A stretch of 64,000 nucleotides of DNA from Nocardioidaceae bacterium (GTDB lineage: Bacteria > Actinomycetota > Actinomycetes > Propionibacteriales > Nocardioidaceae). The first letter of the stretch is position 1; every line of letters begins with the position of its first letter. Shown one piece after another: positions 1 to 64,000 of this stretch. The DNA lies in assembly GCA_018672315.1 (NCBI GenBank), contig CP076053.1, positions 3,397,827-3,461,826 of the forward strand. The letters run 5' to 3'. The translations under genes were made by a program, and so were the position numbers. The notes below the pieces were generated by a model. It was given only the letters and a program-made list of their open reading frames with translations, did no database searches and was not told the DNA's origin.

Positions 1-904
1 CGCCCGCGTCCGTCACCGGCGCCAGCCTGGTGACGAGTCCGCTGACGCCCCCGCGCCAGGCGTCGTCGAAGGAGGACCCGGTCAGTGCCGATCCGCTCGG
101 TGAGGAGATGTCGACCCAGGCGTGCGAGCCGGCGATGACGAGCTCGGGCCGTTGCGCGACGGCGTCGTCGATCGCCCAGTCGCGCCACTGCATGCACTCC
201 GTCCACGGGACGTAGCCGCGCCGCATCGTGAACGTGTACGGCGCGCAGCCGTACTTGACGTAGACGAGGAGGCGTACGCCGGCACGCTCGGCCTGGTCGC
301 GGAGGCCCGGGAGCCACATCATCACGTGGGAGGAACCGATGAGCACCGCGGTGCGGTCGCTCGCCCGGTCACCGACGGCACACACCTGGTGGCGCGACTC
401 CCCGGGCTCGGCGGTGCACCGGGCCGGGAGGGGACGGGCGTCGTCCCGCAGAACCGAGCCCTGCTCGGCGAGCCCGCGGGGGAGACGCTCGCGCCGGTCG
501 GCCCGTTGCAGGGCGTCGCGCAGGTCGCCCTCGATGGCGCTGACGGGGCTCGGCGTCTCGGCCGGGGCGACCGCGGAGGTCGTACCGACGCCCACCTGCG
601 GCGTGCCGAGCGCACCACCGGCTCCGGCGGGCACCGAGCGCGGGCCGGCCGCGCGGGAGGCCCGCTCGGTCGTCAGGGGCGTGACCAGCCCCGCGTACGT
701 CGCGTCGAAGCGCCCCACGGCGACCGTGGTGACCGCCGTGCTGACGGCGGAGTCGACGGCCGGCGCGATGCCGGTGGAGGGTTCGGACCTGGCGGTGGAC
801 CAGCCGATCATCGCCGCGACCAGACCGAGGGCGCCGACGACCGCCGCGCCGCGACGCACGTGGCGCCGAGGCGTGGTCTCGTCGGCTCGCGGGCCTGGCG
901 TCAC
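1..904 (-). CDS. SGNH-domain protein, C-terminus cut off by window edge
   Basis: The reading frame opens at a GTG at 904 with GGAG 9 bases upstream and runs off the left edge after 301 codons, so the C-terminal catalytic block is not visible. A short basic start and one hydrophobic stretch (AAVVGALGLVAAMIGW) suggest a signal anchor, placing the rest outside the membrane. It shares blocks with the two genes at 8949-10993: CTAEPGESRHQVCAVGD, then GSSHVMMWLPGL, then VYVKYGCAPY and PWTECMQWRDWA. These match the SGNH-type domain usually fused to acyltransferase-3 membrane proteins that O-acylate surface glycans; here it stands alone. The usual first block GDSH reads GSSH. It lies 145 bases downstream of the malic enzyme on the same strand. 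The activity is inferred only. Confidence 0.8.
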   Translation of the reverse strand, partial: MTPGPRADETTPRRHVRRGAAVVGALGLVAAMIGWSTARSEPSTGIAPAVDSAVSTAVTTVAVGRFDATYAGLVTPLTTERASRAAGPRSVPAGAGGALGTPQVGVGTTSAVAPAETPSPVSAIEGDLRDALQRADRRERLPRGLAEQGSVLRDDARPLPARCTAEPGESRHQVCAVGDRASDRTAVLIGSSHVMMWLPGLRDQAERAGVRLLVYVKYGCAPYTFTMRRGYVPWTECMQWRDWAIDDAVAQRPELVIAGSHAWVDISSPSGSALTGSSFDDAWRGGVSGLVTRLAPVTDAG

Positions 905-1049
905 TGGTCGGTCTCCACGTCGGGACGGCCCCGCCGTGGCGGGTCGAGGGCAGGATCCACGGTAGACGATCCGCCGGAGTGCCCGGGGCTGTTTGCGCGA
1001 CCTTGGAGGGGCTTGGGGCGAAATGCCGCAGCAGCCGGTCTCGGGGTGT

Positions 1050-2432
1050 TCAGTCCTTCTCGTCCCCCGCGATGGCCTCGGCGACGCTGGTGACCACCTG
1101 GGAGTCGAAGACGCTCGGGATGATGAAGCTCGCGTTGAGCTCGTCGTCGCCCACCACCCGGGCGATCGCGTCGGCGGCCTTGAGCATCATCTCGACCGTG
1201 ACATCGGTGGCGCGGGCATCGAGAAGGCCTCGGAAGACACCGGGGAAGACGAGCACGTTGTTGATCTGGTTGGGATAGTCCGACCTGCCGCTGGCCACGA
1301 CCGCCGCGTGACGGCCGGCCACCGCCGGATCGATCTCGGGGTCGGGGTTGGCGAGGGCGAAGACAATGGGGTCCGGCGCCATCGTGGGGATCCACTCCTC
1401 CGCGAGGATGTCGGGCGCGCTGACCCCGATGAAGACGTCCGCCCCCTGCAACGCCACGTCGAGCCCGCCGGTGAGGCGGCGCGGGTTCGTGCGTGAGGCG
1501 AGCTCGGCCATGGCCGGTGCCAGGGACGTGTCATCGCGGCTAAGCACGCCCTCCTTGTCGACCACGACGACCTCGCCCACCCCGCCGGCCAGGAGCAGGG
1601 TGACGATGGCCGAGCCGGCGGCTCCGGCGCCCGCGACCACGACGGTGACGTCGCTCAGGTCCTTCTCGACCACCCTCAGCGCGTTCTTCAACGCTGCGGT
1701 GACCACGATCGCCGTGCCGTGCTGGTCGTCGTGGAAGACGGGGATGTCGAGCATCTCCTGCAGGCGACGCTCGACCTCGAAGCATCCCGGCGCCGCGATG
1801 TCCTCGAGATTGATGCCGCCGAAGCCGGGCGCGATCATGGCGACGGCCTGCACGATGTCGTCGGGATCCTGGCTGGCCAGACAGATCGGCCAGGCGTCGA
1901 TGTCCGCGAAGCGCTTGAAGAGCGCGGCCTTGCCCTCCATCACCGGCAGCGCCGCCCCGGGGCCGATGTTGCCGAGACCCAGCACGGCGGATCCGTCCGT
2001 CACCACGGCGACGGAGTTGCCCTTGACGGTCAGGCGGGGGACGTCCTCGGGGTTGTCGGCCAGCGCGCGGGAGACGCGGCCGACGCCGGGCGTGTAGGCC
2101 ATCGAGAGGTCGTCACGGGTCTTCAGCGAGACCTTGGAGGACACCTCGATCTTGCCGCCGATGTGCAGCAGGAAGGTGCGGTCGGAGACCTTGTGGACGG
2201 TGACGCCGTCGAGCTCCTCGACCTTCTCGACGATGCGGTGGGAGTGCTCCTCGTTGCTCGCGGAGCACGTCACGTCGACGACCAGACGGTCGTGCCGTGA
2301 CTCCGCCACGTCGATGGCGGTGACGACACCCTCGGCCGCTCCCACGCAGGTGGCGATCTGACCGACGACGTTGTAGTCGGTCGTCGTGTGCAGACGCATC
2401 GTGATCGAGTACGAGGAGGTGGTGGCGGCCAT
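1050..2432 (-). CDS. NAD-type malic enzyme with N-terminal ACT domain
   Basis: A 460-residue malic enzyme, which decarboxylates malate to pyruvate with reduction of NAD(P), linking the TCA cycle to pyruvate metabolism. Residues 1 to about 85 form an ACT-like regulatory domain (SYSITMRLHTTTDYNVVG), typical of the actinobacterial and Bacillus forms. The catalytic part follows: SMAYTPGVGRVSRAL with the catalytic Tyr near 112, VTDGSAVLGLGNIGP, the metal-binding acidic run FHDDQHGTA, a Rossmann motif VVAGAGAAGSA near 262, and FALANPDPEI. The ATG at 2432 is chosen because the ACT domain begins there; a GGAGG lies 15 bases upstream, rather far. It is divergent from the aldo-keto reductase across 79 bp. 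Cofactor preference cannot be read safely. Confidence 0.93.
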   Translation of the reverse strand: MAATTSSYSITMRLHTTTDYNVVGQIATCVGAAEGVVTAIDVAESRHDRLVVDVTCSASNEEHSHRIVEKVEELDGVTVHKVSDRTFLLHIGGKIEVSSKVSLKTRDDLSMAYTPGVGRVSRALADNPEDVPRLTVKGNSVAVVTDGSAVLGLGNIGPGAALPVMEGKAALFKRFADIDAWPICLASQDPDDIVQAVAMIAPGFGGINLEDIAAPGCFEVERRLQEMLDIPVFHDDQHGTAIVVTAALKNALRVVEKDLSDVTVVVAGAGAAGSAIVTLLLAGGVGEVVVVDKEGVLSRDDTSLAPAMAELASRTNPRRLTGGLDVALQGADVFIGVSAPDILAEEWIPTMAPDPIVFALANPDPEIDPAVAGRHAAVVASGRSDYPNQINNVLVFPGVFRGLLDARATDVTVEMMLKAADAIARVVGDDELNASFIIPSVFDSQVVTSVAEAIAGDEKD

Positions 2433-2511
2433 GGGAGAACTCAACCACCTCCGCCCCTTACCCGGGGGTAGCGCACGACTGGCCGGGCGCGGAGCGGGGC
2501 AGGGGAGGGGC

Positions 2512-3396
2512 ATGCACACACGCACACTCGGCAACGACACCGTCGGCACCCACCAGGTCGGGGCGGTCGGCATCGGCTGCATGACCATGGACCAGGAGGG
2601 CCGCGCCCCTCGCGACCAGCTGCTCGCGACCGTGCGTGCCGCGGTCGATGCGGGCGTCACGCTCTTCGACACCGCGGACGCGTACGGGCCCGGCAAGCTG
2701 GGAGCCGGGGCGAACGGTGAGAACGAGCGGTTGCTCGCCTCCCTGCTCGACGAGGCCGGCGTACGCGAGCACGCGCTCGTGGCGACGAAGGCCGGCCACG
2801 TGCGCACCGATCCGGACGGCGGCTGGGACACCGACTCCTCCGCCGAGCACCTGCGTCACGCCGTCGACGCCTCGATCGAGCGGCTCGGCGTCGAGCACAT
2901 CGACCTCTGGCAGCACCACCGGCCGGACCCCGACACCCCGTACGAGGAGGTGCTGCAGACGCTGAAGGCGATCCACGACTCCGGCAAGGTCCGCATGATC
3001 GGGCTCTCCAACGCCGATCCCGAGCAGATCAAGACCGCCCATGCGGTGCTCGGCAGCGCCCTGGTGAGCGTGCAGAACCAGTTCAGCCCCAAGTTCCGCT
3101 CCTCGGCGCGTGAGATCGAGGTCTGCGCGGACCTGGGCATCGCGTTCCTGCCGTGGTCGCCCCTGGGCGGTCTCAACGACGCGAAGGAGCTCGCCGAGAA
3201 GCACCCCGCCTTCGCCCGCGTCGCCGAGGAGCACGAGGTCTCCGCGCAGCAGATCGCGATTGCGTGGGAACTGGCCCAGGCCGACGTCGTCATCCCGATC
3301 CCGGGCGCCAAGCGGCCGGAGTCGATCACGGACTCGGCCGCGGCGGCGGACCTGCAGCTCACCGACGAGCAGCTCGCCGCGCTCGACGCCGACTGA
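2512..3396 (+). CDS. Aldo/keto reductase
   Basis: A 294-residue TIM-barrel aldo/keto reductase using NADPH to reduce aldehydes or ketones. The catalytic tetrad is visible: Asp and Tyr in LFDTADAYGPG, Lys in LVATKAGHV, His in LWQHHRPDP. The cofactor-binding end is present (VVIPIPGAKRPESITDSAAAADLQL). Length and spacing are normal for the family. The ATG at 2512 is preferred to in-frame upstream codons because AGGGGAGGGG immediately precedes it and the family N-terminus starts here. The substrate is unknown. The gene is divergent from the malic enzyme and followed by the ABC exporter after 78 bases; no operon partner is obvious. Confidence 0.93.
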   Translation: MHTRTLGNDTVGTHQVGAVGIGCMTMDQEGRAPRDQLLATVRAAVDAGVTLFDTADAYGPGKLGAGANGENERLLASLLDEAGVREHALVATKAGHVRTDPDGGWDTDSSAEHLRHAVDASIERLGVEHIDLWQHHRPDPDTPYEEVLQTLKAIHDSGKVRMIGLSNADPEQIKTAHAVLGSALVSVQNQFSPKFRSSAREIEVCADLGIAFLPWSPLGGLNDAKELAEKHPAFARVAEEHEVSAQQIAIAWELAQADVVIPIPGAKRPESITDSAAAADLQLTDEQLAALDAD

Positions 3397-3462
3397 ACCG
3401 GCAGCACCGACGGCGCCCGCATGCGCCGCTTGCGATCGCGAAAATTCGGTCGACGGCGCACC

Positions 3463-3468
3463 TAGGGT
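3463..3468 (+). promoter_or_regulatory. -10 box TAGGGT for leaderless ABC exporter
   Basis: TAGGGT lies 3 bases before GTG 3472 and 6 bases before GTG 3475, with no ribosome binding site. The 6-base spacing matches the other leaderless-type starts in the window and favours 3475. Confidence 0.5.
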
Positions 3469-3474
3469 GACGTG

Positions 3475-6400
3475 GTGTCTCGCAACGCCACCGGGTCTCT
3501 CGGGCGCCCCGGAATCGTCGGGCAAACGGCGGGTGAGTCGCGCCGTCTGGACCTGCGTCGCGTCGCCAACGGACGGTCGGTCGCAGCCCTCGGGCTGCTC
3601 GTCGTGTCCACGACGGCAGCGGCCTCGTCGACGGTGGTCGCGGGTCGCCTGGCCGAGTCCGCCACGGGCATCCTCGTCACCGTATTCGCGATGCTGGTCG
3701 TGGGCGGGGTGGTGCTGGAGAACGGCGCTCTCGTCGCCTGGTCCGCCGTCGTCGACCGTGCCGAGGGCAGGCTCCGCGCCGACCTGGTGGACGTCGTCCT
3801 CGCGCAACCGTTGGACGTCGCCGCCGAGCAGGCCGTCGGCGAGCTGCTGGACCGGGTCGATGACGACACGCACCAGGTCGGCAACCTGCTGCGGCGCGAC
3901 GCGTGGCAGGCGCTGCGCACCGTCGCGGCGCTCGTGCCGCTGTGGGTGGTCGCGGGGCTGACGTGGACTCCTGCCTTCGTCCTCGTCCCTCTCGGCCTCG
4001 CGGCCGTCGTCTGGGTCGTCCGTTCCCGTCTCGCCGAGATCTCCGAGCGCAAGGTCGTGGAGGAGGCCGCGTGGACGGACCACGCCGCGATGGTCGAGGA
4101 GGGCATCGCGGCCCGCGACGACATCCGCTCCAGCCTCGGCCAGCCCTTCGTCGTGCGCCGTACCGCGGAGCTCGCGGCCGAGGTGCATCGCCGGTTCGTC
4201 CGTGTGCTGAACCTCGAGGCGGGCATCGGCCTGGCCACGGGCCTGCTCCTGCATGCGCTGCTGGCAGCGGTCGCGGTGGCGGGGGTGCTGCTCGTGGACG
4301 CCGGTCGCCTGGGAGTCGCGGAGCTGGTCACGCTGTTCCTCGTCTTCTCGCAGCTGGTGGGGCAGGCCGACTCCGCTGCGCGCCGGCTGCCCGAGCTGCA
4401 GAGCGGCTTCGGGGCCGTGCTGCGGCTGCGGGAACTGCTCGCGTCGCCGGCGGAGCCCGCGGGTGGGGCCGACCTCCCCGACGGAGACCTCGACATCTCG
4501 CTGCAAGGGCTGCGCTTCGCGTACCCCACGGGCGACTTCGCCCTGCGCGACCTCGACCTCGAGGTTCCCGCCGGCAGCACGCTGGCGCTCGTGGGGCGTA
4601 CGGGCTCGGGCAAGTCGACGCTGGTCTCGCTGCTGTCGCGCGCCGCGGACCCGCCGCCCGGCACCGTGCTCCTCGGCGGTCTCGACATCACCGAGGTCGA
4701 CCTGGCCACGCTGCGCCGGGAGGTGGGTGTCGTCACCCAGCGCACCGAGCTGCTTGCCGCCACGCTGGCGGAGAACATCACGTTGTGGGCGCCGGTGCCG
4801 CGCGCACGCGTCGAGGCCGCGGTCGCGGACCTGGGCCTCACCGCGTGGATCGCCGGTCTGCCCCGCGGTCTCGACACCCCGTTGGGACCCGGCGGGACGA
4901 CCCTCTCCGCCGGTGAGGAGCAGCTGGTCGCGTTCGCGCGGCTCCTGGTGCGCGACGTACGCGTCGTGGTGCTCGACGAGGCGACGGCAAGGATGGATCC
5001 GGTGACCGAGGCCCGCGTCGTCGCCGCCTCCTCGCGACTGCTGCAGGGGCGTACGGGCGTGCTGGTCGCTCACCGGCTGGCGACGACGGACCGCGCCGAC
5101 CTGGTGGCAGTGATGGAGGGCGGCCGGATCGTGCAGCAGGGGCCGCGGGCCGAGCTGGCGCGTACGCCGGGTCGCTTCGCGGACCTGGTGCGAGCTGCCG
5201 CGCGCGACGAGCAGTCACAGGCGGACGCCGCATCCGCGCCAGAGATCGGTGCTTCCACAGGGATCGGGTCGGGCTCACGACGGGAGGCCGCGCCGCCTCC
5301 AGCGCCGGTGCTGGAGCCGACGCCGTCCCTGGTGTCGGCCACGTGGCGGGCGCTGATGGTGAGGAAGCTGTGGGGGATCGCGACGGTGCCGTTCTTCCTC
5401 TTCTCGGCAGCCACGGGGGCGTTCGGCGCGGCGACGGCGTGGCTGTGGGGGAACCTGGTCGCGGGGCTGCAGGACGGGGCGGACCCGACGCGTCTGCTGG
5501 TCGCCGTCGGCGCCTCGCTGCTGGTGGCTCCGTTCTTCCTGTCGGCGGGGATCTGGCTGTACCCGCGCTGGTGGGTCGAGGTGCTGCTGCGCGTACGCAA
5601 CGCCGTGCTGGTCGGGCAGACCCGCACGCGACGGTTGCGCCGCGACCCGGCAGGCGAGGTCGTCGGGCGGGCGATGGACGCCGACCGCTACGTGCACTAC
5701 TGCGACCTGTGGGTCGACCTGACCAACGGCGCGCTGCTGGTGGTGCTCACGGCAGCGCTGGCGGGAGAGCCGCTCGCCGGTCTCGTGCCCGCGTCAGTGC
5801 TGCTCGCGGCTGCTGGCGCGTCGTGGGGTGGTCGGGCGGTCGCGGGGCGATCCGAGAGCCGGGCCTCGACGACCCGCGCCGGCTTCGGTCGCTCCCTGGT
5901 CTCGGTGCTGGAGTCGCTGCGCACCATCAAGCTGGCCGGCGCGACGGCGTACGCCCGCGGCCACCTCGCCGATGTCGACGGCGGGCGCGTGGAGGCTGCG
6001 CTCGTGGAGCACCGCGTGCGTGCGCTGCTCGACGCGGTGCCGCGGCTGATGGTGCAGACCGGCGCGGTGGTCGCCTGGCTGGGTCTGCTGCTGGGCTGGT
6101 GGGGGCTGCCCACCGCGCTGCTGCTGGCGTCTTCCATCGCCGGGTTCGAGTTCTTCGGACGGGTCGCCGGTGCCGTGGTCACCCAGGCGCCGGGCACCCG
6201 GGCCTGGATCGAGGCCACTTCGGCCTTCGGCGGGGGAGGCCAGCTGGTCGACCTGCCGGAGGGAGTCGACCTCGTCGCGGGCGCTGCTCCGCCGCCGCAT
6301 CCGCTGGACCGGACGCCGGCAGCGACATGGCAGGTGCACGACCTGACGGCCGTCCACGACGACGGCACGGTCGGAGTGCGCGGGGTCTCCCTGACTCTGG

Positions 6401-6999
6401 ATCCTGGCCAGCTGGTCCTCTTGCTCGGCCCGGTCGGCTCCGGCAAGTCGAGCGTGCTCGCCGCGCTGGCGGGCCTGGTCTCCTGGACCGGCGAGGTCTG
6501 CCGCGACGGCACCGCGATCACGGATGCGGAGCGCGAGCTGCGGCCGCCGCACGTAGCGTACGTCGCGCAGGTGCCACGGGTGCTGTCCGGAACGTTCGAG
6601 GACAACGTCGCGATGCACCACGACCGGCCTGTGGCTGCGGCGCTGTCGGCAGCGCGGCTGGACGAGGACGTCGCTGACGCCGGCGGACCCAAGGCACGTG
6701 TCGGGCACCGCGGCGTACGCCTGTCCGGCGGCCAGGTGCAGCGCCTGGCCCTCGCTCGGGCGCTCGCCTGCGAGCCCGACCTGCTGCTGGCCGACGACGT
6801 GTCGTCGGCGCTGGACGCGGCAACGGAGATCGAGCTCTGGGACACCCTGCGTGCGCGCGGCGGCACGGTGCTGGCGTCGACGTCCAAGCGCGCAGCCTTG
6901 GCGCGGGCCGATCGGGTGGTCGTGCTCGACGCAGGCGAGGTCGTCGGAACGGGCACGTGGAGCGAGCTCGAGGAGGAGTGGGGGCACCTGGCCGGGTGA
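3475..6999 (+). CDS. Fused ABC exporter, TMD-NBD-TMD-NBD in one chain
   Basis: A 1174-residue full-size exporter with two membrane domains (about 20-310 and 620-910) each followed by a nucleotide-binding domain. NBD1 has Walker A GRTGSGKST near 373, an altered signature LSAGE near 477, Walker B VVVLDEAT near 497 and H-loop VAHRLAT near 531. NBD2 has Walker A GPVGSGKSS near 985, a normal signature LSGGQ near 1083, but Walker B LLLADDVSSALD with Asp in place of the catalytic Glu, and STSKRAA where the H-loop His should be. The two composite sites are therefore one canonical and one degenerate, as in heterodimeric type IV exporters. The cargo is unknown (lipid, drug or peptide). The start is chosen from the TAGGGT -10 spacing; GTG 3472 is the alternative. 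Confidence 0.92.
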   Translation: MSRNATGSLGRPGIVGQTAGESRRLDLRRVANGRSVAALGLLVVSTTAAASSTVVAGRLAESATGILVTVFAMLVVGGVVLENGALVAWSAVVDRAEGRLRADLVDVVLAQPLDVAAEQAVGELLDRVDDDTHQVGNLLRRDAWQALRTVAALVPLWVVAGLTWTPAFVLVPLGLAAVVWVVRSRLAEISERKVVEEAAWTDHAAMVEEGIAARDDIRSSLGQPFVVRRTAELAAEVHRRFVRVLNLEAGIGLATGLLLHALLAAVAVAGVLLVDAGRLGVAELVTLFLVFSQLVGQADSAARRLPELQSGFGAVLRLRELLASPAEPAGGADLPDGDLDISLQGLRFAYPTGDFALRDLDLEVPAGSTLALVGRTGSGKSTLVSLLSRAADPPPGTVLLGGLDITEVDLATLRREVGVVTQRTELLAATLAENITLWAPVPRARVEAAVADLGLTAWIAGLPRGLDTPLGPGGTTLSAGEEQLVAFARLLVRDVRVVVLDEATARMDPVTEARVVAASSRLLQGRTGVLVAHRLATTDRADLVAVMEGGRIVQQGPRAELARTPGRFADLVRAAARDEQSQADAASAPEIGASTGIGSGSRREAAPPPAPVLEPTPSLVSATWRALMVRKLWGIATVPFFLFSAATGAFGAATAWLWGNLVAGLQDGADPTRLLVAVGASLLVAPFFLSAGIWLYPRWWVEVLLRVRNAVLVGQTRTRRLRRDPAGEVVGRAMDADRYVHYCDLWVDLTNGALLVVLTAALAGEPLAGLVPASVLLAAAGASWGGRAVAGRSESRASTTRAGFGRSLVSVLESLRTIKLAGATAYARGHLADVDGGRVEAALVEHRVRALLDAVPRLMVQTGAVVAWLGLLLGWWGLPTALLLASSIAGFEFFGRVAGAVVTQAPGTRAWIEATSAFGGGGQLVDLPEGVDLVAGAAPPPHPLDRTPAATWQVHDLTAVHDDGTVGVRGVSLTLDPGQLVLLLGPVGSGKSSVLAALAGLVSWTGEVCRDGTAITDAERELRPPHVAYVAQVPRVLSGTFEDNVAMHHDRPVAAALSAARLDEDVADAGGPKARVGHRGVRLSGGQVQRLALARALACEPDLLLADDVSSALDAATEIELWDTLRARGGTVLASTSKRAALARADRVVVLDAGEVVGTGTWSELEEEWGHLAG

Positions 7000-7067
7000 C
7001 GGGCAGCTGGAGGTGCGGCGCCGAGGCGTCTGCAGGCGCCCTGGCCGCATGCCGTGCGCACCTCGCC

Positions 7068-7334
7068 GTGAGCACTGGCAGGCACGATGCAGGACATGAC
7101 GCGCCACGCGTACGTCACGAGCCTGCTGCCCTCGGATCCGCCGCGGCCTTCGCCAGGGTCCTGGCCGTCGCCGACGCCCCGGGGCCCGCCGCGCTCTACG
7201 TCGGAAGCCGTCCGGCGCATCGGCACGTCACGCTGGTGCTCGGGCGCGCCGCGCAGCTGGCCGGCACGATCGCCACTCTCTCCGTCCCCGCCGCTCGACT
7301 GCAGTACCGGTGGTGCGTGCCCTCGGAGCCGTGA
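7068..7334 (+). CDS. Possible small hypothetical protein (88 aa)
   Basis: This is the only candidate gene in the 420-base gap between the exporter and the HNH gene. From GTG 7068 a frame of 88 codons shows strong G/C at third positions from about codon 20 on, as in real genes here, and a plausible protein with a segment AALYVGSRPAHRHVTLVLG. There is no clear ribosome binding site or -10 box, and no family is recognised. It may be a genuine small gene, a remnant of a larger one, or chance. Confidence 0.35.
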   Translation: MSTGRHDAGHDAPRVRHEPAALGSAAAFARVLAVADAPGPAALYVGSRPAHRHVTLVLGRAAQLAGTIATLSVPAARLQYRWCVPSEP

Positions 7335-7406
7335 CCCCGTGGGAGGTGTTGTCCACACCTCGAGACGTGCAGGGCCGATCGCGTCGGAAGTGTCGGTGGT
7401 CGTCCC

Positions 7407-7412
7407 TAGCGT
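7407..7412 (+). promoter_or_regulatory. -10 box TAGCGT for leaderless HNH gene
   Basis: TAGCGT, 7 bases, then GTG 7420, with no Shine-Dalgarno sequence. The pattern is repeated at many genes here. Confidence 0.6.
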
Positions 7413-7419
7413 TGTCCTC

Positions 7420-8922
7420 GTGATCGAGTCCCTGCCCGTTCCTGAGACGCCGCGCCTGCTGGTCGCGGCGCTGCAGGGCGTGCAGGTCCAGCAGGCCGGT
7501 GTCGAGCTGCGCCGCGCGCAGCTGGTGCTGGCCTGGGCCGACGCGCACCCCGGGGACCACCTCGTGTCCGACGGCACCGCGCCGATCGCGTGGCACGGTG
7601 AGCCCGACCATCAGGCCGGCGCGGGTGCAGGCCCGGCGCTGGGTGGTGAACGAGCGGTGCAGCCGGGCGGGGCCGGAACACCTCTGGTGGCCGAGTTCGC
7701 GTTGGCTGAGCTGGGTGCCACGTTGGGGCTGTCGGTCGCGAGCACCCGTCGTTTGGTCGGTGACCTCCTCGAGCTCCGTCACCGGCTCCGTGGCTGCTGG
7801 GCACGTGTCGAGGACCTCCAGGTCCCGCTGTGGCGGGCCCGCCGCGTCGCCCAGGCCACCCTGGACCTGCACCCCGAGGTCGCCGCCGCGGTCGACGCCC
7901 AGGTCGCCGACCGGGTCCACACCCTCGGGCCCGCAGCGATCGACCAGGTCGTGACACGCACCCGCCACCGACTCGACCCCGAGCAGGCCCACGCGCTGCT
8001 GGACCGCTGCGCCCAGACCCGCGGGGTGCGGGTCTTCCTCGGCGACGGCACTCACACCCTCACCGCGGACGTCGCCGCGACCCTGGACCACCTCGATGCC
8101 CTCGACCTCGAACGCGCCGTCGCCGCCGGCGCCGCCGCACTCGCCGCAGCCGGGTCCACCGAGTCCCTCGACGTACGCCGCGCGAAGGCCCTCGGCGCAC
8201 TCGCCCGCGGCGACCAGATGCTCCTGGACGAGTCCGCAGTCCAGGAGACCGACACCGGCACTCGCTCGGGGGTGGTGGCGCTGCCGCGGGCGTCGCGTGA
8301 GGTCGTGCTCCACGTCCACCTCTCCGAAGCCGCGCTCGGCGACCCCGCCGCGGCCAGCATCGCGTGGGTCGAGCAGGGTCCGCTGCGGCAGGTCCCCGTG
8401 GAGCTGGTGCGGCAGTGGTGCGGTGCTGCGTCCACCACCCGCATCACCCTGCGTCCCGTCCTCGACCCCGATGCTGAACTCACCAGCGACGGCTACGAGC
8501 CGTCGACCCAGTTGGCCGAGCAGATCATCATCCGCGACACCGGGTGCGTGTTCCCCGACTGCACCCGCCCGGCCCGCTCCTGCGACCTGGACCACCTGCA
8601 CCCCTATACGGCCGGCGGGCAGACGAACTCAGCGAACCTCGCCCCGCTGTGCCGGTTCCACCACCGCCTCAAGACCCACGGCGGGTGGGCCTACGCCCGC
8701 ACCGGGCCCGGTGCCTATGAGTGGACCTCTCCGCACCGCCAACGATTCCTCGTCACCACCCGCCCCGGAGGACCACCGCAGACCAGACGCCTCGCCGGGC
8801 TCCCCGGAGGCCGCGACGGACCCGCCACCATCCGCATCGACCCACCACCCCCACCAGCCCTGCCGGCCGAGCACGTCCCCGTACATGCGCCGGCACGAGA
8901 ACGCACACCCGCACCCTTCTGA
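7420..8922 (+). CDS. DUF222 / HNH endonuclease domain protein
   Basis: A 500-residue protein of the actinobacterial DUF222-HNH family (the 13E12 repeat family of mycobacteria), usually multicopy. The N-terminal two thirds is the helical DUF222 region. The C-terminal zinc/HNH nuclease domain is clear near 370-415: GCVFPDCTRPARSCDLDHLHPY, then NLAPLCRFHHRLKTHGGW, with the paired Cys residues and the H-N-H residues in place. The tail is proline-rich. The role is unproven; related genes are thought to be mobile or recombination-associated, but no flanking repeats are visible here. The GTG at 7420 is supported by a leaderless -10 box. It ends 26 bases from the convergent SGNH gene. Confidence 0.9.
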   Translation: MIESLPVPETPRLLVAALQGVQVQQAGVELRRAQLVLAWADAHPGDHLVSDGTAPIAWHGEPDHQAGAGAGPALGGERAVQPGGAGTPLVAEFALAELGATLGLSVASTRRLVGDLLELRHRLRGCWARVEDLQVPLWRARRVAQATLDLHPEVAAAVDAQVADRVHTLGPAAIDQVVTRTRHRLDPEQAHALLDRCAQTRGVRVFLGDGTHTLTADVAATLDHLDALDLERAVAAGAAALAAAGSTESLDVRRAKALGALARGDQMLLDESAVQETDTGTRSGVVALPRASREVVLHVHLSEAALGDPAAASIAWVEQGPLRQVPVELVRQWCGAASTTRITLRPVLDPDAELTSDGYEPSTQLAEQIIIRDTGCVFPDCTRPARSCDLDHLHPYTAGGQTNSANLAPLCRFHHRLKTHGGWAYARTGPGAYEWTSPHRQRFLVTTRPGGPPQTRRLAGLPGGRDGPATIRIDPPPPPALPAEHVPVHAPARERTPAPF

Positions 8923-8948
8923 GCGCCATGTGCTCGGCCGGGTCCGGG

Positions 8949-9995
8949 CTACGAGGCGCGCAGCCCGAGCGAACGCGAGAAGGCTCGGCGCACCGCGAAG
9001 GAGTAGGTCGAGGGAATGTGCCCCAGCTTGTCGCGGAAGACGTAGAGGCGCCGCGAGACGATCGGGCAGCGGTCGCGCAGGCACAGGAAGTCGTTCATGT
9101 TCAGGTACTGTGCGCCGCCTGCCGTCGCCGCACTCGACGTCATGCTCAACAGCTTGAGCGTGTGCGGCGTCAGTCGCTGCTCGCAGCGGCGCATGGAGGC
9201 GTCGCGTCGTTGCGCGCAGCGGCCGGGCTGGGAACGGCGAGTGGTGGAGTCCCCGAGGACGACGACCCGGGCGCCGCTCGCACGCAGCGTCTCGACGGTC
9301 GCTCGGATGCCTTCCTGCCACTGCCGGTCCCACGCGGCACTCCGGCGTGACGGCTCACCGTTGTCGTCGAGCAGCTTGAGCCACGTGTGGGAGGCCACCA
9401 CAACAAGGTCGTGGGCTCCCGCAGCGATCTCGTCAGTCGCCCACCGGGCCCAGTCCGAGCACTCGGTCCACGGCTGTCCCTCGCGGTACTGCTGAGCGCG
9501 ATAGGGCAGACAGCCGTACTTCACGTACGGCTCGATCCGCATCCCGAGGCGCTCGGCCTCGGGCTCCAGACCTGCCAGCCACATCGCCATGTGGGAGTTG
9601 CCCAGCACGGCGACGCTGACCGGGGAGTCGACGGCACCGCGCGGGCACAGCTCATGACGCGACTCGCCACGGTCGGCGGTGCACCGCGGCGGCAGGGTGC
9701 GTACGTCCCGAGCCAGGTCGGCGTCGGCCGGTCGCGTACGTGCCGGGATCGGCCGGCCACGGTCCGCCGCCCTCAGGGCACGCCGCAGAGCCCGCACGAC
9801 ACCGCTGCGCGGCCCCGGGGGTCGTACGTCCACGATCCGCGCAGCCGACGTCTGCTCGGCAGCCGTGGCCGTCGTCGTACCTCCGCCGGTCGAGGTCTGG
9901 TCCGCGGCGAAAGTGGCGGGCGCCCCGCTCGGCAACACGGCCAGCACGACCGCCAGCAGCGCGACCAGTGCGGTCGACGTGACCCGCGCCCTCAC
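8949..9995 (-). CDS. Secreted SGNH-domain protein (paralogue 3)
   Basis: A 348-residue exported protein. The N-terminus has a signal-like segment (STALVALLAVVLAVLPSGAPATFA) followed by a Thr-rich linker. The SGNH domain shows GNSHMAMWLAGL, YVKYGCLPY, PWTECSDWARWATDEI, VVLGDSTTR and a C-terminal block VFRDKLGHIPSTYS carrying the presumed catalytic Asp and His, spaced DxxxH instead of DxxH. The GTG start at 9995 overlaps the stop of the upstream paralogue by GTGA, implying translational coupling. By analogy with SGNH domains fused to acyltransferase-3 it may add or remove acyl groups on surface glycans; no acyltransferase-3 gene is in the window. Confidence 0.85.
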   Translation of the reverse strand: MRARVTSTALVALLAVVLAVLPSGAPATFAADQTSTGGGTTTATAAEQTSAARIVDVRPPGPRSGVVRALRRALRAADRGRPIPARTRPADADLARDVRTLPPRCTADRGESRHELCPRGAVDSPVSVAVLGNSHMAMWLAGLEPEAERLGMRIEPYVKYGCLPYRAQQYREGQPWTECSDWARWATDEIAAGAHDLVVVASHTWLKLLDDNGEPSRRSAAWDRQWQEGIRATVETLRASGARVVVLGDSTTRRSQPGRCAQRRDASMRRCEQRLTPHTLKLLSMTSSAATAGGAQYLNMNDFLCLRDRCPIVSRRLYVFRDKLGHIPSTYSFAVRRAFSRSLGLRAS

Positions 9996-10993
9996 CGACG
10001 CAGTCCGATCGACGTAGCGAAGGCACGACTGATCTGCCGTGAGTACGTCGCCGTCAGGTGCCCCCACTTGTCACGGAAGACGTAGCTGCCGCCCGCGACG
10101 ATCGGGCACCGGTCCTCGATGCAGGTGAAGGCGTTCATGTCGAGGAACTCCGCCCCGCCGCTGGTCGCGCCGCGCTCGGTGAGTCGCAGCAGCTGTCGCG
10201 TACGACCGACCATCGTCACCTCGCACAACCGCATGGTCGGTCCGGGGCGTCGGGCGCAGTCGCCGGGATTGTCCCTGCGCGTGAGTGCGTCGCCGAGCAC
10301 GACGACCCGGTCCGCGGAACGTCCCAGCCGACGTGCGGTGCGCTCCACGCCCGTCTGCCACGTGCGGTCCCACGCACGACCCTTCGGCATCTGACCTCCG
10401 TTGGGTCCCTCGAACTCCAGCCAGGTGTGCGCCGCGGTGACGACCAGGTCGGGCTTCATCCGCTTGATCTTGCGCAGCGCCCAGTCACGCCAGTTCGAGC
10501 ACTCGGGCCACGGGCTGCCCTTGCGCCACATCTCGAACATGTACGGCGCGCAGCCGTACTTGATGAACGGCACGAGGCGGACGCCCTCACGGCGCGCGTG
10601 GTACTCCAGGCCCGCCAACCACATCGCCATCTTGGAGTTTCCGAGCACGACCACCGTGTGGTCGGAGCCGGTGCGTCCGCGGGCGCAGATGCGGTGTCGG
10701 GTCTCGCCCGGGTCCGCGGTGCACGCGGGGGAGAGGGTGCGGGTGTCACCCACGAGGTCGACACGGCCCGGTTCGGTGCCCGCAGGGATGCGGCGGTTCG
10801 CGTCGGCGGCGCGCAACGCGCGACGCAGGTCGCGGACGACCGCGCTGCGCGCCCCGGGCGGCGTCGCCGAGAAGGTGGACCCGGACGACGGTGCGTCCGC
10901 AGCCTGCGCGGTGACCGGCAACAGCGGCAGCCACAGGGCGAGCACCACGAGAGGCACGAGCGTGAGCCGGCGTACGGTAGGACGAGAAGTCAC
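9992..10993 (-). CDS. Secreted SGNH-domain protein (paralogue 2)
   Basis: A 333-residue exported protein, closely similar along its length to the downstream paralogue and to the gene at the left edge. A signal peptide (LTLVPLVVLALWLPLLPVTAQA) ends with an AQA cleavage-like site. SGNH blocks are GNSKMAMWLAGL (the usual GDSH is changed at both Asp and His), IKYGCAPY, PWPECSNWRDWAL, VVLGDALTR and VFRDKWGHLTATYS. The GTG start at 10993 is chosen because GGGAGC lies 3 bases before it and the basic signal-peptide start follows. It sits 75 bases downstream of the sortase on the same strand and is coupled to the next gene. Loss of block-I residues raises doubt about hydrolase activity. Confidence 0.85.
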   Translation of the reverse strand: MTSRPTVRRLTLVPLVVLALWLPLLPVTAQAADAPSSGSTFSATPPGARSAVVRDLRRALRAADANRRIPAGTEPGRVDLVGDTRTLSPACTADPGETRHRICARGRTGSDHTVVVLGNSKMAMWLAGLEYHARREGVRLVPFIKYGCAPYMFEMWRKGSPWPECSNWRDWALRKIKRMKPDLVVTAAHTWLEFEGPNGGQMPKGRAWDRTWQTGVERTARRLGRSADRVVVLGDALTRRDNPGDCARRPGPTMRLCEVTMVGRTRQLLRLTERGATSGGAEFLDMNAFTCIEDRCPIVAGGSYVFRDKWGHLTATYSRQISRAFATSIGLRR

Positions 10994-11068
10994 GGGGCTC
11001 CCGAGGGCGACGTGAGGCTGGCCGAGGCCAGTGGGCCGCACGAGGGTACCCCTCCGCGAGCGTGGAGG

Positions 11069-11824
11069 TCAGCCCTCGATGGTGCGGACGAGCACACCGA
11101 TCTTGTCGATGCGGTTCTCGGGGTTGTCGAACTCGTCCGACCAGTAGTTGCCCTCGGCGTGGTCCTCCAGCGTCCGGCACGTCGACAGCGTCACCATCGC
11201 GCGGGTCGGCTCGACGCCCGGTCGACCGGGGACGGCGGCGCGCTGCTCGCGCAGCGACTCGGCGCTGCGGAAGCTGGTGATGCGGGTGCGGCGCACCGCG
11301 TACACGTAGGTCGTGTCCCCGGCCGCGACGCGGATGCGGTCCCCCCGACCGAGGTCGGGCAGGTACTGGAAGATGCCGCCGGCCGAGAGCCGGTGGGCGG
11401 TGACCTGGTAGTTGCCGACACCGCCGGGCCCGGCGCCGCCGCGGGGCCCGGTGGGGCTGGCCGCGACGCCGCCGTTCCGGATGTCGGTGCCCTCGGCGTC
11501 GTCGGTGAACCCGCGGTAGGACACGACCTGCACGTCCCGGATGCCCAGCGCGGGGATGCTCAGCAGCGCGTCACGGGCGCGGCCGTCCGAGGGCTGAGCC
11601 TTCGGTGGTTCCAGGTCGTCAGCCGGTACGGCCTCGGGCGTGGCCTCGATCGGTGTCGCCTCAGGGGCCGGCTCCTCCACCGCGGCCGTGTCCACCGTCC
11701 GCACGGTCTCGTCCGGCCCGGCGTCCGACGCGGTGTTCGGCCCGGCGTCCGCGCAGCCCAGCACAGGCGCGAGCACCGCGGCGGCGGCGAGGGCGCGCAC
11801 CCGCGAACCGGACATGACGGACAT
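11069..11824 (-). CDS. Class E-type sortase, lipoprotein
   Basis: A 251-residue sortase-family transpeptidase, which would attach or process surface proteins. A lipobox LAPVLGC puts the lipidated Cys at residue 24, which is unusual since sortases normally use a transmembrane anchor. A long acidic, Pro/Glu-rich linker (about 28-80) precedes the barrel. Catalytic residues are His144 in VTAHRLSAGG, Cys216 in VTLSTCRT and Arg238 in PENRID. The start is ATG 11824, 7 bases after a TACGCT box on the minus strand. Two SGNH proteins follow on the same strand. No sortase substrate with an LPXTG-like tail was seen in the window. Confidence 0.87.
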   Translation of the reverse strand: MSVMSGSRVRALAAAAVLAPVLGCADAGPNTASDAGPDETVRTVDTAAVEEPAPEATPIEATPEAVPADDLEPPKAQPSDGRARDALLSIPALGIRDVQVVSYRGFTDDAEGTDIRNGGVAASPTGPRGGAGPGGVGNYQVTAHRLSAGGIFQYLPDLGRGDRIRVAAGDTTYVYAVRRTRITSFRSAESLREQRAAVPGRPGVEPTRAMVTLSTCRTLEDHAEGNYWSDEFDNPENRIDKIGVLVRTIEG

Positions 11825-11882
11825 GACCTCGAGCGTACGCAGACCGCGGTTGCCCAGCGGCCGCCCGCCACCGCGCAGCGCC

Positions 11883-11888
11883 TAGGGT
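11883..11888 (+). promoter_or_regulatory. -10 box TAGGGT for leaderless hydrolase gene
   Basis: TAGGGT, 7 bases, GTG 11896. A TACGCT box for the divergent sortase lies at 11832-11837 on the minus strand, so two leaderless promoters sit back to back within about 60 bases. Confidence 0.6.
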
Positions 11889-11895
11889 TCGTCCC

Positions 11896-12699
11896 GTGGC
11901 CGAGCACGAGCACCGCGACGACCCGCTCCACGTCCGCGAGATCGGGGACTCCGGCGAGCGGGTGATCTTCCTGCACGGCCTGTTCGGGCAGGGCAAGAAC
12001 TTCACGACCATCGCGAAGGACCTGCGGCCCGACCTGCGCTCGACCCTCGTCGATCTCCCCAACCACGGTCGGTCCGCGTGGACGGACTCCGTCGACTACG
12101 TCGCCACCGCGGACGTCATCGCTGCCTGGTGGCGTGAGACGTACGCCGAGCCCGCACACCTCGTGGGTCACTCCATGGGCGGCAAGGTCGCGATGGTGCT
12201 CGCGCTGCGGCACCCCGATCTCGTGGACCGTCTGGTGGTGGTCGACATCAGCCCCACGCAGAGCGAGGGCACGGGTGAGTCCGGGGAGTTCGCGCACCTG
12301 CTCGACTCGCTGGCCGCCCTCGACCTCGCGACGCTCGAGCGTCGCGGTGAGGCCGACGAACGACTCGCGGAGCGGGTCGACGACGCCCGCGTACGCGGGT
12401 TCCTCCTGCAGAACCTGCACCAGCAGGGCGAGGAGTTCTCCTGGCGCGCGAACCTCGACCTGCTGCGGGAGGGACTCCCCGTGATCGGCGGCTTCCCCGA
12501 GCTCGACGCGACCTTCGACCACCCCGTGCTGTGGATCGCGGGGGAGCGGTCCGACTACGTCCAGGACGCGCACGACCCGGCGATGCGGGCGCTGTTCCCG
12601 CGGACGCGCCAGCTCACCATCAAGGGCGCCGGTCACTGGGTGCACGCGGAGCGCCCCGAGGCATTCACCGCGTCGCTGCGGGTCTTCCTGACTGCCTGA
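11896..12699 (+). CDS. Alpha/beta hydrolase (YbfF-like esterase)
   Basis: A 267-residue cytoplasmic alpha/beta hydrolase. Motifs are the oxyanion segment VIFLHGLFGQGKNF near 20-30, the nucleophile elbow VGHSMGGKVAM with Ser near 96, and the terminal His in KGAGHWVHAERPE. The overall layout and the KNF after the HG segment resemble the YbfF/ABHD11-type esterases acting on small acyl esters. GTG 11896 follows a TAGGGT box at 7 bases. Its 3' end overlaps the convergent hydrolase by 35 bases. The substrate is unknown. Confidence 0.9.
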   Translation: MAEHEHRDDPLHVREIGDSGERVIFLHGLFGQGKNFTTIAKDLRPDLRSTLVDLPNHGRSAWTDSVDYVATADVIAAWWRETYAEPAHLVGHSMGGKVAMVLALRHPDLVDRLVVVDISPTQSEGTGESGEFAHLLDSLAALDLATLERRGEADERLAERVDDARVRGFLLQNLHQQGEEFSWRANLDLLREGLPVIGGFPELDATFDHPVLWIAGERSDYVQDAHDPAMRALFPRTRQLTIKGAGHWVHAERPEAFTASLRVFLTA

Positions 12700-13510
12700 G
12701 GCCGCCCTCGACCGCGGTCTCCAGCTGCGCGCGGAACCGCGCCGGCCAGGTCGCGACGTGCGCGGGTGACTCGGCGACCACCAGCTCGCTCCCCGCGATC
12801 AGCGACTGCAGACGTCGGGCCGAGTCCAGGGGGTGGGTCGGGTCCTCGGTCCACGCGAGCAGCAGCGTCGGCACCCTCAGACCGGCGACGGCCTCGGGCG
12901 CGGGAAGGTCGCTGAGCGCGGCGCCGCGCAGCACCGTCGGGAGCAGCTCGGCGGCGACGTCGGGCGGGGTGAGCGGGTGGTCGGCCACCGCCGGGGGTCG
13001 CGGTGCCAGCTCGCCCGCCGCGAGGAACGCCTCGACGCCCTCTGTCTCGACGAGTCGGGCGGACTCCTCGTACGAGGCCGCCTGCGCGGCCCGCGACTCC
13101 CAGACCGTCGGAGGGACGGTGAGGGTGAGACCGGTGAACCGCTCCGGCTCGCGCACCGCGGCGTGCAACAGCGTGGCCGCACCCATCGACGGCCCGACGC
13201 CGTGCACGGGTTGGTCCCCGAAGGTCAGGTCGAGGACCTCGAGCAGATCGCTCGCCAGGTGCTCCCAGGCGAAGTCCGCGGGTCGGTCGGTCCCGTCGAG
13301 GGCGCCGGTGGAGCGACCGTGACCTCGCGCGTCGTAGGACAGCACGCGCGCTCGTGACGCGTCCTGCACGACCTCGCGGGCCAGGTCCAGCCCCAGCTGG
13401 GTCTCGCGCAGCCTGCTGGAGGTCAGCCCGTGCAGCTGCACGACCGCCGGGCCGCTGCGTCCCTGCACGTCGCGGGCGAGACGCGCGTCGCGGACCGTCA
13501 GGGAAGGCAT
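12665..13510 (-). CDS. Alpha/beta hydrolase
   Basis: A 281-residue alpha/beta hydrolase of the epoxide-hydrolase/haloperoxidase-like group. Visible features are VVQLHGLTSSR (oxyanion region), VLSYDARGHGRS, the nucleophile elbow GVGPSMGAATLL with Ser in the GxSxG-like position (GPSMG), the acid in LLLAWTEDPTHP and the terminal His in VAESPAHVATWP. ATG 13510 is chosen because a TACGCT box lies 5 bases upstream on the minus strand and the family N-terminus (MPSLTVRDARL) starts here; a longer in-frame extension lacks these features. Convergent overlap with the preceding plus-strand hydrolase is 35 bases. No specific substrate is suggested. Confidence 0.88.
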   Translation of the reverse strand: MPSLTVRDARLARDVQGRSGPAVVQLHGLTSSRLRETQLGLDLAREVVQDASRARVLSYDARGHGRSTGALDGTDRPADFAWEHLASDLLEVLDLTFGDQPVHGVGPSMGAATLLHAAVREPERFTGLTLTVPPTVWESRAAQAASYEESARLVETEGVEAFLAAGELAPRPPAVADHPLTPPDVAAELLPTVLRGAALSDLPAPEAVAGLRVPTLLLAWTEDPTHPLDSARRLQSLIAGSELVVAESPAHVATWPARFRAQLETAVEGGLRQSGRPAATR

Positions 13511-13596
13511 GGTCCAGCGTAGGACCGGTCCGCCCTCATCCCGACACCCCGCGTGCCGATCGTGAGCGAGCACACGTACGCAGCCGGTCCGGCACC

Positions 13597-13602
13597 TAGA
13601 GT
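13597..13602 (+). promoter_or_regulatory. -10 box TAGAGT for leaderless acyltransferase gene
   Basis: TAGAGT, 6 bases, GTG 13609. The box for the divergent hydrolase (TACGCT, minus) is at 13516-13521. Confidence 0.55.
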
Positions 13603-13608
13603 GACGAC

Positions 13609-14960
13609 GTGCGGCTGACGAGCGTGGCCCTGATGACGCTGCCCGCCGGGCGCGTGCACGGCCTCACGCTGACGTGCCGGCGCGGCACCGAGACCCTGCC
13701 GATCTCCTTCGACCAGCGACGTCATGTCGGTCTCGTCGACCGCCCCGGGTCCTGGATGGCCGTCTCCGCGCGACTCCCACGCGACACGCCCGGTGGCACC
13801 CCGGGTGAGACCCCCGGTCGTCTGGCTGCCGCGTGGCTCGCCGTGGTCGCCCGGCACCCGACCTTCCGTTCGGCGTTCGCCCGCACGGATGACCGGCTGC
13901 TGCTGCACCGGCTGGAGGTGCTCGACGCGCACTGGGTCGATCACGGCGCGGGTGAGGACGAGGAGCAGACGCGCCACCTGGTGCGGCAGGTGCTCGACGC
14001 GACCTGCCGACCGTACGCGGAGCCGTCACACCGTCTGCTGCTCATCGACCCGCACGACGCGGCCGAGTCCCCCGTGGTCGTCGTCGGGTCCGACCACGCC
14101 CACGTCGACATGTGGTCGATGCTCGTGGTGCTGCGTGACCTCGTGACCGCCTGGGCCGACGGCCCCGACCGCCTCGGTCCGCGTGCCGCGGACTTCGCGG
14201 ACCACACCTCCGCGCTCGCGGCCCTGCCGCCCGCGCCGGCGTCCGTACGCCACCGTTGGTGGCGCGCCCTCGCCGCCGGGGGCGACGCCATGCCGTGCTT
14301 CCCCCTGCCGCTCGGCGAGGTGACCGCGCCCGTGCCCGAACGGCTCGTCGTGCGCGACGTCCTCGACGCCGACGAGGCAGCGGACCTCGAGGCGTACGCG
14401 CGCGCGCCCACGGCGCCCGCCCGGCCACCGTGGCCGTCTCGGTGATGACGGCGGTGACCCGGGACCTCGCGCAGGCACCGCTGCGGGCGCTGTTCCCCGT
14501 GCACAGCCGGCACGACGCGGGGTGGCACGACGCGGTCGGGTGGTTCATCACCAACTCGGTGCTGGAGGTCGCGGACCCCGACCTGGATGCGTCCGGGGAG
14601 GCCCTCGCGGCCGCGGTCGTGCTCGGGTCGTGGCCGTTGGCCGACGTGCTCGCCCCGTACGGCGACATGCCCGTGGCCCCCGGGCTGTTCGCCCTGTCCT
14701 GGCTGGACCTGCGACGGCTCCCCGTCGACGTCGACACCCTCGCCCTGGACGCACAGTTCGTGGGCGCCGTGATCGAGACCGACGGCGTCATGGTCTGGTT
14801 CGTCCTGACCGCCGCGGGCCTGCACCTGCGCTGCCGCTACCCCGGCACGCCGGAGGCCGAGCAGTCGGTGACCGCGTGGCTCGACGCCGTCGTCGCGGGT
14901 CTGCGTTCCGTCGCCCACGGCGAGCGGACTGTCGCCGTCGCCGAGCTCGTCGAGGGGTGA
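13609..14960 (+). pseudogene. Condensation/PapA-type acyltransferase, frameshifted
   Basis: Two overlapping reading frames together make one protein of about 450 residues, the usual size for condensation-domain acyltransferases (PapA/wax-ester-synthase superfamily). The first frame (13609-14445) carries VVGSDHAHVDMWSMLVVLRDL, a variant of the HHxxxD active-site motif keeping the second His and the Asp. The second frame continues the same fold from about 14408 to 14960 (ATVAVSVMTAVTRDL, LRALFPVHSR, FALSWLDLRRLPVDVDTL). The natural join is EAYAR to AHGARPATVA, at the alternating CG run 14397-14407; removing one CG dinucleotide restores the frame. This could be a true mutation, slippage-based phase variation, or a sequencing error. 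It would acylate an unknown alcohol or amine. Confidence 0.8.
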
Positions 14961-14968
14961 GCCGCCGG

Positions 14969-15457
14969 TCAGCCGACCGGCGGACCGACCAGGAGAGCGA
15001 CGCCGGTGAGCACCGCCACGCCGGCGACGCCGACCAGCAGCCCCCGGCCGGGGTGGCGTACGCCCGGTGCCAGCAGCCTGTCGAGCCGCGTCGTCGGCGC
15101 CTCCGTGCGGAGACGCCACCGCTCGGGCAAGGCGCCCCGTCGCTCGAGGACCAGGTCGACGGGCACGGTGACCAGCGGGGGGATGCTGCTCGCCAGCACC
15201 AGCACCGTCCGACGCAGACCCCACCGTGCATCGATCGCGACGGCGACCGTCGTGACGACGAACGCGATGAAGGCGATGCCGTGCAGCATGCCCCCGACCG
15301 ACACCACGGCGTCCGTGGTCTCGCTGACGTACTTCAGGTACATGCCGACCAGCAGCAGCGTCCACGTCACGGCCTCGGTCACCGCGACGACCCGGAAGAG
15401 CCGGCGCGGGGCCGGTGCGGCGCGGTCGGTGCCCACCTCAGCGGTGGAGTGGCTCAT
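14969..15457 (-). CDS. DUF3817-type membrane protein
   Basis: A 162-residue membrane protein. The segment RLFRVVAVTEAVTWTLLLVGMYLKYV followed by GGMLHGIAFIAFVVTTVAVAID and TVLVLASSIPPLVTVPVDLVLERR matches the DUF3817 pattern, with conserved Glu in the first helix and His in the second. A fourth hydrophobic stretch ends the protein. The ATG at 15457 overlaps the stop of the upstream TPR gene by ATGA, so the two are translationally coupled. The function is unknown. It is convergent with the acyltransferase with 8 bases between stops. Confidence 0.85.
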   Translation of the reverse strand: MSHSTAEVGTDRAAPAPRRLFRVVAVTEAVTWTLLLVGMYLKYVSETTDAVVSVGGMLHGIAFIAFVVTTVAVAIDARWGLRRTVLVLASSIPPLVTVPVDLVLERRGALPERWRLRTEAPTTRLDRLLAPGVRHPGRGLLVGVAGVAVLTGVALLVGPPVG

Positions 15458-15879
15458 GCGCCGGCCTTCACGGCGGCCTCGACCCGGCGGACGGCAGCCC
15501 CGTGCACCGCGTCGCCCGTCATGGCCTCGGCCAGACGCAGGTGCGGCAACGCCTCGGCCTGCCGCGACTGCCGCTCGAGGCTGCGTCCGAGTGCGTGACG
15601 CGCCCACGCGTCGCTCGGGTCGTCCTCGACGAGACGGGTGAGCTCGGACTCCGCCCGTTCCAGCTGCGCCCGCATCAGGAACGCCCAGGCGCGCAGGGAC
15701 CGGAGGCCACGGTCGGCGGGGGAGACGTCCAAGGCCGGCTCGATGATCTCGAGCGCCGCGGCGGGCTCACGCTCGACCAGGAGCGCGTGCGCGTCACGGT
15801 AGGTGGACCCCGGACTTCCTGCCCCGGCGGAGCCCGATGACAGGGGGGAGAGGGAGGCGTACTCGTCGGCGTCGCTCAC
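15454..15879 (-). CDS. Small TPR-like protein
   Basis: A 141-residue soluble protein made mostly of tetratricopeptide-like helical pairs: TYRDAHALLVEREPAAALEIIEPAL, then GLRSLRAWAFLMRAQLERAESELTRLVEDDP, then AWARHALGRSLERQSRQAEALPHLRLAEAM, with typical small residues at turn positions. It is probably a protein-interaction module. The GTG start at 15879 lies 8 bases after a TACGTT box on the minus strand. It is coupled by ATGA overlap to the membrane protein downstream, so the pair may act together. Confidence 0.82.
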   Translation of the reverse strand: MSDADEYASLSPLSSGSAGAGSPGSTYRDAHALLVEREPAAALEIIEPALDVSPADRGLRSLRAWAFLMRAQLERAESELTRLVEDDPSDAWARHALGRSLERQSRQAEALPHLRLAEAMTGDAVHGAAVRRVEAAVKAGA

Positions 15880-15907
15880 GCCGGTCGAACGTACGCGGCG
15901 ACCCGAG

Positions 15908-16828
15908 CTATTCCACGGGGCGTGGGGCGAGCGCGTCCGTCCGTCGGAGCTCCGCGCGACAAGCGCGCTCGAGACGACGTTGCGTACGCCACCGCGTGAG
16001 GACCCCCGGTGTCGCACCGAGTCCCACCACACCTCGCGCCCCGACGACGTGCAGGTCCGAGCCCTCCCGAGGCCCGTGCCAGGACCACTGGCTCCACCGC
16101 TCGCGGTCCGGCGACTGCGCGCGGCCGTACAGCGTCGCGGGTCCGTCGGGGACCGCAGCACGCGGCGCATCGAGAGGAGTCGGACCACGGTGGTCGGTGG
16201 TGAGCCCGTCCGGCCTCGGCACCGCAGCGAGATCCAGCGGCCCTCCCGCCCGGGAACCCGCCCCCTCTGCGTCGACGACGAGCAGGTGATCCGCGGCAGC
16301 GGTGACCGGGAGGTCCCGTACGGACCGCGGGTGCAGCCGCACCAGCAGCCGCGGGAGGTACCACCAGTGCTCCCGGCGGAGGATCGGCGAGTCGGCGAGC
16401 AGCCGCGACGGCGGCCACCGTCGCAGCTCTTGGTCGAGCAGCCGGTCGACGAACTCGTGCCCCTCGGTGTCCGGGTCGACGTCGACATCGCACTCCAGCG
16501 CACGCCGCACGGCGACCTCGCCCGCGACCGCCTCCAGCACCAGCGTCGCCCGTCCGCCCGTCGCCAGCGAGCGGGCGTCGGCCGCCTCCGCGTACGTCAG
16601 CGCGATAACCAGCGTGCCGGCTGACGGTCCCTCCCTCGTGGCGTCGGCTGCGGTGTCGAGGAGGGGGAGCACCCCGCGTACGCGAGGCCACGGGCCGTCG
16701 GCGTCTGCGGGACGCCACGCGAGGTCGGCGAGTCCACCGCGACGGGCGGCGCGGACGGCGTCGGCGACCACGGTGGGCTCAGCGGGCTCAGCGGGCTCAG
16801 TGGGGTCGGAGGGGTCGACAGGGGGCAC
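15908..16828 (-). CDS. Uncharacterised protein, possible FMN-binding split barrel
   Basis: A 306-residue protein of unknown function. After a short Asp/Glu-Pro repeat (DPSDPTEPAEPAEPT, encoded by a 9-base tandem repeat) comes a segment DLAWRPADADGPWPRVRGVLPLLDT and TLVIALTYAEAADARSLA that resembles the pyridoxamine-phosphate-oxidase-like flavin-binding barrel found in actinobacterial hypothetical proteins; the match is weak. The centre (RREHWWYLPRLLVRLHPRSV) is aromatic and basic. GTG 16828 is placed by a TACGGT box 6 bases upstream. It is divergent from cstA across 128 bases. The family call is a guess. Confidence 0.7.
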   Translation of the reverse strand: MPPVDPSDPTEPAEPAEPTVVADAVRAARRGGLADLAWRPADADGPWPRVRGVLPLLDTAADATREGPSAGTLVIALTYAEAADARSLATGGRATLVLEAVAGEVAVRRALECDVDVDPDTEGHEFVDRLLDQELRRWPPSRLLADSPILRREHWWYLPRLLVRLHPRSVRDLPVTAAADHLLVVDAEGAGSRAGGPLDLAAVPRPDGLTTDHRGPTPLDAPRAAVPDGPATLYGRAQSPDRERWSQWSWHGPREGSDLHVVGARGVVGLGATPGVLTRWRTQRRLERACRAELRRTDALAPRPVE

Positions 16829-16834
16829 CTGTCC

Positions 16835-16840
16835 ACCGTA
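16835..16840 (-). promoter_or_regulatory. -10 box TACGGT for leaderless minus-strand gene
   Basis: On the minus strand TACGGT, then GGACAG, then GTG 16828. No Shine-Dalgarno sequence. Confidence 0.55.
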
Positions 16841-16867
16841 GGGGGCCGCTCGTCCACCCCCCGGGTG

Positions 16868-16911
16868 TTGCGTGACGGGCACCACTCGTTGCAGAGTGCA
16901 TCGTCCGATGC
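16868..16911 (+). promoter_or_regulatory. Candidate cstA promoter with palindrome at the start site
   Basis: TTGCGT (16868-16873) and CAGAGT (16892-16897) are 18 bases apart and could be -35 and -10. Directly after the -10 box comes the palindrome GCATCG-TC-CGATGC (16898-16911), which could be an operator at the start site or a small hairpin in the 5' leader. cstA itself begins at 16957 with a good ribosome binding site. Confidence 0.4.
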
Positions 16912-16956
16912 GTGAGCCCGGCACCCGCCGGCCGCGTGCGGCCAGGAGGGGATCTC

Positions 16957-18684
<1,728 letters not shown>

Positions 18685-18691
18685 GGCGCCC

Positions 18692-19096
18692 GTGACGGTG
18701 CGGGTGGTCGTCGTACGCCCCTGGGTCGAGGCCCACGGGGGCGGCGGGTGCTGCGGGGGCACGGTGCGCGACGGCGTCGCGCCCGCTCCGCTCGCCCTCG
18801 CGGGGCCGCGTACGCGCGACCACGGTGGTCCGACGAGCGAGGTGTACCGACGCCTGCGTCGGGACCACCCCGGGGTGGACGTGCAGGTCACGCCGGCCGA
18901 CAACGTGTGGCTGCTGGGCTGGGCGTTCCGTCGTGTCCGCCCCGAGCGCGGCCCGCTGCACGCCGCGCGGGCGGCGAGCGTGGCCATGCGACCCGGTGCG
19001 GTGCTCGTCGACGGCGTCGCCGTCGCCAGCGTCGAGGACGGGGGAGCGGCGGTCAGCAGCGCCGTGGCCCAGGCACTGGGCGAGGTCCGGGCCTAG
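18692..19096 (+). CDS. Small protein with GGGGCCGG motif, next to cstA
   Basis: A 134-residue protein of unrecognised family. It starts with a beta-strand-like MTVRVVVVRPWVE followed at once by HGGGGCCGG, a glycine-flanked double cysteine, then RRLRRDHPGVDVQVTPADNVWLLGWAF and a second half rich in Ala and Val (VLVDGVAVASVEDGGAAVSSAV). The arrangement of a strand, a cysteine loop and alternating helices recalls thioredoxin-like folds with a metal or redox site, but this is only a resemblance. GTG 18692 lies 8 bases after the cstA stop, with a weak GAGG, so it is probably in the cstA operon. Confidence 0.75.
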   Translation: MTVRVVVVRPWVEAHGGGGCCGGTVRDGVAPAPLALAGPRTRDHGGPTSEVYRRLRRDHPGVDVQVTPADNVWLLGWAFRRVRPERGPLHAARAASVAMRPGAVLVDGVAVASVEDGGAAVSSAVAQALGEVRA

Positions 19097-19122
19097 GGAG
19101 CCGCACGAGGCATCATGGTCGC

Positions 19123-19623
19123 GTGATCGGTGACCGGTGGGGCGTGTCGGGGGAGGAGACGGCGCGGACGTACCCGTGCGACCGGCTGGTGCCCTCACCG
19201 GCCATGGAGGCGTGGCGGGGGATCACCGTCGACGCCCCCGCGGAGCACGTGTGGCGGTGGGTCCGCCAGATCCGGCTCGCGCCGTACTCCTACGACTGGA
19301 TCGACAACCTGGGTCGCACGTCGCCGCGAGAGCTCCGCGACCTGGACGACCCGCGGGTCGGCGACCCGTTCCTGGCCTGCGCCGGCCGGCCGCTCGGCGA
19401 GGTGCTGGCGGTCGACCCCGGTCGCGAGCTGACCGGTGAGATCCTCGGGGCCGTGATGTCGTACGTGCTGGTGCCCGTGGGCGCCCGGCGGACGCGGCTG
19501 CTGCTCAAGATCGTGATGCGGCGTCACCGGTGGGCCGCCCCGGCGGTCAGCGTGGGGGACCTGGTCATGGCCCGCAAGCAGCTGCTCACCTGGAAGGAGC
19601 TGGCCGAACGCCTCCCCGCCTGA
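19123..19623 (+). CDS. SRPBCC-family protein
   Basis: A 166-residue protein with the START/Bet v1-like (SRPBCC) layout: AWRGITVDAPAEHVWRWVRQIRLAPYSYDWIDNLG near the N-terminus, a central VGDPFLACAGRPLGEVLAVDPGRELTGEIL, and a long C-terminal helix (SVGDLVMARKQLLTWKELAERL). Such proteins bind hydrophobic ligands in a pocket; the ligand here is unknown. GTG 19123 has no ribosome binding site, and CATCAT 6 bases upstream may act as a weak -10 box. It is followed by a 15-bp perfect hairpin. Confidence 0.82.
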   Translation: MIGDRWGVSGEETARTYPCDRLVPSPAMEAWRGITVDAPAEHVWRWVRQIRLAPYSYDWIDNLGRTSPRELRDLDDPRVGDPFLACAGRPLGEVLAVDPGRELTGEILGAVMSYVLVPVGARRTRLLLKIVMRRHRWAAPAVSVGDLVMARKQLLTWKELAERLPA

Positions 19624-19630
19624 GACGCAC

Positions 19631-19664
19631 GCCGGGCCGGTCACCTCGCGGTGACCGGCCCGGC
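19631..19664. terminator. Bidirectional hairpin terminator
   Basis: A perfect 15-bp stem (GCCGGGCCGGTCACC and its complement) with a TCGC loop lies between the SRPBCC gene and the convergent 30-residue gene. There is no T-tract, as is common in high-GC actinobacteria. Confidence 0.7.
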
Positions 19665-19681
19665 GGAGCGGAGCTCGCGTG

Positions 19682-19774
19682 TCAGCGAGCGTTGCGCTTG
19701 GTGTCCAGGAACCACGGCTCGAACGCCGCGGTGAACTGGTCGATAGCGTGGAAAGCCTTGCGAATGCGGGTCAT
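19682..19774 (-). CDS. 30-residue small protein with strong ribosome binding site
   Basis: On the minus strand an ATG at 19774 follows AGGAGGTGCGTCTC, one of the best ribosome binding sites in the window, and opens a 30-codon frame ending in TGA at 19682. The peptide begins MTRIRKAFHAIDQFTAAF and ends in DTKRNAR; it is basic at both ends with an amphipathic aromatic middle and a Trp. It has no recognised family. Its own terminator hairpin (19631-19664) lies just downstream and a candidate promoter lies upstream, so it looks like an independent transcription unit. It could be a membrane-associated regulator, a toxin-like peptide, or a small subunit. Confidence 0.65.
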   Translation of the reverse strand: MTRIRKAFHAIDQFTAAFEPWFLDTKRNAR

Positions 19775-19823
19775 GAGACGCACCTCCTGGTGGAGTCGTG
19801 GATGGCGGATCGCCTCCGCCCTG

Positions 19824-19862
19824 TCATGAGCCAACCGGCTCAACACTCATGTTGCCACGCCG
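19824..19862 (-). promoter_or_regulatory. Inverted repeat and possible promoter of the 30-residue gene
   Basis: The inverted repeat GAGCC-AACC-GGCTC (plus strand) lies upstream of the small gene. Read on the minus strand, CAACAT just outside it may be a -10 box. The assignment is weak. Confidence 0.3.
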
Positions 19863-19957
19863 TGACGTCATGGGCAATCCGAACGAACACTCGTGGGGGA
19901 GAGGTGCGCCACACCGGCGGCCGCGTGCGGACGGCAGGTCGTGGATACGTTCCTCTC

Positions 19958-20167
19958 ATGACTCCGGAACTGCCCCAGGACCCCGATGCGACCGCGTACC
20001 ACGACCCGGGACTCGACGAGGGTCACGACGACTCCGCGGAGCGCTCGGCGGCCCTGGACGCGATGCCCGAGGGCAACGCGGAGACCGGTGACCAGGTCGA
20101 CCGGGAGGCCTTCGACATCGAGCAGGATGCCGAGGAGGACACCGGCCAGGACACCGGCCAGGACTGA
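19958..20167 (+). CDS. Small very acidic protein
   Basis: A 69-residue, strongly acidic, hydrophilic and probably disordered protein (many Asp and Glu, no Cys, two Tyr or fewer), ending in the short repeat DTGQDTGQD. The ATG at 19958 lies 6 bases after a TACGTT box, the leaderless pattern seen at many genes here, which supports it as real. No family is recognised. Its stop is 2 bases from the stop of the convergent phosphofructokinase gene. Confidence 0.7.
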   Translation: MTPELPQDPDATAYHDPGLDEGHDDSAERSAALDAMPEGNAETGDQVDREAFDIEQDAEEDTGQDTGQD

Positions 20168-20169
20168 GG

Positions 20170-21201
20170 TCAGCGACCGAAGAGCGCCTTGGCCTCGTCC
20201 CAGCGGTGCTGCGGAACCGTCTTCAGCCCCGTCAGGGCCTCGGCGAAGTCGACCCGCTCGATCTCGGTGCCGCGGAGCGCGACCATCTGACCCCAGGCAC
20301 GGTCGTTGACCATGTCGGTCGCGGCCATGCCCATCCGGGTGGCGAGCACCCGGTCGTATCCCGTCGGGGCACCGCCGCGCTGCACGTGGCCGAGCGTGGA
20401 GCCACGGGTCTCGATGCCGGTCAGGCGCTCGATCTCGGCCGCGACGAAGTCCCCGACCCCTCCGAGCCGGGGCCGGCCGTCGAGCTCGACGCCCTTGCCG
20501 TTGACGACCTCCCCGTGGCCCTCGGGGATGAAGCCCTCCGCGACGACGACCAGGGGAGACCGGCCGCGCTCGTGCACCTCCCGCACCCAGGTGCACAGCT
20601 CGGCCGTGGTCACGCGCTGCTCGGGGATCAGCACGGCATGGGCTCCAGCGGACATGCCCGAGTGCAGGGCGATCCAGCCGGCGTGCCGACCCATGACCTC
20701 CGCGACCATGCAGCGGTGGTGGGACTCGCCCGTCGTGCGCAGGCGGTCCATGGCGTCGGTCGCGATGGCGACGGCGGTGTCGAACCCGAAGGTGTAGTCG
20801 GTGCCGGCCAGGTCGTTGTCGATGGTCTTCGGCACGCCCACCACCGGCAGGCCGGCGTCGGAAAGACGCTTCGCACCGGCCAGGGACCCCTCGCCGCCGA
20901 TCGCGATGACGGCGTCGATGTCGTGCCGCTCGAGGTTGGCGCGGATCGCCTTGACACCACCCCCCGACGCGTCGATCGGATTGGTCCGCGAGGTGCCGAG
21001 AATCGTGCCGCCGACGCCGGCCAGGCCGCGCACACGCGTCCGGGGGAGCGCCATGACGTCGCCGTCGAGCAAGCCGCGCCAGCCGTTGCGGATGCCGACC
21101 ATGTCGTGCCCGAACGTCTTGACGCCGCGCAGCACGGCGCCGCGGATGACGGCGTTGAGCCCCGGGCAGTCACCGCCGCTGGTCAGGAGTCCGATCCTCA
21201 T
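20170..21201 (-). CDS. pfkA: 6-phosphofructokinase
   Basis: A 343-residue glycolytic kinase converting fructose 6-phosphate to fructose 1,6-bisphosphate. Motifs are SGGDCPGLNAVIRG (8-21), GGEGS (102-106), PKTIDND (124-130) with the catalytic Asp, AEVMGRHAGW, and the C-terminal GHVQRGGAPTGYDR. Gly rather than Asp in the GGEGS loop points to ATP rather than pyrophosphate as phosphoryl donor, with the Lys of PKTIDND as in actinobacterial ATP-dependent enzymes; this rests on known family patterns. GAAGGTG lies 6 bases before the ATG. The following gene (21269-21694) is transcribed towards it. Confidence 0.95.
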   Translation of the reverse strand: MRIGLLTSGGDCPGLNAVIRGAVLRGVKTFGHDMVGIRNGWRGLLDGDVMALPRTRVRGLAGVGGTILGTSRTNPIDASGGGVKAIRANLERHDIDAVIAIGGEGSLAGAKRLSDAGLPVVGVPKTIDNDLAGTDYTFGFDTAVAIATDAMDRLRTTGESHHRCMVAEVMGRHAGWIALHSGMSAGAHAVLIPEQRVTTAELCTWVREVHERGRSPLVVVAEGFIPEGHGEVVNGKGVELDGRPRLGGVGDFVAAEIERLTGIETRGSTLGHVQRGGAPTGYDRVLATRMGMAATDMVNDRAWGQMVALRGTEIERVDFAEALTGLKTVPQHRWDEAKALFGR

Positions 21202-21268
21202 GGCAGCACCTTCTCAGATGCCGAGGAGGGCTCCCGCAGGCCTCGGACGGCCGCCGGGTGATGACCAC

Positions 21269-21694
21269 CTAGCGCAGCACGCTGCGCGCGACGCCCGCCG
21301 GAGTGGTGAGCGTGAGCAGCTGCGAGGCCTTGCGTACGCGACGGGAGTCGGCAGTCAGCGCCGCGAGGTTGAGCACGCCGTACGCAAGCGCCGTGCCGCC
21401 GACCTTGAGCTGGGCGGTGCGGTCGGCACCCTGCGGCGCGAGGACTGCGGCGTCGAACACGTCGAAGAACATGCGGGCCTGCATCGCGCGACGGACCTGG
21501 TGCCGGTCACCGAAGACACCCACCGAGCTGATGGCCGCGTCGCGGATGCCAAGGGCGTACGCGATGCGCTTGCCGGTCTCGGTCCTGTCGGCCTTCCACC
21601 CGAGCGCCTGCGGCAGGTGCGCCGGCTCGGCGAAGCAGTAGCCGGCGTACGCCGCGGTGGCAGCGCTGAGGGTTCGGCTGAAGATCATCGTCAT
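21269..21694 (-). CDS. Uncharacterised small protein
   Basis: A 141-residue protein with an Ala-rich, partly hydrophobic character (AATAAYAGYCFAEPAHL, GIRDAAISSVGVFGD, GGTALAYGVLNLAAL), resembling short actinobacterial membrane-associated hypotheticals of the DUF4267 kind, though I cannot confirm this. ATG 21694 lies 7 bases after a TACGGT box on the minus strand; no ribosome binding site is visible. The function is unknown. Confidence 0.7.
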   Translation of the reverse strand: MTMIFSRTLSAATAAYAGYCFAEPAHLPQALGWKADRTETGKRIAYALGIRDAAISSVGVFGDRHQVRRAMQARMFFDVFDAAVLAPQGADRTAQLKVGGTALAYGVLNLAALTADSRRVRKASQLLTLTTPAGVARSVLR

Positions 21695-21772
21695 GCTCAG
21701 GACCGTAGCCACCTGGGAGCCCGCGCAATCAGCCTTCAAGGGTGGGTGGTGGCCGGCTCCTGCAAAGCGCCG

Positions 21773-21786
21773 ATAATATGCATTAT
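21773..21786. promoter_or_regulatory. AT-rich inverted repeat
   Basis: ATAAT-ATGC-ATTAT is a 5-bp inverted repeat with a 4-base spacer and one of the most AT-rich spots in the window. It lies between the methyltransferase stop and the start of the small gene at 21694. It could be an operator (MarR- or PadR-like in form) or a promoter element. Confidence 0.35.
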
Positions 21787-21796
21787 GTCAGTTCGT

Positions 21797-22600
21797 CTAG
21801 ATCTGACCACGCCCCCGGCCCCCCTGCCGACTGCGCGGCCTCGCGGTGATGAGCCAGGTCGCGTACGCCGCCTCGAACGGCTCCTGCGGCTCGAGCACAC
21901 GCTGGAGCTCCGAGAACAGATGATCACGATGCTGCCGGTCGAGCCGGATGTGGTCGCTGTGCGTGGCGACGCGGCCGATCCACTGCTCCGCCGTCATGAC
22001 CTCGGTCCACTCGTAGCGATGCGTGGAGACGACCTCGATGGCGGCAGCAGCCTCGAACTGGTCCAGGTTCGGCTCGACGACGCCGGTGGGCGGCTCGATC
22101 TCGAGCTGCGGCGCCAGCCGTCGATAGAGCGCCAGGTGGTCGTCCTGGCACGGCAGCGACCGCGGGTAGTTCCAGCAGCAGGCCAGGAGACCGTCCGGGC
22201 GGAGCAGGGAGACAGCCTTCTCGAAGGCGCCCTCCGGGTCCAGCCAGTGCCATGCCTGCGCGCAGGTGATCAGGTCGAACGAACGTCCAGCGGGGTCCCA
22301 GTCCTCGAAGGAGTCGACATCGACATCGAGGCCGTGCTCACGGGCGACCCTGGCCATCCCGGCGTCGATCTCGAGACCCAGCACGTCCATCCCCCGCCGC
22401 GCCAGGCCCATGCTCAGGCGTCCGGTGCCGCAGCCGATGTCGAGCAGGGTCGCGTCCGACCCTGGGGCCATGGCTCCGAGGTCGTCGAACATCCCGTCGG
22501 GGTAGCCCGGTCGGAACCTGTCGTACGCCTCGGCGACGGAGCCGAAGGACTCGGCACGCTCACGATCGCGGAAGACCTCTTCGGTCTGCGGTGTGCTCAC
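21797..22600 (-). CDS. Class I SAM-dependent methyltransferase
   Basis: A 267-residue methyltransferase with a Rossmann fold: motif I LLDIGCGTGRLSMGLARRG near 53-70, acidic post-I VLGLEID, and motif IV LITCAQAWHWLD. The YDRFRPGYPDG start is typical of the group that includes TAM-like and ubiquinone/SAM methyltransferases; the substrate is unknown. The GTG start at 22600 overlaps the stop of the upstream methyltransferase gene by GTGA, so the two are coupled. Confidence 0.88.
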   Translation of the reverse strand: MSTPQTEEVFRDRERAESFGSVAEAYDRFRPGYPDGMFDDLGAMAPGSDATLLDIGCGTGRLSMGLARRGMDVLGLEIDAGMARVAREHGLDVDVDSFEDWDPAGRSFDLITCAQAWHWLDPEGAFEKAVSLLRPDGLLACCWNYPRSLPCQDDHLALYRRLAPQLEIEPPTGVVEPNLDQFEAAAAIEVVSTHRYEWTEVMTAEQWIGRVATHSDHIRLDRQHRDHLFSELQRVLEPQEPFEAAYATWLITARPRSRQGGRGRGQI

Positions 22601-23511
22601 GGTCGGTGAGCCGCCCTCGCCACGACGGTCCACGTCAGCGGGACGCGTTCGCGGTCGACGCCGGGCCAGGCCCAACCGCCGGCCACCTTCACCATCCGCG
22701 GGCTGAACTGCCACGGCAGCACGTCGTCCTCGTGCATCGCCACGATCGACAGGCCGGCGCCGACGAGGGCGTTCAGCACCTCGCTGATGGAGTGCGGGTA
22801 GTCGTAGTGACAGGAGTGCTCGACCGTGCCGTCGCCGACGTAGCTGCCAGCGTCGTCCCACTCCCGGGCGCGGCCGTTCGGGAAGTAGCGGTACGCCGCG
22901 GTGAGGCCGGGGGCATGCTCGTCGAGGGTGTCCATGAAGGGGTGGCCGTCGCGGAAGTAGAACAGCGCCCCCGGCCCCAGCAGGGCTGCGATCTGCTGTG
23001 CCCAACGGTCGAGGTCCTCGAGCCAGCTGATGGTGCCGATGCTGGTGTAGACGACGTCGAACTCCCCCGACACCGCCGCCCGCGCGTCCAGCACGTCGGT
23101 CTCGACCCACGCGGTGCGCTCGGCGACACCCGCTCGCTCGGCCAGCGTCGCCGTCGACGCCAGCGCCGCAGGCGAGAAGTCGACCCCGACCACCCGTGCC
23201 GCGCCCGCACGTGCCAGGGAGACGGTGTCGGTACCGATGTGGCACTGCAGGTGGCAGACCTCGAGACCGTCCAGCGGCCCCTCCCCCAGGTGCTCGGCGA
23301 GCCGTTCGAGGTCGTACGTCACCACGTCGCTCAGATGCGCGGGGTCGTCGAAGTCGTCGAGACCGTAGGCCACCTCGTGGATCGACACCCGGTCCTGCCA
23401 GTTGGCCAGGTTCGCGGCTCGCGCGTCCGCCCACGCGACGGGCGCACTCGACGCGCGCAGCGTCTCCCCCACGGGATCGAGCCCGTCCGTCCGAGAGGTC
23501 TCAGCGTCCAC
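22597..23511 (-). CDS. Class I SAM-dependent methyltransferase
   Basis: A 304-residue methyltransferase distinct from its coupled neighbour. Features are EVCHLQCHIGTDTVSLARAGAARVVGVDFS (motif I variant with His-Ile-Gly-Thr), DVVYTSIGTISWLEDLDRWA (motif IV) and FYFRDGHPFMDTL. GTG 23511 lies 6 bases after a TACGCT box on the minus strand. Downstream it is coupled by a GTGA overlap to the second methyltransferase, suggesting the pair acts on related substrates or in one pathway; which one is unknown. Confidence 0.88.
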   Translation of the reverse strand: MDAETSRTDGLDPVGETLRASSAPVAWADARAANLANWQDRVSIHEVAYGLDDFDDPAHLSDVVTYDLERLAEHLGEGPLDGLEVCHLQCHIGTDTVSLARAGAARVVGVDFSPAALASTATLAERAGVAERTAWVETDVLDARAAVSGEFDVVYTSIGTISWLEDLDRWAQQIAALLGPGALFYFRDGHPFMDTLDEHAPGLTAAYRYFPNGRAREWDDAGSYVGDGTVEHSCHYDYPHSISEVLNALVGAGLSIVAMHEDDVLPWQFSPRMVKVAGGWAWPGVDRERVPLTWTVVARAAHRP

Positions 23512-23517
23512 CGCGCG

Positions 23518-23523
23518 AGCGTA
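23518..23523 (-). promoter_or_regulatory. -10 box TACGCT for the methyltransferase pair
   Basis: TACGCT, CGCGCG, GTG 23511 on the minus strand; leaderless-type arrangement. Confidence 0.6.
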
Positions 23524-23573
23524 CGCCCGACGCGTGCGGCCGCAGCAGGGTCAGGAGTCGGACGGTGCCGTCC

Positions 23574-24734
23574 TCAGACGTCGAGCCGGGAGCGCAGGAA
23601 GTCGCGCATGTAGGGAATGGTGAAGCGCAGGTATCCGCGGCGGCTCGGCTCGACGAGTCCCGCGACGATCAGCCGCGACCGGTAGCGCGAGACGTACCCG
23701 TGGTCCCGGTCGAGCCGCCGCTGCACGTCGGCGATCGAGGACTCGGCCTCGTCGGCGGCCATGGCGGCGAGGAAGCTGCGGTCCTTCTCCGACAGGTCGT
23801 TGACCGCCGGCTCGTGCAGCGCGAACCACGACTCCGAGATCGCCTCTGCCACCCCGACCCGCGCGTGCTCCGTCGTGATCCGCGCACTGCGCGTGTCCTG
23901 CCTCCAGGCCCTGTCCCCCACGACCTGGATGAGGTACGGGTAGCCCAGCGTCGCCTCCGCCATGAGCGCGAGCGCCTCCTCGGAGACCTCGCGGCCCGCG
24001 TCCCGGATCGGCAGACGCAGCGCGTCGCGCGCCGCGACCTCGCTCAGCGGGGCGAGCACGAAGCGGCGCGCGCGACGCAGGAAGGTCGAGACGTCAGCGG
24101 TGAGCAGGTCCTGCACCGCGGCCGGCAGGCCGGCGGCGGCGAACGCGACCGGACGGTCCTCGCGGAAGGCGTGCTGCACCACCGTGGCCAGCTGGGCGAC
24201 CTCCTCACGGGCGGCCCCGGCGTGCACCTCGTCGAGCGTGAGCATGATGCCGGTGCCGTGGTCCTCGAGCGCCTCGGTGAGGGCGTTGAGCTGTGGCCGT
24301 ACGCCCCCTCGGCTCGACGCCGGCGGGTTGTCGATCTGCAGACCACCGAGCCCCGCCGGCAGTGTGATACCTCGCAGCCTGGGCCGGGTGCCCGGCGCGG
24401 GCGCCTGACGCAGCACGTCGGCCACCTCGGGCAGGCCCTCCTCGGCCAGACGCTGGAGCAGCCCCGGGGTCGCGGTCTCGGAGACGACGACCCAGCCGCG
24501 CTCGCGTGCGAGCGCCTCGGCCTCGTTCAGCACCACGGTCTTGCCGATGCCGCGGTTGCCGGTGATGAGCGCCGCGCGCCCGGCGGCTCCCGGGCCGCTG
24601 TCGAGCGCGTCGGCGATCTCGTCCAGCACCGCGTCGCGGCCCGTCACCAGCGGCGGGTTGGACCCGAAGGACGGCCGGAAGGGGCTGCGCGACGTCGTAC
24701 GCAGACGGCCCTGCCGTTCATCATCCTTCATCAT
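23574..24734 (-). CDS. AAA+ ATPase with C-terminal winged-helix region
   Basis: A 386-residue P-loop ATPase similar in layout to archaeal-type ATPases and ORC1/Cdc6-like AAA+ proteins. Walker A is TGNRGIGKTVVLNEA near 58-70, Walker B GIMLTLDEVHAG near 162-172, sensor-like VAFAAAGLPAAV follows, and the C-terminus (DVQRRLDRDHGYVSRYRSRLIVAGLVEPSRRGYLRF) reads as a winged helix. It may bind DNA or act in a regulatory or defence complex; no partner gene is obvious. The ATG at 24734 sits inside a set of four phased TGATGAA repeats and has no Shine-Dalgarno; ATG 24731 is the alternative start. Confidence 0.82.
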   Translation of the reverse strand: MMKDDERQGRLRTTSRSPFRPSFGSNPPLVTGRDAVLDEIADALDSGPGAAGRAALITGNRGIGKTVVLNEAEALARERGWVVVSETATPGLLQRLAEEGLPEVADVLRQAPAPGTRPRLRGITLPAGLGGLQIDNPPASSRGGVRPQLNALTEALEDHGTGIMLTLDEVHAGAAREEVAQLATVVQHAFREDRPVAFAAAGLPAAVQDLLTADVSTFLRRARRFVLAPLSEVAARDALRLPIRDAGREVSEEALALMAEATLGYPYLIQVVGDRAWRQDTRSARITTEHARVGVAEAISESWFALHEPAVNDLSEKDRSFLAAMAADEAESSIADVQRRLDRDHGYVSRYRSRLIVAGLVEPSRRGYLRFTIPYMRDFLRSRLDV

Positions 24735-24762
24735 CTGGGCATGCTTTCATCAATCTTCATCA
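24717..24762 (-). repeat. Four phased TGATGAA heptamers over the AAA+ gene start
   Basis: TGATGAA (minus strand) occurs at 24717-24723, 24727-24733, 24746-24752 and 24756-24762. Start-to-start distances are 10, 19 and 10 bases, placing all copies on about one face of the helix. Two copies are upstream of the start codon and two lie in the first codons. This is an operator- or iteron-like layout. Confidence 0.6.
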
Positions 24763-24799
24763 GATGTCGAGGCTGCGCCCCGAGATTCTGCGCCGGCCC

Positions 24800-25561
24800 T
24801 CAGTTCATGACCAAGCCACCGTCGACGACCAGGTTCTGGCCGGTGATCGCGCGAGCCCACGGCGAGAGGAAGAACACGACGGCGTCCGCGAGCTCGTCGG
24901 GCGTGACGACGCGACGCAGCGGCGTGGTGTCGGCGATCAGGTCGAAGACCGCCTCCGGCGTCGCGACGCTGGCATCGGTGGTGCGCAGGAGGCCGCCCGA
25001 GACCATGTTCACGGTGATCTGGTCGGGACCCAGGTCGGCGGCGAACGTACGCGTGAACGACAGCAGAGCCGCCTTCGCGGCGGTGTAGTCGTGGTAGGGC
25101 ACCACCGGGTTCTGCAGCAGGTTGGTGCCGATGTTGACCACACGGCCGTCGCCGGAGGTCCGCAAGCCCGGCAGACAGGCCCGCACCGTGTTCAGGGCGC
25201 CGCGGAGACTTCCTGCCAGCTGCGACTCGAAGGCGGGCCAGTCGATGACGTCGGCGGTAGCTCGGTCGTCCCCGTCGAAGGAGAAGTCGGCGAGCGCGTT
25301 GTTGACGACGGTGTCCACGCGGCTCCCGAGCTGAGCTTCGGCCCGCTCCACCATGCTGGCGACCTGCTCGCGGTCGGTCACATCGGCCCGCACGGCGACG
25401 GCGCGGTCGCCCAGCTCGCCTGCCAGATCCTCCGCGGTCTCGCGGCTGCGGCGGTAGTTGACGACGACCCGGGCGCCCTCGCGCGCGACGGCGCGGGCGA
25501 TGGCCCGGCCCAGTCCGCGACCGGCGCCGGTCACCAGCACGGTTCGGTCAGACAGCTGCAT
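24800..25561 (-). CDS. SDR-family oxidoreductase at the end of the thiamine operon
   Basis: A 253-residue short-chain dehydrogenase. Motifs are TVLVTGAGRGLGRAIA (NADP-type glycine motif), VVNNAL, the active-site YHDYTAAKAALLSF with Tyr and Lys, and C-terminal GQNLVVDGGLVMN. The usual active-site Ser, 13 residues before the Tyr, is a Thr (NIGTNLL). It resembles FabG-type 3-oxoacyl reductases. The ATG at 25561 overlaps the end of thiD by 14 bases, so it is the last gene of thiM-thiE-thiD-SDR and presumably shares riboswitch control. A link to thiamine is suggested only by position. Confidence 0.88.
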   Translation of the reverse strand: MQLSDRTVLVTGAGRGLGRAIARAVAREGARVVVNYRRSRETAEDLAGELGDRAVAVRADVTDREQVASMVERAEAQLGSRVDTVVNNALADFSFDGDDRATADVIDWPAFESQLAGSLRGALNTVRACLPGLRTSGDGRVVNIGTNLLQNPVVPYHDYTAAKAALLSFTRTFAADLGPDQITVNMVSGGLLRTTDASVATPEAVFDLIADTTPLRRVVTPDELADAVVFFLSPWARAITGQNLVVDGGLVMN

Positions 25562-26408
25562 TCGCGCGGCTCCCTCGGGAGGTCGGGTCGAGCTCGTACA
25601 GATGGTGGACGGGCCCGTTTCCCCGGCCGACGTGCAGCCGGTCGGCGCGCGCGATCGCCTCGGCGAGCCACTGCTTGGTGCGTCGCAGCGCCTCAGGCCA
25701 CGAACCGTCGACGACGCGACGGGTGGCCATGGCCGAGGACAGCGAGCAGCCCGTGCCGTGGGTGTTGCGTGTGCGGACGCGTCGACCCTCGACCTCGACG
25801 ATCTCGCCGGGAAGGGCGCCCCGCGCGTCGACCAGGGCGTCCGGACAGTCGGCGCCGTCGAGGTGACCGCCCTTGGCGAGCACGACCGTCCCCGTCGAGG
25901 AGGAGAGCGCCCGGGCCTGGTCGAGAGCGAGTGCCCACGTCGTGGCCACGGGTGCGTCGATGAGCACGGCGAGCTCGTTGAGATTCGGCGTGACGAGATC
26001 GGCGAGAGGCACCAGGCCCCGCAGCGCCTCCTCGGCGGCGGCATCGAGCAGCCGGTCGCCGCTGGTGGAGACCATCACCGGGTCGAGGACGACCACGGGG
26101 GGCTGCGCGCTCCCCAGCCATGTCCGCACCTCGTCGACGGTCTCCTCGTTGCCGAGCATCCCGATTTTCACGGCATCGATGTCGACGTCGTCGCTGACGG
26201 CATCGAGCTGCTCGCGCAGGAAAGCCGGCGGCGGGGTGTGCACGCTGCATACGCCCCTCGTGTTCTGCGCGACGAGCGCGGTGACCACCGCCATGCCGTA
26301 GCCGCCGTTGGCTCCGATGCTCTTGAGGTCCGCCTGGATTCCGGCACCACCCGTGGGGTCCGTGCCCGCGATGCTCAGGACCCGGGGCACCCGTCCGTCG
26401 TCAGCCAC
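25548..26408 (-). CDS. thiD: Hydroxymethylpyrimidine/phosphomethylpyrimidine kinase
   Basis: A 286-residue ribokinase-fold kinase phosphorylating HMP and HMP-phosphate for thiamine synthesis. Motifs are VLSIAGTDPTGGAGIQADLKSI at the N-terminus, NGGYGMAVVTALVAQNT, VLDPVMVSTSGDRLL, TPNLNELAVL, and the anion-hole/catalytic RTRNTHGTGCSLSSA near 205-220 with the catalytic Asp of typical GxGD replaced in the THGTGCS form common to ThiD. The GTG start at 26408 overlaps the thiE stop by 8 bases. It is the third gene of the riboswitch-led operon. Confidence 0.95.
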   Translation of the reverse strand: MADDGRVPRVLSIAGTDPTGGAGIQADLKSIGANGGYGMAVVTALVAQNTRGVCSVHTPPPAFLREQLDAVSDDVDIDAVKIGMLGNEETVDEVRTWLGSAQPPVVVLDPVMVSTSGDRLLDAAAEEALRGLVPLADLVTPNLNELAVLIDAPVATTWALALDQARALSSSTGTVVLAKGGHLDGADCPDALVDARGALPGEIVEVEGRRVRTRNTHGTGCSLSSAMATRRVVDGSWPEALRRTKQWLAEAIARADRLHVGRGNGPVHHLYELDPTSRGSRANAAV

Positions 26409-27072
26409 GGTCCCACTCCCTCACCAGGCACTCGCACACGGCTCGAGGGTCCTCCGACGCGCAGACCGCCGAGACCACAGCGGCACCGGCGCCGCCCGCC
26501 GCACGGATCCCCGGCAGGTCCGCAGCTCTGATGCCCCCGATCGCCACGCATGGCAGGGAGGTGGCGCGGCAGACCTCGGCGAAGCCCGCGACGCCGAGTG
26601 CCGCAGGAGCGTCGGACTTGGTCGCGGTGGCGCGTATCGTCCCCACCCCGAGGTAGTCGAGCGTGCCCGGTGGCAGGGCCGCTGCCGCAGCGAGCTCCGC
26701 GGCCGTCGAGGCGCTCCACCCCACGATGGCGTGCGACCCCACTACGTCGCGGACGACCACGGGGTCGAGATCGTCCTGTCCCACGTGGACGCCGGCGACC
26801 TCCGCTCCTTGCTCGCGCACCGTGAGGAAGACGTCGACCCGGTCGTTGACGATGAGCAGCGCCCGTCCTCGACAGACCTCGGCTGCCTCGCAGACGAGGT
26901 CGCGGACGCGGGAGGACGGTTCGTGCTTCGCCCGCACCTGCACCGCGGTGACGCCGGCCACGAGCGCTGCACGCACGACGTCGATCGGGCCGCGAGCCGC
27001 ACAGACACCGGTGTCGGCGATCAGGTACGGCCCCGGAGCGAACCGAGGACGAGCGGGTGTCGACGTGCTCAC
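26401..27072 (-). CDS. thiE: Thiamine-phosphate synthase
   Basis: A 223-residue TIM-barrel enzyme joining HMP-PP and thiazole phosphate to give thiamine phosphate. Visible motifs are [15 protein letters not shown] (phosphate/substrate loop), [20 protein letters not shown], and [15 protein letters not shown], corresponding to the family GxxxxTxTK segment, then CVAIGGI. The N-terminus is short and the length is normal. The GTG start at 27072 overlaps the thiM stop by GTGA, so translation is coupled. Confidence 0.95.
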
Positions 27073-27905
27073 CGCAGGACGATCCGCTCGCGCAGCGTCT
27101 CGCCGTCGAGACCGGCCAATGCATCGAGCAGCGATGACGCGAAGCTTCCTGGTCCCGATGCCGTGGCGGCGGCGACCTCCGCCGCCACGGTGTAGGAGGC
27201 CACCGCGGCGACCGTCGCGGACAGGGTGTCGGACTCGACCGCCCGGAACGCAGCGACCACGGCCCCCAGCGCGCATCCCCCACCGGTGACCTGCGTGAGC
27301 CAGGGATGACCGTTGGCTACGCGGGTCGTGCGGTCGCCGTCGGTCACGACGTCCACCGCGCCGGAGACCGCCACGACACCGCCCAGGGTGGTCGCCAGCG
27401 ACACGGCGGCGTCGAGGGACTCCTCGGTGGCCGCCGTGGAGTCCACGCCGCGTCCGCCGTCGGCCGTCCCGGCGACCGCCATCACCTCCGAAGGGTTCCC
27501 GCGCACCACGTCGGGTCCCAGCTCGAGGAGCTGTGCCACCAGCCGGGTCCGGACCGCCAGCGAGCCGACCGCCACGGGGTCCAGCACCCAGGGCGTGCCG
27601 TGGGACCCGGCGCTCCGAGCGGCCTCCACCATGGCGTCGCGCTGCTCGGCGTACGGGGTGCCGACGTTGACGAGCACCGCGTCGGCCACCTGGGCGAACG
27701 GACCGGCCTCCTCAGGGATGTCGACCATCGCGGGCGAGGCACCCACGGCGAGGAGGACGTTGGCGGAGAACGGCATGACGACGCTGTTGGTCAGGCACTG
27801 CACGAGCGGTGACCGGTCGCGTACGCGCTGGAGCACCGCGGCACAGGACGCGACGTCGGGGGCGCGCAGCGCGGTCGCAGGGTCAGATGGCTGGCGGACG
27901 CTCAT
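27069..27905 (-). CDS. thiM: Hydroxyethylthiazole kinase
   Basis: A 278-residue ribokinase-like kinase that salvages the thiazole moiety of thiamine. Features are [27 protein letters not shown] (family N-terminal block), [42 protein letters not shown], and [15 protein letters not shown] with the catalytic Cys. The ATG at 27905 is preferred over ATG 27914 because GAAGGGA lies at a proper distance before it, while it would touch the other. That ribosome binding site adjoins the last strand of the TPP riboswitch. It is the first gene of the operon. Confidence 0.95.
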
Positions 27906-27917
27906 CCGCGACATCCC

Positions 27918-28004
27918 TTCGCTAGTGCGAACTAGAGCAGGTTCGACGGGTGTGATCTCAGCCCGCGCTCGGGCACCCCGTGTCTCGTCGTCGACCGTAG
28001 CGAA
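27918..28004 (-). promoter_or_regulatory. TPP riboswitch (THI element)
   Basis: On the minus strand the conserved blocks appear in order: ACACGGGGTGCCC, GGGCTGAGATCACACCC, GTCGAACCTG and CTAGTTC. They are enclosed by a perfect 7-bp P1 helix, TTCGCTA (28004-27998) with TAGCGAA (27924-27918). Directly after P1 comes GGGATG, so the closing helix adjoins the thiM ribosome binding site and ligand-stabilised P1 would hinder translation. Thiamine pyrophosphate binding is established for this class. Confidence 0.95.
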
Positions 28005-28066
28005 CGGCACCAGCCGGTGGACTCCGTCAGCCCCACCGCGTCGTCACCACCCAGCCCGCGCCCGCG

Positions 28067-28438
28067 TCAGGTCGGTCTGATCTCGCGTCCCAGCGGCAGC
28101 ACCGACAGCGGCACCATCTTGAAGCTGCCGATCGCGAGCGGGATCCCGATGATCGTGACCGCCATCGCGATCCCGGTGACGATGTGGCCCAGCGCCAGCC
28201 ACCACCCGAAGAGCACGACCCACACCACATTGCCGATCGTCGAGCCGGCCCCGGCGTCGCGGCGCCGCTCCGCCCGTCGCCCGAAGGGCCACAGCGCGTA
28301 CGCCGCGATGCGGAACGAGGCGATGCCGAAGGGGATCGTCACGATCAGCACGCAGGCGAGGAACCCGGCGAGAAGGTAGCCGAGTGCCATCCAGAGGCCC
28401 CCGAAGACCAGCCAGATGACGTTCAGGAGGAGGCGCAT
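28067..28438 (-). CDS. YccF-domain membrane protein
   Basis: A 123-residue integral membrane protein with two copies of the YccF/DUF307 unit: LNVIWLVFGGLWMALGYLLAGFLACVLIVTIPFGIASFRIAAYALWPFG and, after a charged linker, IGNVVWVVLFGWWLALGHIVTGIAMAVTIIGIPLAIGSFKM. The paired TIPFGIxSFR and IIGIPLAIGSFK motifs are diagnostic. The function is unknown. The ATG at 28438 is 5 bases after the PIG-L deacetylase stop, so the two are probably co-transcribed. Confidence 0.9.
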   Translation of the reverse strand: MRLLLNVIWLVFGGLWMALGYLLAGFLACVLIVTIPFGIASFRIAAYALWPFGRRAERRRDAGAGSTIGNVVWVVLFGWWLALGHIVTGIAMAVTIIGIPLAIGSFKMVPLSVLPLGREIRPT

Positions 28439-28442
28439 CCCT

Positions 28443-29249
28443 TCAGTCTGACGTGAAGGGCCAGCCGGTCTGCATGTCCTGCCCGAGGCCCGGCTCGACG
28501 AAGTACTCGCGGCCGAAGGCGTGCGCGAAGATCTCCTCCGGCATGGAGAGGATCTGCTGCACGTCGCCCTGGCTGGCGTGGCTCTCCAGCGCCTTGCGCT
28601 TGGTCGCGACGGCCTCGGCGATGTCGACCTCCCAGTCGATCTCCGCGGCCGGGGTGCCGAAGGGGTTGCCGTCGTCGGCGGGCGCATCGGGGTCGAACAT
28701 CTCCGGGTCCGCGCCGGGGTCGGCCATCTGCTTCGCCATCTCGTACATCGCGCGCATGCGGTCGCGGTTCATCGTCGACTCGAGGTACCGCGGCGCTCTC
28801 GGCAGCAGGTCGCGAGCGCGAAGGGTGGCGCGGTGCACCATGACGTGGTCGGGGTGGCCGTACCCGCCGTGCCAGTCGTAGCCGACGAGGACGTCGACGG
28901 TCTCGTCGGCCAGCTTCGTCGCGATCAGCTCGGCCGCCTCGTCGACGTCGACCCGCCCGAAGGCCCGGTCGGCAGCGTTCTGCTCCCACCCGGTCATGCC
29001 GGAGTCGACGTACCCGAGCCAGATCAGGCGCTGCACGCCCGTCACCTCGGCGGACCGCTCGGCCTCGGCCTGACGGCGCATCGTCAGCGACTCGTCCGCG
29101 CGCAGGTCGTCCGGGACCGAGCCGCACTCCCCGCCCGTCGCGTACACGACGACGACGCGATGCCCCTCGCGCACGAGCCGGACCATGGTCCCGGCGGTGC
29201 CGGTGCCCTCGTCGTCGGGATGGGCGTGGACGAAGACGACCGTGCTCAT
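28443..29249 (-). CDS. PIG-L / LmbE family deacetylase
   Basis: A 268-residue zinc-dependent N-acetylglucosaminyl deacetylase-like enzyme. The metal-binding motif VFVHAHPDDEGTGTAGTM is near 6-20, with the third ligand in YGHPDHVMVHRA near 130. In actinobacteria this family includes MshB and Mca, which act on mycothiol and its conjugates; the sequence is not close enough to the Mca N-terminus to assign it, so the substrate is left open. ATG 29249 lies 6 bases after a CAGGAT box on the minus strand, a leaderless-type start. The YccF gene follows closely. Confidence 0.88.
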   Translation of the reverse strand: MSTVVFVHAHPDDEGTGTAGTMVRLVREGHRVVVVYATGGECGSVPDDLRADESLTMRRQAEAERSAEVTGVQRLIWLGYVDSGMTGWEQNAADRAFGRVDVDEAAELIATKLADETVDVLVGYDWHGGYGHPDHVMVHRATLRARDLLPRAPRYLESTMNRDRMRAMYEMAKQMADPGADPEMFDPDAPADDGNPFGTPAAEIDWEVDIAEAVATKRKALESHASQGDVQQILSMPEEIFAHAFGREYFVEPGLGQDMQTGWPFTSD

Positions 29250-29291
29250 GGCCCCATCCTGACCCCGGCGTCCACGCGGGACGCGAGCAGG

Positions 29292-29573
29292 TCAGTCCGG
29301 CAGGGTGGCGCGGGCGGCCTCGAAGAGGCGTACGACCTCCTGCCGCAGCTGAGCGCGTTCGGTCACCTCTCCCCCGAGCCAGCCGATGCGCACGGAGGCC
29401 TCCCCCACCGCGTCGACCACGTGCCAGGTGCCGCCGTGCTCGTCGACGCCGGTCATCTCCGCCGAGCGCGCCGCCGGGTACCCGTGCGCCCGCACGATCG
29501 TGAGACTGTCCTGGGCATGGTCGTCGTTCATGTGGCTCAGCACGGCCTCGGTCACCTCGGGCGGGAAGCTCAT
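29292..29573 (-). CDS. DUF2470 domain protein
   Basis: A 93-residue protein matching DUF2470, the small domain found alone or at the C-terminus of HugZ/PPOX-like haem-associated proteins: VTEAVLSHMNDDHAQDSLTIVRAHG with the conserved HMNxDH, and a second conserved block around ARSAEMTGVDEHGG. The role is uncertain, possibly haem- or flavin-related. ATG 29573 lies 6 bases after a TAGGGT box on the minus strand. It is divergent from the MFS gene over 44 bases. Confidence 0.88.
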   Translation of the reverse strand: MSFPPEVTEAVLSHMNDDHAQDSLTIVRAHGYPAARSAEMTGVDEHGGTWHVVDAVGEASVRIGWLGGEVTERAQLRQEVVRLFEAARATLPD

Positions 29574-29579
29574 GGGCCG

Positions 29580-29585
29580 ACCCTA
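29580..29585 (-). promoter_or_regulatory. -10 box TAGGGT for leaderless DUF2470 gene
   Basis: TAGGGT, CGGCCC, ATG 29573 on the minus strand. Confidence 0.6.
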
Positions 29586-29617
29586 ACCAGCCCTGACCGA
29601 CGCCCCGGTTGCCTCTC

Positions 29618-30826
29618 GTGACCGCGGTCGAGGACCTCGAGACCTCGGCGTACGCCCGACGGCAGCGTCGTCTGGTCTCGCTGGTGATGCTGCTCGGACT
29701 CTCGTGCTGGTTCTCCGCGACGGCCGTCTCGCCCTCGCTGCAGACCGACTTCGGCATCAGCGGCAGCCAGGCGGTGCTGCTGACCTCGAGCGTCCAGGTC
29801 GGCTTCGTGGTCGGCGCCGTGGGCTCGGCGGCGCTGAACCTCGCCGACCGCGTCGACCCGACCCGCGTGGTGGCCTGGTCGTGCGCCGCTGCTGCCCTCG
29901 CCACGGCCGCGCTGGCGGTGCTGGCCGACGGGCTGGGCGTGGCAGTCGCGCTGCGGTTCGTGACCGGCGCCGCGCTGGCCGGGGTCTATCCGGTGCTCAT
30001 GAAGGTCATGGCCACCTGGGCGCCTTCGGCCACACGTGGGTGGCACTTCGGCGTCCTCATCGGCGCCCTCACCATGGGGTCCGCCCTGCCGCAGCTGATC
30101 CGCGGCTTCGCGGCGTTGCCGTGGCAGGGGGTGATGCTCGGCGCCGCCTCGACGACCCTGGTCGGCGGGGTGGTGGCGGCGTACGCGTTGCGACCCGGCC
30201 CCCTGGCCGGAGCAGGACGGGTGAGCCTGGACCCCCGCTACGCGCTTCGGATGTTCACCGAGCGGGGCCCGCGGCTGGTCAACCTCGGCTACCACGGCCA
30301 CATGTGGGAGCTGTACGCCCTGTGGACGTGGCTGCCGACGTTCGTGCTGGTCAGTCAGCAGTCCCGCGGCGCCGTGACGGGGTCGGCGGTGAACCTGACG
30401 GCCTTCGCGGCGATCGGCGTGGCCGGCTTCGTGGGCTGCGTCCTCGGCGGGCGCGTGGCGGACCGTCGCGGGAGACCGGTCGCCGCGGCCGGTGCGCTGA
30501 CCCTCAGCGGCGCCTGCTGCCTGCTCTCACCCCTCGCCTTCGGTCGTCCGCTGCCGGTGCTGCTGGCGTTCGTCCTCGTGTGGGGCGCCGCGGTGATCGC
30601 CGACTCCGGGGTCTTCTCCACGGCGCTGAGCGAGGTCGCCGACCCGCGCTACGTGGGCACCGCCCTGACGACGATGACCGCCGTGGGCTACACCGTCACG
30701 GTGGCGACGATCCACCTCACCGAGCTCGTGGCCGGTGTCGTCGGCTGGCAGTACGCCTTCTTCCTGCTCGCCGCCGGACCCGCGGTCGGCGCGACGGCGA
30801 TGGCGCGTCTGCACCGGCGCGCCTGA
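29618..30826 (+). CDS. Major facilitator superfamily transporter
   Basis: A 402-residue MFS transporter with about twelve hydrophobic helices. The first helix (LVSLVMLLGLSCWFSATAVSPSL) and the A-motif region (LNLADRVDPTRVVA) match the cyanate/nitrate-like MFS_1 group, and the central loop carries VGCVLGGRVADRRGRPVAAAG, a good A-like motif repeat. Substrate unknown. GTG 29618 is preferred to the in-frame TTG 29609. No ribosome binding site is clear. It ends before a strong bidirectional hairpin. Confidence 0.9.
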   Translation: MTAVEDLETSAYARRQRRLVSLVMLLGLSCWFSATAVSPSLQTDFGISGSQAVLLTSSVQVGFVVGAVGSAALNLADRVDPTRVVAWSCAAAALATAALAVLADGLGVAVALRFVTGAALAGVYPVLMKVMATWAPSATRGWHFGVLIGALTMGSALPQLIRGFAALPWQGVMLGAASTTLVGGVVAAYALRPGPLAGAGRVSLDPRYALRMFTERGPRLVNLGYHGHMWELYALWTWLPTFVLVSQQSRGAVTGSAVNLTAFAAIGVAGFVGCVLGGRVADRRGRPVAAAGALTLSGACCLLSPLAFGRPLPVLLAFVLVWGAAVIADSGVFSTALSEVADPRYVGTALTTMTAVGYTVTVATIHLTELVAGVVGWQYAFFLLAAGPAVGATAMARLHRRA

Positions 30827-30841
30827 CCGCCATCACGACAT

Positions 30842-30890
30842 GCAGTTCGCCCGCCGACGGGCTCGGGACCCGTCGGCGGGCGAGAACTGC
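30842..30890. terminator. Bidirectional hairpin terminator
   Basis: A two-part stem between convergent genes: GCAGTTC (30842-30848) pairs with GAACTGC (30884-30890), and GCCCGCCGACGGG (30849-30861) with its complement (30869-30881), leaving a 2-base bulge and a CTCGGGA loop. Confidence 0.75.
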
Positions 30891-30906
30891 CTGTCGCTCT
30901 GGCTGA

Positions 30907-31131
30907 TCACTCCGAGGGCATCACGACCCACAGGATCAGGTACACGACGAACTGCGGTCCCGGCAGCAGCACGCTGAGCACGAAGAGCAGTCGCACGGTG
31001 TTCGGCGACATGCCGAAGCGCTGCGCCAGCCCGGCGCAGACGCCGGCGATCCACCGCTGACGTGGCCGCGTCAGACTCCGGCGACCGGGACTGCCTCCGG
31101 CACCGCCGGCGGGGGAAGGTGTGGCGCTCAT
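30907..31131 (-). CDS. PspC-domain protein
   Basis: A 74-residue protein whose second half is a PspC domain: RQRWIAGVCAGLAQRFGMSPNTVRLLFVLSVLLPGPQFVVYLILWVVMPSE, with the diagnostic GVCxGLA and the membrane segment ending in LWVVMP. PspC proteins sense or signal envelope stress. The ATG at 31131 has GAGAGG 8 bases upstream. It lies 17 bases after the fdhA stop on the same strand and may be read through from it. Confidence 0.9.
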   Translation of the reverse strand: MSATPSPAGGAGGSPGRRSLTRPRQRWIAGVCAGLAQRFGMSPNTVRLLFVLSVLLPGPQFVVYLILWVVMPSE

Positions 31132-31148
31132 CGGGAGTCCTCTCGTCG

Positions 31149-32366
31149 TCAGGCCGGAACCATGCCGTGGGGGTCGATGACGAACTTCTTCGCCGCTCCC
31201 CCGTCGAACTCCTGGTATCCGGCCGGAGCCTCGTCGAGGCCGATGGTCACCGCGTTCACGGCCTTCGCGATGTGCGCCTTGTCGGCCAGGATCATGTTCA
31301 TCAGCTGGCGGTTGTACTTCTTGACCGGGCACTGGCCCGTCATGAAGAACTGCGACTTCGCCCAGCCGAGGCCGAGTCGTACGCCGATCTGACCCTCCTT
31401 GGCCTCATCGTTCGGCGCGCCCGGGTCGCCGGTGACGTAGAGCCCGGGGATGCCCAGCCCGGCGCCGGCGCGGCCGACCTCCATGGCGGCGTTGAGCACC
31501 GCGGCAGGGGCCGCCTCACCACTGTGCGCGTTGGCCTCGAAGCCCACCGCGTCGACCGCGGCGTCGACCTCCGGCTCGCCGAGGATCTGCTCGATCATGT
31601 CGGGCAGCTCACCGGAGTCGGACAGGTTCACCGTCTCGCACCCGAAGCTGCGCGCCTGCTCGAGTCGCTCCGGCACCATGTCGCCGACGATGACGGCCGA
31701 GGCACCGAGCAGCTGGGCGGCGTGCGCGGCGGCCAGGCCCACCGGTCCGGCGCCGGCGACGTAGACGGTCGAGCCCGTGGTCACGCCGGCGGTGTAGGCG
31801 CCGTGGTAGCCGGTCGGGAAGATGTCCGAGAGCATCGTCAGGTCGAGGATCTTCTCCAGCGCCTGGTCGCGGTCGGGGAACTTCAGCAGGTTGAAGTCGG
31901 CGTACGGGACCATCACGTACTCGGCCTGGCCTCCGAGCCAGCCGCCCATGTCGACGTAGCCGTACGCCGCGCCGGCGCGGGCCGGGTTCACGTTCAGGCA
32001 GATGCCGGTCTTGCCCTCGTTGCACATGCGGCAGCGCCCGCAGGCGATGTTGAAGGGCACCGAGCAGATGTCGCCCTCCTTGACGAAGAGCACGTCGTCA
32101 CCGCACTCGACGACCTCGCCGGTGATCTCGTGTCCCAGGGTCTGGCCCTCGGGGGCCGTGGTGCGGCCGCGCACCATGTGCTGGTCGGAGCCGCAGATGT
32201 TGGTGGTCACCAGCTTCAGGATCACTGCGTGGGGTGCCGCCTGCTTGATCCCGAAGTGGTCGGCGACCTCCTTCGGGATCTCCAGCTTGGGGTAGTCGAT
32301 GGACTCGACCGCCGTCTCGCCCGGACCCTTGTAGACGACGACCCGGTTGCCGTTGCTCTCGGCCAT
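31149..32366 (-). CDS. fdhA: Glutathione-independent formaldehyde dehydrogenase
   Basis: A 405-residue zinc-dependent dehydrogenase of the MDR superfamily, oxidising formaldehyde to formate with NAD without added glutathione. It matches the Pseudomonas FdhA type: TTNICGSDQHMVRGRTTAPEGQTLGHEITGEVVE (catalytic zinc site), FNIACGRCRMCNEGKTGICLNVNPA (structural zinc cysteines), IFPTGYHGAYTAGV, and Rossmann VYVAGAGPVGLAAAH. The family's internal insertion is present. ATG 32366 has GGGGGAGGAG upstream. A Crp-like palindrome lies 55-70 bases upstream. Confidence 0.95.
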   Translation of the reverse strand: MAESNGNRVVVYKGPGETAVESIDYPKLEIPKEVADHFGIKQAAPHAVILKLVTTNICGSDQHMVRGRTTAPEGQTLGHEITGEVVECGDDVLFVKEGDICSVPFNIACGRCRMCNEGKTGICLNVNPARAGAAYGYVDMGGWLGGQAEYVMVPYADFNLLKFPDRDQALEKILDLTMLSDIFPTGYHGAYTAGVTTGSTVYVAGAGPVGLAAAHAAQLLGASAVIVGDMVPERLEQARSFGCETVNLSDSGELPDMIEQILGEPEVDAAVDAVGFEANAHSGEAAPAAVLNAAMEVGRAGAGLGIPGLYVTGDPGAPNDEAKEGQIGVRLGLGWAKSQFFMTGQCPVKKYNRQLMNMILADKAHIAKAVNAVTIGLDEAPAGYQEFDGGAAKKFVIDPHGMVPA

Positions 32367-32420
32367 GGTGACTCCTCCCCCGACCTCACGGTCGGTGATA
32401 GTTGTCCCTGAGACCTACCG

Positions 32421-32436
32421 CGTGAGCGCGATCACA
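32421..32436 (-). promoter_or_regulatory. Crp-like binding site upstream of fdhA
   Basis: On the minus strand TGTGA-TCGCGC-TCACG matches the TGTGA-N6-TCACA consensus of Crp/GlxR-type regulators in 9 of 10 conserved positions. It is centred about 62 bases before the fdhA ATG, with an ACTATC-like -10 between. Confidence 0.6.
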
Positions 32437-32473
32437 AAACGGCAACGACCAGTCCGGACCAGGCGACGTCGGG

Positions 32474-33997
32474 TCACGTGCCGCAATAGGTGACGAACGG
32501 ACCGAAGGAGTCCGGCGCCGGCTGGGCGTACGCCTCGAGACCCGGCCGCTCGGTGAACGGGTCCTCCAGCACGTCCAGCAGCCGGTCGAACGCCTGCATG
32601 TCTCCGCCGCGAGCCTCGATGATCGCCTCGTCGACGAGGCGGTTGCGCGGCACGTACACCGGGTTCACCGCGTCCATCGCCGCGGCGCGCTCCTCGGGCG
32701 GGCGGGTCTCGCGGGCGCTCCGGGTGGCGTACGCGTCGAGCCACGTGTCCACCGCGGCCAGGTCGGTGCACTCCGCCCGGAGGAGCTCGGAGTCACCGCG
32801 CACCACCGCCGACAGCGACCGGTTGGTGCGTGTCAGGTCGAGACCCTGCGCTTGCATCAGCTCGTGGAGCTCGGTCGCCAGCGCCTGGTCGCGCTCATCC
32901 TCGTCGAGCTCGGGGCTCAGCCCGAGCTTGGCCCGCATCCGCGCCGTCCACTCCCTCGCGTAGACCGCGGGGAAGCCGTCGAGCACGCCGACCGCTGCCG
33001 CGACCTGGGCGTCCTGGTCCTCGCGCTGCGCCGCAGGCACCAGCAGCGGCAGCATCGACTCGGCCAGCCGCGCCAGGTTCCACTGCGTGATGCCTGGCTG
33101 CTGCCCGAAGGCATAGCGCCCGCCGGTGTCGATCGAGCTGAACACCGCAGCAGGGTCGTAGGCGTCGACGAAGGCACAGGGCCCGTAGTCGATCGTCTCC
33201 CCCGACAGCGTCACGTTGTCGGTGTTCAGCACGCCGTGGACGAAGCCCACGGCCATCCAGGAGGCGACCAGTGCGGCTTGGCGGTCCCGCACCCGGGTCA
33301 GGAGCGCGACGTACCGCTCCCCGGTCTCGGCCGGCAGATCGAGCAGGTCCGGGTCGTGGCGCGCGATCGCAAAATCGGCGACGCGGCGTACGTCCTCGGT
33401 CTGCCCGCGAGAGGCGAACAGCTGCAGGGTGCCGACGCGCAGGTGGGAGGCGGCCACACGGGCCAAGACGGCGCCGACCTCCGGCTCGTCGCGCTGCACG
33501 GACTCACCTGTCGTCACCGCCGCCAGCGCCCGGGTGGTGGGGATGCCCAGCGCGTGCATGGCCTCGCCCATGAGGTACTCGCGCAGCACCGGGCCCAGCG
33601 CCGCCTTGCCGTCGCCACCGCGGGAGAACGGCGTACGCCCCGAGCCCTTCAGGTGCACGTCGCGCCGGCGCCCGGCCGTGTCGACGACCTCGCCCAGCAG
33701 CATCGCGCGGCCGTCGCCGAGCAGCGGCGAGAAACCACCGAACTGGTGGCCCGCGTACGCCATCGCCAGCGGTGTGCCCTGCTCCGGCGCCATGGCACCG
33801 GTGAGCAGCAGCGCGCCGGCAGCCGAGTCGAGGGCCGCGACCGCGTCGGCGTCGAGCCCGAGCTCGGCCGCCAGCGGGCGGTTCAGTCGCAGCACCTGCG
33901 GCGCGCTGAGGGCCGCGCCCTGCCAGGGCGCGTAGAGGCCGTCGAGGTCGCGGGCGTAGGTCTGCTCGGGGGCGAGGGGCAGCAGCAGGGGTGGCAT
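32474..33997 (-). CDS. selO: Protein adenylyltransferase SelO (YdiU family)
   Basis: A 507-residue pseudokinase-fold AMP transferase that AMPylates proteins, linked to redox control. Family blocks are AMAYAGHQFGGFSPLLGDGRAMLLGEV, LKGSGRTPFSRGGDGKAALGPVLREYLMGEAMHALGIPTTR, VGFVHGVLNTDNVTLSGETIDYGPCAFVD and GRYAFGQQP. The C-terminus ends YCGT, with Cys third from the end, the position that is selenocysteine in eukaryotic SelO. ATG 33997 is preferred because a CAGGAT box lies 7 bases upstream on the minus strand; ATG 34006 is the in-frame alternative. Confidence 0.95.
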   Translation of the reverse strand: MPPLLLPLAPEQTYARDLDGLYAPWQGAALSAPQVLRLNRPLAAELGLDADAVAALDSAAGALLLTGAMAPEQGTPLAMAYAGHQFGGFSPLLGDGRAMLLGEVVDTAGRRRDVHLKGSGRTPFSRGGDGKAALGPVLREYLMGEAMHALGIPTTRALAAVTTGESVQRDEPEVGAVLARVAASHLRVGTLQLFASRGQTEDVRRVADFAIARHDPDLLDLPAETGERYVALLTRVRDRQAALVASWMAVGFVHGVLNTDNVTLSGETIDYGPCAFVDAYDPAAVFSSIDTGGRYAFGQQPGITQWNLARLAESMLPLLVPAAQREDQDAQVAAAVGVLDGFPAVYAREWTARMRAKLGLSPELDEDERDQALATELHELMQAQGLDLTRTNRSLSAVVRGDSELLRAECTDLAAVDTWLDAYATRSARETRPPEERAAAMDAVNPVYVPRNRLVDEAIIEARGGDMQAFDRLLDVLEDPFTERPGLEAYAQPAPDSFGPFVTYCGT

Positions 33998-34039
33998 CGT
34001 CCCCATCCTGCCGCGCGGTCCGTGAGCGTCGGGCCGAGA

Positions 34040-34873
34040 TCAGGCCCCAAGCTCGTCGAGCACCTCCGCGTACGCCGTGGCGTCGTGGAGCGTGTCGCGG
34101 GTCAGCATCGCCGGAAGCACCTCCAGCACGCGAGTGCGCTGCACCGACGACAGCGCCGCCAGGGTCTCGCCGGGCGCGTCACCGTCGAGGACGGCCGTGA
34201 CCACGCACCGCGCGTCCGCTCGCGCCGCCAGGTCCCACGCCGGCACCACCTGGAGGACCACCGGGGAGCCGGAGGGGTCCAGCAGCACCCGACCCGGCAG
34301 GCCGGCATGCACCAGCTGGGGCGTACGCGACGGCGGTGCTGCCAGGCTCCGGCCGGCCTCCTCGATCCGCTGGAGGAGTCGCTGCTGCTCCCCCGTCGGC
34401 GAGGTCGCGGGCAGCTCGACGAGATCGGGGAGCCCCACCCCGGCGGGCCGACGCACCTCGATCGCCAGCCGTGCATGCAGGAGCCGACCGGCTGCGCGCA
34501 CGACGGCCGGATCGCGGACGACGGTGGTGCCGGGCTCGAAACGGTGCGCCTCCCACCCGTCGACCGTGATCGAACCGTCGCGCGCCGGCACGGGCACAGC
34601 CAGCCGCAGCGCGCCGGTCACCCGACCGGGGTCCTCGTCGAGCCGCACCGCCAGACGCGCCATGGTCGGGGCCAGCCAGCTGCGGTCGACGTCGTCGCCC
34701 GGTGCGAGGGGACTCAGCACGAGGTCACCGGCCACGTACGCCCCGCGGCTGCCGACCAGCGGCGCGGCGCTCGGCGGCACCGCGAAGAGGTCGAGCACCC
34801 TGTCGGAGGGCGCACGGCCCCGCTCGGTGCCGGACCTCGTCGTCCGACCGCTCACCCCGCCGCCCGCTGTCAT
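34040..34873 (-). CDS. APH-fold protein lacking catalytic residues (TIGR02569-like)
   Basis: A 277-residue protein with the layout of actinobacterial aminoglycoside-phosphotransferase-like proteins of the TIGR02569 type: SGRTTRSGTERGRAPSDRVLDLFAVPP, GDLVLSPLAPGDDVDRSWLAP, and LVHAGLPGRVLLDPSGSPVVLQVVPAWDLA. The last segment aligns with the catalytic loop HGDLLGNVLF...VIDFSPYW, but the catalytic Asp (HGD to HAG) and the metal-binding Asn (N to R) are missing. It may be a pseudokinase. ATG 34873 overlaps the Dabb stop by ATGA, so the two are coupled. Confidence 0.75.
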   Translation of the reverse strand: MTAGGGVSGRTTRSGTERGRAPSDRVLDLFAVPPSAAPLVGSRGAYVAGDLVLSPLAPGDDVDRSWLAPTMARLAVRLDEDPGRVTGALRLAVPVPARDGSITVDGWEAHRFEPGTTVVRDPAVVRAAGRLLHARLAIEVRRPAGVGLPDLVELPATSPTGEQQRLLQRIEEAGRSLAAPPSRTPQLVHAGLPGRVLLDPSGSPVVLQVVPAWDLAARADARCVVTAVLDGDAPGETLAALSSVQRTRVLEVLPAMLTRDTLHDATAYAEVLDELGA

Positions 34874-35181
34874 CGACCCGGCTCGTCGGGCAGGTCGAGC
34901 TGCACCCTGGCGACCTGCTCGCAGACCTCCACGATCACCGAGCGGTGCCGGTTGTGCTCGACGTCCGTGTCGTAGCCGCGGTAGGCGGCCTCGTCGGTCC
35001 AGTCGTTGGTGATCGCGGCCGTCCAGCCACCCTCACGCAGACCCGCGTCGGGACCGACGTGGTTGGCGAGCATGCCCGGCAGGTCGAGGGAGGCGATGCC
35101 GTCCAGCGCCAGGTCGAGACGGTCGCGCACGTCGGGGGACGCGTCGTCGGGCAGGCGGCAGAGGACGACGTTGCGGATCAT
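34870..35181 (-). CDS. Dabb (stress-responsive alpha/beta barrel) protein
   Basis: A 103-residue dimeric alpha/beta-barrel protein: MIRNVVLCRLPDDASPDVRDRLDLALDGIASLDLPGMLANHVGPDAGLREGGWTAAITNDWTDEAAYRGYDTDVEHNR carries the Dabb signature blocks (start strand, V-GPD, and YxxxxxHxR-like end). Such proteins bind or turn over small molecules and some are stress-induced. It is coupled to the kinase-like gene downstream. Divergent from the gene at 35298. Confidence 0.88.
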   Translation of the reverse strand: MIRNVVLCRLPDDASPDVRDRLDLALDGIASLDLPGMLANHVGPDAGLREGGWTAAITNDWTDEAAYRGYDTDVEHNRHRSVIVEVCEQVARVQLDLPDEPGR

Positions 35182-35297
35182 CGAGTTCTCCTGGGCCGGG
35201 GTCGGGGGGTGCGCGGACGACGGTAGTCGGCCCGGGCCGCTTCGTCGCCTGGCGTCCGCCGCCCGTGCCGGTGGCCTCGCTCACCTACGCTGCGGAG

Positions 35298-36395
35298 GTG
35301 ATGGCCGACCCGCCGCCCGACGCCCCGCTGGACTCCCCCAGGGCCCCCGACACCGCCGCCCGCCTCCTGGAGGCGCAGGTGGCGTGGACGCTGCGCGAGC
35401 TCGGTCCCGAGCGCCTGGGTGCCGTGCTGGCGCCCGACGTACGCGCCCTGGTGACCAGCCTGCGCGGCCGCACGCTGAGCGAGGTCGCCGACCCCGCTGC
35501 GGTCCGGGCGCTCGTCCGCGCGTGCGTGCTGGGCGGCCCCCGCTCCGCGCTGGTCACGGACGCTGTCGGCCGCGGGGCGGTCACCGCGCACCACTCGCTG
35601 GCCGACTCCCCCGACCGTCTGCGCGACGTGCTCGGCCGCGACGACGTCGCCGCTCTCACCGACGCCCTGCTCACCCTGCGCGGTGACGGCCGTCAGCTGA
35701 CCCAGCACCTGCTCGCGAGTCCCACGGCCGTCACCGTGGGCGTACGCGCCGTCGGCCGGATCGTGGCCGACGTGCTGGCCCAGAACCGCACCCTCGCCGA
35801 GAAGGTCCCCGGCGTCGGCGGACTCATCTCTCTCGGCACGGGTGCGCTGAACCGCGCCGGACGACTGGGTCAAGCCGTGGCGGGCGGCTCGGGACTGGAC
35901 AAGGTCATCAGCGACGCGCTGGGCGCCGGGGCCGGCGTGACGATCCGTCGCACCTCGGCCATCATCCACGACACCCTCACCGACGACGTCGTCCGCGCCA
36001 TCACGCTCGAGCTCTACGACGCCTCGGCGGATCGTCCCGTGGCCGAGCTGCGGCCGACCGCGGCCGACGAGCAGGTGGCCGCACTGGCGCAGCGGACCCA
36101 CGGCCTCCTCGCGGCGGCTGCCGGGGCCGAGGGGGCCACCCCGTTCGTCGACGACCAGGTCGACGCCTTCCTCGACGCGTACTCCGACCACGAGGTCGTC
36201 GACCTCCTCGCCCGTCTCGGTCTCACCGAGGAGGCCGTCGTCGCGCACGTGGTCGCCTCCCTCACGCCGCTGCTGGCCACGCTGCGCGCCGACGATGCCC
36301 TGGAGCGACTGGTGAGAGCCCGCCTCACGCCGTTCTGGGAGTCGCCCGAGGTCGCGGCGCTGCTCGCCCCGCCCGGTCCTGCCACGGGCACCTAG
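35298..36395 (+). CDS. Uncharacterised protein (365 aa)
   Basis: A 365-residue, mostly helical protein with no recognised family. Segments include RLLEAQVAWTLRELGPERLGAVLAPDVRALV, PSAVTVGVRAVGRIVADVLAQNRTLAEKVPGVGGLISLGTGALNRAGRL and a glycine-flanked stretch AGAGVTIRRTSAIIHDTLTDDVVRAITLELYD. No signal peptide or clear membrane helix is seen. GTG 35298 lies 6 bases after TACGCT, a leaderless-type start. Its TAG stop overlaps the -10 box of cinA, 9 bases upstream of the cinA start. Confidence 0.8.
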   Translation: MMADPPPDAPLDSPRAPDTAARLLEAQVAWTLRELGPERLGAVLAPDVRALVTSLRGRTLSEVADPAAVRALVRACVLGGPRSALVTDAVGRGAVTAHHSLADSPDRLRDVLGRDDVAALTDALLTLRGDGRQLTQHLLASPTAVTVGVRAVGRIVADVLAQNRTLAEKVPGVGGLISLGTGALNRAGRLGQAVAGGSGLDKVISDALGAGAGVTIRRTSAIIHDTLTDDVVRAITLELYDASADRPVAELRPTAADEQVAALAQRTHGLLAAAAGAEGATPFVDDQVDAFLDAYSDHEVVDLLARLGLTEEAVVAHVVASLTPLLATLRADDALERLVRARLTPFWESPEVAALLAPPGPATGT

Positions 36396-36398
36396 TCT
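36393..36398 (+). promoter_or_regulatory. -10 box TAGTCT for cinA, sharing the upstream stop codon
   Basis: TAGTCT, CGGAGC, ATG 36405. Its first three bases are the TAG stop of the preceding gene. Confidence 0.55.
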
Positions 36399-36404
36399 CG
36401 GAGC

Positions 36405-37727
36405 ATGACCGAGCACGAGACCCCGCGCGGGCGTACGTCCGCCGCCGTCGTCGTCACCGGCACCGAGGTGCTGACCGGCCGCGTGCCGGACGCCAACGGC
36501 CCGTGGCTGGCCGAGCGACTGCTGGCTCTCGGCGTCGAGATCGGCACGGTCACCGTCGTGGGCGACCGGCGCGCCGACCTCGTCGACGCCGTGCAGCACC
36601 TCGTCGCTTGCCACGACCTCGTCATCACCACCGGCGGGCTCGGCCCCACCGCCGACGACCTCACCGCCGAGGTGGTGGGTGAGGTCCAGGGACGTCCCCT
36701 GCACCACGACGCGGCCCTCGAGCAGCAGATCGCGGAGATCGTCGACGGCCTGATGGCCGCCCGGGGCTGGGAGCGCGACACCGAGGAGGTGCGCGCCGGC
36801 ACCCGCAAGCAGGCGATGGTGCCCGCCGGTGCCTCGGTGCTGGCGCCCGTGGGCACCGCTCCTGGTCTCGTGGTCCCTCCCGCGTCCGGCGACCGCGCCC
36901 CGGTGCTGGTGCTCCCCGGTCCGCCGCGGGAGCTGCAGGGCATGTGGGACGACGCCGTCGCGGACGACCGCGTACGCCGCGTGCTCGCCGACGCGAGCGA
37001 CCTCGAGCAGCGCACCGTACGCATCTGGGGCCCACCCGAGGCGCAGCTCGCCGGCCTGCTGCGCGACCACGAGGCGACGGTCGGGTCCGCACGGTTCGCG
37101 CGGCTCGAGATCACGACCTGCCTGCGCGACGGGGAGCTCGAGGTCGTCACCCGCTTCTCCCCCGAGGACCTCGACGTGCACGAGGAGCTGGTGCGAGCAC
37201 TCCTCGCCCGCTTCGGCGACCAGGTGTTCAGCCCGGCCGGCGACCCCGTGGACCGGATCGTCGCCGACGCGCTCACCTCTGCGGGGGCGACCGTCGCCAC
37301 GGCGGAGTCCTGCACCGCCGGACTGCTCGCAGGACGACTCGCCGACGTGCCGGGCTCCTCGGCGTACCTCCTCGGGGGGTTCGTGACGTACGCCAACCAG
37401 GCCAAGACCGTCGAGCTCGACGTGCCCACCGAGGCCATCGAGCAGCACGGTGCCGTCAGCCGCGAGGTCGCCGAGGCGATGGCTCTGGGCGCGCGGGCAC
37501 GGCTGGGCACGACGTACGGCATCTCCACCACGGGGGTCGCCGGCCCAGGCGGGGGCACCCCCGACAAACCCGTCGGCCGGGTGCACGTGGCCCTGGCAGG
37601 GCCCGATGGCGTCCGTCAGCGACAGCTCGACCTGCCCGGTGACCGCGCCTTCGTCCGCGGCCGCACGGTGACGGTGTGCCTGCACCTGCTGCGTGAGGAG
37701 CTGGCCGACCGCCGCCGTCCCGGATGA
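36405..37727 (+). CDS. cinA: CinA: competence/damage-inducible protein, NMN deamidase
   Basis: A 440-residue two-domain protein. The N-terminal molybdopterin-binding-like domain shows AAVVVTGTEVLTGRVPDANGPWLAERL and LVITTGGLGPTADDLT. The C-terminal PncC domain, which deamidates NMN in NAD recycling, shows TVATAESCTAGLLAGRLADVPGSSAYLLGGFVTYANQAKT and GISTTGVAGPGGGTPDKPVGRVHVALAG. Full-length CinA is usual at about 410-440 residues. ATG 36405 is placed by the TAGTCT box. A VKOR gene follows 38 bases on. Confidence 0.95.
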   Translation: MTEHETPRGRTSAAVVVTGTEVLTGRVPDANGPWLAERLLALGVEIGTVTVVGDRRADLVDAVQHLVACHDLVITTGGLGPTADDLTAEVVGEVQGRPLHHDAALEQQIAEIVDGLMAARGWERDTEEVRAGTRKQAMVPAGASVLAPVGTAPGLVVPPASGDRAPVLVLPGPPRELQGMWDDAVADDRVRRVLADASDLEQRTVRIWGPPEAQLAGLLRDHEATVGSARFARLEITTCLRDGELEVVTRFSPEDLDVHEELVRALLARFGDQVFSPAGDPVDRIVADALTSAGATVATAESCTAGLLAGRLADVPGSSAYLLGGFVTYANQAKTVELDVPTEAIEQHGAVSREVAEAMALGARARLGTTYGISTTGVAGPGGGTPDKPVGRVHVALAGPDGVRQRQLDLPGDRAFVRGRTVTVCLHLLREELADRRRPG

Positions 37728-37765
37728 GACGATGGGCCCAGAGACCCCGGCGACCAGGAGCGCGC

Positions 37766-38422
37766 ATGGCCAGCACGACCGCCGAGCCGATGGAGCACCA
37801 CGACTCCGACGACCTCGACCCGATCGAGGACGAGCGACAGGCCCCGCTGCCCGGTCGCGCGTTCGGATGGCTGCTGACCGTCGGTGGACTGATCGGCTTC
37901 GTCGCCGCCTTCACGCTCATGGTCGAGAAGATCCAGATCCTCATCGACCCCGACTACGTGCCCTCCTGCAGCATCAACCCGATCCTCAGTTGCGGGTCGA
38001 TCATGGTCACCGAGCAGGCGGAGGTCTTCGGCTTCCCCAACCCGCTGCTCGGCATCGCCGGGTTCCCCGTGGTCGTCGCGACCGGCGCCCTGGTGCTGGC
38101 GCGCGTGCCGCTGCCGCGCTTCTGGTGGCTCGGGCTGCAGGTCGGCACCACACTGGCGCTCGGCTTCATGGGCTGGTTGGCCTTCCAGAGCCTGTACCGC
38201 ATCGGGGCGTTGTGCCCGTACTGCATGGTCGTGTGGGCCATGGTCGTCGCCGTCTTCTGGGCCCTGACCTCCTCGAACATCGACCGCGGTGTGCTGGGTC
38301 GCGGCGGGCCGGTCGCTCGGGCGGTCTCCGACTACGCGGTGCTCCTCGCGACGCTGACCTACCTCGTGGTGGTCGTGGCGATCGGGCTGCGGTTCAGCGA
38401 CTACTGGCTCTCGCTGATCTGA
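37766..38422 (+). CDS. Vitamin K epoxide reductase (VKOR) homologue
   Basis: A 218-residue membrane protein of the VKOR family, which recycles the quinone electron carrier for periplasmic disulfide formation, replacing DsbB in actinobacteria. After a charged N-terminus it has about five membrane helices. The active-site CxxC is LCPYCMVVW at Cys150 and Cys153, and the periplasmic loop carries Cys68 and Cys76 (SCSINPILSCGSIM). The ATG at 37766 has AGGAG 6 bases upstream. A DsbA-like partner is not adjacent; one homologue is at 49177-49938. Confidence 0.92.
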   Translation: MASTTAEPMEHHDSDDLDPIEDERQAPLPGRAFGWLLTVGGLIGFVAAFTLMVEKIQILIDPDYVPSCSINPILSCGSIMVTEQAEVFGFPNPLLGIAGFPVVVATGALVLARVPLPRFWWLGLQVGTTLALGFMGWLAFQSLYRIGALCPYCMVVWAMVVAVFWALTSSNIDRGVLGRGGPVARAVSDYAVLLATLTYLVVVVAIGLRFSDYWLSLI

Positions 38423-38469
38423 GACCGGCACACGTGACCAGGCTCGCGTGGTCCTCGGAGGAATCTGGC

Positions 38470-38497
38470 TTGACCATGGTCGTCCACCGGGTAGGGA
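38470..38497 (+). promoter_or_regulatory. Candidate -35/-10 promoter for SDR gene
   Basis: TTGACC (38470-38475) and TAGGGA (38492-38497) are 16 bases apart, followed by 6 bases and ATG 38504. This is one of the few leaderless-type starts with a good -35 box. Confidence 0.55.
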
Positions 38498-38503
38498 AGG
38501 GCC

Positions 38504-39301
38504 ATGGAGACCCACAACCGCTACGACCTCACCGACCGCGTCGTCCTCGTGACCGGCGCCAGCTCCGGCATCGGGCGCACCACCGCGCAGGCCTTCGTCC
38601 GCAACGGCGCGAAAGTCGCCTTCGTCGCCAGGCGGGGTGAGCAGCTGCAGGAGGCCGTGGACGCCGTCGCCAAGGCCGTGCCGGAGTCCGCCGAGAACTG
38701 CCTCGTGCTGGAGGCGGACCTCGGCGACCGCGAGGCCGCCGCGCGGGCCGTGACCGACACCGTCGCCCACTTCGGCCGCCTCGACGTGCTCGTGCACAAC
38801 GCGGCCGCCTTCGTCGGCGGACCGATCCCCGACCTGGAGTGGGACGACTGGGACCGGATCCGGGCCATCAACGTCGACGGGTGGATCGCGCTGGCCAAGA
38901 CGGCCGTGCCCGAGCTGGAGAAGACCCGCGGCAACATCGTCGTGGTCGGCTCGGTCTCCGGCATCGCCGGGGACTGGGGGCAGGCGCCGTACAACTCGAC
39001 GAAGGCCCTGGTGATGAACATGGTCAAGTCGATGGCGCTGGACCACGGCCCCGCGGGCGTACGCGTCAATGCGGTCGTGCCGGCCATGACCCGCACCCCC
39101 CTCACGGCCGACATGGTCGACGACCCGACGGTGCACGCCGCCGCCGTCAACCGCGTCGCCCTGCGACGCATCGCCGAGCCCGAGGACATCGCTCCGGCCG
39201 TGCTGTGGCTGGCGAGCACCGACGCGGCGTACGTCACCGGCACGTTCCTCAACGTCGACGGCGGCACCATGGCCTCGACCGGTCAGGCGCACGTGGAGTG
39301 A
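38504..39301 (+). CDS. SDR-family oxidoreductase
   Basis: A 265-residue short-chain dehydrogenase with VVLVTGASSGIGRTTAQAF, LVHNAAAF, catalytic Ser in VVVGSVSGIAG, Tyr and Lys in YNSTKALVMNM, and C-terminal GTFLNVDGGTMAS. It is a classical SDR; the substrate is not evident. ATG 38504 has a leaderless-type box. It is followed by pirin after a palindrome-bearing gap. Confidence 0.92.
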   Translation: METHNRYDLTDRVVLVTGASSGIGRTTAQAFVRNGAKVAFVARRGEQLQEAVDAVAKAVPESAENCLVLEADLGDREAAARAVTDTVAHFGRLDVLVHNAAAFVGGPIPDLEWDDWDRIRAINVDGWIALAKTAVPELEKTRGNIVVVGSVSGIAGDWGQAPYNSTKALVMNMVKSMALDHGPAGVRVNAVVPAMTRTPLTADMVDDPTVHAAAVNRVALRRIAEPEDIAPAVLWLASTDAAYVTGTFLNVDGGTMASTGQAHVE

Positions 39302-39336
39302 CGGCCGTGGGAGGCGCCTCGCGCGCGGGAATGTTG

Positions 39337-39353
39337 AACGGTCAACGACCGTT
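39337..39353. promoter_or_regulatory. Palindromic operator candidate before pirin
   Basis: AACGGTC-AAC-GACCGTT is a perfect 7-bp inverted repeat with a 3-base spacer; an overlapping TTGA-ACGG-TCAA is also symmetric. It lies 33 bases before the pirin start. Confidence 0.5.
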
Positions 39354-39385
39354 GTGCGGTCACCGACCCGACCGAGGAGCCTCCG

Positions 39386-40333
39386 ATGCCTGCTGTGACC
39401 GTTGACGACCTGACCGTCCTCCCCCGCCTGCGCACGCCGGGTCTCGGCGACCAGCCACGCCCCGTGGTGTCGCTGACCACGGCACCGTCCGGCTACGAGG
39501 GTGAGGGCTTCCCGGTGCGCCGCGCGTTCGCGGGCATCGACATGCGCCACCTCGACCCGTTCATCATGATGGACCAGATGGGCGAGGTGGACTACGGCGC
39601 CGGAGAGCCCAAGGGCACCGCCTGGCATCCCCACCGCGGATTCGAGACCGTCACCTACATCATCGACGGGATCTTCGACCACTCCGACTCACACGGGGGC
39701 GGTGGACGCATCACCGACGGCGACACCCAGTGGATGACCGCCGGCGGCGGCATCCTCCACATCGAGACACCGCCGGAGAGCCTGGTGACCTCCGGCGGGC
39801 TCTTCCACGGCATCCAGCTGTGGGTGAACCTGCCGCGCGAGGCCAAGATGACCGCACCGGCCTACCAGGACATCCGCTCCCGCGAGGTCGCCCTGGTCAG
39901 CTCCGCCGACGCAGGCGCCCTGGTGCGGGTGATCGCCGGCTCCGTCGACGGCCATGAAGGCCCGGGATCCACCCACACCCCGATGACGCTGACCCACCTG
40001 ACGATCGAGCCCGGCGCCCGCGTCGAGCTCCCGTGGGAGGTCGAGCACAACGCGCTGGTCTACGTGCTGAAGGGACAGGGCACCGTCGGACCCGACGACC
40101 GTCCGATCGGCCTCGGCCAGACGGCGGTGATGGGCGCGGGCGACTACCTCACCCTCGCGGCGGGCACACGGCAGGAGTCGCGTACGCCGCAGATGGAGGT
40201 CATCGTCGTCGGCGGGCGTCCCATCCGCGAGCCGCTGGCCTGGGCCGGTCCGTTCGTGATGAACACCCGCGCCGAGGTGATGACCGCGTACGAGGACTTC
40301 CAGCGCGGCCGCTTCGGGCACGTGCCGGCCTGA
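39386..40333 (+). CDS. Pirin family protein
   Basis: A 315-residue bicupin protein. The pirin N-terminal cupin is clear: FPVRRAFAGIDMRHLDPFIMMDQMGEVDYGAG, the metal-binding TAWHPHRGFETVTYIIDG, DTQWMTAGGGILHIETPPE (His and Glu ligands), and GLFHGIQLWVNLPREAKM. Some bacterial pirins are quercetinases and others regulate metabolic enzymes. ATG 39386 has GAGGAG 8 bases upstream. A palindrome lies in the upstream gap. The SGNH hydrolase follows 25 bases on. Confidence 0.93.
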   Translation: MPAVTVDDLTVLPRLRTPGLGDQPRPVVSLTTAPSGYEGEGFPVRRAFAGIDMRHLDPFIMMDQMGEVDYGAGEPKGTAWHPHRGFETVTYIIDGIFDHSDSHGGGGRITDGDTQWMTAGGGILHIETPPESLVTSGGLFHGIQLWVNLPREAKMTAPAYQDIRSREVALVSSADAGALVRVIAGSVDGHEGPGSTHTPMTLTHLTIEPGARVELPWEVEHNALVYVLKGQGTVGPDDRPIGLGQTAVMGAGDYLTLAAGTRQESRTPQMEVIVVGGRPIREPLAWAGPFVMNTRAEVMTAYEDFQRGRFGHVPA

Positions 40334-40358
40334 GGAGACCGAGGAGCGTGAGCAGCCC

Positions 40359-41123
40359 GTGACGTCCGAGCCGTCGTCGGTCGTGCCCCTGGCGTACGAC
40401 AACCGCACAGGTCGGGGGCCAGGCCGCACGGTACGGACGCTGCGGTGGGTGCTGCCCGGCGTCCGACGGGTGTGGGGACAGGTCGGGCCGTACGCCGACG
40501 CCTGGTCGGTGCGCAACGCCGACGAGCTCGCCCGCCCGGGCCGTCGGCTGATCGTGCTGGGCGACTCGATGGCACAGGCGGTGGGTGCCTCGGCGTACGA
40601 CGCGGGGTGGGTCGACCGCGTCGTCGGTGACCTGCGCGGCGTCGGGGCCGACCCGCGGCTGGTCAACCTCTCGGCGACGGGCGCGCGCGTGCCGGACCTG
40701 CTGGAGCAGCAAGTGCCGGTGATGCACCGGCTGCCCGACCCCGTCACGGGCGACCCCGTCGGTGTCCGCAGCGGCGACGTCGTGGTCGTCCTGATCGGCT
40801 CCAACGACCTGTACGCCGGTCGCGAGCACCGGGACCGTCTGCCCTCGGCCTTCGCAGAGATGCTCGAGGCACTGCCGCACGGCAGCGTCGTCTCGACACT
40901 GATCCAACCGCACGGGGAGGCCGGCCAGGTCAACGCGATGCTCCGCAGCGCGGCCCGCGAGGGGGCGGTGACCCTGGTCGACATGGGCCGCGATGGCCCC
41001 GGGTCCTGGGTCGGGAAGACCGCGGCCGACTTCTTCCACCCCAACGACCGGGGCTACTCGGCGATCGCGGAGGCGTTCGCGCCGCAGGTGCTGCGCGCTT
41101 GGGAGGCCGCTGCCCCGGGCTGA
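40359..41123 (+). CDS. SGNH/GDSL hydrolase
   Basis: A 254-residue GDSL-type esterase with the four SGNH blocks: LIVLGDSMAQAVGASAY (nucleophile Ser), LVNLSATGARVPDLL (Gly), VVVLIGSNDLYAG (Asn) and DFFHPNDRGYSAIA (Asp, His). No signal peptide is evident, though a basic N-terminal region precedes the domain. It is unrelated in sequence to the three SGNH-like paralogues near 1-11 kb. GTG 40359 follows pirin at 25 bases. Its 3' end overlaps the convergent DUF2695 gene by 70 bases. Confidence 0.9.
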   Translation: MTSEPSSVVPLAYDNRTGRGPGRTVRTLRWVLPGVRRVWGQVGPYADAWSVRNADELARPGRRLIVLGDSMAQAVGASAYDAGWVDRVVGDLRGVGADPRLVNLSATGARVPDLLEQQVPVMHRLPDPVTGDPVGVRSGDVVVVLIGSNDLYAGREHRDRLPSAFAEMLEALPHGSVVSTLIQPHGEAGQVNAMLRSAAREGAVTLVDMGRDGPGSWVGKTAADFFHPNDRGYSAIAEAFAPQVLRAWEAAAPG

Positions 41124-41539
41124 CGCCGCCCACGGCGCTCCCACAGTGCACACGGCCGGGCCGAGCCGGGACCGACGCCGTGGCACGCAGGGATCGGTGA
41201 GGGGACCTCGAGGCGGTCGGTGCGCAGGTCGCGCACCCGGTGCTCGCGGGCCAGCACCCACACCCCGGCGGGCGCGACCTGGCACGCGCAGTCCGCGCCC
41301 AGCCGGACCAGCCGGTCGGCGACGCCCACGGCGGCGGGTGCCCGCCCCCGGCGGAAGGCCTCGACGAGGGCCAGGTCGCCGCCGCAGCCGTACGCCTCGA
41401 CCGAGCGCACCAGGAAGCAGGCCAGGCACTCCCCCTCGATCGGCTCGGGCGTCTGCGACGACAGCGCGATCCGTGCACGCTCACGACGGTCCACCATCGG
41501 GGGCAGGGTGGGCTCGGGCGGTCGCGTGGTGGGTGCCAT
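41054..41539 (-). CDS. DUF2695 domain protein
   Basis: A 161-residue protein with the DUF2695 cysteine pattern: GECLACFLVRSVEAYGCGG, then RRGRAPAAVGVADRLVRLGADCACQVAPAGV, with Cys residues suited to metal binding. The N-terminal and C-terminal tails are basic and Pro/Gly-rich. ATG 41539 has AAGGGGG upstream. The last 70 bases overlap the convergent SGNH hydrolase, so the true C-terminus may be different if the frame is broken in the wild. The function is unknown. Confidence 0.75.
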   Translation of the reverse strand: MAPTTRPPEPTLPPMVDRRERARIALSSQTPEPIEGECLACFLVRSVEAYGCGGDLALVEAFRRGRAPAAVGVADRLVRLGADCACQVAPAGVWVLAREHRVRDLRTDRLEVPSPIPACHGVGPGSARPCALWERRGRRQPGAAASQARSTCGANASAIAE

Positions 41540-41727
41540 GGCCCCCTTCGTACGCGCCCCCACCGACAGCCGCGCCGACACGGCTCCCACCCCTGGGGAC
41601 GAGGCGCCCCGACCGCGGGTGTGGGAAGGTCGTCGATCGTGTCCACCCGTCACGCCACCCAGTCACCGGCCCAGGCACCCGCCCAGTCACCCGCCCGAAC
41701 GGTCGCCGGCCGCCGCGGAGCCGTCTG

Positions 41728-42765
41728 ATGCGCGCGGTCGTCTACGACGCGTACGGCTCGCCCCCCGAGCTGCGCCACGTCGAGGAGCCCGCCTGTCCTC
41801 GCGACGGCGTCCTCGTCGCGGTCGAGGCCACCGGTGTCTGCCGGTCGGACTGGCACGCGTGGCGTGGTCACGACCCCGTGCCCGTGCCGATGGTGCCTGG
41901 GCACGAGTGGGCCGGTCGCATCAGCGCCATCGGTCCGGAGGTCGACGGCTGGGAGGTCGGGGACCGCGTCACCGCCCCGTTCGTGCTCGGCTGCGGTCGA
42001 TGCGCCACCTGCGCGCGGGGCGACAGCCAGGTGTGCCCGAACCAGGCGCAGCCGGGCTTCACCTTCGACGGGTCCTGGGCCGAGGTCGTGGCGGTGCCGG
42101 CCGCGGAAGCCAACCTCGTGCACCTGCCCGACCAGCTCTCCGCCGAGGCTGCTGCCTCGCTCGGGTGCCGCCTCGCGACCGCCCACCGCGCCGTGGTCGA
42201 CCGCGGCGGCATCCGCACCGGGGACGTCGTCGCCGTCCACGGGGCCGGCGGGGTCGGGCTGTCGGCCGTCATGGTCGCGGCCGCGCTGGGGGCCTCCGTG
42301 GTCGTCGTCGACCCGTCGCCGGCGGCGCGGGACCGGGCGCTGCGCCTGGGAGCCCGGGAGGCGGTGGACCCCCACGCGTACGACGGCCCCGACGGCACCG
42401 CGCGCTACCTGCGCGACATGGCCGAGATCGACGTCTCGCTCGACGCGGTCGGCCATCCCGCCACGGCCGCCGGCTCGGTGCGGTGCCTGCGACCCGGGGG
42501 CAAGCACGTGCAGGTGGGCCTGCTGCTGGGTCAGGCGGCGTACGCGATCCCTATGGACGTCGTCGTCTCCCGCGAGATCCAGGTGCTGGGCTCGCACGGC
42601 ATGCCGTCGCGCAGCTATCCCGACCTGCTCGAGCTCGTCACCCGCGGCGCGATCGAGCCCGCTGCGCTCATCGCGCGCACCACGGGGCTCGAGGACGGTC
42701 CTGCCGAGCTGACGGCGATGGACGTCGCCTCGGAGTCCGGCGGCATCGTCGTGCTCGTGCCCTGA
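41728..42765 (+). CDS. Zinc-dependent alcohol dehydrogenase
   Basis: A 345-residue MDR dehydrogenase. It has GVCRSDWHAWRGHDPVPVPMVPGHEWAGRI (catalytic zinc), the structural zinc cysteines CGRCATCARGDSQVC, and VVAVHGAGGVGLSAVMVAAALG (Rossmann). ATG 41728 has GGAG 8 bases upstream. Short CAGTCACC repeats lie in the 188-base gap upstream, which holds no other gene. Substrate unknown. Confidence 0.92.
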   Translation: MRAVVYDAYGSPPELRHVEEPACPRDGVLVAVEATGVCRSDWHAWRGHDPVPVPMVPGHEWAGRISAIGPEVDGWEVGDRVTAPFVLGCGRCATCARGDSQVCPNQAQPGFTFDGSWAEVVAVPAAEANLVHLPDQLSAEAAASLGCRLATAHRAVVDRGGIRTGDVVAVHGAGGVGLSAVMVAAALGASVVVVDPSPAARDRALRLGAREAVDPHAYDGPDGTARYLRDMAEIDVSLDAVGHPATAAGSVRCLRPGGKHVQVGLLLGQAAYAIPMDVVVSREIQVLGSHGMPSRSYPDLLELVTRGAIEPAALIARTTGLEDGPAELTAMDVASESGGIVVLVP

Positions 42766-42798
42766 CGGTCGCGCCGGAGTCCAGGAGGGTCGGGAGGG

Positions 42799-44424
42799 TC
42801 AGGCGTCCGCGTACGCTCCGATCGCCCGGGCGACCGCCTCGGCGCCGGGGTCGACGGTGCCGTCGAGGTCCTTGGCCTGCACGTAACTGGACCGCCCGGC
42901 GATGCCCTCGGTCATGCTCGCAGTGTCATCGGCGCCCTGTCGGGCGGCCCGCGCGGCCGCGTCGAGGCCGTCGTCGAGAGCGTCCGCCGCGGGCGAGAGC
43001 GCGTCGACCATGGTGCGCTGACCGGTGCCGGCACCGCCGTTCTGCTCGACGGTCTCCAGGCCCTGCCGCAGGGCGGCCGGCATCGCGGCGCCGTCCTCGA
43101 GGGCGGCGGCCGTGCCGCTGAGCAGGATCGAGAGCAGCACACCGGAGGAGCCACCCATGGTGCGCCCGACGACCTGGGCGATCTCACGGGCCAGCACGTC
43201 GGTGCTCCCGGTGGACAGTGCGTCGTCCTCGAGTGCCTCGATGACACCCCGGGCGCCGGCGGCGACGGTCGCGCCCGCGTCGCCGTCGCCGGTCCTCGCG
43301 TCGAGCTCGTCGAGCTCGGACTCGGCGTCGACGAGCGCCTCGCACGCGGCCCGCAGCCGACGACCGACCTCGGCGTCGCGGTCGCCGCGACCGAGCTCCA
43401 GGGACTCCGAGCGCCGCGGCTCGAAGTGCTCGACCGCGTGGGGCTCGCTCGCGCCGGGCCAATCGGGCGTGTCGACGGACGAGAGGAGCGCCTCGGTGAG
43501 GTCGTCGGTGTGGGGCAGCAAGGTCACGGAGAAGCCGTGCATGTCCACGCTCGTCATCACCGGTCCGGGCCCCACGAGCACCCGGCACCGATCACCCAGC
43601 CTGTCGAGCAGACCGCGTGCCAGCACCGCCATCTCCTGGGTGGAGCAGCCTCCGGTGTCGTTGAGCAGCGCCACGAGCGGGGTCACCCCGCCGTGGCGGT
43701 CGGCGACCGCGGTCAGCAGCGGGTCGAGCACCAGGTCGAGAGCCTCGCCGGCCGAGGCCGGATCGATCTCGCGGGCGCCCGGCTCGTTGTGGATGCCAAG
43801 ACCGAGCTCGGCGTCCCGTCGCTCACGGTCGGCGCCGGGCAGTCGCGCCGAGGACAGCGACAGGCTGATCGTCGCCAGTCCCTCGGCGACCGAGCGTGCC
43901 GCCGCGGCGACGTCGTCCAACGAGGCACCGTTGCGGGCGTGGTGCCCCGCCACCTTGTGCACCAGCACGGTGCCGGCCAGGCCGCGCGGCTCGGGGTTGT
44001 CGGGCAGGGCCACGTCGTCCTGCACCGTGACGATCTCGACCTCCAGGCCCTCGGCCCGGGCGCGCTCGGCCGCGAGACCGAAGTTGAGGCGGTCGCCGGT
44101 GTAGTTCTTGACCACCAGCAGGCAGCCGGCCTCGCCGGTGACCTCCCGGATCGTGGCCAGCACCGCCTCGACGGAGGGGGAGGCGAAGAAGTCACCGGCC
44201 ACGGCCGCGGTCAGCATGCCGTCCGCGACGAAGCCCGCGTGCGCCGGCTCGTGCCCCGACCCTCCGCCGGACACCACCGCGACCTGGTCCCCCGGCACCT
44301 CGGCGCGTACGACCGCGCGCACACCCTGGTCGACGCACAGCCGCAGGGGGCGGGTGCGGGCGAGGCCCTCGAGCATCGCGGCGACGGTGCCGGACGGGTC
44401 GTCGAAGAAGGCAGCGGTGGCCAT
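42799..44424 (-). CDS. dhaK: Dihydroxyacetone kinase, DhaK-DhaL fusion
   Basis: A 541-residue ATP-dependent dihydroxyacetone kinase with both domains in one chain, as in Citrobacter-type DAK rather than the PTS-coupled kind. DhaK (about 1-330) has VVSGGGSGHEPAHAGFV and the covalent substrate His in LGLGIHNEPGAREI near 214. DhaL (about 350-541) has the ATP/metal Asp cluster DARTGDGDAGATVA near 378 and VGRTMGGSSGVLLS. The product, DHAP, enters glycolysis. ATG 44424 has GAGGAGG 5 bases upstream. It is divergent from the MOSC gene. Confidence 0.95.
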   Translation of the reverse strand: MATAAFFDDPSGTVAAMLEGLARTRPLRLCVDQGVRAVVRAEVPGDQVAVVSGGGSGHEPAHAGFVADGMLTAAVAGDFFASPSVEAVLATIREVTGEAGCLLVVKNYTGDRLNFGLAAERARAEGLEVEIVTVQDDVALPDNPEPRGLAGTVLVHKVAGHHARNGASLDDVAAAARSVAEGLATISLSLSSARLPGADRERRDAELGLGIHNEPGAREIDPASAGEALDLVLDPLLTAVADRHGGVTPLVALLNDTGGCSTQEMAVLARGLLDRLGDRCRVLVGPGPVMTSVDMHGFSVTLLPHTDDLTEALLSSVDTPDWPGASEPHAVEHFEPRRSESLELGRGDRDAEVGRRLRAACEALVDAESELDELDARTGDGDAGATVAAGARGVIEALEDDALSTGSTDVLAREIAQVVGRTMGGSSGVLLSILLSGTAAALEDGAAMPAALRQGLETVEQNGGAGTGQRTMVDALSPAADALDDGLDAAARAARQGADDTASMTEGIAGRSSYVQAKDLDGTVDPGAEAVARAIGAYADA

Positions 44425-44499
44425 GGGGTCCTCCTCGGGTCGGGTCCCGCACGTGACGTGCGGCACGGGCAGCCTGCCCGTCGGCTGCGCGGGCACGCG

Positions 44500-44505
44500 T
44501 ACGCT
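44500..44505 (+). promoter_or_regulatory. -10 box TACGCT for leaderless MOSC gene
   Basis: TACGCT, 7 bases, GTG 44513. Confidence 0.55.
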
Positions 44506-44512
44506 CGCGGAT

Positions 44513-44995
44513 GTGGACGAGCCAGCCGGGCAGGGGCCGCCGACGCTGCCCGTGGTCACCGCGATCTTCACCGCTCCCGGCCGGCGCCTGCCGATGAGGG
44601 CGCAGCAGATGGTGGTCGCGGAGGCCGGCAAGGGCCTGGTCGGGGACCGCTACCACGGGGCGAGGCACCGGCACGTGACGATCCAGTCGGCGCCGCTGCT
44701 CGACGAGGCCGCCGAGCAGCTGGGGCATCCGGTGCCGCCGGAGGGCACGCGGCGCAACGTCACGCTCTCCCACGGAGCGGTGCCGACCACGCCGGGCACA
44801 CGCGTCCGCATCGGGCAGGTCGAGCTCGAGGTCGTGCGCGTCGCCGCTCCCTGCCGGATCCTCGACGACGAGATCGCACCGGGCGCCGCGGCGGCACTGC
44901 GTCGCCGCGCGGGCACGTGCTTCCGGGTGCTCGTCGGCGGCGAGATCTCACTCGGGGATGCGGTCCGGTGGGGCGAGGAGCCCGTCCGCGGCTGA
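44513..44995 (+). CDS. MOSC domain protein
   Basis: A 160-residue protein of the MOSC family (molybdenum cofactor sulfurase C-terminal-like), which handle sulfur transfer to molybdenum or its ligands: VVAEAGKGLVGDRYHGARHRHVTIQSAPLLDEAAEQLG and TRRNVTLSHGAVPTTPG, then VAAPCRILDDEIAPG with the conserved Cys. FdhD, another sulfur-transfer protein for formate dehydrogenase, is in the same window but far away. Placed by a leaderless-type box. Confidence 0.88.
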   Translation: MDEPAGQGPPTLPVVTAIFTAPGRRLPMRAQQMVVAEAGKGLVGDRYHGARHRHVTIQSAPLLDEAAEQLGHPVPPEGTRRNVTLSHGAVPTTPGTRVRIGQVELEVVRVAAPCRILDDEIAPGAAAALRRRAGTCFRVLVGGEISLGDAVRWGEEPVRG

Positions 44996-45028
44996 CGCGA
45001 CCGGACTCCTCGTCTCTCCCGCAGCACC

Positions 45029-46528
45029 TCAGTCGTCGTAGACCGAGGAGCCGGCCGGGCACGGCCCCGAGACCGCCTGCAGCGCGAGCCGGCTCGAGCG
45101 TTGCGAGGTCGGGTCGGTGAAGGTGCAGCCGTAGGTCCGCTCGGCCACGACGGCCGGGTCGAGCACGACGTCACCGGCCGGCCGGGCCACGGTGCGTCCC
45201 CTGGGGGTCTCGGCCCTGCCCCTCGGCCCGCCGCGCGTGCCGACGGGGCCGCGGGCGCGCCTGTTGTCCAGCGACTCCACCCACGTCGTCAGGTCGTCCC
45301 AGGCGGTCCCCACCTCGGTGGGGGTGAACTCGCAGTGCTCGACCGAGCGGATCGCCCGCTGCACCACCAGGTCCTGCTGACCGTTGTCGGCGACGTCCTC
45401 GGCGTAGGCCTGCTCCATCGAGAACGGCACGAAGAGGTCACCGAGACCGTGCAGCGTCAGCGTCGGCACCTTGGGGCGACCGTCGATGACCGGCACCGCG
45501 TCGAGGCGCCGCGTCGTCCGCGCCGCCGGGTCGGCGGGGGCGACCCGCTCGATGCCGTCCTGGAGGTCGACGGGTCGGTTCGGCGCGTACGTCGTGTCGA
45601 GGTTCTGGGCCACGCGGCCGGGGTTCAGCGCCAGCGAGCCGCCGTCGTCGGCCTGTCCGAGCGTGAACAGGAAGTCCTGGAAGGCCGCGAAGCCCACCAG
45701 GGCGCCGGGTCGCTCGCCGCCGGAGAGCTCGGTGGTCGCGGCGCGCAGCTGCGCACCGCGGGGGTCCGTGACCGGCGCGAAGGGGGTGTTCGGCGTGACC
45801 GCGGAGAGGCCGAGCTCGGTCTGGATCCCGCTCGAGACGGTCGGGTAGTAGTCCGCCGGGAACGGATAGGCGTCGACGTCGGCGAGCTCCTGGGCGGCCA
45901 GGTTGAAGGAGAGGAAGAAGTCGAACAGCTCGACGTCCCCGAGCACCCCGCACATCGGCAGGGCGCCGTCGTAGAAGTTCGGGTACTCCTCGAGCGACCG
46001 CCCGATCACGTGCCCTCCCATCGAGACGCCGGCGACGTACGTGCGTGAGGGCGGCGCACCCAGCACCGAGCGGGCGAAGCGGGCGAGGTCGTGGGTGGTG
46101 GTGACGCCGGTGCCGACGTCGTACCCGTTGCGGGCGTACGACGACGCCGCCCAGGCGTACCCCTGCTCGAGCAGACGCTCGCGCAGCCCGAAGCCGGGAG
46201 GATCGACCGTCAGCGTCGTGCCGGTGCCGCGGTACCCGTGCGCCCACATGACCAGCTCGCCGTTCCACCGCGCCGGCTTCTCGATCGCGTAGCCGGCGTT
46301 GGCGCGGACACCGGTGGTCACCCGGGACTCCTCGCCGTCGACCGTGACCGGCTCGAGGTCCGGCAGCACGACCTCGTACCCGGGGAGCGGCGTGCTGCCT
46401 GCGGCACCTCCGGGATCGGCCGGGGCTCCCCCGCGATCGGCCCGCGCGGGGACCGAGGTGGCGAGCAGTGCGAGACCCAGCCCGGCAACCAGGACGGCGG
46501 CGCGGGAGGGGCGGTGGCGGCGGGTCAC
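45029..46528 (-). CDS. Secreted alpha/beta hydrolase
   Basis: A 499-residue exported alpha/beta hydrolase resembling the tannase/DUF6351-like secreted group. The signal peptide is AAVLVAGLGLALLATSVPARA. Key segments are LVMWAHGYRGTGTTLTVDPPGFGLRERLLEQGYAW, nucleophile elbow VAGVSMGGHVIGRSLEEYP and late THLGLGDLFVPFSMEQAYAEDV-like acid region followed by VEHCEF with a possible catalytic His. The C-terminal 120 residues are basic and disordered, ending GPCPAGSSVYDD. GTG 46528 has GAGAGG 9 bases upstream. A Crp-like site lies in the divergent promoter region. Confidence 0.85.
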   Translation of the reverse strand: MTRRHRPSRAAVLVAGLGLALLATSVPARADRGGAPADPGGAAGSTPLPGYEVVLPDLEPVTVDGEESRVTTGVRANAGYAIEKPARWNGELVMWAHGYRGTGTTLTVDPPGFGLRERLLEQGYAWAASSYARNGYDVGTGVTTTHDLARFARSVLGAPPSRTYVAGVSMGGHVIGRSLEEYPNFYDGALPMCGVLGDVELFDFFLSFNLAAQELADVDAYPFPADYYPTVSSGIQTELGLSAVTPNTPFAPVTDPRGAQLRAATTELSGGERPGALVGFAAFQDFLFTLGQADDGGSLALNPGRVAQNLDTTYAPNRPVDLQDGIERVAPADPAARTTRRLDAVPVIDGRPKVPTLTLHGLGDLFVPFSMEQAYAEDVADNGQQDLVVQRAIRSVEHCEFTPTEVGTAWDDLTTWVESLDNRRARGPVGTRGGPRGRAETPRGRTVARPAGDVVLDPAVVAERTYGCTFTDPTSQRSSRLALQAVSGPCPAGSSVYDD

Positions 46529-46556
46529 AGGGGTGCCTCTCGGTCAGGTGATGCAC

Positions 46557-46570
46557 GTGACGAGCGTCAC
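46557..46570. promoter_or_regulatory. Crp-like palindrome in a divergent promoter
   Basis: GTGA-CGAGCG-TCAC, extended to CGTGAC-GAGC-GTCACG, lies 28-43 bases upstream of the secreted hydrolase start and 100 bases from the lipoprotein hydrolase start. It fits the core of the Crp consensus. Confidence 0.45.
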
Positions 46571-46670
46571 GGGCTGGGTGACCGTAACCGCGCGGAGCGG
46601 GACGATGCACCCCGGACCGGACCAGGACGACCGGCCGGGGCCGTCACTCACGCCGCGCATACTCGGGCAT

Positions 46671-47606
46671 GTGAACCGTCGCGACGTCCTGGCCTCGCTG
46701 CTGGCCGTGGCGGCCGCGGGAGGGGTCGCCGCGTGCGGCGGCCGGACAGCTGGCACTGCCGCCGCGCCCAGCGAGACCGGGGGCAGCGGGACCACGGAGG
46801 AGACCGAGGAGACCGTTGTGCCCTCACCGGAGCGCCTGACCTACGGCGACGACCCGTCGCAGTTCGGTGACCTGTACCGTCCCGTGGGCGGCGGCCCGGG
46901 CCGCGGCGTCGTCGTGGTGGTGCACGGGGGGTTCTGGCGCGACGCGTACAACCTCTCGCTCGGCGCCCCGCTCGCCGCCGACCTGGCCGCCCGGGGCTGG
47001 ACCGCCTGGAACCTGGAGTACCGCCGTGTGGGTACCGGCACGGGCGGGGGCGGCGGGGTGCCCGCGACCCTCGACGACGTCGCCGCGGGCATCGACCTCC
47101 TCGGCGAGGTCGACGACCTCGACCTCACCACGGTCGTGACGCTCGGCCACAGCGCCGGCGGGCACCTGGCCACCTGGGCGGCCGCCCGCGCCCAGGATGC
47201 GCTGTCGCGCTGGCAACCCGTACGCGCCCCGGTGACCCACGTGGTCTCCCAGGCCGGCGTCCTCGACCTGCGTCTCGCCGGTGAGCAGGCGCTCGGGAGC
47301 GGGGCCGTCGACGGCTTCCTGGGCGCGCCGGCCGCCTCCGCGGGCGCCGCGGTGGACCCGGTGCAGCAGGTGCCGCTCCGGGTGCCGGTGTGGTGCGTCC
47401 ACGGGGACGCGGACGCGAACGTGCCCCTCTCGCAGTCCGAGGCCTACGTCGCCGCCTCCCGGCGGGCAGGCGGGCGCGCTGAGCTGGTGCGCGTCGAGGG
47501 GGACCACTTCACGCTCATCGACACCGGGAGCGACGCCTGGCGACGCACCCTCACGGTGCTGGACGGCATCGCACCGACCGACTCCCGGGGCCGGGCAGCC
47601 GGGTAG
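46671..47606 (+). CDS. Lipoprotein alpha/beta hydrolase
   Basis: A 311-residue exported hydrolase. A twin-arginine-like start (NRRDVLASLLAVAAAGG) runs into a lipobox GVAACGG, suggesting Tat-exported lipoprotein. After a Gly/Thr linker the hydrolase fold shows VVVVVHGGFWRDAYNLSLG (HGG type), nucleophile elbow TLGHSAGGHLATWAAARA, the acid in VWCVHGDADANVPLSQSEAY and the His in VEGDHFTLIDT. This is the kynurenine-formamidase-like/HSL-like group. GTG 46671 follows CATACT at 7 bases. Confidence 0.88.
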   Translation: MNRRDVLASLLAVAAAGGVAACGGRTAGTAAAPSETGGSGTTEETEETVVPSPERLTYGDDPSQFGDLYRPVGGGPGRGVVVVVHGGFWRDAYNLSLGAPLAADLAARGWTAWNLEYRRVGTGTGGGGGVPATLDDVAAGIDLLGEVDDLDLTTVVTLGHSAGGHLATWAAARAQDALSRWQPVRAPVTHVVSQAGVLDLRLAGEQALGSGAVDGFLGAPAASAGAAVDPVQQVPLRVPVWCVHGDADANVPLSQSEAYVAASRRAGGRAELVRVEGDHFTLIDTGSDAWRRTLTVLDGIAPTDSRGRAAG

Positions 47607-47609
47607 CAT
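47604..47609 (+). promoter_or_regulatory. -10 box TAGCAT sharing the upstream stop codon
   Basis: TAGCAT, 8 bases, GTG 47618. Its TAG is the stop of the preceding hydrolase gene. Confidence 0.5.
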
Positions 47610-47617
47610 CGCCCCTC

Positions 47618-48358
47618 GTGCGTACGACTGCCTCGCTCCTGGCCACCCTGGGCCTCCTGTTCGTGACCGGCTGCTCCGGCACCGTGCAGGACGCCTCCGC
47701 ACCCGCCGACTCCCAGAGCGCGACGAGCTCCGCCGGTGAGCCGTCGGCCTCGGCGACGCCGAGCGGCCCGTGCACCTACACCGAGACCGGCGCCGCGGCG
47801 GTCGAGGTCGACCTGCCCTCGGGCGAGGAGGCCACCGGCAACCCGCGGGTGACGCTGAGCACCAACCAGGGCGACGTCCCCGTCGACCTCGACACCGACC
47901 TGGCCCCGTGCACCGTGGCGAGCTTCCTCTCGCTGGCCGAGCAGGGCTACTACGACGACACCCCGTGCCACCGACTGACCACGGCCAACGCCGGCATCTT
48001 CGTGCTGCAGTGCGGCGACCCGACCGGGTCGGGCTCCGGCGGACCGGGCTACCAGTTCGACGACGAGGTCGACCAGCTCACCGACGAGCTGCAGTGCTCG
48101 GGCAACGCGTGCATCTACCCCACGGGCACCGTGGCCATGGCCAACGCGGGCCCCGGCACGAACGGCTCGCAGTTCTTCCTGGTCTACGAGGACTCCCCGC
48201 TCCCGCCGGCCTACACGGTCTTCGGCCAGATGTCCCCGGCAGGGCTCGAGGTCGTGCAGGAGATCGCCGCCGCCGGCACCGTCGAGGGCGCCAGCCCCGA
48301 CGACGGACCGCCGGCGCAGGAGACGATCATCGAGTCGGTCTCGGAGCCGGCCGCCTGA
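47618..48358 (+). CDS. Cyclophilin-type peptidyl-prolyl isomerase, lipoprotein
   Basis: A 246-residue lipid-anchored isomerase that may assist folding of exported proteins. Signal peptide and lipobox LLFVTGC (Cys19) are followed by a Ser/Ala linker and the cyclophilin domain: TVASFLSLAEQGYYDDTPCHRLTTANAGIFVLQCGDPTGSGSGGPGYQFDDE, TGTVAMANAGPGTNGSQFFLVYEDS and YTVFGQM. The catalytic Arg of CHRL and the SQFF block are present. GTG 47618 is placed by TAGCAT. The gene after it is a DJ-1/PfpI protein on the same strand. Confidence 0.92.
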   Translation: MRTTASLLATLGLLFVTGCSGTVQDASAPADSQSATSSAGEPSASATPSGPCTYTETGAAAVEVDLPSGEEATGNPRVTLSTNQGDVPVDLDTDLAPCTVASFLSLAEQGYYDDTPCHRLTTANAGIFVLQCGDPTGSGSGGPGYQFDDEVDQLTDELQCSGNACIYPTGTVAMANAGPGTNGSQFFLVYEDSPLPPAYTVFGQMSPAGLEVVQEIAAAGTVEGASPDDGPPAQETIIESVSEPAA

Positions 48359-48450
48359 GGGTGAGCTGGGCCGCCCCACGCGTGTGGGCGCCCGGCATCG
48401 GGTAACCGTCAGGGGTCAGACCGATCTCAGACCCCAACGGAAGGTTCCCC

Positions 48451-49035
48451 GTGACCAGCAGCACCAAGAAGGTTGCATTCCTCGTCGCCATGGAGGGCAT
48501 CGAGCGCGTCGAGCTCGAGCAGCCCTGGGAGGCCGTCACCGACGGCGGTCACGAGGCTGTCCTGATCAGCACCGACACCGGCGAGGTGCAGACCTTCGAC
48601 CACCTCACCGAGGCCTCGACGCAGAAGGTCGACCAGGTCGTCGGTTCCGTCTCCGTCGACGACTTCGATGCCCTCGTGCTGCCCGGCGGCGTCGCCAACC
48701 CCGACGCCCTGCGCATGAACTCCGACGCGGTCTCCTTCGTCGGCGAGTTCGTACGCTCCGGCAAGCCCGTGGCCGCGATCTGCCACGCGCCCTGGACGCT
48801 GGTGGAGGCCGACGTGCTGAAGGACCGCACGCTCACCTCGTGGCCGAGCCTGCAGACCGACATCCGCAACGCCGGCGCCACCTGGGTCGACGAGCGGGTC
48901 AACGTCGACGGCAACCTGATCAGCAGCCGCAACCCCGACGACATCCCCGCCTTCATCTCGGCGCTGATGTCCTCGCTCGACCACGGTGTCGACACCGCGC
49001 GCAACGCCGACACCGACTCCGACATGCCCGCCTGA
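48451..49035 (+). CDS. DJ-1/PfpI family protein
   Basis: A 194-residue class I glutamine-amidotransferase-like protein of the PfpI/DJ-1 group: KVAFLVAMEGIERVELEQPWEAVTDGGHEAVLIS, DALVLPGGVANPDALRMN, and the nucleophile elbow VAAICHAPWTLVEADVLKDRTLTSWPSLQTDIRNAGATWVD with Cys-His. Members are proteases, chaperones or glyoxalases/deglycases. GTG 48451 has GGAAGG 7 bases upstream. It ends at a large repeat cluster shared with the convergent DsbA-like gene. Confidence 0.92.
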   Translation: MTSSTKKVAFLVAMEGIERVELEQPWEAVTDGGHEAVLISTDTGEVQTFDHLTEASTQKVDQVVGSVSVDDFDALVLPGGVANPDALRMNSDAVSFVGEFVRSGKPVAAICHAPWTLVEADVLKDRTLTSWPSLQTDIRNAGATWVDERVNVDGNLISSRNPDDIPAFISALMSSLDHGVDTARNADTDSDMPA

Positions 49036-49037
49036 CG

Positions 49038-49180
49038 CCGAGAGGTCACTTCTCGCGAGGGGTCACTTCCCGCGAGAGGGCACAAAGTTCTGCCGAGAGG
49101 GCAGAGAATCACGTGATTCTCTGCCCTCTCGGCGTCATTTCCTGCCCTCTCGGCGTCATTTCCTGCCCTCTCGGCGTCAG
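49038..49180. repeat. Mosaic of palindromes and 21-bp tandem repeats between convergent genes
   Basis: A perfect 42-bp palindrome with no loop spans 49092-49133 (arms 49092-49112 and 49113-49133, centre CACGTG). From 49121 a 21-bp unit beginning CTGCCCTCTCGGCG repeats at 49121, 49142 and 49163 (the third partial), the last running into the stop codon of the minus-strand gene. To the left, GAGGTCACTTCTCGCG and GGGGTCACTTCCCGCG form an imperfect direct repeat. It may serve as a bidirectional terminator but is far more elaborate than needed. Confidence 0.85.
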
Positions 49181-49938
49181 TCGTCGCGGTCGGACTTCAG
49201 ACGGCGTGACCCGCCGTGCCAGTCTTCGGTCTTGCCGACCTCGTCCTTCCCGACGCCCAGGCCCCGCAGCTGCGGCAGCTCCCGCAGTGACCGCTTGAGC
49301 TCGGCGAAACCTCCGAACCGCATCAGCGCCGTGACGTGGTCCCACAGCTCGGCCGCCTGCTCGTCGGTCGGCCTGCGGCTGATGACGGGCCCGAAGAACG
49401 CGAGGCCGTCCGGCGGGTCGACCTGGATGATCGGAGTGCCGACGTCGCGGCCGGCCGCGTCGAGGGCCTCCTCGGTCTCGCGCCCGAGCTGGGCGTCCCA
49501 CGCGTCGTCGTCGATCGCGTCGACCCAGGTCGGGTCGAGGCCTGCCTCCTGCAGCAGTGGACGTGCCCAGTCGGCGAGCCGGTCGATCTGCTCGGTCCAG
49601 TCGGTGGGCTCGGTCTCCCAGACCTGCGTGCCGAGCGCCTCGTACAGCGCATCGACGGCGTCGTTGCCCCCGGCCTCCCGGGCTGCAGCGCAGATGCGCA
49701 GCAGCTTCTTGCCTGCGGTGTGGCCGTCCTCGTACTCCGGCGGGAAGTGCGCGTCGTAGTCGACGTCCTTGTTGACGATGCGCAGGGAGATGAAGCGCCA
49801 CTCCACGCGGTAGCTCTTCGCCTCGCGCACCTGCCGCACCCACTGGCTCGTCATCCAGCAGAACGGGCAGACGGGGTCGAAGTAGAAGCGCAGGTCGTAC
49901 GGCTGCTCGCCACCGGGATCCTGGGTCGTCTCGCTCAT
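49177..49938 (-). CDS. DsbA-like protein, mycothiol-dependent nitroreductase family
   Basis: A 253-residue thioredoxin-fold protein with the DsbA-type active site FDPVCPFCWMTSQWV (Cys24, Cys27), VEWRFISLRIVNKD, and VGTPIIQVDPPDGLAFFGPVISRRPTDEQAAELWDHV then FAELKRSLRELP. These match the Mycobacterium Rv2466c mycothiol-dependent nitroreductase pattern. Mycothiol-linked oxidoreduction fits an actinobacterium. The C-terminal tail is basic and ends within the repeat cluster. ATG 49938 is chosen by family start; GGGAC lies upstream. Divergent from the flavin reductase. Confidence 0.85.
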   Translation of the reverse strand: MSETTQDPGGEQPYDLRFYFDPVCPFCWMTSQWVRQVREAKSYRVEWRFISLRIVNKDVDYDAHFPPEYEDGHTAGKKLLRICAAAREAGGNDAVDALYEALGTQVWETEPTDWTEQIDRLADWARPLLQEAGLDPTWVDAIDDDAWDAQLGRETEEALDAAGRDVGTPIIQVDPPDGLAFFGPVISRRPTDEQAAELWDHVTALMRFGGFAELKRSLRELPQLRGLGVGKDEVGKTEDWHGGSRRLKSDRDD

Positions 49939-49989
49939 GTGGAGTCCCTGCCCACCGGGGGTGGCGCGTACGCCGCTTCGGTCGGTGCC

Positions 49990-49995
49990 TAGGTT
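49990..49995 (+). promoter_or_regulatory. -10 box TAGGTT for leaderless flavin reductase gene
   Basis: TAGGTT, 7 bases, GTG 50003. Confidence 0.6.
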
Positions 49996-50002
49996 CTTCA
50001 GC

Positions 50003-50596
50003 GTGCGCACCGACATCGATCCCGAGTCCGTCCCCGAGGCCCAGGGAGGCAGCTCGTACGCCGTGCTCACCGCGCTCGTCGTGCCGCGCCCGATCGCCTG
50101 GGTGTCCACCCTCGGCGCCGACGGGGTCGGCAACCTGGCGCCGCACTCGTTCTTCACGGTCGTCAGCGCGGACCCACCGGTCGTCGCGTTCACCTCGGTC
50201 GGCGAGAAGGACACGCTCGCCAACGTCGAGGCGACCGGTGAGTTCGTGGTCAACCTCGCCGGTGAGGCGCAGATGGAGGCGGTCAACGCCACGTCGGCCT
50301 CGGTCGACCCGCACGTCGACGAGGCCGAGGAGTTCGGCGTACGCATGGAGCCGAGCACCGTCGTCGCCGTGCCGCGCGTGGCGGACTCCCCCGCCGCCAT
50401 CGAGTGCCGGCTGCACCAGACGGTGCGAGTGGGCAACTCGGTCGTGGTGATGGGACGCGTGGTCTCGTTCTCGGTCGCCGAGGAGGCGCTGACCACCGGG
50501 CTGCCGTCGATGGACGTGCTGCGTCCGGTCAGTCGGCTCGGCGGGTCGGAGTGGGGACTGCCGCCCCGGGTGGTCGAGGTCCAGCGCCCCCGCTGA
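50003..50596 (+). CDS. Flavin reductase-like (FMN-binding) protein
   Basis: A 197-residue protein of the flavin reductase/FMN-binding barrel family: SSYAVLTALVVPRPIAWVSTLGADGVGNLAPHSFFTVVSADPPVVAFTS, and EFVVNLAGEAQMEAVNATSASV, with the family pattern of a flavin-binding SFF. It likely reduces flavin with NAD(P)H for a partner monooxygenase, or acts alone. GTG 50003 is placed by the TAGGTT box. It ends at a long hairpin shared with the convergent acyl-CoA dehydrogenase. Confidence 0.9.
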   Translation: MRTDIDPESVPEAQGGSSYAVLTALVVPRPIAWVSTLGADGVGNLAPHSFFTVVSADPPVVAFTSVGEKDTLANVEATGEFVVNLAGEAQMEAVNATSASVDPHVDEAEEFGVRMEPSTVVAVPRVADSPAAIECRLHQTVRVGNSVVVMGRVVSFSVAEEALTTGLPSMDVLRPVSRLGGSEWGLPPRVVEVQRPR

Positions 50597-50625
50597 CACC
50601 GCCGCGGCTCACGCGTGCCCGGGCG

Positions 50626-50719
50626 CCCCTGAACGCCCGCGTACGCGGGTGTCTCGGTGCTCCTGCGGGCGTACAGACCCGCGCAAGCACCTGAACGCCC
50701 GCATATGCGGGCGTTCAGG
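50626..50719. repeat. Duplicated hairpin element between convergent genes
   Basis: A perfect 30-bp palindrome lies at 50690-50719, centred on CATATG (arms CCTGAACGCCCGCAT and complement). About 60 bases earlier a related arm CCTGAACGCCCGCG (50627-50640) folds with the CGCGGG after it. The first copy has CGTACG where the second has CATATG. Likely bidirectional terminator. Confidence 0.8.
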
Positions 50720-50728
50720 GGCTCGGCC

Positions 50729-51874
50729 TCAGAAGCCCAGGTCGCGCCCGATGAGCTCCTTCATGATCTCGTTCGAGCCGGCCCAGATCTTCGAGACGCG
50801 GGCGTCGCGCCAGGCACGGGCGACGCGGTACTCGTTCATGTAGCCGTAGCCGCCGTAGATCTGCACGCACACGTCGAGCACGTCGTTCTGCACCTGCGAG
50901 GTCCACCACTTCGCCTTCGCCGCGTCGACGGGCGTCAGCTGCTTCTTGTCGTGTGCGACCACGCACTGGTCGACGTACGCCTGGGTGACGTCGATCTTCG
51001 TGACCTGCTCGGCGAGCAGGAACTTCAGGTGCTGGAAGGAGCCGATCGACTGGCCGAACGCCTTGCGCTCGGTCGCGTACTCGACCGTCTCGAGCAGGAT
51101 CTGCTTGGCGTGGGCGAGGTTGGAGATCGAGCAGCCGAGCCGCTCCTGCGGGAGGTTCTGCATCATGTGGATGAAGCCGTTGTCGACCTCACCGACGATG
51201 TCGTCCTCGGTGCAGCGCACGCCCTCGTAGAACAGCTCCGCCGTATCGGACTCGTCCTGCCCGACCTTGTCGAGCTTGCGGCCCCGGCTGAAGCCCTCCT
51301 TGTCGGTCTCGACGGCGAACAGCGTGATGCCCTTCGCCTTCTTCTCCGGGCTCGTACGCACCGCGGTGACGACGATGTCGGCGGAGTAGCCGTTGGTGAT
51401 GAAGGTCTTCGACCCGTCGATGACCCAGTCGTCGCCGTCGCGCTTCGCGGTCGTCTTCAGCGCGGCGAGGTCGGACCCGCCCGAGGGCTCGGTCATGCCG
51501 ATCGAGCACAGCAGCTCACCGGCCGCCACGCCCGGCAGCCAGCGCTTCTTCTGCTCCTCGGTCGTCAGCTCGACGAGGTACGGTGCCACGATGTCGGCGT
51601 GGATGCCCACGCAGGAGCCGAGGGCGGCGTTGACGTGGTTGAGCTCCTCGGTCAGCACCGCGTTGAAGCGGTAGTCCTCGGCGCCCATGCCGCCGTGCTC
51701 CTCGGGGATCTCCAGACCGAGCATCCCGGCCTCGCCGGCCTTCAGCCAGAAGTCGCGTCCGAAGGACTTCTGCTCGAGGTAGGTCTCGAGGTTCGGCTCG
51801 ACCTCGCGCCTCAGCCACTCGCGTACGGAGTCGCGGAACGCCTCGTGGTCCTCGTTGTAGATCTCGCGCTTCAC
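50729..51874 (-). CDS. Acyl-CoA dehydrogenase
   Basis: A 381-residue FAD-dependent acyl-CoA dehydrogenase. Motifs are GMLGLEIPEEHGGMGAEDYRF, CSIGMTEPSGGSDLAALKTTAKR (signature 1), DGSKTFITNGYSADI, and near the C-terminus VQIYGGYGYMNEYRVARAWRDARVSKIWAGSNEIMKELIGRDL (signature 2 plus FAD-binding tail). The usual catalytic Glu lies in the GSNEIMKE segment. GTG 51874 is chosen because GAGAGG lies 10 bases upstream. It participates in fatty-acid or branched-chain beta-oxidation; chain length cannot be read. Confidence 0.94.
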   Translation of the reverse strand: MKREIYNEDHEAFRDSVREWLRREVEPNLETYLEQKSFGRDFWLKAGEAGMLGLEIPEEHGGMGAEDYRFNAVLTEELNHVNAALGSCVGIHADIVAPYLVELTTEEQKKRWLPGVAAGELLCSIGMTEPSGGSDLAALKTTAKRDGDDWVIDGSKTFITNGYSADIVVTAVRTSPEKKAKGITLFAVETDKEGFSRGRKLDKVGQDESDTAELFYEGVRCTEDDIVGEVDNGFIHMMQNLPQERLGCSISNLAHAKQILLETVEYATERKAFGQSIGSFQHLKFLLAEQVTKIDVTQAYVDQCVVAHDKKQLTPVDAAKAKWWTSQVQNDVLDVCVQIYGGYGYMNEYRVARAWRDARVSKIWAGSNEIMKELIGRDLGF

Positions 51875-51982
51875 TGCTGGGTCCTCTCGGGGCGTACGAC
51901 GGCTGCTGCCGACATCGTCCCACCTGCCTCGCGCCGCCGGTGCTGCGTCGAGGATGAGACCGCTCACGCACCGACGCGGGCG

Positions 51983-52807
51983 TCAGGCGCAGAGGTTCGC
52001 GCTCGACTCCGGCAGCAGCGCCGGGTAGCCGAAACGCAGCGCATCGTCCGCCACACCGGTCTGCGTCAGCTCGTCGACCGGGACCGCGACGTCGCCTCCC
52101 TCCCGGTTCTGGAGGCGGTACGTCGTGGTCGTGATGTCCCAGACCGTCGTCCCACCCTCGGCGCGCGGCGCCCCGACCTGTCCCACGAGGTCCCCGTCGG
52201 CGCAGAGGAAGCCTGCGCGCACGGTCGGTGTCCCCGCGGGTGAGGACGGCAGCAGGGGGACGCCGTCGCCGTCGAGGCTCACCTCGCTCAGCCTCAGGTC
52301 GGGGGACCCGCCGGCCAGGGCGAGCAGGTGGGGCTGCGCCCCACCGTCGGAGGTGAGCGTGCGGAAGGAGACGTACGCCGAGCTCGACGGTGTGCGCGGC
52401 TGCAGCGACTCGACGCCGTCGGGCATCTCCTCGGTCTGGGGAAGCGTGAAGCCGGCCAGCTGACCGCCCGGGAGGTAGGCGACGACGGTGCGAGCGCAGC
52501 CCTCACCGGGTGCGGCGCCGTCGTCGCCCTGGATGTAGCGGATCACGTCCAGCTCGCCGTCCCCGTCCACGTCGACGCCGCCGACGACGTCACCGAGCTC
52601 CTCGGCCAGCTTATCGGGGCATCCCGGGACGACCTCGTCGTCACGGATCGACTCGCTCGGGGTGGCGGAGGGACGCGACGAGGGCAGCGTGGTCGGAGCC
52701 GTCGGCCTCGTCCCGGGGTCCGCCGGGCCGTCGGCAGGCGAGCACGCCCCGAGGGCCAGGACGGAGAGCACGGCGGCCAGAGCGGGCAGGCGGCGACGGG
52801 CGGACAC
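51983..52807 (-). CDS. Lipoprotein of unknown function
   Basis: A 274-residue lipoprotein: signal AALAAVLSVLALGACS with the lipid-attachment Cys in the LGAC box, a Pro/Ser/Thr linker, and a region VVGGVDVDGDGELDVIRYIQGDDG that resembles an FG-GAP/EF-hand-like calcium-binding loop (DVDGDGELD). The rest is beta-rich and may form a propeller. GTG 52807 lies 7 bases after TAGCGT on the minus strand. No specific partner is evident. Confidence 0.82.
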   Translation of the reverse strand: MSARRRLPALAAVLSVLALGACSPADGPADPGTRPTAPTTLPSSRPSATPSESIRDDEVVPGCPDKLAEELGDVVGGVDVDGDGELDVIRYIQGDDGAAPGEGCARTVVAYLPGGQLAGFTLPQTEEMPDGVESLQPRTPSSSAYVSFRTLTSDGGAQPHLLALAGGSPDLRLSEVSLDGDGVPLLPSSPAGTPTVRAGFLCADGDLVGQVGAPRAEGGTTVWDITTTTYRLQNREGGDVAVPVDELTQTGVADDALRFGYPALLPESSANLCA

Positions 52808-52886
52808 GTCGGCGACGCTACCGGCCGACCCGACGCCCGCCGGTCCAGCCGAGCACCACGGGCCTCCGGCTGGCAGAGTGCTGGAC

Positions 52887-53933
52887 ATGACCTCGCAGAC
52901 CACCGACAACCTGCCCACCTCCACCCGCGCCGTGGTGCTCGCCTCCCGTCCCCACGGCGAGCCGACGTCGGAGAACTTCCGCTTCGACGACGTGGCGCTG
53001 CCCGAGCTCGGGGACGGTCAGATCCTGGTCGCGAACCACGTGATGAGCGTCGACCCGTACATGCGGGGTCGCATGAACGACGTGAAGTCCTACGTCCCGC
53101 CCTTCGCCGTCGACGAGCCGCTGGAGGGTGGCGCGGTCGGCCAGGTGATCGCCAGCCGCAGCGAGAAGGCACCGGTCGGCGCCACCGTCATGCACCAGCA
53201 GGGATGGCGCGAGCACGCCGTCGTGGGTGAGAAGGAGGCGCGCGTCGTCGACACGACGATCGCCCCCGCGTCGGCGTACCTGGGCGTCCTCGGCCTCACC
53301 GGCCTGACCGCCTGGGCGGGCCTGACGACCATCGCACCGGTGAAGGAGGGCGACGTCGTGTTCGTCTCCGGAGCCGCCGGCGCGGTCGGCAGCGTCGCGG
53401 GTCAGATCGCGAGGAAGCTGGGGGCCTCCCGGGTGATCGGGTCCGCGGGCACCCCCGAGAAGGTGCGTTGGCTGACCGAGGACCTGGGCTTCGACGCCGC
53501 CTTCGACTACCACGACGGGCCCGTCTCGAAGTCCCTGCGGGCGGCCGCACCCGATGGCATCGACGTCTACTTCGACAACGTCGGCGGCGACCACCTCGAG
53601 GCCGCGATCTTCGCGCTGAACACCTACGGGCGCATCGCCGCCTGCGGCGCCATCAGCCAGTACAACGAGACCGAGCTGCAGCCCGGCCCCCGCGGCATGA
53701 TGCAGTTCATCGGCAAGCGCCTGACGATGCGCGGCTACATCGTCTCCGACCACGCCGACCAGACCCGCGAGTGGATCACCACCGCCGCCGGGTGGCTGCA
53801 GGAGGGGTCGCTGACGACCGAGGAGACCTACGTCGACGGCCTCGACGCCGCTCCCCAGGCCTTCCTCGACCTGCTGGCCGGCGCCAACACCGGCAAGATG
53901 CTCGTACGCCTCGGCGACGCCGCCCAGGGCTGA
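52887..53933 (+). CDS. NADP-dependent MDR-family oxidoreductase
   Basis: A 348-residue zinc-free MDR reductase of the leukotriene-B4-dehydrogenase/curcumin-reductase type. It has RPHGEPTSENFRFDDVALPELGDGQILVANHVMSVDPYMRGRMND at the N-terminus, FVSGAAGAVGSVAGQIARKLG and VDVYFDNVGGDHLEAAIFALNTYGRIAACGAISQYN. It likely reduces alpha-beta-unsaturated carbonyls with NADPH. ATG 52887 follows CAGAGT at 7 bases. It overlaps nothing, and pepN starts 4 bases after its stop. Confidence 0.93.
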   Translation: MTSQTTDNLPTSTRAVVLASRPHGEPTSENFRFDDVALPELGDGQILVANHVMSVDPYMRGRMNDVKSYVPPFAVDEPLEGGAVGQVIASRSEKAPVGATVMHQQGWREHAVVGEKEARVVDTTIAPASAYLGVLGLTGLTAWAGLTTIAPVKEGDVVFVSGAAGAVGSVAGQIARKLGASRVIGSAGTPEKVRWLTEDLGFDAAFDYHDGPVSKSLRAAAPDGIDVYFDNVGGDHLEAAIFALNTYGRIAACGAISQYNETELQPGPRGMMQFIGKRLTMRGYIVSDHADQTREWITTAAGWLQEGSLTTEETYVDGLDAAPQAFLDLLAGANTGKMLVRLGDAAQG

Positions 53934-53936
53934 GCC

Positions 53937-56396
<2,460 letters not shown>

Positions 56397-56414
56397 TCCG
56401 CCCCGGCAGGTCGG

Positions 56415-57173
56415 CTACGTCGCGGCGACGCGGCGTACGAGCTCGGCGTCGCGCAGGCGGCGTGGCCCCGACGCGGCGAGGTGCAGGTCGATGGTGGCGG
56501 TCAGCTCGAGGACGAGGCCGCCGACGAGCAGCCCGGCGACGAGGTCGGCGAACCAGTGCCAGTTCAGCGTCAGGCTGGTGCCGACCATGACCACCGACAG
56601 CACCGTGACCGCCAGCGCGAGCGTCCAGACCCGGCCTCGGGGCACTCCGCCGTAGCGCAGCGCGAGGTAGGCCATCAGGCCGTAGACCAGCACGATGTTG
56701 GACGTGTGGCCGGACGGGTACGCGCCCAGCCCGCCCTGGAAGAAGTACGGGTCCGCGGTCGCCGGGGCGGCGCGCCCGAGCCCGATCTTGAGGATCAGCA
56801 CGGTCAGGTTCAGCATGAAGACCGAGACACCGGCCACGATCATCGGCCGCCAGGAGCGGGTGCGGCGTACGCACCACAGCACCACCAGCGCCAGGATCGG
56901 CAGGCAGACCGCCCGCTGGCCGATGCGGTCGACCACCTGCAGCACCGGTCGCCACTCCGGTGGGGGCGGCGCCAGGTTGAAGTAGGTGTCGATGCGCACC
57001 AACGGGCCCGCGGCCAGGGCGGTGAAGCCCGCCAGCACGAAGCCGAGGAAGACCGCCAGCATGTAGCCGGAGACGATCTCGTGCCGCACGTCGCCCTCGC
57101 CGGCCACGTCCAGGCGTTGCAGACCACTCGCGCGGGGCTCCCGGGGAGACCGCGGGGCACGGAGGAGGCTCAT
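56415..57173 (-). CDS. PAP2-family phosphatase, membrane
   Basis: A 252-residue phosphatase with about six membrane helices. The three PAP2 motifs are visible: LKIGLGRAAPAT (KxxxxxxRP-like, with Arg-Ala-Ala-Pro), GGLGAYPSGHTSN (PSGH) and SLTLNWHWFADLVAG (SxxxxxHxxxD). It may act on phosphatidic acid, undecaprenyl pyrophosphate or related lipids. ATG 57173 has GGAGGG 6 bases upstream. It is divergent from fdhD. Confidence 0.92.
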   Translation of the reverse strand: MSLLRAPRSPREPRASGLQRLDVAGEGDVRHEIVSGYMLAVFLGFVLAGFTALAAGPLVRIDTYFNLAPPPPEWRPVLQVVDRIGQRAVCLPILALVVLWCVRRTRSWRPMIVAGVSVFMLNLTVLILKIGLGRAAPATADPYFFQGGLGAYPSGHTSNIVLVYGLMAYLALRYGGVPRGRVWTLALAVTVLSVVMVGTSLTLNWHWFADLVAGLLVGGLVLELTATIDLHLAASGPRRLRDAELVRRVAAT

Positions 57174-57253
57174 CGGCACCCTCCTCGTCTGCGTTCTCGC
57201 GCGACCTCCGCCGAGGGTCGTCCTCACCAGGGTTGCACGGCGGGGCCGCTGGC

Positions 57254-57259
57254 TACAGT
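57254..57259 (+). promoter_or_regulatory. -10 box TACAGT for leaderless fdhD
   Basis: TACAGT, 7 bases, GTG 57267. Confidence 0.6.
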
Positions 57260-57266
57260 CGCCACC

Positions 57267-58205
57267 GTGGTGATGTCCCGCTCATCGACGCCCGCCGGCG
57301 CATCGGCCGGTCGGCCCCCCCTTGCCCCGTCCGGCCGTGTCTCACGCGCGCGACGGCCCGGTCCGTCGACGCGTGTACGTGTGGTGGAGGTGGTCGGCGA
57401 CCGGGTGAGCCGGCATGAGGACCGGGTGATCGGGGAGGAACCGCTGGAGGTGCGGCTCGCGTGGCCCGGCCGCCCGGCGTTCCGGATGCTCACGACGATG
57501 CGTACGCCCGGGCACGACTTCGAGCTCGCAGCCGGTCTGTGCCTGCACGAGGGCATCCTGCTGCCGCAGCTGATCCGCGGCATCGCCTACTGCACCGAGG
57601 CCTCCCTGGAGCCCGAGGAGGAGTTCAACGTCGTCACCGTCGACCTTCTCGGCCCGGCGCTGCGCGAGGTGAGGGAGCGCTACGACGGACCCACGGCCGG
57701 CAGCGCGGCCTGTGGCGTGTGCGGCACGACGAGCATCGGGGACGCCCTCGCACCGGCTGCCTGCCACGACGACTCGGCCGGCGCGGACTGGTCCGACCTG
57801 CGCCTGGACCCGGGCGTGCTCGCCGCGCTGCCGGACCGGTTGCGCGAGGCCCAGTCCCTCTTCGACCGCACGGGCGGCGTGCACGCGGCCGGTCTCTTCG
57901 ACGCCGACGGCGAGCCCCTCGTGGTGCGCGAGGACGTCGGGCGCCACAACGCCGTCGACAAGGTCTCCGGCGCCCGGATCCTCGCCGGGTCGCCCACGGC
58001 GGAGCCGGTGCTGTGCCTGAGCGGGCGGATCGGGTTCGAGCTGGTGCAGAAGGCCGTGGTCGCCGGTGTCGGCGCGGTCGTCGCGGTGGGGGCGCCGACC
58101 GGCCTCGCGGTGCGGCTTGCCCAGGAGGCCGGCCTGTGCCTGGTCGGGTTCGCCCGCGACGAGCGCCTGGTCTGCTACGCGAGGAGCGAGAGACTGGAGC
58201 TGTAG
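57267..58205 (+). CDS. fdhD: FdhD, formate dehydrogenase sulfurtransferase
   Basis: A 312-residue protein that transfers sulfur to the molybdopterin cofactor of formate dehydrogenase. Features are EEPLEVRLAWPG, TMRTPGHDFELAAGLCLHEGIL, the conserved SAACGVCGTTS with Cys149 and Cys152, FDRTGGVHAAGLFDADGEPLVVREDVGRHNAVDKVSGA, and LSGRIGFELVQKAVVAGV. Start set by the TACAGT box; GTG 57270 and ATG 57273 are in-frame alternatives. No formate dehydrogenase gene is in the window. Confidence 0.95.
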   Translation: MVMSRSSTPAGASAGRPPLAPSGRVSRARRPGPSTRVRVVEVVGDRVSRHEDRVIGEEPLEVRLAWPGRPAFRMLTTMRTPGHDFELAAGLCLHEGILLPQLIRGIAYCTEASLEPEEEFNVVTVDLLGPALREVRERYDGPTAGSAACGVCGTTSIGDALAPAACHDDSAGADWSDLRLDPGVLAALPDRLREAQSLFDRTGGVHAAGLFDADGEPLVVREDVGRHNAVDKVSGARILAGSPTAEPVLCLSGRIGFELVQKAVVAGVGAVVAVGAPTGLAVRLAQEAGLCLVGFARDERLVCYARSERLEL

Positions 58206-58214
58206 GGCAGCAGT

Positions 58215-58369
58215 GTTGTCTGGCTCGCTCCGCTCGCGTGTCGCCGGCCCGTCACCTTCTCGCCGTCCCTGCGCGCGCACGCCACCTCGTACCTCGGCGA
58301 CGTCCGTGCTCGCTCCTTGCGAGAAGGGACCGGCGGACCTCTTCCTGTGGTCGCTGTCTTCCAGACAAC
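58215..58369. repeat. Nested inverted-repeat element between fdhD and sbcD
   Basis: The 214-base gap between fdhD and sbcD contains no gene. Its ends, GTTGTCTGG (58215-58223) and CCAGACAAC (58361-58369), are perfect inverted repeats. Inside lie CGCCGG (58242-58247) with CCGGCG (58330-58335), and CCTTCTCGC (58255-58263) with GCGAGAAGG (58319-58327). All pair in nested order, giving a long imperfect stem with a loop of about 55 bases. It could be a small non-autonomous element or a structured RNA. Confidence 0.55.
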
Positions 58370-58406
58370 CCGGCGCGCCAACCCACGTTCTGTCGGTGGT
58401 GGCTCC

Positions 58407-58412
58407 TAGCGT
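58407..58412 (+). promoter_or_regulatory. -10 box TAGCGT for the sbcDC operon
   Basis: TAGCGT, 7 bases, ATG 58420. Confidence 0.6.
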
Positions 58413-58419
58413 CCTCTGC

Positions 58420-59601
58420 ATGCGACTGCTCCACACCTCCGACTGGCACCTGGGCCGCTCCTTCCACCGCGAGGGGCTGCTGCAGGACCAGGCTGCGTAC
58501 GTGGACCACCTGATCGAGGTGGTGGAGTCCGAGCAGGTCGACCTCGTGGTCGTCTCCGGTGACGTCTTCGACCGCGCGCTGCCCCCGGTCGACGCGGTGG
58601 GGCTCGCCGGTGAGGCGTTCGCGCGTCTGGCTGCCTCGCGGGCGACGACGGTGGTCACGAGCGGCAACCACGACTCGGCGCAGCGTCTGGGGTTCAACGC
58701 CGGGCTGGCCGCCTCGGCCGGCGTGCACATCCGCACGGTGGCCTCCCGGTGCGACCAGCCGGTGCTGCTGGAGGACACGCACGGCCCGGTGGCGGTGTAC
58801 GGCATCCCCTACCTCGATCCCGAGGCGCTGCGTGGTCCGTGGGGTCTCGGCGCACGCAGCCACCAGGCGGCGCTCGGGGAGGCGATGACGCGGGTGCGCG
58901 CCGACCTGTCGGGTCGGGCACCGGGCACGAGGTCGGTGGTGATGGCCCATGCCTTCGTCTCGGGTGCGGAGCCGAGCGAGTCCGAGCGCGACATCAGCGT
59001 CGGTGGGGTGCAGATGGTGCCCACGAGCACCTTCGACGGCGCGCACTACGTCGCGCTGGGGCACCTGCACGGCCGTCACGAGATGTCACCGACGGTCCGT
59101 TACTCCGGGTCGCCGGTCGCGTACTCCTTCTCCGAGGCCACGCACCGCAAGGGCTCGTGGCTGGTGGACCTCGACGCCGACGGCACGGCCGCGGTGTCCT
59201 TCGTCGACGCCCCCGTACGCCGTCCGCTGCGGCGGCTGCGCGGCGAGATCGACGACCTGCTGGCGGACCCCTCGCTGCGGGAGGCCGAGGAGGCCTGGTG
59301 CCACGTCACGCTGACCGACGCGACGCGGCCGCGTGGCGCCATGGAGCGTCTCCGGCGCCGTTTCCCCCACACGCTGGTGCTGGCGTTCGACCCACCGACG
59401 CGCGTGGTCACGGGTGTGCCCGCGGCGCGCCTGGGTGCCGGTCGCAGCGACCACGACGTCACCCTCGACTTCCTCGCGGAGGTCCGCGGCAGCGGCGCGG
59501 ACCCTGCGGAGGCCGCCCTGCTCCGTGAGGCCGTCGAGTCGTGCTGCGGTGGTGAGGCCGACACGCTCGTCGGCGCCGAGGTCGCGGCCGGGGGTGCCTG
59601 A
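58420..59601 (+). CDS. sbcD: SbcD nuclease subunit
   Basis: A 393-residue Mre11-like metallophosphoesterase, the nuclease of the SbcCD complex that processes DNA hairpins and breaks. The five metal-binding motifs are visible: HTSDWHLGR, VVVSGDVFDRA, TSGNHDS, VMAHAFVSG, and VALGHLHGRHEM. A C-terminal capping region follows. The stop overlaps the start of sbcC (TGATG), so the two are translationally coupled, as usual. Confidence 0.96.
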   Translation: MRLLHTSDWHLGRSFHREGLLQDQAAYVDHLIEVVESEQVDLVVVSGDVFDRALPPVDAVGLAGEAFARLAASRATTVVTSGNHDSAQRLGFNAGLAASAGVHIRTVASRCDQPVLLEDTHGPVAVYGIPYLDPEALRGPWGLGARSHQAALGEAMTRVRADLSGRAPGTRSVVMAHAFVSGAEPSESERDISVGGVQMVPTSTFDGAHYVALGHLHGRHEMSPTVRYSGSPVAYSFSEATHRKGSWLVDLDADGTAAVSFVDAPVRRPLRRLRGEIDDLLADPSLREAEEAWCHVTLTDATRPRGAMERLRRRFPHTLVLAFDPPTRVVTGVPAARLGAGRSDHDVTLDFLAEVRGSGADPAEAALLREAVESCCGGEADTLVGAEVAAGGA

Positions 59602-62600
59602 TGCGGGTGCACCGCCTGGAGATCGAGGCGTTCGGACCGTTCGTGCAGCGGCAGGTCATCGATCTCGACGCCTTGGCCGCGCAGCACCTTTTCCTGCTGC
59701 ACGGTGAGACCGGCGCCGGCAAGACGACGGTGCTGGACGCGCTCTGCTTCGGGCTGTACGGCGTCGTCCCCGGCGTCCGGCAGGGCGCCGGGCACCTGCG
59801 CAGCGACCACGCCCCACCTGACGCGGAACCGCGCGTGGACCTCGAGGTCACGGTGCGAGGGCGCCGGCTGCGCCTGACGCGTACGCCCCGGTGGCAGCGC
59901 CCCAAGAAGCGTGGGTCGGGCACGACGACCGCACAGGCGTCGGTGACGCTGCAGGAGTGCGTCGCGGGTCAGTGGGTCCATCTCTCCAGCCGCATCGACG
60001 AGACCAACCACCTCCTCGGCGAGCTGACGGGGCTGACCGCGGAGCAGTTCTGCCAGGTGGTGCTGCTGCCCCAGGGCCAGTTCGCCACATTCCTCCGGGC
60101 GGGGTCCGACGAGCGGCGGGGACTGCTGCAGAAGATCTTCGCGGCCAGCCGGTTCGCCGACGTCGAGCGGTGGCTCGTCGACCGTCGGCAGCAGACGCGT
60201 CGCCGGTCCGAGGTGCACCACCACGGCGCCCGGACGCTGCTCTCGCGCGTCACCGAGTCGGCGGGCGCGGCCGCCCCCGAGCACTGGACCGACGACGACC
60301 TGTCGGCCCCGACGGCCTCGGGCGAGCTGACCGACCACGTCGCGGAGGTCGTGGAGTCGGCCGCGCGTACGGCGACCACGTGCGCGCGCCGGGCCACGCA
60401 CGCCGAGGAGACCCTGCTGGCGGTCCGGGCACGACACGACCGGGCCGTCCGACTCGCCGACCAGGTCGAACGGGCCGAGCGGGCCCGGCGTCGCCTCGAC
60501 GAGCTGGACGCGCGCGCGGCGCAGCTGCTCGCCCTCGGCGCCCGACGTGACGCGGCGCTGCGCGCGCGCCCGGTGGCACAGGCCGCCCGGGGGCTCGACG
60601 CCGCGGTGAGCTCACAGGAGGAGGCCGACGACCTCGTGCTCCGGACCGGCGTCCAGGCCTCGGTCGCGGTGCAGGTGCACGGCGAGCAGCCGTCGCTCTC
60701 CACACCGCCCCGCCGCGATCAGGTCGAGGGAGCCCTGCGCCGCCTGGCCGACCGACGCGGCCGGGCCCTCGCCCTCCGTGACGTCAGCCGGGACCGCGAG
60801 ACCGCGCTGTCCCGGGTCGCAGCCCTCGATGCGGAGATCGAGGGGCTGGAGCAGACCGTCGAGGCGCTCACGGCGGCCAGCGCCTCGGTCCCGGCCGAGC
60901 ACGGCCGGCTGACCGCCGATCTGGCACGGCTGCGCCCGGTGGCCGACCTGCGCACCGCCCGCGCTCTCGAGCACGACCGTGCGGTGGCACGGTCCGGCGC
61001 GGCTCGCGAGCTGGAGCAGCGCGAGACCGAGGTGCGGCACGGCACCGACCGCGTGCAGCAGCTCCGCCAGACCGCCCAGGACCTCCGCGAGGAATACCTG
61101 GCGTGCCGCGAGCGTCGCATCGCCGGGATGGCCTCGGAGATCGCGCACCGGCTGGTCGTCGGGCAGGACTGTCCGGTGTGCGGGTCGTGCGACCACCCCT
61201 CCCCGGCCTCGAGGGCAGCTGCCGCGGAGACGGCCGAGAGCGAGGAGGTCGCGCGCCGCGCCGCGGAGGACGCCGACCTGGCCCACCAGGTCGCCGAGCA
61301 GGAGCTCGTCGCCGTCAGGTCCCACCGCGACGCCGCACGCGCCGCGAGTGACGGCCTCGGTGTCGAAGCGGCCCGCGAAAGGCTGGCCGCAGCCCGTCAG
61401 GACCTCGACGAGTCCGAGCACGCGGTGCGCGACCTGAGGGCCCTGGAGTCCTCCCTCGCCGACCTCGAGGCGCGCCGTGCACAGCTCGAGGCCGACCTCG
61501 CGACCGCACGGTCGCGGTCGGCGGTCGGCGTCGCCGCCCGCCAGGAGGCGCGGGCGCAGGCGCAGACGGCCGGCTCGAGGCTCGACGCCGCCGCGGCGGA
61601 ATTCCCCGAGGGCCTCGTCGACGAACCGCACGACGTCGAGGCCTGGGTGCAGGTCTTCGCCCGCCACGAGCGCGACCTGACCGCCCTGCGCGAGGCCCTC
61701 CTCGCCCAGGAGACCGCGGCGTCGTTGCACCGGGCCGCGGGCGCGCGGGTCGCGGACTGCCTCGAGGAGTCCGGCTTCGCGTCCCTGGAGGAAGCGCTCG
61801 CTGCCACCCTGGACGACGACGCCGTGCAGGCCGCCGCCGAGCAGATCGACCAGGCCGCCCGCGCACGTCACACCGCCGAGTCCGTGCTCGCGGAGATGCC
61901 GCCCGAGGTCGGGCACGTGCTGGACGGGCGGGATCCCCGACCCGATCTCGACCGCTCGGGCGAGCACCTCCGCCGTGCCGAGACCACGGCCCGCGATCTC
62001 AGCACGGCCCTCGTCGCGGCCGAGCAGCGACGTGAGCGCCTCACCGAGCTCGAGAGCGAGCTGGGTGCGGCCCTGGCGTCGTGGTCGCCGGTGCGCGAGC
62101 AGCTGCGGACGGTCACCGAGCTCGCCGCGACCGCGGAGGGCAAGGGACCCGACAACCCGTTGCAGATGCGCCTCTCGGCGTACGTGCTCGCCTCGCGCCT
62201 GAGCCAGGTCGTGGCCGCCGCCAACGCGCGGCTCGAGACGATGGCGGAGCAGCGCTACGAGCTCGAGCACACCGCTTTCAAGGGCGCCGGCGACCGGCGC
62301 GGTGGCCTGTCGCTGCGCGTCGTCGACTCCTGGACCGGCGAGGCGCGCGACCCGGCGACCCTGTCGGGCGGAGAGACCTTCGTCGTGGCGCTGGCGCTCG
62401 CGCTGGGACTCGCCGACGTCGTCACGGCCGAGGCGGGCGGCGCCGAGATCGACACGCTGTTCGTGGACGAGGGGTTCGGGTCGCTGGACCCCCACACCCT
62501 GGACCGTGTCATGGACTGTCTCGACGACCTGCGCTCAGGAGGGCGGGCCGTGGGCGTCGTGAGCCACGTGGCGGAGCTGAAGGATCGCATCCCCGACCAG

Positions 62601-62708
62601 CTGCACGTGGTCAAGACGCCGCGTGGGTCGCAGGTGCGCGCGGTGCACGCCGACCTCGCCGCGGCGGGCGAGCCGACAGCGCTGATCGCGCCGGGCGCGC
62701 TCGTCTGA
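59601..62708 (+). CDS. sbcC: SbcC ATPase subunit
   Basis: A 1035-residue Rad50-like ATPase. Walker A GETGAGKTT is near 35, a long coiled-coil arm surrounds a zinc hook CPVCGSCDHP near 524, and the C-terminal half carries the signature LSGGETFVVALALALGLADV near 921 and Walker B DTLFVDEGFGSLD near 950, with the D-loop. The coiled coil is rich in Ala, Arg and Glu. It pairs with SbcD to open hairpins. The ATG at 59601 overlaps the sbcD stop. Confidence 0.96.
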   Translation: MRVHRLEIEAFGPFVQRQVIDLDALAAQHLFLLHGETGAGKTTVLDALCFGLYGVVPGVRQGAGHLRSDHAPPDAEPRVDLEVTVRGRRLRLTRTPRWQRPKKRGSGTTTAQASVTLQECVAGQWVHLSSRIDETNHLLGELTGLTAEQFCQVVLLPQGQFATFLRAGSDERRGLLQKIFAASRFADVERWLVDRRQQTRRRSEVHHHGARTLLSRVTESAGAAAPEHWTDDDLSAPTASGELTDHVAEVVESAARTATTCARRATHAEETLLAVRARHDRAVRLADQVERAERARRRLDELDARAAQLLALGARRDAALRARPVAQAARGLDAAVSSQEEADDLVLRTGVQASVAVQVHGEQPSLSTPPRRDQVEGALRRLADRRGRALALRDVSRDRETALSRVAALDAEIEGLEQTVEALTAASASVPAEHGRLTADLARLRPVADLRTARALEHDRAVARSGAARELEQRETEVRHGTDRVQQLRQTAQDLREEYLACRERRIAGMASEIAHRLVVGQDCPVCGSCDHPSPASRAAAAETAESEEVARRAAEDADLAHQVAEQELVAVRSHRDAARAASDGLGVEAARERLAAARQDLDESEHAVRDLRALESSLADLEARRAQLEADLATARSRSAVGVAARQEARAQAQTAGSRLDAAAAEFPEGLVDEPHDVEAWVQVFARHERDLTALREALLAQETAASLHRAAGARVADCLEESGFASLEEALAATLDDDAVQAAAEQIDQAARARHTAESVLAEMPPEVGHVLDGRDPRPDLDRSGEHLRRAETTARDLSTALVAAEQRRERLTELESELGAALASWSPVREQLRTVTELAATAEGKGPDNPLQMRLSAYVLASRLSQVVAAANARLETMAEQRYELEHTAFKGAGDRRGGLSLRVVDSWTGEARDPATLSGGETFVVALALALGLADVVTAEAGGAEIDTLFVDEGFGSLDPHTLDRVMDCLDDLRSGGRAVGVVSHVAELKDRIPDQLHVVKTPRGSQVRAVHADLAAAGEPTALIAPGALV

Positions 62709-62725
62709 GCGTCGCCCCTGCCCGC

Positions 62726-62731
62726 TAGGTT
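62726..62731 (+). promoter_or_regulatory. -10 box TAGGTT for leaderless tldD
   Basis: TAGGTT, 6 bases, ATG 62738. Confidence 0.6.
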
Positions 62732-62737
62732 CTCCGC

Positions 62738-64000
62738 ATGCCCCACGACATCGATGCGTCCTTCCTCGCGTTGGACTTCGGTCCGCTCGCGGAGTCCGCG
62801 CTGGCGGTCGCCGAGCAGGCGGGGGCCGAGCACGCCGACTTCCGGTTCGAGCGCCTGCGGACCCAGGACGTCTCCGCGCGCGACGGTGAGGTGCAGGGCG
62901 TCGCGGAGCGCACCGAGGTCGGCTACGCCGTCCGCGTCCTGCTGGACGGCGTGTGGGGCTTCGCCTCCGACGTCGTGCTCACGACCGAGCGTGCCGCGGT
63001 GACCGCGCAGCGCGCCCTCGAGGTCGCCCGGGTCGCCGCCGCCATGACCTCGCGACGCGTACGCCTCGCCGCCGAGCCGGTGCACGCCGACCGCACCTGG
63101 GTCTCGGCGTACGACATCGACCCCTTCACCGTCGGCCTGGACGAGAAGACCTCGCTGCTGACGGGCTGGACCGAGCGGCTCGTGGCGAGCGACCCGGTCG
63201 CCCACGCGGTCGCACACCTCGCCCAGGTGCACGAGAACAAGTTCTACGCCGACCTCGCGGGCACCTCGACCACGCAGCAGCGCGTACGCCTCCTGAGCCA
63301 GGTCGAGGTCTTCGGCTCCGACACGGCCCGCGGCGTGGCGGACTCGATGCGCACGGTCGCGCCACCGGTCGGCCGCGGGTGGGAGCACATGTCGGCCCCC
63401 GACGCGATGGACCGCTGGGACCGGGAGCTCAGCGCCCTGCCCGGCCTGCTGGGCGACAAGCTCGCCGCTCCCAGCGTCGAGGCGGGCAGCTACGACCTCG
63501 TGGTCCACCCCTCGAACCTGTGGCTGACGATCCACGAGTCCATCGGGCACGCGACCGAGCTCGACCGGGCTCTCGGCTACGAGGCGAACTACGCCGGCAC
63601 CTCCTTCGCCACCCCCGACAAGCTCGGCTCGCTGCGTTACGGCAGTGACCTGATGCACGTGACGGGCGACCGCACGCAACAGCACGGGCTCGCCACGATC
63701 GGCTACGACGACGACGGCGTCGAGGGCCAGTCCTGGGACCTCGTGCGTGACGGCGTGCTCGTGGGCTACCAGCTCGACCGCGCCATGGCCCACACCTACG
63801 GGGCCGAGCTCAACGAGGGCCGGTCGAACGGCTGCGCGTACGCCGACTCCCCCGGGCACGTCCCGATCCAGCGCATGGCGAACGTCTCGCTCCAGCCGGG
63901 CACGGCTGACCTGGGCGTCGAGGACCTGATCGGCGACGTCGAGCGCGGCCTGTACGTGATCGGTGACCGGTCCTGGTCCATCGACATGCAGCGCTACAAC
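62738..64000 (+). CDS. tldD: Metalloprotease TldD, C-terminus cut off by window edge
   Basis: The first 421 codons of a TldD/PmbA-family metalloprotease. The N-terminal domain (AESALAVAEQAGAEHADFRFERLRTQDVSARDGEVQGVAERTEVGYAVRVL) and the zinc-binding motif NLWLTIHESIGHATELDRALGYEANYAGTSF near 265 are clear; the HExxxH Glu is the catalytic residue. TldD with TldE matures or degrades small proteins and microcins. A tldE partner would be expected just beyond the right edge. Confidence 0.93.
   Translation, partial: MPHDIDASFLALDFGPLAESALAVAEQAGAEHADFRFERLRTQDVSARDGEVQGVAERTEVGYAVRVLLDGVWGFASDVVLTTERAAVTAQRALEVARVAAAMTSRRVRLAAEPVHADRTWVSAYDIDPFTVGLDEKTSLLTGWTERLVASDPVAHAVAHLAQVHENKFYADLAGTSTTQQRVRLLSQVEVFGSDTARGVADSMRTVAPPVGRGWEHMSAPDAMDRWDRELSALPGLLGDKLAAPSVEAGSYDLVVHPSNLWLTIHESIGHATELDRALGYEANYAGTSFATPDKLGSLRYGSDLMHVTGDRTQQHGLATIGYDDDGVEGQSWDLVRDGVLVGYQLDRAMAHTYGAELNEGRSNGCAYADSPGHVPIQRMANVSLQPGTADLGVEDLIGDVERGLYVIGDRSWSIDMQRYN

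Follow-up and report, generated by a model that had tools for sequence, protein, structure and literature searches.

Origin repeats adjoin the genes of the Orc1/Cdc6 initiators. MalT is a STAND regulator, and both MalT and the SARP regulators bind direct repeats just upstream of the −10 element and recruit RNA polymerase. For the ATPases SSO1545 and PABY2304, we know of no operator or DNA target. BldC of Streptomyces is a winged-helix protein that forms cooperative head-to-tail multimers on direct repeats of about 9 bp, present in variable number (PMC5859096). IniR carries an SSO1545-like ATPase domain and is reported to regulate a single operon (PMC5760070). RdfS is an oligomeric winged-helix excisionase that represses its own promoter (PMC11963761).

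Here we describe an ATPase gene with four TGATGAA repeats at its promoter, located in a 64,000-nucleotide stretch of DNA (the window; Table 1). Our main reading, to which we assign a probability of roughly three in four, is that the array is a privately matched self-operator on which the ATPase would assemble and shut its own promoter.

Table 1. Features of the ATPase gene and its repeat array (window coordinates)
Feature	Position	Strand	Basis or remark
AAA_16 / STAND-like ATPase with C-terminal winged helix	23574..24734	−	ORF, Pfam, AlphaFold2; closest folds 2QEN, 2FNA; predicted array binder
Walker A GNRGIGKT, residues 59–66	24537..24560	−	Invariant alignment columns
Predicted recognition helix, residues 345–357	23664..23702	−	AlphaFold2 model; contains Arg350
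Operator copy 1 (TGATGAA), predicted	24756..24762	−	Upstream-most in gene direction; position kept in relatives
Operator copy 2 (TGATGAA), predicted	24746..24752	−	10 bp from copy 1; relatives compared
Operator copy 3 (TGATGAA), predicted	24727..24733	−	19 bp from copy 2; overlaps possible ATG start
Operator copy 4 (TGATGAA), predicted	24717..24723	−	10 bp from copy 3; relatives compared

The ATPase, its predicted fold and its genomic setting

If the ATG at 24734 is the start, the ATPase comprises 386 residues. Pfam matched AAA_16 (1.3e-12; 49.0 bits against a curated cut-off of 32.6); no other domain was matched, and NCBIfam gave no match for the window protein. Both Walker A and Walker B are present: K65, T66 and E169 are invariant and D168 is nearly invariant among 84 sequences. 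The preliminary description had noted a winged-helix-like C-terminus, and the AlphaFold2 model, built on an alignment of 84 homologues (pLDDT 90.7, pTM 0.87), agrees with it, predicting a winged helix at residues 316–371 with R350 in the last helix before the wing. The chain ends 15 residues past the wing, and STAND-type C-terminal sensor or repeat domains are absent.

Comparison of the model by VIA-align placed the archaeal ATPases 2QEN (Z 24.3 over 314 residues) and 2FNA (Z 24.2 over 309 residues) first, followed by Aeropyrum ORC2 and then by NLR and CED-4 cores (Z about 18–20); the Orc folds scored below the two archaeal ATPases (1W5T, Z 21.6; 2QBY, Z 17.1). The model thereby suggests an SSO1545-like or STAND fold shared over the ATPase, lid and winged helix. 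A PADLOC search for anti-phage defence gave only two CARF-model matches (E 0.012 and 0.015), both to the C-terminal part alone, and the annotations of homologues carry no function ('ATP-binding protein', 'AAA family ATPase', 'hypothetical protein').

Upstream of the ATPase, a 65-nt gap is followed by an open frame with its stop at 24800 that, from its sequence, reads as a short-chain dehydrogenase. Three open frames on the minus strand at 25548–28010 of the window are presumably of the ThiD, ThiE and ThiM kinds (thiamine), so that the gene order on this strand runs from thiamine-like frames through the dehydrogenase-like gene to the ATPase. In 38 other genomes, the dehydrogenase-like neighbour had no match at 1e-60 and the neighbourhood was not found; a methyltransferase-like neighbour had matches in 11 of the 38.

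A relative of the ATPase was also present in 95 plasmid records and in one phage record, and an unnamed PHROG was matched. At four plasmid loci, the 'ATP-binding protein' has variable genes around it, and two of these loci have transposase genes nearby. Some plasmid relatives fall outside Actinomycetota (Sphingobium, Sphingomonas, Polymorphobacter, Azospirillum and others). Five copies look broken, with an internal stop or only the C-terminal part matched (L046, L052, L221, L225 and L229), which would fit a gene that is often gained and lost.

Repeat arrays in the window and across the family

The four TGATGAA copies with steps of 10, 19 and 10 bases, as first described, were confirmed, and the array at the window promoter (L001) scored above all 60 dinucleotide shuffles. 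It spans 46 bp in total and belongs to the promoter region of the ATPase gene. A search of the whole 3.6-Mb genome for clustered TGATGAA, proposed as a check in the preliminary description, found the TGATGAANNNTGATGAA doublet with at most one mismatch twice, both times only at the array; at two mismatches, three additional places appeared, against one for a reversed control. TGATGAA itself occurs 13 times in the window, against 0.85 expected from shuffles; the nine copies outside the array are scattered over positions 1121–51403, not in arrays, and are perhaps Asp-Glu codon pairs.

Two details of the preliminary description required adjustment. Two copies fall inside the coding start, as it states, only when translation begins at the ATG at 24734. 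The window gene has just two canonical in-frame starts, both of them ATGs that overlap copy 3, and an alternative CTG lies six codons ahead of the SPF motif; each of the seven close relatives has an in-frame ATG or GTG beyond the last copy, 3–5 codons ahead of the conserved SPF. Because the in-frame start follows the last copy in these seven relatives, the repeats there are probably not coding, and the explanation by codon usage that the description had set as a check fails. Its assignment of the copies to one helix face is only roughly right, since 9-bp and 10-bp steps occur about equally often in the family and successive copies therefore drift round the helix.

Within the close clade formed by the window gene and these relatives, conservation of spacing, another of the proposed checks, was found in six of the eight members: five have 10/19/10 (L001, L002, L034, L035 and L036) and one has 10/20/10 (L032). 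In L033 the second copy is degenerate, and L031 has the downstream pair without the upstream pair.

A wider set of homologues was assembled from several searches. Among genomes of the same family, 200 of 341 had a match at E ≤ 1e-15, counting distant subfamilies; across the class, 12 of 394 genomes matched a relative used as query at E ≤ 1e-30; and the best 80 of at least 571 confirmed candidates formed the related-locus sample. By their titles, those 80 loci are mostly from Actinomycetota (Nocardioides, Rhodococcus, Arthrobacter, Bifidobacterium, Corynebacterium, Rothia, Brevibacterium and others). The array test covered 208 loci (L001–L115 and L137–L229), 204 of them with a usable upstream stretch, thinned to 122 non-redundant homologues. 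L116–L136, which were pattern matches and larger copies of loci already included, were excluded; duplicate genomes were thinned (L137–L139, for example, equal L031, L036 and L035); and for L044, L172 and L175 the upstream stretch was set by a profile match instead of the NPF motif.

The upstream DNA of these homologues contains recurrent short words, one turn apart, before the start, and the word varies by lineage (TGATGAA, CTATGAA, CTAAA, TATAAA, ACACAA and GTGAAA were seen). Significant tandem arrays (p ≤ 0.05, 60 dinucleotide shuffles each) were detected in 65 of the 122 homologues, 52 of which beat every shuffle, compared with 5 of 122 control stretches randomly sampled among 386 intergenic upstream regions at these loci. 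Recurrence of 6-mers by lag, scanned from 3 to 60 with no preset step, peaked at lag 10 (30 of 63 promoters versus 11 of 189 control stretches). The window array is thus one member of a family-wide feature.

The homologues were divided by recognition-helix motif into a direct and a distant, dyad-type branch. Direct arrays reached p ≤ 0.05 in 53 of the 79 direct-branch genes; across 51 direct-branch loci with 2–7 copies, the 130 steps, in a search that permitted only steps of 9–11, 18–21 and 28–31, comprised 58 of 10 bp, 55 of 9 bp and 17 others. The distant branch tends to a 2+2 dyad with two tandem half-sites on each side (L067, for example), and a dyad with 22-bp arms at p ≤ 0.05 was found in 20 of its 43 members versus 3 of the 79 in the direct branch. 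The automatic test gave no significant direct array in 57 of the 122 homologues, 31 of them among the 43 dyad-type members and 26 among the 79 direct-branch genes. No array was visible in the upstream DNA of some loci, such as L163, L168, L169 and L229, the last an Agrococcus copy. Arrays in the opposite orientation were seen in Bifidobacteriaceae (L191, L196, L203 and L216), with TTTTATA on the coding strand and TATAAAA on the other, and in Arthrobacter-like loci (L195, L201 and L202), with TTTCAC on the coding strand and GTGAAA on the other.

The probable reader of the array and the sign of regulation

Across eight genomes, the TGATGAA doublet with at most one mismatch occurred 15 times, 14 of them at the ATPase's own promoter, and control matches numbered 0; the fifteenth (G022) lies away from the ATPase in a stretch that is open in one frame for about 299 codons. 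Paralogues in the same genome mostly differ in word, and the word stays constant within a subfamily from genome to genome: operators of the GCATACACTTCGTTACACAAG type occur at seven loci in six genomes alongside other operators, and the paralogue at 1369604 in the window genome has a CTAG-type array. An exception is a pair of Bifidobacterium scaligerum paralogues that share a TTTTATA-like word. The window-genome paralogue, the more distant NPYAPG-type relative L243 (G000:C1:1369604-1370779), also has a TANNNT hexamer just before its GTG start, and L243-like relatives are present in many genomes of the family and order.

The word is also associated with a residue of the recognition helix. In 72 of the 84 alignment rows (12 rows of other subfamilies were excluded), 10 of the 13 proteins with Arg or Lys at position 350 had a TGAA word, compared with 2 of 59 with other residues (Fisher 3e-8). 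The exceptions are L213 (Lys) and L214 (Arg), which have no TGAA word; L141 (Arg), whose copies alternate between TGAC and TGAA and which fails the rule; and L004 (Gln) and L192 (Val), which have a TGAA word without Arg or Lys. Asn occupies position 350 in all three labelled ACACA-type loci. When 322 columns were ranked on 49 of 55 labelled loci (six unclear words were dropped; labels required array p ≤ 0.034 and score ≥ 360), position 350 took second place for excess information about word class and fifth for z-score. Both lists were led by residues outside the winged helix, A228 for excess information and S17 for z-score, which indicates that ancestry contributes to the association. A tree that excluded the winged helix gave five changes of the residue and six of the word, with three independent pairs on well-supported branches, so the sign test cannot reach 0.05. 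We therefore describe this as an association in sequence data, not proof of a code. Taken together, the uniqueness of the doublet, the paralogue words and the residue–word association point to the ATPase itself as the probable binder of the array.

The preliminary description had proposed that the ATPase binds the repeats, giving either autoregulation or an origin-like complex; self-binding is the best reading of this covariation, and inference gives good support to the autoregulation half. Over half of the relatives examined have a similarly spaced array, and its word seems to track the reading head of the protein; this suggests that every such ATPase controls its own gene. In the mechanism we propose, the C-terminal winged helix of each ATPase protomer would dock on one word of the array, and neighbouring protomers would stack head to tail every 9–10 bp along the DNA. 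Assembly over the promoter and start region would block the ATPase's own promoter, and the level of ATPase would stay at a set point until a signal, or the nucleotide state of the ATPase, dissolves the assembly. Binding, cooperativity, repression over activation and nucleotide control are each what we infer.

The anatomy of the promoters bears on the sign of this regulation. At 117 loci, TANNNT stood 12, 13 and 14 nt before the nearest in-frame start 23, 17 and 3 times, respectively, where about 0.7 is expected per position; this spacing suggests the −10 element of a leaderless transcript, many homologues then being transcribed without a leader. The median distance from array end to start codon is 19 nt (48 loci, in 4 of which the array overlaps the start), and the array therefore often covers the −35 region. 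In the window clade, the −10-like hexamer, where visible (TAGCAT in L036, TACGAT in L002), sits between the two pairs, in contact with copy 3. At the window gene itself, no sigma-70-type promoter match and no −10-like hexamer were found in 24650–24900; minus-strand folding was no better than shuffles (z 0.52), and Rfam matches were sub-threshold only.

Activation, too, could result from an array on the −35 region, so anatomy does not fix the sign of regulation. On this alternative, which we regard as rather unlikely, the self-operator would serve positive autoregulation: the ATPase, bound to direct repeats just upstream of −10, would recruit RNA polymerase and create a feed-forward switch. The frequent placement of arrays just upstream of −10 (43 TANNNT at 12–14 nt in the 117 loci, with the median array end given above) speaks for it, as does the STAND-type fold, since the activator IniR was assigned to that class (PMC5760070). 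However, two of the four copies in the window clade lie at or beyond the likely transcription start, which suits repression, and an ATPase whose own promoter is the only evident site in eight genomes fits negative feedback better.

A second alternative, improbable in our estimation, assigns the array to another host regulator, a BldC- or Xis-like head-to-tail winged-helix protein that silences a family of foreign genes. The binding of BldC head to tail on direct repeats of about 9 bp (PMC5859096) and the 95 plasmid records carrying relatives of the gene accord with such silencing, but one protein could hardly read words that mostly differ among paralogues of the same genome and track the subfamily. 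The difference between paralogue words and their constancy within subfamilies thus make a common host regulator unlikely, and the TGATGAA doublet stands at one gene only, bar one place in one of the eight genomes.

An origin-like or partition complex of array and ATPase, comparable to the archaeal orc1/cdc6 genes beside origins, is very improbable and was not supported. Foldseek, whose first four matches were archaeal Cdc6/Orc proteins, two of the four structures solved with DNA, and the plasmid records are in keeping with it, but VIA-align places 2QEN and 2FNA above Orc, the 46-bp array is short and lies in the promoter region beside promoter-like signals, with −10-like hexamers adjoining arrays, and the genes are mostly on chromosomal contigs. 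No recurrent operon partner was seen among 156 loci (3–8 kb flanks, crude ORF calling), where clusters other than the ATPase reached at most 13 loci and look like shadow ORFs or unrelated genes. Finally, chance or slippage in a GAT-rich coding start, with which the nine further TGATGAA copies in the window, above shuffles, would agree, has next to no likelihood, as the spacing holds in close relatives, whose copies precede the likely start, and recurs with different words in other relatives, and in our view the 65 of 122 arrays against 5 of 122 controls refute it.

Significance and comparison with known systems

A broader proposal, which we advance tentatively and at somewhat under even odds, is that the stripped-down STAND-like ATPases of Actinomycetota are self-labelled protein–DNA pairs. 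The array would co-evolve with the recognition helix, polymerisation would depend on nucleotide, the symmetry of assembly would have switched between head-to-tail on direct arrays and two-by-two dyads in the distant branch, and each protein would read only its own promoter. Private words, if this is true, would provide insulation and allow several paralogues per cell without cross-talk. With many lineages and words, genes that each carry their own DNA target offer a natural data set in which to follow how winged helices shift from one word to another at near-fixed geometry. Genes annotated without function gain a first handle in a predicted DNA target and its geometry, and the protein would serve as a DNA-binding minimal relative of the STAND switch proteins for studying nucleotide control of assembly.

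Autoregulation, tandem arrays and STAND switches are each known; the combination of a lone ATPase with a private, lineage-specific array was not found in the open-licence literature searched, where no title dealt with these lone ATPases or their repeats. SSO1545 (2FNA) and PABY2304 (2QEN) are the closest folds over nearly the whole chain, at only 14% identity. The Orc1/Cdc6 initiators (2QBY, 2V1U and 1W5T) likewise place an AAA+ domain before a DNA-binding winged helix, but the repeats of the ATPase lie in a promoter region, with a varying word and no sign of an origin. IniR differs in its 818 residues, its MalT-like sugar-binding domain, another kind of DNA-binding domain and a separate operon as target (PMC5760070); the window ATPase, by contrast, shows no sensor domain and has its own promoter as its evident site. 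RdfS and Xis differ in having no ATPase domain and a role in excision, and no consensus word was found for RdfS (PMC11963761). The arrays most resemble those of BldC in their repeat step of 9–10 bp (113 of 130 steps, in a search allowing 9–11, 18–21 and 28–31) and in their variable copy number, from 2 to 7. BldC is a MerR-like protein of 68 residues that has many targets and a single consensus (PMC5859096), whereas the AAA+ ATPase falls outside this family of small, single-domain MerR-like proteins, with 386 residues, one evident target and a word that varies.
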